From: a virus
Virus record (IMG/VR): IMGVR_UViG_3300046809_000115
Coordinates: 1-29,275 of that record
Strand: one strand, 5' to 3'
DNA length: 29,275 nt
The position numbers were made by a program, and so were the translations under genes. Under the pieces are notes generated by a model. It had not been told where the DNA came from. It did no database searches and saw only the letters and a program-made list of their open reading frames with translations. Below, piece after piece: positions 1 through 29,275 of the stretch (position 1 is the first letter of the stretch; each line of letters begins with the position of its first letter).

Positions 1-1
1 C

Positions 2-808
2 GCCCGGCAGATTATCCAGAACGGTCTTCAGCGGGGTATGTCCCGACAGGATATCGAAACAGCCGTTATGGCTGGTCTTACTGAATCGTCTCTTCATAAC
101 CTTAATGGTGGGGACAGGGACTCTCTTGGGCTATTTCAGATGAGGCCTTCTCAGGGCTGGGGTAGTGCCCAGCAGGTTATGGACCCTAACTACGAAATCA
201 GTAAGTTCTACGATACACTGGCTAGTACACAGCATAACGGAATGACTCCTTGGCAGGCCGCACAGGCAGTAGAGAAAAGCGCCTTTTCAGACGGCTCTAA
301 CTACCAAGCTCAGTACGCTAATGCTCAAAAGCTTGTGGACTACCTTACTATGGAACAGCCACAGGGTAAAGTCGCCGCCCCTACAATGGCAGCTAATGGA
401 TCGCTCAACTGGATTAGTCAGAATACCAACAAGTATCTTGATTATGACCATTGGTATGGCGCACAATGCGTTGACCTTTACGATTTCTACACTACCGGGT
501 TTGTGGGCGGTAGTGCACCAATGGTAGGTACCGCAGATGAAATCTGGAATAATCACGACCCTCGTGCTTATACACAGATAGACCGGAGCCAGAGGCCTCA
601 GATGGGTGATGTAGCCATTTGGGCTAAAGGAGGCTATACTCCGGGATCACATGTAGGAATTATACTCGGAGATAATGGTGACGGTACTGTTAAGACTCTT
701 TCTAACAATGCTACGGCCGCCGGCCCTAACGGAGCTTCAGCTATTGTTAACCTCAGTAAAACAGCTCTACTCGGTTATCTCCGACCCAACCGTCTCATGG
801 GAGCTTAA
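2..808 (+). CDS. Peptidoglycan hydrolase with CHAP domain, 5' truncated
   Basis: The reading frame is open to the window edge, so the N-terminus is missing; the first internal ATG is at 38. Counting from that Met, residues about 1-100 resemble the actinobacterial module that reads ESSLHNLN, GDRDSLGLFQ, RPSQGWG, with Glu16 as a possible catalytic acid of a lysozyme or transglycosylase-like fold. Residues about 120-252 form a CHAP amidase/endopeptidase domain with Cys144 (AQCVDLYDF) and His205 (GSHVGIIL) as expected catalytic residues. It would cleave cell-wall peptidoglycan. The holin-like gene starts one base after its stop, which favours an endolysin. A tail-associated lysin cut off by the window edge is possible, because the missing N-terminus could be large. 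Confidence 0.82.
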   Translation, partial: ARQIIQNGLQRGMSRQDIETAVMAGLTESSLHNLNGGDRDSLGLFQMRPSQGWGSAQQVMDPNYEISKFYDTLASTQHNGMTPWQAAQAVEKSAFSDGSNYQAQYANAQKLVDYLTMEQPQGKVAAPTMAANGSLNWISQNTNKYLDYDHWYGAQCVDLYDFYTTGFVGGSAPMVGTADEIWNNHDPRAYTQIDRSQRPQMGDVAIWAKGGYTPGSHVGIILGDNGDGTVKTLSNNATAAGPNGASAIVNLSKTALLGYLRPNRLMGA

Positions 809-809
809 A

Positions 810-1133
810 ATGAACACAGTAGGAAATGAAATTCTCAAGGTGTCTAAGGCTATTGCCTCTGGTGTAGCCGCCCTTGTGGGAACTCTTGTACTTGCCCTTG
901 ACCTACAGCCTGCTACTGCACAAGGTATTCAGTATCTTACGCAGGCACAGTGGGGCATTATTGTCCTAGCAGTACTCGCCAGTTATGGGGTAACTTGGCG
1001 GGTGCCTAATAGGGCCGGTGGATTGCCGGGGGAGTCGTTGGACTCTACTGATCCTAACCCGATTCCTACAGAAGTAGGTCCCGCGCCGGTTGATCCACTG
1101 CCGGGTACTGTTCAGGCTCAGAAGGGAGCCTAG
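810..1133 (+). CDS. Holin-like membrane protein
   Basis: A 107-residue protein with two predicted membrane segments, about residues 15-33 (AIASGVAALVGTLVLALDL) and 48-66 (WGIIVLAVLASYGVTW), followed by a Pro/Gly-rich polar tail. Size, two helices and position directly behind the hydrolase fit a phage holin that lets the endolysin reach the wall. The start at 810 has GGGAG upstream and lies one base after the hydrolase stop. The frame is open further upstream, but that part only shadows the hydrolase gene. The holin role is inferred from topology and context; no family signature was recognised. Confidence 0.72.
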   Translation: MNTVGNEILKVSKAIASGVAALVGTLVLALDLQPATAQGIQYLTQAQWGIIVLAVLASYGVTWRVPNRAGGLPGESLDSTDPNPIPTEVGPAPVDPLPGTVQAQKGA

Positions 1134-1143
1134 ACAGCCCGAA

Positions 1144-1178
1144 GCCCCGCCCTCCGCTGTCGAATTGGAGGACGGGGC
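1144..1178. terminator. GC-rich hairpin after the lysis genes
   Basis: Twelve-base arms GCCCCGCCCTCC (1144-1155) and GGAGGACGGGGC (1167-1178) enclose an 11-base loop. One pair is C-A when read on the plus strand but becomes a G-U wobble on the minus strand, so it would be more stable in leftward RNA. No T-run follows in either direction. It may block leftward read-through from the early arm. Confidence 0.55.
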
Positions 1179-1200
1179 CTACTACTTCTATAGTGACAGG

Positions 1201-1239
1201 TGTACCCCCGGGAGTCAAGCCCCGGGGGTACATTTGTTT
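1201..1239 (+). terminator. Rho-independent terminator of the lysis operon
   Basis: Perfect 12-bp stem TGTACCCCCGGG / CCCGGGGGTACA (1201-1212 and 1221-1232) with an 8-base loop, followed by TTTGTTT on the plus strand. It lies about 70 bases after the holin stop and before the whiB-like promoter, so it probably ends late transcription. Confidence 0.8.
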
Positions 1240-1272
1240 GGAAAACTTCTGAGACACGTACTCTCATGTTGC

Positions 1273-1301
1273 TTGACCACTTAAATACACGATGTTAAGA
1301 T
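1273..1301 (+). promoter_or_regulatory. Promoter of the whiB-like gene
   Basis: TTGACC (1273-1278), a 17-base spacer, then TAAGAT (1296-1301), about 30 bases before the start codon of the whiB-like gene and just after the terminator. The layout fits a housekeeping sigma factor promoter and gives this gene its own expression. Confidence 0.6.
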
Positions 1302-1333
1302 GATCTTATCCGCTGGGGAAAGAGAACATAATC

Positions 1334-1813
1334 ATGTATACAGTCCTGTCAAGCCACCGCAAAGTGTGGTCTCAACAAGCCATTTGCACGTCATACCCTA
1401 AGCTGTTCGGGGATGACTTGACTAAATCAACTATTAAGGCCGCTAAGGGCATCTGTGCTATGTGCCCTGTTCAGGACCTCTGTAGAGAATGGGCAGTTAT
1501 CAATGAAGTAGAAGGTATGTTTGGTGGTACCACTACTACAGAGAGAAAAGCTCTGCGAAAGGATCTTCCGAAGGAGGTTCTGGAACAGAATCCTCCTGAA
1601 CCAAAGCTTCTGGACTATGTGAAGGATGAACCGGTAGTGGTTCAGAAGCCTTCTCAGGTTCAGCCAAATCCGGGAGCTTATAGGTTGACTCAGAAACCGA
1701 AGCACGTTGGCCAACCCGCGAAGGTATCGGCAAAACAAACTTCTCGACAGAAACCCCAATCTCTATTGGCTTCCCTAGATCAGCTTCTGCTTGAACTACC
1801 AGCTTTTTCATAG
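1334..1813 (+). CDS. whiB-like: WhiB-like iron-sulfur transcription regulator
   Basis: A 159-residue protein. Residues 1-78 carry the WhiB-like pattern: Cys18, then Cys41-x2-Cys44-x5-Cys50 (four ligands for a [4Fe-4S] cluster), followed by the turn GMFGG (61-65; usual form G-[VI]-W-G-G) and a basic stretch ERKALRK. Wbl proteins are actinobacterial; they bind the primary sigma factor or DNA, and phage copies can interfere with host Wbl function (known for mycobacteriophage TM4 WhiB). Residues about 79-159 form a Pro/Gln/Lys-rich tail not typical of the family, and this tail overlaps a gene on the other strand for 278 bases. GGGGAAAGAGAA upstream is a ribosome-binding site candidate. Family assignment is firm; the targets are unknown. 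Confidence 0.9.
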   Translation: MYTVLSSHRKVWSQQAICTSYPKLFGDDLTKSTIKAAKGICAMCPVQDLCREWAVINEVEGMFGGTTTTERKALRKDLPKEVLEQNPPEPKLLDYVKDEPVVVQKPSQVQPNPGAYRLTQKPKHVGQPAKVSAKQTSRQKPQSLLASLDQLLLELPAFS

Positions 1814-2165
1814 CCCTCAAAGCAGAATAAGGAATGATAGAGGCAGGGACTCTAGTCTCCCATTTCTCTTTATTCTTCCTGTTACCGGGTGTCCACAGAA
1901 GACCGAACTTCTCTCTTAGTTCCTCTATAACACACCGGTTAGAGCAGTTACCCACCCCATTGTAATTGGTCTGAAAAGGCTCACCACAACGACTGCATGT
2001 CTTAGTGATGCGGGGGGAGAGTGGATACTTTAGCGAGTAAAGCATCCACTCTCCCTCAAGACGAATCTCTTCAGGGGTATCGTCCATAGCCTCTTCAATA
2101 TCAGCACTCAGGGTAGGCGGTACTTCCGCACCGTATTGTGCAAAGATATCTTCAAGAGCCCCCAT
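1536..2165 (-). CDS. Zinc-finger protein of unknown function
   Basis: A 209-residue protein starting with ATG behind a strong AAGGAG site. Cys57-x2-Cys60 and Cys74-x3-Cys78 (CSRC and CSNRC) look like a treble-clef or ribbon zinc site. It is followed by a segment resembling DNA-binding small zinc proteins, then a Pro/Ser/Glu-rich tail (about 155-209) ending DPFAELFSL. The last ~90 codons are antisense to the whiB-like gene. It is the last gene of the leftward early arm. No specific family was recognised; nucleic acid binding is a guess. Confidence 0.72.
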   Translation of the reverse strand: MGALEDIFAQYGAEVPPTLSADIEEAMDDTPEEIRLEGEWMLYSLKYPLSPRITKTCSRCGEPFQTNYNGVGNCSNRCVIEELREKFGLLWTPGNRKNKEKWETRVPASIIPYSALRAMKKLVVQAEADLGKPIEIGVSVEKFVLPIPSRVGQRASVSESTYKLPDLAEPEKASEPLPVHPSHSPEALVQEDSVPEPPSEDPFAELFSL

Positions 2166-2174
2166 TTTTACTCC

Positions 2175-2315
2175 TTACCACTGCTCGCTACAGGCTACGC
2201 ACCTATGCGGACCTTCATGTCCTTTAGGCTCCCAGCACTCATGGTTAACCGGTTCATCCTGCTCAACTATAATTTCATAAATAGCAGAGCCGCATTCATC
2301 TTCATCAATGTCCAT
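2175..2315 (-). CDS. Small cysteine/histidine-rich protein
   Basis: A 46-residue frame that fills the gap between the RuvC-like gene and the zinc-finger gene. It overlaps the RuvC-like stop by 11 bases and ends 9 bases before the next start. The acidic N-terminus (MDIDEDECG) is followed by a Cys/His cluster, HECWEPKGHEGPHRCVAC, that could bind one zinc ion. Tight packing with its neighbours supports a real gene. Function unknown. Confidence 0.6.
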   Translation of the reverse strand: MDIDEDECGSAIYEIIVEQDEPVNHECWEPKGHEGPHRCVACSEQW

Positions 2316-2787
2316 TGCCAAACATTTCCATTTCTAGGGCCGACGGTGCAAGGTTACGGGTGATAAGGTAGTACCTCCCGTGATTGTAGGCGTCTATCCA
2401 GTGACTCTGTGCCTTGGGAACCTTGGTAGGGTTCTTTCCTGTGGCCTTCCATTGTGTAGGCTTTTGGGCAGGCATGAACTTTACAACTTCAGCTTTAAGA
2501 GACCTCGCAAAGAGCTTGATAGCTCCGATATTCTCCACAGTACTAAGTGGGATACCGACGTTCTGGGCTACTGTTTCCTTTCGGATTTGATAACCCTCGT
2601 AGACGATAATGTCAGGCCGGATGCCCAGCTTCTTGAGCGGTGCGAATACGTCCCAAGCCAGAAACTCCACAAGGTCTTGCGTAACCCCGAAGTCGTATAC
2701 CGTATTCTCATCCTGTAGACACCAGCCTGATCCTGAGTTCCTACCACCGTGATTCTTACCGGGGTCAAAGCTAAGTACTAGGGTCAT
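2305..2787 (-). CDS. RuvC-like Holliday junction resolvase
   Basis: A 160-residue protein with an RNase H-like fold signature. The first acidic residue is Asp8 in LSFDPG, the second is Glu64 in VYEGY, and the third cluster is WIDAYNHGRYY with Asp132 and His136. These match the RuvC superfamily of resolvases, which cut four-way DNA junctions. In phages such enzymes debranch replicating or recombining DNA before packaging. The start overlaps the upstream stop in an ATGA junction. Its place downstream of the polymerase and primase fits DNA metabolism. Confidence 0.82.
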   Translation of the reverse strand: MTLVLSFDPGKNHGGRNSGSGWCLQDENTVYDFGVTQDLVEFLAWDVFAPLKKLGIRPDIIVYEGYQIRKETVAQNVGIPLSTVENIGAIKLFARSLKAEVVKFMPAQKPTQWKATGKNPTKVPKAQSHWIDAYNHGRYYLITRNLAPSALEMEMFGNGH

Positions 2788-2981
2788 AGTATCTCATCAT
2801 CTTTTTGCATAAGAGCTACAGAAGGAACAGGCTTATGGCATACCCAGTAACTCTTATTGGTCAGCTTTACATACTCAACCGGTCCCAGAGAGCTACAGTC
2901 ATAGTAAGCTTCACTCTGGACCAATACCTCTAGGTTGGGATCAAGCTCGGCTAAATGGTCGATAAGCTCTTTGACTTTCAC
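2784..2981 (-). CDS. Small conserved-type phage protein
   Basis: A 65-residue acidic protein beginning MKVKELIDHLAELDPNLEV. This N-terminal style (a helix followed by an LDP turn) recurs in many small phage proteins of unknown role. It is linked by ATGA overlaps to genes on both sides, so it is very probably translated with them. Function unknown. Confidence 0.7.
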   Translation of the reverse strand: MKVKELIDHLAELDPNLEVLVQSEAYYDCSSLGPVEYVKLTNKSYWVCHKPVPSVALMQKDDEIL

Positions 2982-3229
2982 CGGGTAACCTCACCATCTT
3001 TCCACCATTCAGTAGCACATACGGCGCGTGATTCAAAGCCTATGAAGATCGCATGGCTTTCTGTTGCGTTATACAGGGCCGCGTGCTGAGCGCCCTCTTT
3101 TGACCTGTATGGCCTTGTACGCTCAACTACAAAGCCCTTTTTTCTATCTTCATTGGAATCCAAGATAGAGGCAGGCCTACTAAAGATAGCCCGGTACTCT
3201 ATCCATTCCTCAGGCGTAGTCACCGGCAT
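2978..3229 (-). CDS. Hypothetical protein
   Basis: An 83-residue soluble protein with a GAGGT site directly before the ATG. It contains many aromatic and basic residues, including a SKEGAQHAALYNAT segment. It overlaps the upstream gene by 10 bases and the downstream gene by 4 bases. No motif was recognised; its operon position is the only clue, between the polymerase and the RuvC-like resolvase. Confidence 0.68.
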   Translation of the reverse strand: MPVTTPEEWIEYRAIFSRPASILDSNEDRKKGFVVERTRPYRSKEGAQHAALYNATESHAIFIGFESRAVCATEWWKDGEVTR

Positions 3230-3402
3230 ACCTCATATACGGCGTCGTTCATCTTATCATGCTGAGTACTGCACACCATGCACAGCCATACCCGCTTGAT
3301 AGTCCTGAACCGGCCACGGTAACGTTCAAGAAGAACACCAGTAGTGAGCTTCTTCTTCTCCACGTCGGTACCGCAACCCCAGCAATTAATCCGGCTAAAC
3401 AT
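3220..3402 (-). CDS. Small zinc-ribbon protein
   Basis: A 60-residue basic protein with two CxxC knuckles, CWGC (residues 7-10) and CMVC (41-44), separated by an Arg/Lys-rich stretch. This is a typical small zinc ribbon. It overlaps the polymerase stop by 8 bases, with GGAAC upstream of its ATG. It could be a nucleic acid or protein adaptor for replication; no direct evidence exists. Confidence 0.68.
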   Translation of the reverse strand: MFSRINCWGCGTDVEKKKLTTGVLLERYRGRFRTIKRVWLCMVCSTQHDKMNDAVYEVCR

Positions 3403-5203
3403 GAATCAGTTCCTTTACTTCCTGTGGCTTAGACCACCTATGAGCATCAGCGTCCAATCGAACGCCGAAGTAATCCGAGTACCGCACCATAATTGCACGG
3501 ATAAGAGGGAGGTAGTAGTCCTCCATCCCTTCTTTAATTTCCAGTACCAATGAGTCATGGACCTGTAGAAGAAGCCTGCAATTCTCATCACACACTTCTC
3601 TGTCCACTTCAATCATGGCCAGCTTTACAAGATCGGCGGCGCCGCCTTGAATATAGGAGTTGAAGGCTTTATAAAACTCTTTTCCGGGGTTACGGAAATG
3701 CCTTCTACGTCCAGACCAAATATCGACGTGGCCACTTCGTTTGGCCAAGTTACCGAAGTGCTTGGATGCAGACCTAAGGTTGGGGTACTGCCTGTAGTAA
3801 TTCTCAATAATGTTCCGGGCATGACTCTCCGATACGTTAAACGCATCCATAACCCTTGGTGTTCCGGCTCCGTACTGGATAGAATAATTAAGCGTTTTTG
3901 TGTCTTGTCGTACCATGCCAAGAACGACAGCCATTTCTGTAAAAATGTCACGCTGGCTATCGGCGAAAATTTCAATGAGTTCGTCTTCGTGACTAGCCGC
4001 GGCGGCAAGTCGGAACTCAAGCTGAGCGTAGTCGAGTTCCCATAGTCCGTAACCTGACTCCGCAATAAGAGCGCCTTTAACACCCTTAGACCATTCTTTA
4101 TCAGATTCCTTAGGGATTTGTTGGAGATTAGGATCGGAACATGAAAAGCGACCCGTCCTTGTACCTGTGATGTTGTAGGAAGCTCGTAGCCTTCCATCGT
4201 TATCAACGAACCGTTGATATGGTTCATAGTAACCTGATACGGCCTTTTGCCAACCACGATATTCGAGTATCCGTTGCGCCAAAGCTCCCACGTCGCTATG
4301 TCCGTAGAGCTTGATTTCATTGTCTGCGATGAACTGCAATCGCTTTTCATAACGTCCCATCGTTTCTTTGTCATAGGAGACCTTATTCTCTTTGTTAAGC
4401 AGGACGGGCAATCCCAACTTATCATTGAGCAATGACTTTAGGAACTTAGGAGAGCTTGCTTTTCCACCCAACTCGCTCTCTAGTTCCGCCATACGCTCTC
4501 TGCCGATAGATTCCATAACGGCACAGTACTCAATATTGACGAGGACGCCTTTACGCCTCATCTTAGCAAGCAGTACTTCTGTAGGCTGTTCAATACGCTT
4601 CCAGTAGTCCACAAGCTTGGGGGTGAACTCTTTGCTCTTAGTCATGTTCTCTAGGGACTCAAGAGTAATGGAGCCGTCCTCTTTAGCGTAATCCCACATT
4701 TCTTCAGAGGGCATACCTCCCCACCCCCAAGCCAACAGGGCCGCCTCAAAGCGCGGCGTCCTGTTCTTTGCCTTATAGCCCAACCAGCGTTCTGTGGTGT
4801 AGTCCAACTTATAGCTTGGGTAGTTCTCGTCTATAAGGTGGTCCAGCTTCATTGTATCGAAGAAGACAGCTGGGGTAGGGAAGCCAAGATTCCACAAAGC
4901 ATTGAGGTCAAAAGGAGCATTGTGAAAAACCACAGGCTTAGCAAGGATATGGGTGAGTAGTAGCTTCCAATCCTCTTCTCGAAGATTTTCACCAAGAGGG
5001 TGACTGATAGGGAAATAGTTCCGCAGAATACCAGTAGAACTACGAAGACCAATGGCAAAGCCTCTCCCTTCATCTGTCTGATCATAGACCTTTAGGCCCG
5101 TTGTCTCAAAGTCCAGTGCTACTACAGAGGCGTTATCAATGAGTTTAACCCATTGCTCCAAAGCCAAATCCGAGAGGGGGATTGGGGTTAGAATCAGGTT
5201 CAT
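3395..5203 (-). CDS. polA-like: Family A DNA polymerase with 3'-5' exonuclease
   Basis: A 602-residue replicative polymerase. The exonuclease residues are intact: Exo I DFETTGL (Asp31, Glu33), Exo II HNAPFD (Asn95, Asp99) and Exo III YAKED (Tyr172, Asp176). The polymerase motifs are A LDYAQLEFR (Asp391), B RQDTKTLNYSIQYG (Arg432, Lys436, Tyr440) and C QVHDS (His549, Asp550). There is no 5'-3' exonuclease domain, as in T7-like phage enzymes. Tyr440 sits where T7 polymerase has Tyr526 and E. coli Pol I has Phe762. The start has GGAGG 9 bases upstream and lies within the last 59 bases of the primase gene, so the two are probably translationally coupled. Confidence 0.96.
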   Translation of the reverse strand: MNLILTPIPLSDLALEQWVKLIDNASVVALDFETTGLKVYDQTDEGRGFAIGLRSSTGILRNYFPISHPLGENLREEDWKLLLTHILAKPVVFHNAPFDLNALWNLGFPTPAVFFDTMKLDHLIDENYPSYKLDYTTERWLGYKAKNRTPRFEAALLAWGWGGMPSEEMWDYAKEDGSITLESLENMTKSKEFTPKLVDYWKRIEQPTEVLLAKMRRKGVLVNIEYCAVMESIGRERMAELESELGGKASSPKFLKSLLNDKLGLPVLLNKENKVSYDKETMGRYEKRLQFIADNEIKLYGHSDVGALAQRILEYRGWQKAVSGYYEPYQRFVDNDGRLRASYNITGTRTGRFSCSDPNLQQIPKESDKEWSKGVKGALIAESGYGLWELDYAQLEFRLAAAASHEDELIEIFADSQRDIFTEMAVVLGMVRQDTKTLNYSIQYGAGTPRVMDAFNVSESHARNIIENYYRQYPNLRSASKHFGNLAKRSGHVDIWSGRRRHFRNPGKEFYKAFNSYIQGGAADLVKLAMIEVDREVCDENCRLLLQVHDSLVLEIKEGMEDYYLPLIRAIMVRYSDYFGVRLDADAHRWSKPQEVKELIHV

Positions 5204-6980
5204 TGTATAGCGCCTCCATATCCATATCGTCGTCTAGTGCTAGTGAGAAGGTGAACTTATCCGGTCGTGACGCGAGTTTGACCGGCTTATCGGACCCACC
5301 CGTTCGGCTTTTGAGGGTGTGAAGCTCGTAGTGATCACTACTCGGCGGCCTCCAAAGAGAGAGGACACTAGCCGCGTCTGTGGCACCGTAAGTACTCCCA
5401 TAAAAATCCGCAAGTGTCGGGGGCTTATTGCCGTCCAAAACATTCGGTTTCCTATTGTGATGAATAATGTAGAAAGTGCATTTGTATTCATTGAGCATCG
5501 CTTTCAACTGGTTGTTGATGTTTTTAGCTGTATCCTCTTTAAGTTCTGAGTAGCTCAGAGAGGACATGGCGTCGATGATAACAACGTCAGGTTTCACTTC
5601 ATCCATTACATACTTGAAGAATGTCAGTGTTTCCTGATTGGCAAAAGGCATAGGCTCACCAACGGGGACAAGCCAGAAGTTCTCTTGAAGCTCATCCTCA
5701 TTGTAGCTATTCTCTTTAGCAAGGTTAGAGGCGAAGTGCTTCAGCATTGGGTGTCCCATTTCCAAAGAAAAGAACACTACCTTGTTTCGGCCTAATGTCT
5801 TCCAAGACAAGAAGTCTTGGCCCGTCGCAAGTGAAGCACCTAGCTGGATCGCTAATCTGGACTTTCCCACACCGGGAACAGCGGTCAGAAAGTTGATCGT
5901 CTGCTTTCCTATTAGGTCTTGTACTATCCATTCAAACTTAACCTCCGTTTTAAGGAAGTCACCAAAGCGGAATAGCTTCTGAATAGGTTCTTGTGTCTGT
6001 TCTTCCCTCACAAAGACCGGAGAGGGATACTTCTCCCGAACCTTATAGATGAACTCCACAAGGCGACGATTGCGGTCATGACGACCAGTGAACTTACCCC
6101 AGCGTTTATCCACGTCATCAAGAACGCAGAAAATCGCCTCATCAGTCATGCCTACTTCTGCGCCGAAGTAAGCAAGTCGGGCCATAGCGTTACCGCGTCC
6201 CGAATGGTCCTGAGATTTTTCATTCCAGAACTGTTCTTTACCTGCTGAGAAAAGATCAGAGTGTTGGTTATCCCACGGATACTTACGAAAGACCGTATCA
6301 ATATCAGGGATATCGCCAAACTCTGCAATCTCGGTTAGCTGTACTCTAACACCCGGGAGGTCTTTGAACTGGGCCGGGGTGTAAATCTTCCCGGTGTATT
6401 CAATGATATCCACAGCGGGAGCGGAGCCGTCTTTATTGGCTCGCTTTTTCTTGTGGTTGTGCGTGAATGGCGGCCTAAGAACTCGGTCGATATTCCAGCA
6501 CGCTCTATCAGCGTCGAGGTAGTAGGCAATTCGACGGTTGAGGGTTTCAATAATATCCGGTGCATAAATTCCATCCAGAATCCAGTACCAGTGCTGGGCA
6601 TTCTCACTTGAACTCTGTATGCGATAAGTAGGTGGTGGTATGAGACCTTCATCTACCAATTTCTGCAAGGCATCCTTAGGCCGGGCTTGGCCTTCGTTAT
6701 CCCCTTCAAGCTCTATCCAGAGTACCCTTGCACCAATAGCGTTTGCTTTTGTCTTTTCCTTTGACCCGTCTTGGTAGTGGGCCATTGAATAGTATACGTC
6801 CATCTTCGCGTCTTGTGCGATGAAGAACTCTACTATGGAATCTTGCTTATCTCTCCACGAAGTGATAAGCGGCGAAACGCTAAAGAGGTTTGGCTCTGGT
6901 TTTGTAGCGAGGAATACGTTAGCACTCTCCGGCCCCCAGATATCCCCCAGAAATTTGAGAGTGCCAAGCTTCTCTGACAT
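5145..6980 (-). CDS. Primase-helicase (PrimPol-like plus RecA-fold ATPase)
   Basis: A 611-residue two-part replication protein. Residues about 30-200 resemble archaeo-eukaryotic-type primases (PrimPol/RepB-like): an acidic strand VLWIELEGD, then SSSENAQHWYW with the typical S-x-H position, then LRPPFTHNHK. Residues about 345-560 form a RecA/DnaB-type ATPase with Walker A AVPGVGKS (367-374), Walker B VVIID (466-470) and a His pair IIHHNR (507-508). It would unwind the fork and lay primers for the downstream polymerase. The first primase acidic motif has Glu where Asp is usual, so priming activity is less certain than ATPase activity. The ATG follows AAGGGGAG. Confidence 0.85.
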   Translation of the reverse strand: MSEKLGTLKFLGDIWGPESANVFLATKPEPNLFSVSPLITSWRDKQDSIVEFFIAQDAKMDVYYSMAHYQDGSKEKTKANAIGARVLWIELEGDNEGQARPKDALQKLVDEGLIPPPTYRIQSSSENAQHWYWILDGIYAPDIIETLNRRIAYYLDADRACWNIDRVLRPPFTHNHKKKRANKDGSAPAVDIIEYTGKIYTPAQFKDLPGVRVQLTEIAEFGDIPDIDTVFRKYPWDNQHSDLFSAGKEQFWNEKSQDHSGRGNAMARLAYFGAEVGMTDEAIFCVLDDVDKRWGKFTGRHDRNRRLVEFIYKVREKYPSPVFVREEQTQEPIQKLFRFGDFLKTEVKFEWIVQDLIGKQTINFLTAVPGVGKSRLAIQLGASLATGQDFLSWKTLGRNKVVFFSLEMGHPMLKHFASNLAKENSYNEDELQENFWLVPVGEPMPFANQETLTFFKYVMDEVKPDVVIIDAMSSLSYSELKEDTAKNINNQLKAMLNEYKCTFYIIHHNRKPNVLDGNKPPTLADFYGSTYGATDAASVLSLWRPPSSDHYELHTLKSRTGGSDKPVKLASRPDKFTFSLALDDDMDMEALYNEPDSNPNPPLGFGFGAMG

Positions 6981-6989
6981 GTTCTCCCC

Positions 6990-7325
6990 TTATCCCCCAG
7001 TAATAAAGTCGTCTAGGTTGAAGTCTGAATAGAAGTGCTTCAGTACTTCACGGTCCAGCGGCTTATTGCAAATGGTGCAGACCTTGAACACTATGTTCTC
7101 GGTCTCTTCTTCATAGTACCTCCACTTCTTTTCCAAGCATTCGCAGGTACCTGAGTATACTGGGCGCTTGATCTTCTCTGGCGAAGTGAGACGTGCTATA
7201 GTAGCTTTTACTTCTTCCAAAGACTTGATTCCCATAATCTCCGTTTTCTTACCGTCTTCCATAAATGATAAGATATAGCTGTTATGGGAGTACATGTACG
7301 TGAAGTCCGACGGACGTTCAAACAC
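6990..7325 (-). CDS. Zinc-binding hypothetical protein
   Basis: A 111-residue protein using a GTG start at 7325, chosen because AAGGAG lies 5 bases upstream. A longer frame from a TTG at 7364 would begin directly beside a strong hairpin and lacks such a site. CEC and CTICN form a probable zinc site in the C-terminal half. It ends 9 bases before the primase start. No family was recognised; its place directly before the primase suggests a replication accessory. Confidence 0.7.
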   Translation of the reverse strand: MFERPSDFTYMYSHNSYILSFMEDGKKTEIMGIKSLEEVKATIARLTSPEKIKRPVYSGTCECLEKKWRYYEEETENIVFKVCTICNKPLDREVLKHFYSDFNLDDFITGG

Positions 7326-7366
7326 AGTTTCTCCTTTAGTTTGGGAGACCGAATATGTGGGCAAGA

Positions 7367-7405
7367 CTAAGGCGGGGAGTCACTACCAATAACTCCCCGC
7401 CTTAG
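7367..7405 (-). terminator. Strong intercistronic hairpin
   Basis: Perfect 14-bp inverted repeat CTAAGGCGGGGAGT / ACTCCCCGCCTTAG with an 11-base loop, lying between the DUF669-like gene (stop at 7457) and the zinc-binding gene (start 7325). No T-run follows on the minus strand, so it may attenuate transcription, mark an RNA processing point, or protect the upstream message's 3' end rather than terminate fully. Confidence 0.6.
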
Positions 7406-7456
7406 CTGGATCAGTGCGTCAGTTCCTCGGATACCGACTCAGCCAATCTTTTCGGA

Positions 7457-8065
7457 TTAGCCGCCCAAGCCACCCGGGAAAAGACCGGCGAGGTTATCCA
7501 GTGATCCTACCGAACCGGAAACCGATCCACTCCCCGCCTGTGGGAATACCTCACTCGGAGCCGTAGCGTAGTCGGGAACAGCACCGACATTACCCGGAGT
7601 CTGAGCGGCAATTGCACTTGCCTTGGTAAACTCATAGACGGAGCTATACTGGTCGTTATTCTTCTGCGGACCAATGTCAGCCGTTCCCTTGATACCGGAG
7701 ATAGCCTTAGCGAAATCCGGGGTAAAGCGGAAGGCATTGATCTGCTCGGGAGTAAGACCAAGCTCAATGAGTGTCTTCTTAATGCTGGTCAGAGTACGGG
7801 CATTTTTGGTCTTGTACTCAGCGTCATCCTCAGCGGTAAGAGGCTTCTTGGGGAACATGCGGTTAGCGCCCATTCCCCGGTGAGGTCCGTCCATAATCGT
7901 GTAGTTAACCACGAAGTAGACAGGGCCGCCGTCTTTCCACGACTTGACTTCAGCATCCACGTTGACGTTGTAAACGTCGCGGGGGATATAGAAGGGGTTT
8001 TCAGAAACGTCGTCAGCACTAACACCGAATACGTCCCAAATGGATTCAGACATTTCATTTCTCAT
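7457..8065 (-). CDS. DUF669-like single-strand DNA-associated protein
   Basis: About 202 residues (198 if the second Met at 8053 is the start; both have only weak ribosome-binding sites). Residues about 15-150 resemble phage DUF669 proteins: a beta-rich N-terminus (NVNVDAEVKSWKDGGPVYFV), an NRMFPKK segment, then a helical part with LTPEQINAF. The C-terminal 50 residues are Gly/Ser/Pro-rich and end in a hydrophobic tip (LDNLAGLFPGG), reminiscent of SSB-type tails. DUF669 genes often sit beside Sak4-like ATPases, as here. I infer binding of single-stranded DNA during replication or recombination. Confidence 0.65.
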   Translation of the reverse strand: MRNEMSESIWDVFGVSADDVSENPFYIPRDVYNVNVDAEVKSWKDGGPVYFVVNYTIMDGPHRGMGANRMFPKKPLTAEDDAEYKTKNARTLTSIKKTLIELGLTPEQINAFRFTPDFAKAISGIKGTADIGPQKNNDQYSSVYEFTKASAIAAQTPGNVGAVPDYATAPSEVFPQAGSGSVSGSVGSLDNLAGLFPGGLGG

Positions 8066-8073
8066 TTCAGTTA

Positions 8074-8082
8074 GTTATAGCA
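8074..8082 (-). promoter_or_regulatory. Possible extended -10 promoter before the DUF669-like gene
   Basis: On the minus strand the sequence reads TGC TATAAC immediately upstream of the start codons at 8065/8053. No good -35 lies 16-18 bases further upstream, so the call rests on the extended -10 alone. The 123-base gap (8066-8188) holds nothing else clear apart from a short GGGTGG/CCACCC pairing. Confidence 0.3.
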
Positions 8083-8188
8083 TTTACATTAGGGATGGGT
8101 GGCCGCCGTAGAGCTTAGTCTTTAACGCAATTGTTTAACGAGTCGTACTCGCACCACCCTATTTAATTATTGTTCAGTTGGTATTTAG

Positions 8189-9235
8189 TTAGATACCCAG
8201 TAGATCACGGAGTTCCTTTTCACTATCTACAGGCTTCTCCGTAACCAGTACCTGTGGAGAACCCTCTGCTTCCGACCTACTGGGGGAAGAGACGGTTGCT
8301 TCTTCTGTCTTTGCCGGTACTTCTACCGAAGCATCACCTTGGGTATTGATTGGCTCAACAGGTTTCGGATTCTCCACAGGGGCTTTGGTTGCTTCCTGCT
8401 TTTCCTTCTCGGCCTTAGACCAATTCAGATAAGCGGTAGCGATTTTCTCTACTGCATCCCTACCAGTAAGGAACGGGGCTAGACCAGTAATGCGATTCTT
8501 TGCAGTCACCTGATCCGTTCCTTGGGTTTGGAAGGTACGAACTACATTACCCTCTTGTACTTGCGTTGTCAAACGATACAAGCAAGACAGGGGCCGCATG
8601 AACTCCTGAGACGCCTTGTCAAAGTAGTCAGGCTCTTTCTTCATCGACTTCTTACCGTCACGCTCATGGCACAAGAAGATAAAGTTGATATCGGGAATCA
8701 TAAGGGTAGAAGTCATGATATCTTTCATGTGCATCTTACCCATGTTGTAGTCGGGCCACTCAGGGGTATGAGGGTCCTTATACTTCCGCTTCTCTTTCAT
8801 AAGCTGAGCGGAGTTAATCGCCGTGATGGTATCAACATCATCATCAAACATGGTGTTGTGTTCATCGAAGACGATAGTCCCAACAGGGAACTTGGCCCTT
8901 ACGTCAGCCCGTTTAAAGGATTCGATAAAGGCTACAAGCTCATCCATGTTGGTATAAGGCTTCTTCAGTACACGCTGGCACAGGGCCGGAACGTCCTTAA
9001 AGGAGTCCCAGTTAGTACCAGTGTAGACATAGACGATAGCCTTTTCCTGTGGGGTAATACGCTGTGCCAGTTCAATACCGGCATAGGTCTTACCGAGTCC
9101 CGGTTCAGAATAGATAGCACCGCGGAAGTTGGTAGGCTCATTAGTAACAGGTGTCAGGTTACCGAACAACTGTTCAAGGCTAAAAGCCTGCTTCTCAATC
9201 GGTGCCACAGGACGGTCATACTCAAAGTCACTCAT
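8189..9235 (-). CDS. Sak4-like RecA-fold ATPase
   Basis: A 348-residue P-loop ATPase. Walker A is SEPGLGKT (43-50) and Walker B is TIVFDEH (120-126), with a later FIFLCHERDGKK segment typical of phage Sak4/RecA-like proteins that help single-strand annealing. Residues about 275-330 are a Pro/Glu/Ala-rich linker, and the protein ends in an acidic-hydrophobic tip EKELRDLLGI. Next to the DUF669-like and Cas4-like genes it forms a recombination module. The start overlaps the upstream stop by 8 bases. A general AAA-type role is the alternative. Confidence 0.75.
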   Translation of the reverse strand: MSDFEYDRPVAPIEKQAFSLEQLFGNLTPVTNEPTNFRGAIYSEPGLGKTYAGIELAQRITPQEKAIVYVYTGTNWDSFKDVPALCQRVLKKPYTNMDELVAFIESFKRADVRAKFPVGTIVFDEHNTMFDDDVDTITAINSAQLMKEKRKYKDPHTPEWPDYNMGKMHMKDIMTSTLMIPDINFIFLCHERDGKKSMKKEPDYFDKASQEFMRPLSCLYRLTTQVQEGNVVRTFQTQGTDQVTAKNRITGLAPFLTGRDAVEKIATAYLNWSKAEKEKQEATKAPVENPKPVEPINTQGDASVEVPAKTEEATVSSPSRSEAEGSPQVLVTEKPVDSEKELRDLLGI

Positions 9236-9695
9236 TAATTACACCACTTTCAATTTCATGTGCAAGTTGTTCAGGGAACATTTCATCAAGTGCAGTTGTT
9301 ACAGATTCAGATACATTCAGTCGCTTGTCAATCTCATCACGCTCCGCTTTAAGTTCACGGAGAAGTTTCTTACGGGTAAGAAGAAGATCACGAATCTCTT
9401 CTTCGATATCCTTCAGGACAGTCAGCTTAGAGGCACCGTAAGCTTCAGCATACTGTACTCTCTTAGAGACTTGGTTCTCCTGCCTCTGCGTCTCATAGAT
9501 AGGAGCGGCCAGTCCGTTACCCGTAGGCGGATCATAGCCGTCATGATCCTCATAGGTGGACAAGTCACGGTAGTCAGGATCAACAATGATCTGACCGTTA
9601 TCCCCCACAAGACCTCCGGTAGCGGGCAGGATATCGGTAAAGGGATTCGGGTTAGGGTCACCATTGAAGAACCCTCCTAGTCCCACCCCCGCCAT
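9228..9695 (-). CDS. Coiled-coil hypothetical protein
   Basis: A 155-residue protein. Residues 1-65 are Gly/Asp/Pro-rich and probably disordered. Residues about 75-130 form a charged heptad-rich helix (IEEEIRDLLLTRKKLLRELKAE), probably a coiled coil. The start forms a TAATG junction with the upstream stop, so translation is probably coupled. It may be a partner of the ATPase encoded next; no family was recognised. Confidence 0.68.
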   Translation of the reverse strand: MAGVGLGGFFNGDPNPNPFTDILPATGGLVGDNGQIIVDPDYRDLSTYEDHDGYDPPTGNGLAAPIYETQRQENQVSKRVQYAEAYGASKLTVLKDIEEEIRDLLLTRKKLLRELKAERDEIDKRLNVSESVTTALDEMFPEQLAHEIESGVINE

Positions 9696-9919
9696 TACTT
9701 AGTCACCTGCGCCCTACCGGCAAGATCAATTACCGGAGAAGAGCACTTAGTGCACAGGTCCAACGAGAAGACCTCATCCACAAAAGCACTGGATGCGTGC
9801 ACATGAAGCCAACCGGTAGGCAAGAGAATTTTATTCTTACCGATAATCTTACTGGTCTCTGTCTGTTCCTCTGCACCGCATTGGTCACAGATGGAGATAA
9901 GTACTTCTCTAAAAGCCAT
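9695..9919 (-). CDS. Small zinc-ribbon protein
   Basis: A 74-residue protein with CDQC near the N-terminus and CTKC near the C-terminus, the usual two knuckles of a zinc ribbon, around a segment with two His residues (GWLHVHAS). The ATG at 9919 is used because it makes a TAATG overlap with the upstream gene; a TTG two codons earlier is less likely. Function unknown. Confidence 0.7.
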   Translation of the reverse strand: MAFREVLISICDQCGAEEQTETSKIIGKNKILLPTGWLHVHASSAFVDEVFSLDLCTKCSSPVIDLAGRAQVTK

Positions 9920-10161
9920 TACCAACGCCCCTTTTCCTGATAAGGTGCCTCAGCCATAACCGGTTCTTCCGGCAAGGGCCGGTAGAGAACTTCGTTAGCG
10001 TGCTTGTGGAAACCCTCCATAGTCTCTTCATACAGAGAGACAAGCTGACGGCGATAAGCTTTCTTTTCCTCAATGTGGGCATCAAGGTCAGCAATGTCCT
10101 GAAGAATCCTATGCGGATCAGTCTGTATATTCATCTGTGGCGAGTTATCATCATACGCCAT
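9919..10161 (-). CDS. Small helical hypothetical protein
   Basis: An 80-residue charged protein with a predicted long helix (about residues 17-55, ILQDIADLDAHIEEKKAYRR) and a Pro/Glu-rich end. It is joined by TAATG junctions on both sides: its start to the Cas4-like stop, and its stop to the zinc-ribbon start. This suggests a coupled set of recombination-associated genes. No family was recognised. Confidence 0.68.
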   Translation of the reverse strand: MAYDDNSPQMNIQTDPHRILQDIADLDAHIEEKKAYRRQLVSLYEETMEGFHKHANEVLYRPLPEEPVMAEAPYQEKGRW

Positions 10162-11018
10162 TATGCAATCTCCAATTCTTCGTAGCCGTAGCTGTTCTCC
10201 TTATAAAGCACAGCTTCCATAGTCTTTATCTCTTCAGGATCACGGCCATTCATTTCCGCAACACACAGTTCAATAAAGGGGCAGTACTTACAGTTGTTAT
10301 TAAAGGTGCGAATGAAGGGCCGGTTGGATTCAAGGTGGCTAATGATAGCCGTTGCCGTCTGATCCTGTTCGATAAAGCTGTTCCTGATCCGGGCGTCGGA
10401 TACTTCGACGGGGTGAATCTCAACAAACTTGTTCTTATCAGCGATGTTATGCCGTGAACGGATAAACACATACATTGCTTTGGTAGGCACTTCATGTTCC
10501 AGAAGCTTCTGCATACCGAGAACCCTTAGGCCTCCGACATACTTGGGCAACTGCGGATACATCTTAAGCATCTGCTCATCATAAGCGTCTGCTCCGAACT
10601 TGAAGTCAATCGCATAGACAATACCATCTGCCATGCGGACAACCAAGTCCACAGTAAACGGGAACTGGAACTTATCTCCTACGTCAAGCCGATAAGTACG
10701 TTCGATACTGATAATCTCCAACCAACCAAGAGTCGGGTAGATTTCATCCAAGAAGTATTCGATACGGTTCCAGATTTTATTGAAGTACTTAGGGTCATCT
10801 GCCGCATTAAGCAGGGTAATTGATTTAGCCGTCTCATGCGACTCACCCTCTTTAATAGCGGTGAAGAAGATTTCCATAAGGTTGTGGGCATAGATGCCGC
10901 GTGCCAATGCTTCGGGCGTGACAACCGGCATAAGCTTCTTTACGTGCGAGTACTCAAACCTCTTCTGACAAGCGGCATAGGCGTCTGCCATAGAGTGCGA
11001 AACTGGGTATAGAGACAT
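10161..11018 (-). CDS. Cas4-like PD-(D/E)XK nuclease with Fe-S cluster
   Basis: A 285-residue nuclease of the Cas4/AddB-C-terminal type. The nuclease core shows His45 (AHNLMEIFF), Asp124 (FTVDLVVR), Asp138-x-Lys140 (AIDFK) and a QLPKY helix. Four cysteines placed as in Cas4, Cys17 and Cys243-x2-Cys246-x5-Cys252 (CKYCPFIELC), would hold a [4Fe-4S] cluster. It probably resects DNA ends to make single strands for the Sak4-like protein. The start at 11018 was chosen over one 66 bases upstream because a promoter lies at 11056-11084. There is no CRISPR context here. Confidence 0.85.
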   Translation of the reverse strand: MSLYPVSHSMADAYAACQKRFEYSHVKKLMPVVTPEALARGIYAHNLMEIFFTAIKEGESHETAKSITLLNAADDPKYFNKIWNRIEYFLDEIYPTLGWLEIISIERTYRLDVGDKFQFPFTVDLVVRMADGIVYAIDFKFGADAYDEQMLKMYPQLPKYVGGLRVLGMQKLLEHEVPTKAMYVFIRSRHNIADKNKFVEIHPVEVSDARIRNSFIEQDQTATAIISHLESNRPFIRTFNNNCKYCPFIELCVAEMNGRDPEEIKTMEAVLYKENSYGYEELEIA

Positions 11019-11055
11019 GATAATTAATGCCTTGCTGTTCGTTGGTAGTGGTTTT

Positions 11056-11084
11056 AGTGTAGCATGGTATAGAGCCGGTGTCAA
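11056..11084 (-). promoter_or_regulatory. Promoter of the recombination/replication block
   Basis: On the minus strand: TTGACA (11084-11079), a 17-base spacer ending in TGC, then TACACT (11061-11056). It matches the design shared by other leftward promoters in the window and lies about 40 bases before the Cas4-like start, overlapping the end of the HNH gene. It would give this block a start point of its own. Confidence 0.72.
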
Positions 11085-11710
11085 ATGCCCTTATCGAGAG
11101 CCGCTTTGTCCTTGCCTCTTAGCGGAAATGCCAATTCGTTAGCGAAGACTTCTTCTCTTGTTGCGGGGATTCGGTCTTCAAGTGCAAAGATCGTTTTTCC
11201 ATCCGGGATTCTCGGGAGGTAGGCTTCTCCGTTATCCGGGCGTACCTTATCATAGTATGGATCGTTAGCCGCGTGCCAACGGTTGTGGCAATAAGTACAC
11301 ACAAGACTGATGTTACTACGCTCGTTAGAAAACGTAGACTTGTCTGGTCCGTGGTGAATGTGTTCAGCAGGGCGACCTGTGCACCCAATAATAGGCTCAA
11401 TACCACCGCCGCATAACTTACTCCATGCCCAATCGCAGACTTGGCCTGTTTCGATTTTATATAGCTTAGCCGCTCGCTTACGGCCTGTGCTTCTAGCATC
11501 TCGATAAGCTCTTGACTCTTCTCCATTATCATCCTCTGTATCGGAGCCGCTGTGCGCCTCTGTGGAGTCCTCTAGGTCTGGGTCGGTCCCTGAGGCCAGC
11601 GGCCCCTCACTCTCTGTCACACAGCCCGTCCCGGGCCGCACACGGCAGAAAGCAAGGGGCCAACCGGCCAAGCAGAAAGGACAGACGTTATCGTCGGTTG
11701 TTTCGCTCAT
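11081..11710 (-). CDS. HNH endonuclease-like protein
   Basis: About 209 residues from Met 11710; Met codons at 11719 and 11725 are alternatives, and no start has a clear ribosome-binding site. Residues 10-30 hold CPFC, FC and a further Cys, a possible zinc knuckle. An acidic Ser/Asp/Glu-rich linker follows (about 32-68). The HNH domain is at about 90-155: CDW, CGGG, CTGRPAEHIHHGP (His119/120), Asn133, then CTYCHNRWH. It would cut DNA with one metal ion. HNH genes in phages may be packaging partners or free-standing homing enzymes; this one sits in the early arm, away from the terminase. Confidence 0.82.
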   Translation of the reverse strand: MSETTDDNVCPFCLAGWPLAFCRVRPGTGCVTESEGPLASGTDPDLEDSTEAHSGSDTEDDNGEESRAYRDARSTGRKRAAKLYKIETGQVCDWAWSKLCGGGIEPIIGCTGRPAEHIHHGPDKSTFSNERSNISLVCTYCHNRWHAANDPYYDKVRPDNGEAYLPRIPDGKTIFALEDRIPATREEVFANELAFPLRGKDKAALDKGI

Positions 11711-11993
11711 AGGATTCATACTCATTAGGATAATGCTTCTGTAGCATGGAAAGGAAGAAAGCAAGACGTGCTTCTTTTTCCTTTACCATGTACTCAGCCA
11801 TTTCCAGAGTAAGCTCAAGGCCTTCAGCGGTCTTGGCTTCTTCGGGCAGTACAGGGATGAGTTCCTGTACCAGTTCGAGAAGCTGCTTATCCTGCTTAAG
11901 AAGCTGTTCCTGCTTTGCGATATCCGTGACCAGCTTGAAGCGCAGTTCGTCCTTCTTAGCCTGCTCACGTACTTCGGGGGACATACCAGTCAT
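11688..11993 (-). CDS. Coiled-coil hypothetical protein
   Basis: A 101-residue, highly charged, helical protein (KLVTDIAKQEQLLKQDKQLL and similar), probably coiled coil over residues 15-85. AGGAG lies 6 bases before the ATG. It overlaps the HNH gene start. Function unknown. Confidence 0.7.
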   Translation of the reverse strand: MTGMSPEVREQAKKDELRFKLVTDIAKQEQLLKQDKQLLELVQELIPVLPEEAKTAEGLELTLEMAEYMVKEKEARLAFFLSMLQKHYPNEYESYERNNRR

Positions 11994-12049
11994 TACATTC
12001 TCCTGTTCAAATTACTTTGCTATTGTATTGGTAGTACAGTTAGTGAAGC

Positions 12050-12373
12050 CTAGTCGTGGTTGGTTGCTTCAGCCGGGAAAAACTCAGCCGTAGTAGCTTC
12101 AAGAGTAGCAAGCCACTTCTTATCGCTCACAAGCTGTGCATGTCCCAGCTTCCGAATAGCAAGCGCCACAGGGGGATAGACGTCTTCGCCATATTCCTCT
12201 ACCTCCTTAGCGAATGCCTCGGTAGCATCCTGCCCAAAAGCAACCCGACTACGGAACTCGTGAATCTCCTGAGTCAACTGCTGGTAGGTTGCTTCTGTAA
12301 GCTTCGCAATGTGTTCCTCATTATCCCTCTCGGCAAGGAAGATGCTCAGCTTAGAGTCTACTGCTTCAGTCAT
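12050..12373 (-). CDS. Helical hypothetical protein
   Basis: A 107-residue acidic helical protein. The Met at 12373 is preferred because GGAGGAG lies 7 bases upstream; an upstream in-frame Met at 12391 would place that site inside the gene. No motif was recognised. It follows the membrane protein gene by two bases. Confidence 0.68.
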   Translation of the reverse strand: MTEAVDSKLSIFLAERDNEEHIAKLTEATYQQLTQEIHEFRSRVAFGQDATEAFAKEVEEYGEDVYPPVALAIRKLGHAQLVSDKKWLATLEATTAEFFPAEATNHD

Positions 12374-12375
12374 TG

Positions 12376-12789
12376 TTATTCTCCTCCGCATTCCAAGATG
12401 GAGTGCGCTTGTGATTTGACAAAGCTAGGCCAAGTCAGCCGTGCTTTGTTATATTCTTCAATAAGATTCTGACAAGCGAACTGATGAGAATAGATATCGG
12501 ATGCCAAGCTGTTCTTAGTCCCGACGATATCCTTATCAAAGTCATTAGGGTGGGCGGCTACATAAGCATTGTAGAGACCTAGTGAAGTGCTAACCCCTTT
12601 GATTTCCGTGTCAATCTTACTGACCCACATATCCGCGTTAGCCTGCTGGCCGGATACATAGGCTTTGTTCTCTGCCAGCAAATCTGAGTTGTGCTGTTGC
12701 ACTGCTCCAACGTACCACATGACCGCTGTGAATACCACGACCATCAGTACAACTTCTTTAATCAGGAAAGCCTTCCCAAACGCTTTCAT
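12376..12789 (-). CDS. Single-pass membrane protein
   Basis: A 137-residue protein with one N-terminal membrane helix (about residues 11-30, KEVVLMVVVFTAVMWYVGAV), then a soluble domain with mixed helices (AENKAYVSGQQANADMWVSK, LYNAYVAAHPNDF). The layout, one anchor plus a helical bundle with an N/Y-rich segment, recalls LemA-type proteins, but that is a weak resemblance. It would sit in the host membrane with its domain outside or inside; topology is not settled. The start overlaps the upstream gene by 32 bases. Confidence 0.65.
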   Translation of the reverse strand: MKAFGKAFLIKEVVLMVVVFTAVMWYVGAVQQHNSDLLAENKAYVSGQQANADMWVSKIDTEIKGVSTSLGLYNAYVAAHPNDFDKDIVGTKNSLASDIYSHQFACQNLIEEYNKARLTWPSFVKSQAHSILECGGE

Positions 12790-13009
12790 TTCCTACCTTA
12801 CCTGTCTTCTTATAGTCCTCCCACTCATCATCATTTAGAAGTCGGACGTTGACTGCCATACATACCGTGCCCAACGGAATGTTGTCACGGAATAGATTGT
12901 AAGGGTTAGCGTTTGGAGAAATCTTATCGAGGTTATAAAACATAACCACGTTGTCATATCTGTCGTATTCAATCTCTACCCTTACTACTCTGAGTCTCTC
13001 GTGTTCCAT
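12758..13009 (-). CDS. Hypothetical protein
   Basis: An 83-residue acidic protein with alternating hydrophobic residues suggesting beta strands (RVVRVEIEYDRYDNVVMFYN). Its ATG forms a TAATG junction with the SNF2-type helicase stop, so it is probably made along with the helicase. No family was recognised. Confidence 0.66.
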   Translation of the reverse strand: MEHERLRVVRVEIEYDRYDNVVMFYNLDKISPNANPYNLFRDNIPLGTVCMAVNVRLLNDDEWEDYKKTGKVGNESVWEGFPD

Positions 13010-14892
13010 TAGTCTCCCAGCATATCTTCGAGGAAGTTGCTGAACTCCTTGGTCAGATCAACTTCGAGGTTAAATCCATCTACAAGCTGACGCTTCTGGA
13101 TATTGAGTGTGTTAAGCCATTCATCAATAGAACGGGTTACCCTTGGAATGTAGACGTGAGTCTCTTCCGTCTGACCCATTCTCTTTGTGCGACGATACGC
13201 CTGCTCGTTCTTACCGGGATTCCATTCTTCGTCGAAGATAATAGTCTCCGTGGCATGGGTGAAGTTAAGACCGACCCCGCCTGTTTTGAAGTTACAGAGT
13301 ACGATGTCCCACGTATAACCCCCACCCCGGTTTTCCACGTGACGGCGATCGAAATCGTTTTTGACTGCCTTGCGAGTTTCATCATCCGTATCACCGTCAT
13401 ACCTGACCACCTTTAGGTTGGACTTAGCCAGCCGCCTTTCCAGTTCGGCCAGTACAGTCTTGAATTGGGAGAATACTACAATACGCTTGCCGCTAAGCTG
13501 TAGCTCCTTAGCTTTTGCTTCCACCCAATCCATCTTGATACTCTCTTGTACTTCGTCTCCCACAGAGAACGTGTAGAGAATCTCATTGGTATCGGGATTC
13601 TTTACGTTCAGTGTAATACCGGCTGGCCAGTTAATAGCCTGACGGTTGCGGGTGATAAGAGCAAGACTCTCAATGACATTGGACTTACGTTCCATATCAA
13701 GAACAATCTGAGAATGCTCGGCCAGTTGCTTGATAACCTTACGCTGATCAGGATAGGCAGGGTCAACCCAGTCGATCCAAGTTTCGTGCATGTACTGGGC
13801 CGGAATCTTATCGCGTGCCACTTCATCAAAGGAACGCATAACGATACGGCCTTGCATGTGCTTGACCAGAGAAGCAACACCACCACTACGGAAGTGCCAC
13901 TTGCCCGATGAGTAGTTAAACTCACAGTAAGAGTGCAGGAAGTCCTGTTCATTGTAGAACGTATTGGGGTCAATAAGATGCAGAGAAGTCCAAATGTCCT
14001 GTGGCTGGTTGAGGATAAACGTACCAGTCATAGGCAGGATATGAGGCACGCCCCATGTCATTCCTTGCATACGCTGGAATAGCAGAGACTTCTTATCCTT
14101 CATGTTGTGGGCCTCATCAATGATGACGGCATCCCACTCCATAGACTTTAGGCGCTGGACAAACTCTTTATCCTGATAAAGCTGTTCGTAGTTAACACAG
14201 ACAGTGAAGTCGTTGTCCAGTTCCTTACGGGGCTGGATAAGTGTATCCATAAACAGGCGGCGTTCCTTAGGGTTGTTACCGGCAAAGGTCCAAGTGAACC
14301 GGTGCGGTGCCCAACGGATAACCTCTTGTCCAAAGTTATTCACTGTCTCATTCGGTGCAACGATGAGTACTCGCTTAGCCTTGATAAAGTCGAGCCACAT
14401 GATAGCCGTGAGAGTCTTACCGAGTCCCATTTCATCACCGAGTAGGCCACTGCCCATAAGGGCCAGAGTACCGGCACCCTCCCATTGGTAGTCGTGAGGG
14501 TACTTCTCCCACTCAGGGCTAAGCTCTTCAATCTGGTGCCTAAAGCCTGCCATTGCAATGTTCTTGCGGCGTTCAATCTCAGCTAGGCGTTCAGCTTCTT
14601 TACGCTTGTGTTCTTCTTCTTCTACCTTACGCTCAAGCTCACGGATTTCCCGCTGAATCTGCCAATCGGTAGTGTGTTCAGATTCAAGCTTGTCTTCTAC
14701 TTCAGCGAGTTCGGCGTTGAGCTTCTCCATTTGTTCTTTGAGAGCGCGCTTAGCCTCATTGATCTTATCCTTGATAGCTTTACGCTGTTCAAGTTTCCGC
14801 TTCTTATCCTCAATCTCTTGAGATATCTGCCGGATAGGATCAAGTGGTAGCTCTAGCTCAGCAAAGATATCATCAAACGGATTATCACTCAT
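13009..14892 (-). CDS. SNF2-type DNA translocase/helicase
   Basis: A 627-residue superfamily 2 protein. Residues about 20-110 are a long charged coiled coil. The first ATPase lobe has Walker A GDEMGLGKT (152-160), Walker B DEAH (259-262) and a MTGTFILN motif III. The second lobe has RIVVFSQFKTV, TGGVGLNFTHA and the motif VI sequence QAYRRTKRMGQ. SNF2 proteins track along duplex DNA and displace bound proteins; phage copies may clear host proteins or help replication and recombination. The coiled-coil N-terminus suggests self-association or a protein partner. A strand-separating role is not implied by the family. Confidence 0.9.
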   Translation of the reverse strand: MSDNPFDDIFAELELPLDPIRQISQEIEDKKRKLEQRKAIKDKINEAKRALKEQMEKLNAELAEVEDKLESEHTTDWQIQREIRELERKVEEEEHKRKEAERLAEIERRKNIAMAGFRHQIEELSPEWEKYPHDYQWEGAGTLALMGSGLLGDEMGLGKTLTAIMWLDFIKAKRVLIVAPNETVNNFGQEVIRWAPHRFTWTFAGNNPKERRLFMDTLIQPRKELDNDFTVCVNYEQLYQDKEFVQRLKSMEWDAVIIDEAHNMKDKKSLLFQRMQGMTWGVPHILPMTGTFILNQPQDIWTSLHLIDPNTFYNEQDFLHSYCEFNYSSGKWHFRSGGVASLVKHMQGRIVMRSFDEVARDKIPAQYMHETWIDWVDPAYPDQRKVIKQLAEHSQIVLDMERKSNVIESLALITRNRQAINWPAGITLNVKNPDTNEILYTFSVGDEVQESIKMDWVEAKAKELQLSGKRIVVFSQFKTVLAELERRLAKSNLKVVRYDGDTDDETRKAVKNDFDRRHVENRGGGYTWDIVLCNFKTGGVGLNFTHATETIIFDEEWNPGKNEQAYRRTKRMGQTEETHVYIPRVTRSIDEWLNTLNIQKRQLVDGFNLEVDLTKEFSNFLEDMLGD

Positions 14893-14917
14893 TACTCATC
14901 CTCAATGGTTCAATGGT

Positions 14918-15322
14918 TCATCGTTTTATCACATAGGCCAAGAACTCCCGGAACTGATTGAGACCATCCAAGGCACTGATAAGAGTAGTGTTGCTTGCTC
15001 TTGATCGGATCAGCTGGGTAATATCAATCGGTATAGGACTAATCTCACCGGACAAGATATCTTGGTAAAAGGTTTCAAGTTCCGTATCAGTATACTGACG
15101 CTTGATACCCTTTTGGGCCGCTATCGCTTCAGGCTTTAGCAACGGGTTAGGTGTATAGAGGGTGACGCCTTCACGCACATCACGTTCAAGAAACCCCTGA
15201 GAGAACCAACGGTACACGGTTCGTTCTGCTACGTCCAGTATAGTTGCAATATTCTTGGCTGTATAGGACTCGTCAGGATTTAGTTCAGTGAGTTTCTTAG
15301 GATACCTCAGGGTTGAGGTCAC
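14918..15322 (-). CDS. Helix-turn-helix DNA-binding protein
   Basis: A 134-residue protein with a MerR/excisionase-like helix-turn-helix at about residues 18-45 (YTAKNIATILDVAERTVYRW), then a possible wing (FLERDVREGVTLYTPNP) and a helical C-terminal half. It starts with GTG, 7 bases behind AAGGAG. It could be a repressor, activator or excisionase-like protein; no integrase is visible in the window, which weakens the last. It is directly upstream of the SNF2-type gene and overlaps the membrane protein gene by 26 bases. Confidence 0.75.
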   Translation of the reverse strand: MTSTLRYPKKLTELNPDESYTAKNIATILDVAERTVYRWFSQGFLERDVREGVTLYTPNPLLKPEAIAAQKGIKRQYTDTELETFYQDILSGEISPIPIDITQLIRSRASNTTLISALDGLNQFREFLAYVIKR

Positions 15323-15638
15323 TGGTAATCTCCTTTGTTATGACTTTGCCTGCCTCTATGGCATGAAGAGAGCCTTGGCTGGCAATAAGAGCGCCATAGT
15401 CTGTGGCGAAGTTAGCATACAACGATACAATCGTTAGGTAGAGTATGCTTGCCGCCGCCCAAACGTCAGGCAGGAATATAAAGACACTAAGAGCTACTAT
15501 GATGTTGATTAGCCAGAAGCGTATAAACCATCTGTGGACTTTGATCTGTGTGATAGCGTCGTCTTCTGCGTCTTTAAAGAACTTGACGATAAGCTGTACC
15601 AGCCATTTGTGGCCGTGATGGTTATAGTTACTGGACAT
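15297..15638 (-). CDS. Two-helix membrane protein
   Basis: A 113-residue protein from Met 15638 (AGGAG 5 bases upstream). It has a soluble His/Lys-rich N-terminus, two closely spaced membrane helices at about 48-66 (FWLINIIVALSVFIFL) and 69-88 (VWAAASILYLTIVSLYANF), and a short soluble tail. It is encoded in the early arm, away from the lysis genes, so a host-membrane function such as superinfection exclusion is possible; this is a guess. Confidence 0.7.
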   Translation of the reverse strand: MSSNYNHHGHKWLVQLIVKFFKDAEDDAITQIKVHRWFIRFWLINIIVALSVFIFLPDVWAAASILYLTIVSLYANFATDYGALIASQGSLHAIEAGKVITKEITSDLNPEVS

Positions 15639-15678
15639 GGTTACTCCTGATAGATGGGCGCATATCACTGTCGTTTAA

Positions 15679-15703
15679 GACTACGGGCATTCCTTCCCGA
15701 GTC
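15679..15703 (-). other. Leader hairpin downstream of an early promoter
   Basis: GACTACGGG / CCCGAGTC pair as an 8-bp stem with one bulged base and an 8-base loop, in the first ~25 bases of the transcript expected from the promoter at 15707-15736. It may stabilise the message or regulate the membrane protein gene. Confidence 0.4.
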
Positions 15704-15706
15704 CCC

Positions 15707-15736
15707 ATTATACCAGTTAGCTATTCAGGTTGTCGC
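15707..15736 (-). promoter_or_regulatory. Promoter before the membrane/HTH/SNF2 block
   Basis: On the minus strand: GCGACA, an 18-base spacer ending in TGG, then a perfect TATAAT (15712-15707). The extended TGn element compensates for the weaker -35. It follows the stop of the upstream gene by 12 bases and would serve 15638 and the genes behind it. Confidence 0.65.
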
Positions 15737-15748
15737 GTTCCATCCGAC

Positions 15749-16003
15749 TTACTCGTCGGTGTAGCGACCATTACCTACATAGCTTACCACAGGACGGACT
15801 TCATAGAACTCGATAGCGCCGCCGTTATCGCTATAGCGTTCAGCGATAAGCACATGCTTTTCAGAGTCCCATGTGTAAGAGAAGTTATCGGCGACAAACC
15901 CAATGTCGTCAAAGAACTCCCCGATCTGCTTAGTGATCGTTGCTTCTACTTCCGAACGCTCTTCGTGCGAAAGGATACGGCGGTTAGTCTTTTCCTGAGG
16001 CAT
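15749..16003 (-). CDS. Hypothetical protein
   Basis: An 84-residue acidic protein. The Met at 16003 is chosen because AAGGAG lies 5 bases upstream; the frame extends upstream without such a site. It starts with a helical region (SHEERSEVEATITKQIGEFF) and ends with aromatic strands (FYEVRPVVSYVGNGRYTDE). No family was recognised. Confidence 0.68.
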   Translation of the reverse strand: MPQEKTNRRILSHEERSEVEATITKQIGEFFDDIGFVADNFSYTWDSEKHVLIAERYSDNGGAIEFYEVRPVVSYVGNGRYTDE

Positions 16004-16277
16004 TTTTCTCCTTATTAGTTTCAACGGGCTGTACTTCATTGTGCCAGTACGAGATAGTCTGGCCGTCATCGAACCGCAAGCTAATAAGCTCATGGTCAAT
16101 GAATGTTATAATGCCAACCTTACCCAAGTGCACGGTAAAGTCAAGAGCAAAGGGTTTACCTATTACGATACGGCTGTCTTGTACTACCTTAGCCCTATCG
16201 CCCCTCTCAAGGTTATGCGGATTGGGACGATTCCCTATTTGGCTCAATCGGGGCGTCCGTGGAGTCGTAGTCGTCAA
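15984..16277 (-). CDS. Hypothetical beta-rich protein, TTG start
   Basis: A 97-residue protein with a basic N-terminus and a beta-rich core (FTVHLGKVGIITFIDHELISLR), like a small SH3-type barrel. The start is TTG, with AAGGA 8 bases upstream. It overlaps the upstream small gene by 65 bases, unusually long for this operon, so the true start may be later; no other Met is available. Function unknown. Confidence 0.6.
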   Translation of the reverse strand: MTTTTPRTPRLSQIGNRPNPHNLERGDRAKVVQDSRIVIGKPFALDFTVHLGKVGIITFIDHELISLRFDDGQTISYWHNEVQPVETNKEKNASGKD

Positions 16278-16377
16278 GGTTAGATTCCTTACATTGGTTG
16301 CATAGACCGTCGTTAGTACCGTCTAGGTCATAGGCACTAAAGTACCAATCACCGCATAGATCACAACGATGTTCCAT
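16213..16377 (-). CDS. Small zinc-ribbon protein, 54 residues
   Basis: The frame reads MEHRCDLCGDWYF, then LCNQCKESNLDDYD and an acidic Ser-rich tail. CDLC and CNQC give a complete zinc ribbon. The ATG overlaps the previous stop as TAATG. Size and the four cysteines support a real gene although it is very short. It fills the gap between its neighbours. Confidence 0.68.
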   Translation of the reverse strand: MEHRCDLCGDWYFSAYDLDGTNDGLCNQCKESNLDDYDSTDAPIEPNRESSQSA

Positions 16378-16592
16378 TAGTCATCCGTTCCAAAGATTTC
16401 TTCTTGACAGGCAGGGCAATAACCAGTCAAGAGTCGTTCCCTTGTGGTAGCTGTTAGATCAGGGAATGCCTTTTGAACAGACATACGCTTATTCTTCCAA
16501 TTGTCTAGTCCTTCTTTGGGCAAGAAGACTACACCGGGGCGGTTACAGGCTGGACATACTATACCAACCTGTACCATCGTGCGTTCACTCAT
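16377..16592 (-). CDS. Zinc-ribbon protein
   Basis: A 71-residue protein with CPAC (residues 13-16) and CPAC again near the end, a classic two-knuckle ribbon around a basic helical stretch. AAAGGG lies before the ATG, and a strong promoter lies just upstream (16605-16633). It leads a short run of at least four coupled genes. Function unknown. Confidence 0.72.
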   Translation of the reverse strand: MSERTMVQVGIVCPACNRPGVVFLPKEGLDNWKNKRMSVQKAFPDLTATTRERLLTGYCPACQEEIFGTDD

Positions 16593-16604
16593 TGGTACCC
16601 TTTC

Positions 16605-16633
16605 AGGATAGCACGGTTATGACATTCTGTCAA
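16605..16633 (-). promoter_or_regulatory. Strong early-type promoter
   Basis: On the minus strand: perfect TTGACA (16633-16628), a 17-base spacer ending in TGC, then TATCCT (16610-16605). It overlaps the stop of the previous gene (16630) and lies 13 bases before the zinc-ribbon start at 16592. Confidence 0.8.
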
Positions 16634-16842
16634 ACTGAAGTTGTCACTCGTGTAACCGGGACATTGTAAGCGTTGCGATAAGCACGGTATGCGTCTTGTA
16701 CCGTCTCATAATCAAGGCCGGACATGGACGGGAGTTCAGCATATGTCTCCCGTAGCATGATGGTATTACGCTGATCACGGTGAAGCTTACCAAGGTTAGT
16801 AGCATCCATAAGGATAGACAGATAAAAGCCGTCGTCAGACAT
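16630..16842 (-). CDS. Hypothetical protein
   Basis: A 70-residue protein from Met 16842, chosen because GGAAGG lies upstream and the start overlaps the previous stop by only 8 bases; a longer version from 16899 would overlap far more. It is helical with many Tyr/Arg residues (DYETVQDAYRAYRNAYNV). No motif was recognised. Confidence 0.66.
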   Translation of the reverse strand: MSDDGFYLSILMDATNLGKLHRDQRNTIMLRETYAELPSMSGLDYETVQDAYRAYRNAYNVPVTRVTTSV

Positions 16843-17050
16843 TGTTTTGCCTTCCACTCGAATCATTGGTATTCCAAGGATACGTCGTAGACTCATCATT
16901 GTCTGTGGGCGTTGCTACTACGGGCAAGTCTTTATCGCTAGGTTCAGCGTTACCAAAGTGAGTATCGTAATACTCTTTATCTTCTCCACAGATAGAGCAG
17001 GTACCGCCGTGCCAATCGTGGTTAAGTTTACCGCTAGTAAAGCGTGACAT
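16835..17050 (-). CDS. Small protein with one CxxC motif
   Basis: A 71-residue, His- and Asp-rich protein. CSICG near residue 18, with flanking His residues (LNHDWHGGTC, YYDTHFG), could form a metal site. The tail is polar and probably disordered. AAGGGAAC lies before the ATG. Function unknown. Confidence 0.65.
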   Translation of the reverse strand: MSRFTSGKLNHDWHGGTCSICGEDKEYYDTHFGNAEPSDKDLPVVATPTDNDESTTYPWNTNDSSGRQNNV

Positions 17051-17078
17051 TAGTTCCCTTATTGGTAGTAGGGTATAA

Positions 17079-17129
17079 GTAAGGGCCGCTACACCCTTTG
17101 AATCTGCGGAGTGATGTAGCGACCCTTAC
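17079..17129 (-). terminator. Long hairpin after the Lsr2-domain gene
   Basis: Arms GTAAGGG-x2-GCTACA (17079-17093) and TGTAGC-x2-CCCTTAC (17115-17129) enclose a 21-base loop. In minus-strand RNA the inner two positions pair as C-G and G-U, giving an unbroken 15-bp stem. On the plus strand one of them is a C-A mismatch. It therefore probably acts in leftward RNA as a terminator or processing site. No T-run follows. Confidence 0.55.
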
Positions 17130-17202
17130 AATTACGGGCACCTTGAGGCTAGTGGTTGTTTAAGAGTACCCGCGCACGGTGACTCCCCTATTAGGGCTGA
17201 GA

Positions 17203-17781
17203 CTAAGCTACGTCAGCCGTAGCGTCGTGGCGCTTGTCCCAAGCTTCGAGGATTTCCTTAGGCACGCGGCCCTTATCAGAGACCTCGTGTCCGTTCTCAC
17301 GTGCCCAAGTACGGACAGCGGCGAGTTCTTCAGGAGACTTACCGGAGCTAGTAAGGCCGACGGCAGTAGAGCCGCTAACGTTCGGAAGCTGTTCAAGGTA
17401 CTGCTGAAGTTCGTCGATAACCTCATCCGGTGCGCCAAGACCCTTCAGGGCATTGATAGCGCCGTTGAGGAACGTCTTAGCCTCAGTCTTATCGGCCTTG
17501 AACTTCTTGCTAAGCTCATCCGAGTTAGTGCCTTCAGGCATAAGAGCTTCCTTAGCCTTTTCGCGGAGTTCGGCAGTCTTTTCCTTGATAACTGCCGCCG
17601 CCTTAGCAAGCTGGTCACGAGTGCGGACAATCTCAGGATCGGTAGAGGCATCTACCCAAGCGTCGAGGTCCTTGGTGCCCATGTTGCCAGAAGCCTGCCG
17701 GTACTCGTTGGCAGTCTTGTGGAGGCCGGAGACGTATTCGCGGGCCTTGTCAGCAAGAGCGGAAAACATTGCATCAGACAT
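17203..17781 (-). CDS. lsr2-like: Lsr2-type DNA-binding domain protein
   Basis: A 192-residue protein. Residues about 148-184 match the C-terminal DNA-binding domain of Lsr2: VRTWARENGHEVSDKGR, then VPKEILEAWDK. The minor-groove hook, usually RGR, is KGR (170-172) here. Lsr2 is the actinobacterial H-NS-like silencer of AT-rich foreign DNA. The usual N-terminal beta-type oligomerisation domain is absent; instead there are about 130 residues of charged helix (LAKAAAVIKEKTAELREKAK). It could counter the host silencer or organise phage DNA. It has its own promoter (17859-17887) with a palindrome at the start point. Confidence 0.85.
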   Translation of the reverse strand: MSDAMFSALADKAREYVSGLHKTANEYRQASGNMGTKDLDAWVDASTDPEIVRTRDQLAKAAAVIKEKTAELREKAKEALMPEGTNSDELSKKFKADKTEAKTFLNGAINALKGLGAPDEVIDELQQYLEQLPNVSGSTAVGLTSSGKSPEELAAVRTWARENGHEVSDKGRVPKEILEAWDKRHDATADVA

Positions 17782-17858
17782 TGTGTACTTCTTTCAGTGA
17801 GTTGTGGTGCCTGCCACGAGGCGTTGGTAGTGAGTGGCTGTTCTTTACTGCTGATATC

Positions 17859-17887
17859 AGCTTAGCAAGTATTCGGTAGCTTGTCTA
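17859..17887 (-). promoter_or_regulatory. Promoter of the Lsr2-domain gene with palindrome
   Basis: On the minus strand: TAGACA (17887-17882), a 17-base spacer ending in TGC, then TAAGCT (17864-17859). A perfect 12-base palindrome GCTGATATCAGC (17850-17861) overlaps the -10 and expected start point, a natural operator position. The leader to the ATG is about 70 bases. Confidence 0.7.
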
Positions 17888-17901
17888 TGCTGAAATGGTA
17901 C

Positions 17902-18072
17902 CTAGTTGGAAGTTTCTTTAGAATCTTTCCAACGATAGACGGGCACATTTTTAGAGTCGGCATGTTCGGTGTCGCCCCTGTCCACGTGTCCTACCTTCTT
18001 ATTGCATCTGTAAGCGAAACCGCGTGCGTTACTGCCTGTGGTGACGTTACAGCGTTCGTAGGTGGGCATCAT
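17902..18072 (-). CDS. Small basic Cys/His protein, 56 residues
   Basis: The frame runs MMPTYERCNVTTG to KDSKETSN, with the segment YRCNKKVGHVDRGDTEHAD containing Cys and His residues that could bind zinc together with the earlier Cys. AGGACAC lies before the start; Met 18069 is the alternative start. It ends 15 bases before the Lsr2-domain promoter. Reading frame length and composition favour a real gene over chance, but no homologue was recognised. Confidence 0.5.
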   Translation of the reverse strand: MMPTYERCNVTTGSNARGFAYRCNKKVGHVDRGDTEHADSKNVPVYRWKDSKETSN

Positions 18073-18205
18073 GTGTCCTATCTATAGTGTTGTGTCGGCA
18101 TGATCCCACAAAGGGATGGTGCCAGTCCACGATGTTGCCTACCACTACGCGATAGAGACGGTCGCCGTTCCACTCGCAAAACTTTGAGACCTTTATTGTA
18201 ATCAC
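18047..18205 (-). CDS. Small protein with GTG start, 52 residues
   Basis: A frame with the conserved-looking core KFCEWNGDRLYRVVVGNIVD then WHHPFVGSC. The likely start is GTG at 18205, with GGGGA immediately before it, which is closer than usual; a rare start further in is possible. It follows the previous gene by 11 bases and overlaps the next small gene by 26 bases. The absence of stops and the aromatic/Val strand pattern suggest a real gene. Function unknown. Confidence 0.5.
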   Translation of the reverse strand: MITIKVSKFCEWNGDRLYRVVVGNIVDWHHPFVGSCRHNTIDRTHDAHLRTL

Positions 18206-18216
18206 TCCCCAGTGAG

Positions 18217-18525
18217 TTAGGTTGCGTTAGCCGCGTTCAGTACGTCTTTAAACTGTTCAGGGTTGGACAGACGTACTGCTATCTCTTCTTCATGGAGAAT
18301 ATAACGCAGGCATTGCATATGATAAGTAGTCAAGTTACTGTGACGTTGCTTAGTAATAAACCATCTGCCTTTGAGACACACTGCTATAGGTGCCTTGTAT
18401 GAGTAGATGATATAAGCGCCGTTATCCATAAGCTTACCACTAAACGTCTCGGTAGTAAACGTCTTGTGGTCAACTATCTTGAACCAGTTGTCCGTGATAT
18501 ACCTACGCAGTACAGGTTCAGTCAT
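18217..18525 (-). CDS. Orphan protein, paralogue of its upstream neighbour
   Basis: A 102-residue protein, basic, with beta-type strands. It aligns over most of its length with the 98-residue product encoded just upstream: AYIIYSYKAPIAV / YAIYSYSTPIAL, GRWFITKQRHS / GQWYMTTKRFS, LRYILHEEEI / LRLILRDEHV. The start forms a TAATG junction with that gene. Tandem duplication followed by divergence is the simplest reading. No known family was recognised. Confidence 0.72.
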   Translation of the reverse strand: MTEPVLRRYITDNWFKIVDHKTFTTETFSGKLMDNGAYIIYSYKAPIAVCLKGRWFITKQRHSNLTTYHMQCLRYILHEEEIAVRLSNPEQFKDVLNAANAT

Positions 18526-18821
18526 TAGCTAATACCTGCTTCTTTGCATTGGTGTTCAAACACGTCTTGACTCAGTTGGATAACGTGCTCATCCCTAAGG
18601 ATAAGACGCAATGCCGCCTGTTGGTTAGTAGTAGTCTGACTGAATCGCTTAGTTGTCATGTACCACTGGCCGCCGTGAAAGAGCGCGATAGGCGTGCTGT
18701 AGCTGTAGATAGCATAGTCCAGATTCTTACCCTCATAAGGATAGGTCCCACGGATGCTGTCAGCCTTGAAGTATTCCCGTTTCAGAATGCGCGGGGCCGC
18801 GTCTTGCATGTACTTACGCAT
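18525..18821 (-). CDS. Orphan protein, paralogue of its downstream neighbour
   Basis: A 98-residue protein with the same core as the next gene (YAIYSYSTPIALFHGGQWYM and LRLILRDEHVIQLSQ). Its N-terminus is MRKYMQDAAPRILKREYF. AAGGAG lies about 10 bases before the ATG. It may act as a small early host-takeover or accessory factor; nothing in the sequence shows a mechanism. Confidence 0.72.
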   Translation of the reverse strand: MRKYMQDAAPRILKREYFKADSIRGTYPYEGKNLDYAIYSYSTPIALFHGGQWYMTTKRFSQTTTNQQAALRLILRDEHVIQLSQDVFEHQCKEAGIS

Positions 18822-18843
18822 AACTCAGTATCTCCTTATTAGA

Positions 18844-19038
18844 TTAGCGTATAAGATTAGCTTTACGCAATTCACGTACAGCTATGTAAAGATGGGCGTG
18901 CTTTTGTTCCAGATCATCTATGATCTTAGAGACTTCAGGCGTGATATTGCCGTTCAAGAGAGTCCTAGTCTCGTGAAGTAACCGCAATTGTGCCTTGACT
19001 TGACGCAACTCTGTTAATGCTTCGCTATATGCTGACAT
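18844..19038 (-). CDS. Small helical protein
   Basis: A 64-residue protein from Met 19038 (TAATG overlap with the upstream stop). It is almost entirely charged helix (ALTELRQVKAQLRLLHETRT, IDDLEQKHAHLYIAVRELRK), likely a coiled-coil hairpin. Function unknown. Confidence 0.65.
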   Translation of the reverse strand: MSAYSEALTELRQVKAQLRLLHETRTLLNGNITPEVSKIIDDLEQKHAHLYIAVRELRKANLIR

Positions 19039-19220
19039 TAGTCGCACCCTTCGTAGAGCGAGTCAATGTATTCGATACGGTCACGTGCATCAATGAAGCC
19101 GTTACCATCATCGAGTGAGTAGTAAACTCCATCATTAGAGTTCACCATAAGAACGCTAGTGCCTTCATCGCTCTTACAGATAATCATATCACCTGCTTTG
19201 AACTTAGCCAAATTAGTCAC
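19038..19220 (-). CDS. Small beta-rich protein, GTG start
   Basis: A 60-residue acidic protein starting with GTG, preceded by AAAGGC. The pattern FKAGDMIICKSDEGTSVLMV with later YYSLDDGNGFIDARDRIEYI looks like a small beta barrel similar to KOW/SH3-type folds. It overlaps the upstream stop by 8 bases. Function unknown. Confidence 0.65.
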   Translation of the reverse strand: MTNLAKFKAGDMIICKSDEGTSVLMVNSNDGVYYSLDDGNGFIDARDRIEYIDSLYEGCD

Positions 19221-19524
19221 ACGCCTTTACAGTGTCTTTACAAACATAGTAGCTAAAGCGCCAGCCGCTAAGACTGCACGTTGTTTCGATACGTGCGCCG
19301 TCACGCTTCATACCGGTGCCAGCCAAAGCCGCGTCCACCCAATTACGAATGGTCTTAGCATTAGGGCAAGTCCAGTACTGAAGATAAGGCAACATCGCAA
19401 CGTGTACGTGTACCACAGAGGCACCGCTTGTGTAAGAGATAGTAGTCTCTGTGTCGTTGTAGACACCCTGACTAGCGTGAGTGTGCGTTACTGATATAGC
19501 GGGCCGCACTGCAAGTTCAGTCAT
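19213..19524 (-). CDS. Hypothetical protein
   Basis: A 103-residue protein from Met 19524, one base after the upstream stop; the longer open frame beyond it lies inside the neighbouring gene. It has several Cys (TCPNAKT, TTCSLSG, YYVCKDT, KACD) and a WTCPNAKTIRNWVDAAL helix. No family was recognised. Confidence 0.66.
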   Translation of the reverse strand: MTELAVRPAISVTHTHASQGVYNDTETTISYTSGASVVHVHVAMLPYLQYWTCPNAKTIRNWVDAALAGTGMKRDGARIETTCSLSGWRFSYYVCKDTVKACD

Positions 19525-19525
19525 G

Positions 19526-19969
19526 TTACTTATCCTGTTCTGTGGTATTGGACGCAGTGGTAGTGAAGTCGAACATGTATTCCATGATAACCATAGTATC
19601 GCCGCCGGTCTTAGGGTAGCCATAGCGGTTATCTTTGAAGTTCACAGTGCTTACACCGTTAGCATCGACAGCTTCAGGTACAGCCATTTGTGCAAGGCAT
19701 ACAGCCAAGCCCCAAGGCATATCAGTTCTATCAGTAAAGACAGTGACAGTACCGTTGCCATTAGCAGTCTCTTCAAAGTCCACAGTGACAAGGTAGCCGG
19801 TGTTACGAAAGCCGGTGAAGATATAGCTCTCGTATTCTTTGGTTCCCATGTAGACGTTGTACTCACGCCCACCTGCGGCGTTCAAGCTTTTGTTATCGTT
19901 GTCTACAGGTATCAGGATATAATTGATACCGTAATAGTCAAGCACATTCTTGTGGGTCAAGATAATCAA
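19526..19969 (-). CDS. First gene of the leftward early arm, unknown function
   Basis: A 147-residue acidic protein that starts with TTG at 19969; no Met is available near the N-terminus, and the upstream AGAAAG is a modest ribosome-binding site. It is a mixed alpha/beta protein (NVLDYYGINYILIPVDNDN, YLVTVDFEETANGNGTVTVF) with a Thr-rich tail. It is the first gene after the multi-promoter control region, about 45 bases from the nearest predicted start point, so it is expected to be among the earliest and strongest expressed. Confidence 0.66.
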   Translation of the reverse strand: MIILTHKNVLDYYGINYILIPVDNDNKSLNAAGGREYNVYMGTKEYESYIFTGFRNTGYLVTVDFEETANGNGTVTVFTDRTDMPWGLAVCLAQMAVPEAVDANGVSTVNFKDNRYGYPKTGGDTMVIMEYMFDFTTTASNTTEQDK

Positions 19970-20018
19970 CTACTTTCTAACTCGTTGTATGTGTATGATG
20001 TTTTGCTTTGTTGTTACC

Positions 20019-20047
20019 AGCTTAGCACGATTACTTTATCGTGTCAA
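20019..20047 (-). promoter_or_regulatory. Early promoter, nearest to the first gene
   Basis: On the minus strand: TTGACA (20047-20042), a 17-base spacer ending in TGC, then TAAGCT (20024-20019) followed by GGTAACA. It sits about 45 bases upstream of the first leftward gene. Confidence 0.78.
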
Positions 20048-20060
20048 ACTAACGTTGTGC

Positions 20061-20098
20061 TCTGTTATAGCGGGTTGGTAACTCACCGCTATAACAGA
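20061..20098. other. Perfect 13-bp hairpin
   Basis: TCTGTTATAGCGG / CCGCTATAACAGA with a 12-base loop, placed between the two promoters nearest the first gene. The AT-rich stem without a T-run does not look like a terminator. It may be an operator or a leader RNA structure in transcripts starting upstream. Confidence 0.6.
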
Positions 20099-20110
20099 AG
20101 ATCATGTAAG

Positions 20111-20136
20111 TGTGTATGAACTGTCGTTCATAACAC
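20111..20136. repeat. Inverted repeat at a promoter start point
   Basis: GTGTATGAAC / GTTCATAACAC with a 4-base centre and one bulge, lying where transcription from the promoter at 20138-20167 should begin. This position suits a repressor operator. Confidence 0.45.
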
Positions 20137-20137
20137 C

Positions 20138-20167
20138 AGCTTAGCAGGTCCACTAAGGTACTGTCAA
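20138..20167 (-). promoter_or_regulatory. Early promoter
   Basis: On the minus strand: TTGACA (20167-20162), an 18-base spacer ending in TGC, then TAAGCT (20143-20138) followed by GGTGTTA. It shares the -10 and the downstream GGT with the promoter at 20019-20047. Confidence 0.75.
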
Positions 20168-20315
20168 GCTTATGACGTTTAGAGTGACATGTGGATGTCA
20201 TAAGAGTCGAATATGTCAGTGAAAATGTCCGAACATGTGTTCGAAGAATTACTGACATTTACTGACAAGACAACTGACATACCACTGGCATGTTCGATGA
20301 CATGTTCGAACCTTA

Positions 20316-20353
20316 TTGTTGTCAGTATAGTCGAAGACAAATACTGACAACAA
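20316..20353. other. Second perfect 13-bp hairpin
   Basis: TTGTTGTCAGTAT / ATACTGACAACAA with a 12-base loop, the same arm and loop lengths as the hairpin at 20061-20098 but a different sequence. Each arm carries one TGTCA/TGACA pentamer. It lies downstream of the promoter at 20403-20431. Confidence 0.6.
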
Positions 20354-20402
20354 CAATTGATAAGTGTTTTTGCCCTTATCTACCGTGATCTTCCTGTTAC
20401 CA

Positions 20403-20431
20403 AGATTAGCACAATTGATAAGAACTGACAA
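20403..20431 (-). promoter_or_regulatory. Early promoter
   Basis: On the minus strand: TTGTCA (20431-20426), a 17-base spacer ending in TGC, then TAATCT (20408-20403) followed by TGGTAACA. The 12-base block ACAATTGATAAG in its spacer (20411-20422) recurs at 20353-20364. Confidence 0.7.
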
Positions 20432-20499
20432 ATCGTATGACATATACAAGCGTACCGTCCATAAGCGTTACTGCCTAGGCGGAATAACTTGATATCTCC

Positions 20500-20528
20500 A
20501 TTAAAGCACGCATTTGGATTAGTGTCAA
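20500..20528 (-). promoter_or_regulatory. Early promoter at a duplicated element
   Basis: On the minus strand: TTGACA (20528-20523), a 17-base spacer ending in TGC, then TTTAAT (20505-20500). The -35 lies in the first copy of a tandem 18-base repeat. Confidence 0.72.
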
Positions 20529-20562
20529 TCTCTAATGCAGTGTCAATCTCTAATGCAGTGTC
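20521..20562. repeat. Tandem 18-base repeat carrying the -35 element
   Basis: AGTGTCAATCTCTAATGC occurs at 20521-20538 and 20539-20556 without a gap, followed by a partial third copy AGTGTC (20557-20562). Each full copy contains one TTGACA on the minus strand, but only the first has a good -10 at the right distance. Confidence 0.85.
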
Positions 20563-20594
20563 CGGGTTATTGGCGTCCCGGTGGCCATATCTCT

Positions 20595-20623
20595 ATTAAG
20601 CCAGAGATAAGACCATCTGTCAA
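20595..20623 (-). promoter_or_regulatory. Early promoter inside an inverted repeat
   Basis: On the minus strand: TTGACA (20623-20618), a 17-base spacer ending in TGG, then CTTAAT (20600-20595). The arms TATCTCT (20588-20594) and AGAGATA (20603-20609) flank the -10 and could form an operator. Confidence 0.55.
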
Positions 20624-20797
20624 TACCAGAGCATACTAAGTATATATGGCCCTTATAGGTGTAAAGGAACGCGCACGCGCATGTACGCGCATAAGCACGC
20701 GATGATAACACAGCATATAAAGCTTACGCAATAGGTGTACGCCGACAGTTACGCGAATCCACCCAGTTTATAGGTTGCGGCCCCTGTGGGCGCACGA

Positions 20798-20826
20798 CAA
20801 AAGACCGGCCCCTTGCGGGACCGGCC
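20798..20826 (-). terminator. Rho-independent terminator with GCAA loop
   Basis: In minus-strand RNA GGCCGGUCCC pairs with GGGGCCGGUC (ten pairs including two G-U) around a GCAA tetraloop, followed by UUUUG. It lies just behind the two-gene unit that ends at 20849 and separates it from the early promoters. Confidence 0.85.
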
Positions 20827-20848
20827 TCTAGTCTGGTGATAGGACTAG

Positions 20849-21082
20849 CTAGGCTCCTATCACTCGGATGACTCCTGTCGTCAGGACCAACTCTTCTACG
20901 TGCTGGAATGCGAAACCAAAGGGCAGGATATCGTTCAGGCCCATGATGTAGAAGACGGACGAGACAGAGACAACGCCGATCCAGATGATCTGCTTACGCT
21001 TGTGCTCTACCATCATGTGACGTTCGCAGGCGATAACGTCTACGAGAGTGGACGGGGACTGGTCTTTTGAGTGCTTGGACAT
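20849..21082 (-). CDS. Small membrane protein
   Basis: A 77-residue protein from Met 21082 (TAGGAG just upstream; the longer frame to 21136 lacks a site). The N-terminal ~30 residues are polar (MSKHSKDQSPSTLVDVIACE), followed by a membrane helix (IIWIGVVSVSSVFYIMGL) and a second hydrophobic stretch near the end. Its 3' end lies in a 9-bp inverted repeat GTGATAGGA / TCCTATCAC. Function unknown. Confidence 0.68.
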   Translation of the reverse strand: MSKHSKDQSPSTLVDVIACERHMMVEHKRKQIIWIGVVSVSSVFYIMGLNDILPFGFAFQHVEELVLTTGVIRVIGA

Positions 21083-21159
21083 GGCTCCTACTTTCCTACG
21101 GTGGTACTCGGATGGGATAGGGCAGTTTATCCACATGCCCTAGGTGGTGAGTGCTACCT

Positions 21160-21528
21160 CTATGCTTCAGCGATAGCTGACAGGTTGCCCGGGATGAAGC
21201 GTCCCATTGATACGCCAGTCATCTTTGTGTGGCGGATACGCGGGCTGGCGTTGACCTTGTGGGTCTTAGGCGCAGGGTACGTGTCCAGAGCCTTAATGGT
21301 TTCAATGACTCCGGTAAAGCGGGTACGGATAAGCTGGCGCGTCCCCTTGGAGTCCATCACAAAGTAGTAGAAACCATTCTCGCCCTTGTCGGCGACGGCA
21401 GCAAAGCGCTGGCCCTTGGAGTCGGACAGGTAAACGTACTCGCCATTGACGTTGGTAGTAACGAGTACTGAATCGTTGCGCAGTGCGGACGTGATGCGGG
21501 ATGCGAGCTTGCGGGACTGAACAGACAT
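21160..21528 (-). CDS. Basic hypothetical protein
   Basis: A 122-residue, strongly basic protein with beta-strand patterns (VLVTTNVNGEYVYLSDSKGQ, GFYYFVMDSKGTRQLIRTRF). AGGAG lies 7 bases before the ATG. It is transcribed away from the terminase arm under its own promoter, so it could be an early regulator or a nucleic acid binder; no motif confirms this. Confidence 0.7.
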   Translation of the reverse strand: MSVQSRKLASRITSALRNDSVLVTTNVNGEYVYLSDSKGQRFAAVADKGENGFYYFVMDSKGTRQLIRTRFTGVIETIKALDTYPAPKTHKVNASPRIRHTKMTGVSMGRFIPGNLSAIAEA

Positions 21529-21583
21529 TTGAATCTCCTACGTAGTACTCGGGCCGATCGGCCGGTTGGTCGATCTATGGCCT

Positions 21584-21612
21584 ACTATGCCAGCCTCTAA
21601 CCATGTTGTCAC
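21584..21612 (-). promoter_or_regulatory. Leftward promoter of the two-gene unit
   Basis: On the minus strand: GTGACA (21612-21607), a 17-base spacer ending in TGG, then CATAGT (21589-21584). It lies about 55 bases before the 122-residue protein's start and is back to back with the rightward promoter at 21669-21698. Confidence 0.5.
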
Positions 21613-21668
21613 CTATTCCAGCCAGTTTAGTCTTTGCGGTTAAACCCTCTCCGAATTTTTTATGACCC

Positions 21669-21698
21669 TTGACCTTCTCTATACCATGCACGTACTCT
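21669..21698 (+). promoter_or_regulatory. Rightward promoter of the terminase/portal arm
   Basis: TTGACC (21669-21674), an 18-base spacer, then TACTCT (21693-21698), 26 bases before the first rightward start codon. The -35 is the same as that of the whiB-like gene promoter. A T-rich tract (about 21655-21661) lies just upstream. Confidence 0.5.
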
Positions 21699-21723
21699 CT
21701 GGATATACCTGAAAGGAAAACAC

Positions 21724-21891
21724 ATGGCCTCTCTTCTCAGCACTATGCGTAAAGAAGCTAAGGATAAGTTGAAGCAGGAATTGCTTAGTGCTTACCGTTG
21801 GTTAGCCGACGGTAATACTCACGCTCCTGACGGAACTAATCTTCGTGTGTATATCGACCAATTGGAACGTAAGATCAAGGAAGCACCGTGA
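21724..21891 (+). CDS. Small helical protein, 55 residues
   Basis: The frame MASLLSTMRKEAKDKLKQEL to LERKIKEAP is a charged, mostly helical protein. AAAGGA lies 6 bases before the ATG, and the stop overlaps the next gene's GTG start as GTGA. It is the first gene of the rightward arm. Function unknown. Confidence 0.75.
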   Translation: MASLLSTMRKEAKDKLKQELLSAYRWLADGNTHAPDGTNLRVYIDQLERKIKEAP

Positions 21892-22502
21892 ATCCCATTG
21901 AGCACTTCATCAAGATACATGGCACATCGCCAGCTATCACTGAGGCTCTCGCCCATTTGGATAACCCTTTGGATGCCGACGGGATACCTCGTGTACTCAA
22001 TAGAACAACACTGGCTGAACTCGCGGGTGTTACATACCCCGTCGTACACCGTACTGAACTTGCTCTCTTCGAAAAAATACCCCCTAAGCTACTAGCCTTT
22101 ATGCAGAAGTACGGTAAGTCCTACGACGATTATCCGGGGACATACAAGAGACACCGTGCTACTATCGAAGCTCAGCATATCCTTCAGGAGAAGGGTCACT
22201 CACGTAGAGACGTGAAGCATTGGCTCAACGAGGATATCGAAAGTATTAACGTGCGCATCCCTATTCTTACCTTCAAGGATTGGCGGTCGAGGCATTTCGG
22301 GTCGGTCATGCAAATGGCTAAGGTACTCCTTATTAACCCGACGATCATTGCCAACTACGAGAACGGTCAGACACGCTCTTTGCCTGTGGGAGTAGCGCGC
22401 CAGTTCAGGCGGTTCGGTATGGAGCAGGGACTCATTAACCAGATCGCTAAGCTTGAATGCCCCAAACCCACAGAAGGAACTGACACCGATGAAACAGCTT
22501 AA
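21888..22502 (+). CDS. Helix-turn-helix DNA-binding protein, GTG start
   Basis: A 204-residue protein starting with GTG inside the previous gene's stop. Two helix-turn-helix-like segments are visible: TLAELAGVTYPVVHRTELAL (about 41-60) and an XRE-like VMQMAKVLLINPTIIANYENG (about 140-160), with a basic middle (TYKRHRATIEAQ). It could be the regulator of the divergent promoter region beside it, or a DNA-recognition component of packaging, given the terminase genes that follow. The sequence does not decide. Confidence 0.75.
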   Translation: MNPIEHFIKIHGTSPAITEALAHLDNPLDADGIPRVLNRTTLAELAGVTYPVVHRTELALFEKIPPKLLAFMQKYGKSYDDYPGTYKRHRATIEAQHILQEKGHSRRDVKHWLNEDIESINVRIPILTFKDWRSRHFGSVMQMAKVLLINPTIIANYENGQTRSLPVGVARQFRRFGMEQGLINQIAKLECPKPTEGTDTDETA

Positions 22503-22707
22503 AGTACTTATCCCGGATACCAAGTGCTTGGAGTGCGGGTGGCAGGTAAACCGTAAGCGTGCAGAGGCGGCTGACTGGACGGAAGTAATCTACTGCGACG
22601 GTAGTGGTATGGCTATCCGAAAAGAGTACATCTGCAACAACTGCGTAGACTCCGGCGAATGGCAGCACGATAAGTTCGAAGAACGATGGACACACCCTAA
22701 TGAGTAA
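22489..22707 (+). CDS. Zinc-binding small protein
   Basis: A 72-residue protein from Met 22489 (GAAGGAA upstream; an upstream in-frame Met at 22453 lies inside the previous gene without a site). CLECGW and CNNC provide four cysteines for a zinc ribbon. It overlaps the genes on both sides. Function unknown; its place before the terminase suggests a packaging or regulatory role. Confidence 0.72.
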   Translation: MKQLKVLIPDTKCLECGWQVNRKRAEAADWTEVIYCDGSGMAIRKEYICNNCVDSGEWQHDKFEERWTHPNE

Positions 22708-23533
22708 CGATCCTAGTAAAGACAACATAGGGCTTAGTAGTTATATCCCACGAGAACTAAGGGCAGGCGAGGATGAAGTTCCCGATACTTACGAACGCGG
22801 TGCTATTAGTGTTTTTGGTCTTGGGCCTAGTCGGCTTGATCTGGAGCATAGTCGTGCTGCTAGTGAAGTAAAGAAGTACGCACCACAAAGCGACAGGCTC
22901 CACAACGGAGTAGTAATCGTCGCCAGACGGCTGTTTATGCAAAATCAGCCGGTTAACGCTGAGAACGTCATTAGAGAGTGGGACACTACTAATACCGTCC
23001 TGCCTGATATCGGATTCGTCCGCGCCTATATGGAGACTGAGGAATTTAAGCGCAAGCTGGATACTATCGGCGGCCGGAATATTCCCGGTGGTCTTACGCA
23101 CGCGCAGGAAGCGTTCATTACTACGCTGACCTATCCTGACGGTAAACCGCTTCACATGAAGATGAAGAAGCATAAGATTCCTTGGGTTACTTTTCAGGGC
23201 TGGCTCAAACAGCCCAAGTTCCTTGAACACCTTATGCTAAGTGCCGAACAGGCTCTTGATGCGTCTCAAGCCTTTGCTCTTATCCAGTTGGTACAACAGG
23301 CGGCTGGGGGTAACAGCAAGGCTATGGACACTGTGCTGGCTATGACCGGGCGTTGGGACCCCACCAATAGGAAGCAGGTGGACGCACAGAAGATGGTGGG
23401 TATAATCTTGCAGGTATTGGACGAAGAGATTTCCGATCCTGAGCTTAAATCTCGGATCGGTAATAGGCTGTCTATCCTTAGCGCGGCTACGGCTGAATCT
23501 CCCTCCCATACCGTATCAGGAGAACTGGGCTAA
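22700..23533 (+). CDS. terS: Probable terminase small subunit
   Basis: A 277-residue protein. The middle part (LTHAQEAFITTLTYPDGKPL, then HKIPWVTFQGWLKQPKFLEHL) resembles the helix-turn-helix of small terminases of the phBC6A51 type, where a tryptophan-containing recognition helix follows a short turn. The C-terminal part is helical (ALIQLVQQAAGGNSKAMDTV, GRWDPTNRK). Position upstream of the large terminase supports a role in recognising the packaging site. Two small genes separate the two subunits, so the call is moderate. Confidence 0.6.
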   Translation: MSNDPSKDNIGLSSYIPRELRAGEDEVPDTYERGAISVFGLGPSRLDLEHSRAASEVKKYAPQSDRLHNGVVIVARRLFMQNQPVNAENVIREWDTTNTVLPDIGFVRAYMETEEFKRKLDTIGGRNIPGGLTHAQEAFITTLTYPDGKPLHMKMKKHKIPWVTFQGWLKQPKFLEHLMLSAEQALDASQAFALIQLVQQAAGGNSKAMDTVLAMTGRWDPTNRKQVDAQKMVGIILQVLDEEISDPELKSRIGNRLSILSAATAESPSHTVSGELG

Positions 23534-24123
23534 TGGCCGTACCCACAACCTATTATAACCTTCTTAAGCCAGCTACGGGCGAGACGTATGACGTTAACCT
23601 TCTCGACACCAACTACGATAAGATCGACGCCGCGCTTAACAGCATTAACACTACCCCGACAAAGATGGACAACCAGTTGGTCTTTGTATGTAACGGTATT
23701 ACCTACACGGCGGCTACCGTAGGTGACTGCGGTGTTCTGCACATTGATACAGGTACAGCGGCATCTTCCCAGCTTAGTAACCCTCAACCTTCCTTCGCAA
23801 CGCCGGGTTCTGTCTCAGGCTCTATCAAGATTACTCAGGCGGGTATCTACGATATCCAGTGGTATAACTCCCCCGGTGCTAATCCGGGTAGCCAAGGGTG
23901 GATCATTCAGATGAACGGTACATGGCCCGGTCCTCCTGATTCGGCTAACAGTGTCTTTTGCAAGAATAACGTTGCCTCCGGTTCCCAGTATTGGGAATCA
24001 ACGACTGTTGCTCTTGGTGTGCGTGTACCTACTGCCAACCTTGAAGTTAAGTTTACCGGGATTCTTACTAACGGTGTCGCGGTTGCGTCCCACATTAAGG
24101 TTATTCAAAGGAGTAAGTTCTAA
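23533..24123 (+). CDS. Virion appendage-like protein
   Basis: A 196-residue protein with a TAATG start. The N-terminus TYYNLLKPATGETYDVNLLD resembles the start of phage tail-fibre or appendage proteins. Residues about 75-196 have the look of a beta-sandwich or C1q/TNF-like jelly-roll (GVLHIDTGT, GSIKITQAGIYDIQWYN, VALGVRVPTANLEVKF). It may decorate the capsid or bind the host. Its place among terminase genes, not tail genes, is notable. Confidence 0.6.
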   Translation: MAVPTTYYNLLKPATGETYDVNLLDTNYDKIDAALNSINTTPTKMDNQLVFVCNGITYTAATVGDCGVLHIDTGTAASSQLSNPQPSFATPGSVSGSIKITQAGIYDIQWYNSPGANPGSQGWIIQMNGTWPGPPDSANSVFCKNNVASGSQYWESTTVALGVRVPTANLEVKFTGILTNGVAVASHIKVIQRSKF

Positions 24124-24434
24124 TGTCTATGGACCCCGGAATGGGACAGGATCAGACTAGCGGGCAACAGCAGGCTCAGATGCCTATGGACCCTGTGAGT
24201 AACAGGCTGTTCCATGCTTTCTCTGACGTAGATAGTGACACTAATGCACAGCACCACACACTAGGCCCCGGCGTTAATCAGGCCGCTAGTGGTGCGCATA
24301 GCCATGACGGCAATAACAGTCCGCTTCTCTTTAGCGGAACCATTACTGGATCACGCGGAGGTAATGCGGCAGTAGCCAACCTTATCTCCCTGATCTGCTC
24401 TCAAACGAATTTTGTCGATGGTACAACGGCGTAG
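24123..24434 (+). CDS. His/Gly-rich virion-like protein
   Basis: A 103-residue protein with a Gln/Met-rich N-terminus and the segment AQHHTLGPGVNQAASGAHSHDG, a metal-rich pattern seen in phage structural and fibre proteins. It ends with a hydrophobic helix and TNFVDGTTA. It is coupled to the previous gene by TAATG and overlaps the large terminase start. Probably a partner of the preceding appendage-like protein. Confidence 0.6.
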   Translation: MSMDPGMGQDQTSGQQQAQMPMDPVSNRLFHAFSDVDSDTNAQHHTLGPGVNQAASGAHSHDGNNSPLLFSGTITGSRGGNAAVANLISLICSQTNFVDGTTA

Positions 24435-26016
24435 TAACCCAAGAGAATTGTCCTTTGAGGATGCACTTGCTTCTGTGGGAAATACCCTAAAGAACACAGC
24501 ATTCCTGCCTAACGTATTTCACCATAAGCCATACCCTAAACAGGAATGGTTTCACCAGTCTCAGAAGCACGGACGCCTTTTCATTGGAGGTAACCGTACA
24601 GGTAAGACTGTAGCAAATGTGGTGGAATGCGTCTGGTGGCTGACTAAGACGCATCCTTATAGGGTCATGCCTCGGGAGCCTGTACGCGGGCGTTTCGTCA
24701 CCGTTGACTTCAAGAACATTATCAAGCCTGTCACCATTCCGCTGTTTAAGCAGTACATGCCTCAGCAATACCTGATTAACGGTAACTGGGAAGACAGCTA
24801 CGATAAGCAGACTGATACCCTGCATTTGAATAACGGTAGCTTTATTGAGTTCATGAGTTACGAACAGGAGACGGATAAGTTCGCATCTGCCTCCCGTCAC
24901 TTTGTTTCATTCGATGAGGAACCGCCACAGGATATCTTTGAAGAATGTGGTGCTCGTCTTATTGATACCAATGGTTCATGGTGGATGAGTATGACCCCGT
25001 TGTTCGGTATGACGTGGGTCTATGAGCGTATCTATGAACCGGCCAAGGATAACCCCAACCACCGCTTCTTCATTGTGCAGGCAGATATGGCGGATAACCC
25101 GTATCTTCCCCCGGAATCTCGTGACGCCTATCTCGCTACCCTTAGTGAAGACGACAGGCGTGCACGTGAAAAGGGTGACTTTGTGCAATTGGGTGGAAAG
25201 GTATTCAAGAACTTCCAGCCCCGGATTCACCGGATACCCATGAGTGAGTTTGAACTCACCAGCGATATGCGTATCTATACCTCTGTTGACTCTGGCTGGG
25301 TTCACCCTACCGCATGGCTATGGCACGCGGTAAAACCAGATGGAACTATCATTACGTTCTTTGAAATGAGGGATAGCTATGTCACTATCGAAGGATGGGC
25401 CCAGCGAGTCAAAGCCTATGAGTCCACGCTTAAGTACAAGGATACGGGTCAAAGAGCTAAGGTCTACCTTAGAACGGGCGATCCTGCACTTAGACAGACT
25501 AGGGCCAATACTGGAATATCAGATATCGGCGAGTACGCTAAGCACGGAATCTATCTCGCTGTCGAAGGCGTACCAACAGGACCTGATTCAGTTGATACAG
25601 GATTGCGAAAGTTTGATGAATACCTTCAGATTAATCCCCTGACGAAACAACCTACATGGCATTATGTAGAAAACTGTGTCCTGCTTGAAGATGAAATGCT
25701 TAAGTACCACTGGGAGACATGGGCCAGCAAGAAGCTGGAATCCAAGAATGCTCCCAAGACTAAGCCCCACAAGAAGCACGACGACCTCTGTGATTGCTTG
25801 CGTTACTTCATTACCACAATGCCTGATCTGTCTTTTGATGATTCTGTACCTACGAAGCAGGTCACTGATAGATTAGGTGCAGTAGCAGATATTCCTTTTC
25901 CCTTTACTGATCAGCCCAACAGTGGCGAGAAGGAATATAGGGATTTCGGATCACTTGAAGGTGATTCGGGCTATATACTGCACGACGAATATTCAAGCTG
26001 GGAAATGGAGTGGTAA
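24418..26016 (+). CDS. terL: Terminase large subunit
   Basis: A 532-residue packaging motor from Met 24418 (a TTG two codons earlier is the alternative). The ATPase has Walker A GGNRTGKT (about 57-64), Walker B HFVSFDEE (about 161-168, with the catalytic acidic residue) and a MTPLFGMTWVYE coupling motif. The RNase H-like nuclease has a first Asp in YTSVDSGWVHPTAW, a second in RTGDPALRQ and a terminal pair in KHDDLCDCLRYF. It cuts and pumps phage DNA into the prohead through the portal encoded 1 kb downstream. Confidence 0.96.
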   Translation: MVQRRSNPRELSFEDALASVGNTLKNTAFLPNVFHHKPYPKQEWFHQSQKHGRLFIGGNRTGKTVANVVECVWWLTKTHPYRVMPREPVRGRFVTVDFKNIIKPVTIPLFKQYMPQQYLINGNWEDSYDKQTDTLHLNNGSFIEFMSYEQETDKFASASRHFVSFDEEPPQDIFEECGARLIDTNGSWWMSMTPLFGMTWVYERIYEPAKDNPNHRFFIVQADMADNPYLPPESRDAYLATLSEDDRRAREKGDFVQLGGKVFKNFQPRIHRIPMSEFELTSDMRIYTSVDSGWVHPTAWLWHAVKPDGTIITFFEMRDSYVTIEGWAQRVKAYESTLKYKDTGQRAKVYLRTGDPALRQTRANTGISDIGEYAKHGIYLAVEGVPTGPDSVDTGLRKFDEYLQINPLTKQPTWHYVENCVLLEDEMLKYHWETWASKKLESKNAPKTKPHKKHDDLCDCLRYFITTMPDLSFDDSVPTKQVTDRLGAVADIPFPFTDQPNSGEKEYRDFGSLEGDSGYILHDEYSSWEMEW

Positions 26017-26300
26017 TGCCTGAAGTAATCTATGGTGGTCCTTACATGGAAGAGTCTGCCGCAATTGAAGCCGAACTTATGCACGCGCACAATGAGAACC
26101 GCGAACCTGATCTTTGGGGTCTGTTTGCTGATAAGGTCATTACGCAGGGTGCTGTGAACCTTATTGAGACTCACACTAATCCACCCGCTCCTTACGAGGG
26201 TGATCACTTCTATGCTCCCGCAGTAGAGCGTCCGTCCGAGGACTATGTGTTCCCGGGTGAAGGCGGCCCTAATACCGTTGACGACGAAAGTATCCGGTAA
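26016..26300 (+). CDS. Hypothetical acidic protein
   Basis: A 94-residue acidic protein beginning MPEVIYGGPYMEESA, with its ATG overlapping the large terminase stop (TAATG) and its stop overlapping the next start the same way. It contains a Pro-rich tail (NPPAPYEGDHF). Function unknown; translated with terminase and portal. Confidence 0.72.
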   Translation: MPEVIYGGPYMEESAAIEAELMHAHNENREPDLWGLFADKVITQGAVNLIETHTNPPAPYEGDHFYAPAVERPSEDYVFPGEGGPNTVDDESIR

Positions 26301-26923
26301 TGTCTGATCCCATTAACCACCACCCTCACTCTAGGTTTACGCTCCATGAAAAAGCCTACCTATACCCGTTCCGGGACCTTATCTGGAATAAGTCAGATGG
26401 TCCGTTCATTGATCTTAAAGTGGATTTTCCCGATCCTACTAATAACTACGCAGACGGCACTGCTTATCTCCGCGTTGAAGACGTTGTGGAAATGGCTCAC
26501 GTCTTGGGCATGGCGACGCTTGATGAGGTTACTGCTCTAAAGAATGAAAACGCTGAGCTTAGGGCACGGCTCATCGAACTCCCTACTAAGGTAGAAAGCT
26601 ACAAAAATGAACTTTCCCGAGTTACTTCTGAGTTTCTTGCTTCTCTTGATTCTACAGTCACCTTGGTTGTACCTGATGTACCAAAATCAGAAGACCCAGA
26701 ACCGACTTATCTTACGGAGCAGTCAGCTGTTAAGCAACCGGTATGGCCGGGTGATGAAGGAACTAAGCCGCGACCTAAGCGCAACAATTCAAGTTCAGGC
26801 CGAGCTAATGACACAGCAAAACAATCAGGCGATGAATCTCCTGTCAGCAAAGGACCCGATGAGCTTTCAGGCTCTGTCGATAAGCCAGCCGGGGAATCCC
26901 TCACGTCCCTTCTCGGACTCTGA
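26300..26923 (+). CDS. Hypothetical protein with coiled coil and disordered tail
   Basis: A 207-residue protein. Residues about 70-115 form a coiled coil (VTALKNENAELRARLIELPTK). Residues about 130-195 are Pro/Ser/Asn/Lys-rich and probably disordered, and the end is GESLTSLLGL. The position between terminase and portal and the coiled coil suggest a structural or assembly factor. No family was recognised. Confidence 0.7.
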   Translation: MSDPINHHPHSRFTLHEKAYLYPFRDLIWNKSDGPFIDLKVDFPDPTNNYADGTAYLRVEDVVEMAHVLGMATLDEVTALKNENAELRARLIELPTKVESYKNELSRVTSEFLASLDSTVTLVVPDVPKSEDPEPTYLTEQSAVKQPVWPGDEGTKPRPKRNNSSSGRANDTAKQSGDESPVSKGPDELSGSVDKPAGESLTSLLGL

Positions 26924-27062
26924 AGTAGCTGTATCTGATACACCAGCCCAAGAAGCTATGGACGAAATTGTCCGGGTTCGGGGTTTTCTTAGTAGTGATG
27001 AAGCCGAGTGGTTTAGGCAAGAGGAAGGAATTGAGGTAGATGACCGTCTCATCCGGGACTGA
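26859..27062 (+). CDS. Small protein before the portal
   Basis: A 67-residue acidic frame starting at Met 26859, chosen for AAAGGA 5 bases upstream; Met codons at 26808 and 26832 are alternatives. It overlaps the previous gene by 65 bases and the portal start by 23. The C-terminal part (EIVRVRGFLSSDEAEWFRQE) looks like an ordered helix. The open frame extends further upstream, but that stretch reads as a hydrophobic shadow. Confidence 0.6.
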   Translation: MSFQALSISQPGNPSRPFSDSEVAVSDTPAQEAMDEIVRVRGFLSSDEAEWFRQEEGIEVDDRLIRD

Positions 27063-29235
27063 ACTCGACAGTAATGTCGGTTCCTCCTTTGAGCCTGTAG
27101 AAGACGATGATGTAAAGAAGCTCAAAGAGAAAGAACTAGAGCGTAAGCTCTCGGACTGGGCACAGGCTAACTACATCAAGTGTAAGAGTGATATCACTCC
27201 TATCCGTAATCAGTGGTATATCAACCTAGCATTCTTCAAGGGTGACCAGTATGTCGCCCTGCTTAGGGGGAAGCTTACAAGGGCTCCTAACGTGCCCGGT
27301 CGTGTCCGTATGGTCATCAATAAGATTCGTCCCGCTGTTCGTACTGAGATTTCCCGGCTGACTTCACAAAAGCCTCAGGCCTCTGTGGTGCCAGCGTCCT
27401 CTGAAGAAGAGGATATCCAGTCCGCAGAAGCTGGAAAGAATCTTTGGGAGTACGTCTACGAAACCAAAGACATTGCTAAAGCCTTTGCTGACGCAGCTTT
27501 TTGGGTATCTACTTGTGGTCTTGGTTATGTCAAGACCATTTGGGATAGTGACGCAGATGACTATGAAGCTCCAAACCCTGAAACACAAGAGCCTTCTGAG
27601 GGCGATATTTGTGTTACGGCTCCAACTCCTTTTAATATCATGGTTCCTAATTCTCTTGAACTTGATATACAGCGTCAACCTTACATTCTACATGTCTATA
27701 CAATGTCGATTGAAGAAGCAAAAGACCGCTGGCCTGACGTTATCACACCCGATCATACTCCTAATGTTGTTTCTACTAATGAGATTATGGAAACTCGATA
27801 CCTTAATCTTGTTGGGGCGGAAGAAACTGCTAAGCCAGACTCGTGCCTTATTATCGAAGCGTGGGTGAAAGAGGGTGCTACGAACCTTTTGCCTGAGGGT
27901 GGTATGTTCATCACTTGTGATAGGCGTGTGGTCTATTCAAGTCTGGAAGGCCTCCCGTATGATCACGGCGATTTCCCGTTCACGAAGCTTGAAAACGTTC
28001 CGTCTGGAACTTATTGGACTACTTCTGTACTGGAAGACCTTATTCCCATTCAGAAGGAAATCAACCGGGCACGCTCTCAGCTTATCGAGAACCGTAACAG
28101 CACCGCAAAATCGGGTTATTTCGTACAGCGAGGCTCTATTGATGTCACTAAGTGGACTTCTCGTCCCGGCCAGCTTGTGGAAATTAACCCCGGTTTTAAA
28201 GAACCAGTACCTATTCAGGTACCGACAATGCCCGGATACCTCAAAGACGAACAGCAGTACTACTCTGAAGACTTTGAGGATATCAGTGGTCAGCACCAAG
28301 TCTCTAAGGGACAGGCTCCCAGTGGTGTAACTGCCGCTACGGCTATTAACTTCCTTCAGGAACGTGACGACTCTTATATGGCTCCGGTCTATAAGAGCTT
28401 TGAGCGCGGTATTCAGGCGGTCGCTAAGCAAGTTCTTGAGCTTTGTGTCCAGTTTTGGGATGAAGCTCGACTTGTCCGCTCTGTGGGACCGAACAATGCT
28501 ATATCGGTGCATCTGCTAAAGGGTGCCGATATTAAGACCGGTACCGATATCCGTATCGAATCCGGCTCTGTACTGCCTGTATCCAAGTCTGCCAAGAACG
28601 CTATGTTCATGGATATGATTACCCGGGGTATTATTCCCGAGGATAAGGGTCTGGAACTCATGGAATTGCCTAACATGCAGAGCTACTACGAGGAAGCGGA
28701 CGCTGATAAGCGTGCGGCTCACCGTGAGAACACTGTCTTCCAGACGATGGACCCTGAACAGGTAAAGACTACGCTGGGTATCCGGGACGTTATGAAGCAA
28801 CAGTTCCTTATGCAGAACGGTATGCAGAACGAACAGCAGGCACGTAGTAACCCGACCCTTGCTCAGACCGTTGATAAGTTCGATGCACCTATCGTACCTG
28901 TTAACGACTGGGATGATGATGACCAGCATATCCAAGCTCACGGTCTTTTCCTTAAGTCTCAGACGTATCAGACTCTTGATCCGATTGTGCAGAAGGAAGC
29001 TAAAGCCCACTACGACGCTCATATCGCTAAGAAGCAACAGAAGATGCTTAGCCAGATGATGATGGGTGGAACAGCGGGTGGCGGTGGACAAGGCGGACCG
29101 ACACAAGGCGCTCCGGGATTGCCTCCGGGTGGTAGTGCACCGCCTAAGGGACCTCAGGGTGGACATAATGCCGGTGGTAATAACCAGTTCTCTAACCCGT
29201 CACCTGCACAGCAGGGTGCTGGACAGCAAGCTTAA
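27040..29235 (+). CDS. Portal protein
   Basis: A 731-residue protein at the expected place after the large terminase. Typical portal features are the opening KSDITPIRNQWYINLAFFKG, a basic RVRMVINKIRPAVRTEISRL segment, and the central YWTTSVLEDLIPIQKEINRA with SQLIENRNSTAKSG. The C-terminal ~65 residues are Gly/Pro/Gln-rich (QGGPTQGAPGLPPGG) and probably disordered. The dodecameric portal forms the DNA entry channel of the capsid and docks the terminase. GAGGT lies before the ATG. Confidence 0.93.
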   Translation: MTVSSGTELDSNVGSSFEPVEDDDVKKLKEKELERKLSDWAQANYIKCKSDITPIRNQWYINLAFFKGDQYVALLRGKLTRAPNVPGRVRMVINKIRPAVRTEISRLTSQKPQASVVPASSEEEDIQSAEAGKNLWEYVYETKDIAKAFADAAFWVSTCGLGYVKTIWDSDADDYEAPNPETQEPSEGDICVTAPTPFNIMVPNSLELDIQRQPYILHVYTMSIEEAKDRWPDVITPDHTPNVVSTNEIMETRYLNLVGAEETAKPDSCLIIEAWVKEGATNLLPEGGMFITCDRRVVYSSLEGLPYDHGDFPFTKLENVPSGTYWTTSVLEDLIPIQKEINRARSQLIENRNSTAKSGYFVQRGSIDVTKWTSRPGQLVEINPGFKEPVPIQVPTMPGYLKDEQQYYSEDFEDISGQHQVSKGQAPSGVTAATAINFLQERDDSYMAPVYKSFERGIQAVAKQVLELCVQFWDEARLVRSVGPNNAISVHLLKGADIKTGTDIRIESGSVLPVSKSAKNAMFMDMITRGIIPEDKGLELMELPNMQSYYEEADADKRAAHRENTVFQTMDPEQVKTTLGIRDVMKQQFLMQNGMQNEQQARSNPTLAQTVDKFDAPIVPVNDWDDDDQHIQAHGLFLKSQTYQTLDPIVQKEAKAHYDAHIAKKQQKMLSQMMMGGTAGGGGQGGPTQGAPGLPPGGSAPPKGPQGGHNAGGNNQFSNPSPAQQGAGQQA

Positions 29236-29275
29236 TCCTAAGATAATCTATACATAGAGCGTCAAGACCGTTAGT

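Follow-up and report, generated by a model that had tools for sequence, protein, structure and literature searches.

The early promoters A1, A2 and A3 of phage T7 are three tandem promoters for the host polymerase. In Cluster A mycobacteriophages an operator overlaps the Pleft promoter. Pleft of L5, D29 and StarStuff drives leftward early transcription and leads into some 500 bp of non-coding sequence, and StarStuff and D29 are reported to make large amounts of a structured non-coding RNA from it (PMC5712189). M. chelonae rrnA was reported to have five promoters, and a study of M. kumamotonense reported that mycobacterial rrn leaders contain a conserved boxA antitermination element (PMC10218544). 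The phages Jasmine, Casserole and Adat (Jasminevirus) have a control region of 650–700 bp that is bounded upstream by a terminator-like hairpin and contains a repeat array and a single strong leftward promoter, TTGACA-N17-TACGCT, adjoining the first gene (L003:15111-15139, L011:3717-3745 and L012:2596-2624, where L003 is Jasmine). Here we compare these systems with a stack of five promoter-like sites at the head of a leftward phage operon.

The window, the whole stretch of 29,275 bases that was analysed, is a virus record and part of a phage of ~46 kb, represented solely by metagenome contigs, that is kin to Arthrobacter phage Jasmine. Its primase/helicase is ~46% identical to the homologues of the Arthrobacter phages Casserole, Adat and Jasmine and has more distant kin in Microbacterium phage Shocker and Cellulosimicrobium phage DS1. 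Weak DNA matches to Casserole, Adat and Jasmine came from the packaging genes at the right. Because contig G001 (40,708 bases) matches the window with 100% identity as far as 19804 and then from 25045 through the last position, the two can be joined into a circular map of ~46 kb. The control region lies within the sole stretch of the window that is absent from G001. The leftward operon encodes Lsr2-like, SNF2-type helicase, exonuclease, AAA-ATPase, primase/helicase and DNA polymerase proteins. No integrase or repressor gene was noticed among the proteins scanned, which came from part of the ORFs. The phage is probably a lytic, Jasmine-like actinobacteriophage, and its relatives suggest actinobacteria such as Arthrobacter as hosts.

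The first gene 3' of the stack (19526..19969, minus strand) encodes a protein of about 144–147 aa for which a database search returned zero relatives; compared pairwise, it and Jasmine gp57 showed no significant similarity. Searching phage and plasmid DNA with the control region likewise gave zero matches, and searches for a close relative holding that region gave only a contig of the same phage, ending at window position 19804, or nothing. Rfam and tRNA scans of the window had zero matches. Small ORFs across the region (e.g. 20049-20258) were set aside as they have no visible ribosome-binding site.

The initial annotation read this region as five minus-strand promoters of one design with operator-like repeats between them. 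All five sites were located, each scoring at least 10 with a two-hexamer matrix that includes a term for TG before the −10 (threshold 10); the matrix is our own and was made after that annotation had been read. P1 (20019..20047) is TTGACA-N17-TAAGCT (score 12.9, predicted start near 20012), P2 (20138..20167) is TTGACA-N18-TAAGCT (score 12.6, predicted start 20131), P3 (20403..20431) is TTGTCA-N17-TAATCT (score 10.9, predicted start 20396) and P4 (20500..20528) is TTGACA-N17-TTTAAT (score 14.4, predicted start 20493), the spacer ending in TGC in each. P5 (20595..20623; score 11.1, predicted start 20588) can be read as TTGACA-N17-CTTAAT, with a spacer ending in TGG, or as N18-TTAATA. It has the weakest −10 of the five, and its core lies inside a hairpin repeat (fold z −3.5). 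All five sites have a TG-type extended −10 and hexamers 17–18 bp apart, and no flanks beyond the hexamers are common to all of them. The single design held only for P1–P3, which follow the pattern TTGNCA-N17/18-ending-TGC-TAAKCT-(T)GGT; P4 and P5 form another group with TTAATRGAGATAT in common (repeat D11). An exact 12-mer, TGCTAAGCTGGT, spans the −10 of both P1 and P2 (repeat D13), and P2 is the only exact match in the window to TTGACA-N15-18-TGCTAAGCT, with 0 expected.

At threshold 10, positions 19970-20700 contain 5 sites on the minus strand and 0 on the plus strand. The rate over the whole window is 0.21 sites per 731 nt per strand, and dinucleotide shuffles (n=500) gave a mean of 0.38 sites and a maximum of 3. 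Among related phage loci (238 strand-loci, 2.93 Mb of strand) the maximum was 4 sites per 731 nt, reached twice. Upstream of the terminase gene in ~50 loci, some of which may miss the control region, leftward clusters never exceeded 2 sites. A stricter scanner based on TATAAT found fewer sites than in shuffles, with no excess, and listed 0/5 of the sites, because TAAGCT and TAATCT score poorly against TATAAT. Promoter-like hexamer pairs of the sigmaA type are thus in excess of chance by the two-hexamer matrix, and not by the TATAAT-based scan.

In alignment A3, P1 falls on the promoter found in Jasmine, Adat and Casserole, the match including the initially transcribed bases GTANCANCAA, and like that promoter (TTGACA-N17(TGC)-TANGCT) it stands at the head of a leftward replication operon. 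Terminator-like hairpins occur at the matching place in Jasmine, Casserole and a further relative, L032, and ACTGACA sits immediately next to the −35 of the Jasmine-type promoter in 3/3 cases (L003:15140, L011:3746 and L012:2625). Jasmine, Adat and Casserole differ from the window in having a single strong promoter, relatives have other repeat arrays at this place (GGATAG in Jasmine, TTTACACT in L032), and P2–P5 have no counterpart in the relatives examined. These comparisons place the promoter design in the lineage as a whole, with P1 as the member that has been conserved. Since Jasmine, Adat and Casserole have one promoter and it aligns with P1, the stack is probably an expansion of a single-promoter arrangement to which P2–P5 were added later. 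With replication genes downstream and an ortholog of P1 kept in relatives, the assignment of the region as an early control region facing the leftward operon is well supported.

That five promoters are more than one operon usually needs, as had been proposed, is somewhat too strong a statement given the five of M. chelonae rrnA and the three of T7, but the number does exceed that at this place in every relative examined. The arrangement is real and non-random, and its kind is already known, because T7 and mycobacterial rRNA operons also have host-type promoters in a stack. As in T7, several promoters of the host-polymerase type lie in tandem at the start of an early operon; unlike in T7, the operon runs leftward, the sequence is unrelated and no phage RNA polymerase was noticed among the proteins scanned. 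The locus also resembles Pleft of L5, D29 and StarStuff in having a predicted leftward early promoter with a non-coding leader of about 500 bp behind it. Those phages, in contrast, have a single promoter with an operator and stoperators bound by an L5-type repressor. In the window ACTGACA is confined to the control region apart from two copies, and no repressor was noticed among the proteins scanned, a pattern that sets the locus apart from the Cluster A class.

The closest likeness in sequence form is to rRNA operons. TTGACA-N17/18-TAAGCT is found upstream of several rRNA operons of Arthrobacter and mycobacteria, likely hosts among them; P1 and P2 have this form fully and P3 nearly, and P4 and P5 do not fit it. 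The suggestion of very strong early expression is plausible in that P1–P3 share the −35/−10 form of several actinobacterial rRNA promoters, which can likewise be stacked. Unlike an rRNA operon, the stack would drive phage protein genes and has operator-like arrays, and the antiterminator element was not detected. The window is without the rRNA-leader-like element GTTGTTTGAGAACTTAATAGAG of Jasmine, Adat and Casserole. A GTTGTTTGAGAACTNAATAG-like sequence is present in the control region of Jasmine, Casserole, Adat and L032, and a GTTGTTTGAGAACTCAATAG-like element in Jasmine, Adat, Casserole, L032 and, weakly, DS1. The GTTGTTTGAGAACTCAATAG form occurs in >100 bacterial genome stretches, those listed being actinobacterial, and in one stretch checked with Rfam the 16S rRNA gene follows it at a distance of 171 bases, suggesting that it is the boxA antitermination element of rrn leaders. 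In several host operons TTGACA-N17/18-TAAGCT precedes this element. A search of the window's control region for a GTTGTTTGAGAACTCAATAG-like element found none.

In a bolder reading, which we consider improbable, the lineage copies the control of host rRNA operons: the relatives would pair one rRNA-like promoter with an antiterminator element, and in the window the antiterminator would have been replaced by multiplied rRNA-type promoters gated by host SOS (LexA) and ACTGACA sites. Comparison with the relatives makes rRNA-operon mimicry in actinobacteriophages directly testable. The GTTGTTTGAGAACTNAATAG leader element lies in the early control region of relatives, on the minus strand at L003:15504-15525, L011:4110-4131, L012:2989-3010, L032:5633-5654 and L014:24749-24770. 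When viral contigs were scanned for the exact pattern, 14 stretches matched; at least one of them (L249) resembles a host-type leader. A likeness of P5 to the tail of Jasmine's leader element was discarded, as 7% of random segments equal it.

Read leftward, the control region begins with the terminator-like hairpin, P5, an 18-bp duplication, P4 and P3, continues with a 217-bp stretch of ACTGACA sites, two LexA-like sites and a long inverted repeat, and ends with P2, an inverted repeat, P1 and the gene at 19969. The operator-like repeats reported between the promoters are real and comprise ACTGACA sites, palindromes, the duplication and hairpin repeats. Seven ACTGACA/TGTCAGT sites, candidate operators, lie in 20214..20430 (at 20214, 20251, 20261, 20273, 20320, 20343 and 20424) versus 2 in the remaining 28.4 kb of the window, and the P3 −35 overlaps the site at 20424-20430. 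A LexA-type (SOS box) palindrome, CCGAACATGTGTTCGA, with 1 mismatch to TCGAAC-N4-GTTCGA, is found at 20229..20244, between P3 and P2 and about 60 bp upstream of the latter. The LexA consensus of S. venezuelae is tCGAAC-N4-GNNCGa, with a weakly conserved first base (PMC9380542), and the palindrome fits it except at that base. A second, imperfect LexA-like site with 2 mismatches lies at 20294..20309 and reads TCGAACATGTCATCGA on the minus strand. Between P2 and P1 is a near-perfect inverted repeat (I1, 20060..20101; fold z −4.5), a putative hairpin or palindromic site, and a long inverted repeat at 20313..20356 (I5; fold z −5.9) contains two opposed ACTGACA sites. The P4 −35 sits in an exact tandem duplication of AGTGTCAATCTCTAATGC, 2 × 18 bp (20521..20556; repeat D7), and a TTGACA without a −10 is present at 20541-20546. 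Upstream of the stack an intrinsic terminator-like hairpin followed by UUUU is encoded on the minus strand at 20803..20826 (−29.1 kcal/mol, z −6.0). An insulated, regulated region is supported because of this terminator and the 7-to-2 enrichment of ACTGACA.

We favor, with a probability of about 0.72, the view that the stack is a host-sigmaA promoter region of the leftward early operon in which P1 is ancestral and the upstream promoters are modulated through operators. Host RNA polymerase with the primary sigma factor (sigmaA) would recognise all five sites. The group would have had one ancestral promoter, represented here by P1; P2 and P3 resemble duplicates of P1, and P4 and P5 would be extra promoters lying further upstream. 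The rRNA-like form of P1–P3 would favor heavy initiation right after DNA entry and strong expression of the leftward operon, and the terminator would insulate these promoters from the leftward gene that lies upstream of them. The ACTGACA array and the LexA-type palindrome are probable operators through which a phage or host protein may later modulate the upstream promoters. If active, the stack would be a natural set of strong actinobacterial promoters and would illustrate a way for a lytic phage lineage to boost its earliest transcription, namely by gaining host-type promoters.

Other functions have been weighed against this model, several of which can coexist with a promoter role. The TTGACA-like words could be mainly binding sites of a phage regulator, with P1, and perhaps P2, as the only working promoter. 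TGTCA/TGACA words are indeed dense, including the TTGACA that has no −10 and the ACTGACA array, and the relatives manage with one promoter. This reading seems doubtful, as the sites have no common flanks beyond the hexamer yet each carries a TG-type extended −10 at 17–18 bp, and an integrase or repressor gene was not noticed among the proteins scanned. Direct control of the early region by the host SOS repressor LexA would account for one good and one imperfect SOS box within 81 bp; it is rather unlikely given that the boxes were not found in the control regions of the relatives and overlap no predicted promoter, and that the second site departs from the consensus.

If the region were mainly a replication origin or packaging end, its repeats would be iterons or terminase sites and the promoter words secondary. 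In Jasmine a strong hairpin inside the homologous region marks the start of the 1330-bp terminal repeat, and the relatives carry other repeat arrays there. Such a role leaves unexplained why five hexamer pairs with correct spacing occur on one strand only; it can in any case coexist with promoters, and we regard it as improbable that it is the main one. The stack might also exist to make an abundant structured non-coding RNA from the leader, an explanation to which we assign a very low likelihood. The minus-strand leader at 19961-20493, counted from the predicted P4 start, folds far better than shuffles (z −7.25), about 500 nt are without a convincing gene, and the position at the head of a leftward operon is similar to the StarStuff/D29 case. 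Palindromic operators, however, would yield an equal folding signal, and this signal may merely reflect the palindromic sites; covariation gives no support because the relatives align poorly here.

Several minor observations concern genome ends and replication. Contigs of the same phage (G001, L016, L017 and L019) start or stop inside window positions 19804-25045, which could reflect genome ends or a repeat. Jasmine (KU160650.1) has an exact 1330-bp terminal repeat, 1-1330 and 45394-46723 (L003:15395-16724), whose inner edge is a strong hairpin in the region homologous to the control region. The sequence AATCCACCCAGTTTATA (window 20756-20772) resembles AAATCCACCCGGTTTATT (L032, about 5761-5778) and ATATCCACCCGGC (Jasmine, L003 about 15667-15679), each shortly downstream (leftward) of a terminator-like hairpin; it is possibly a packaging or replication site. 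A DnaA-box cluster was rejected, the 15 hits at ≤1 mismatch being scattered over the window with none clustered at the control region. The sole perfect DnaA-box consensus, TTATCCACA, is at 21127-21135, near the start of the leftward gene 20849-21136.

The promoter design of the stack recurs inside the operon at 11056-11084, 16605-16633 and 17859-17887. The copy at 11056-11084 has a counterpart in Jasmine, TTGACA-N17-TACACT (L003:8615-8643), and both lie upstream of the exonuclease gene. The strong promoter-like site at 16605-16633 (score 14.2) stops 13 bases short of the ATG at 16592, which implies a nearly leaderless transcript.
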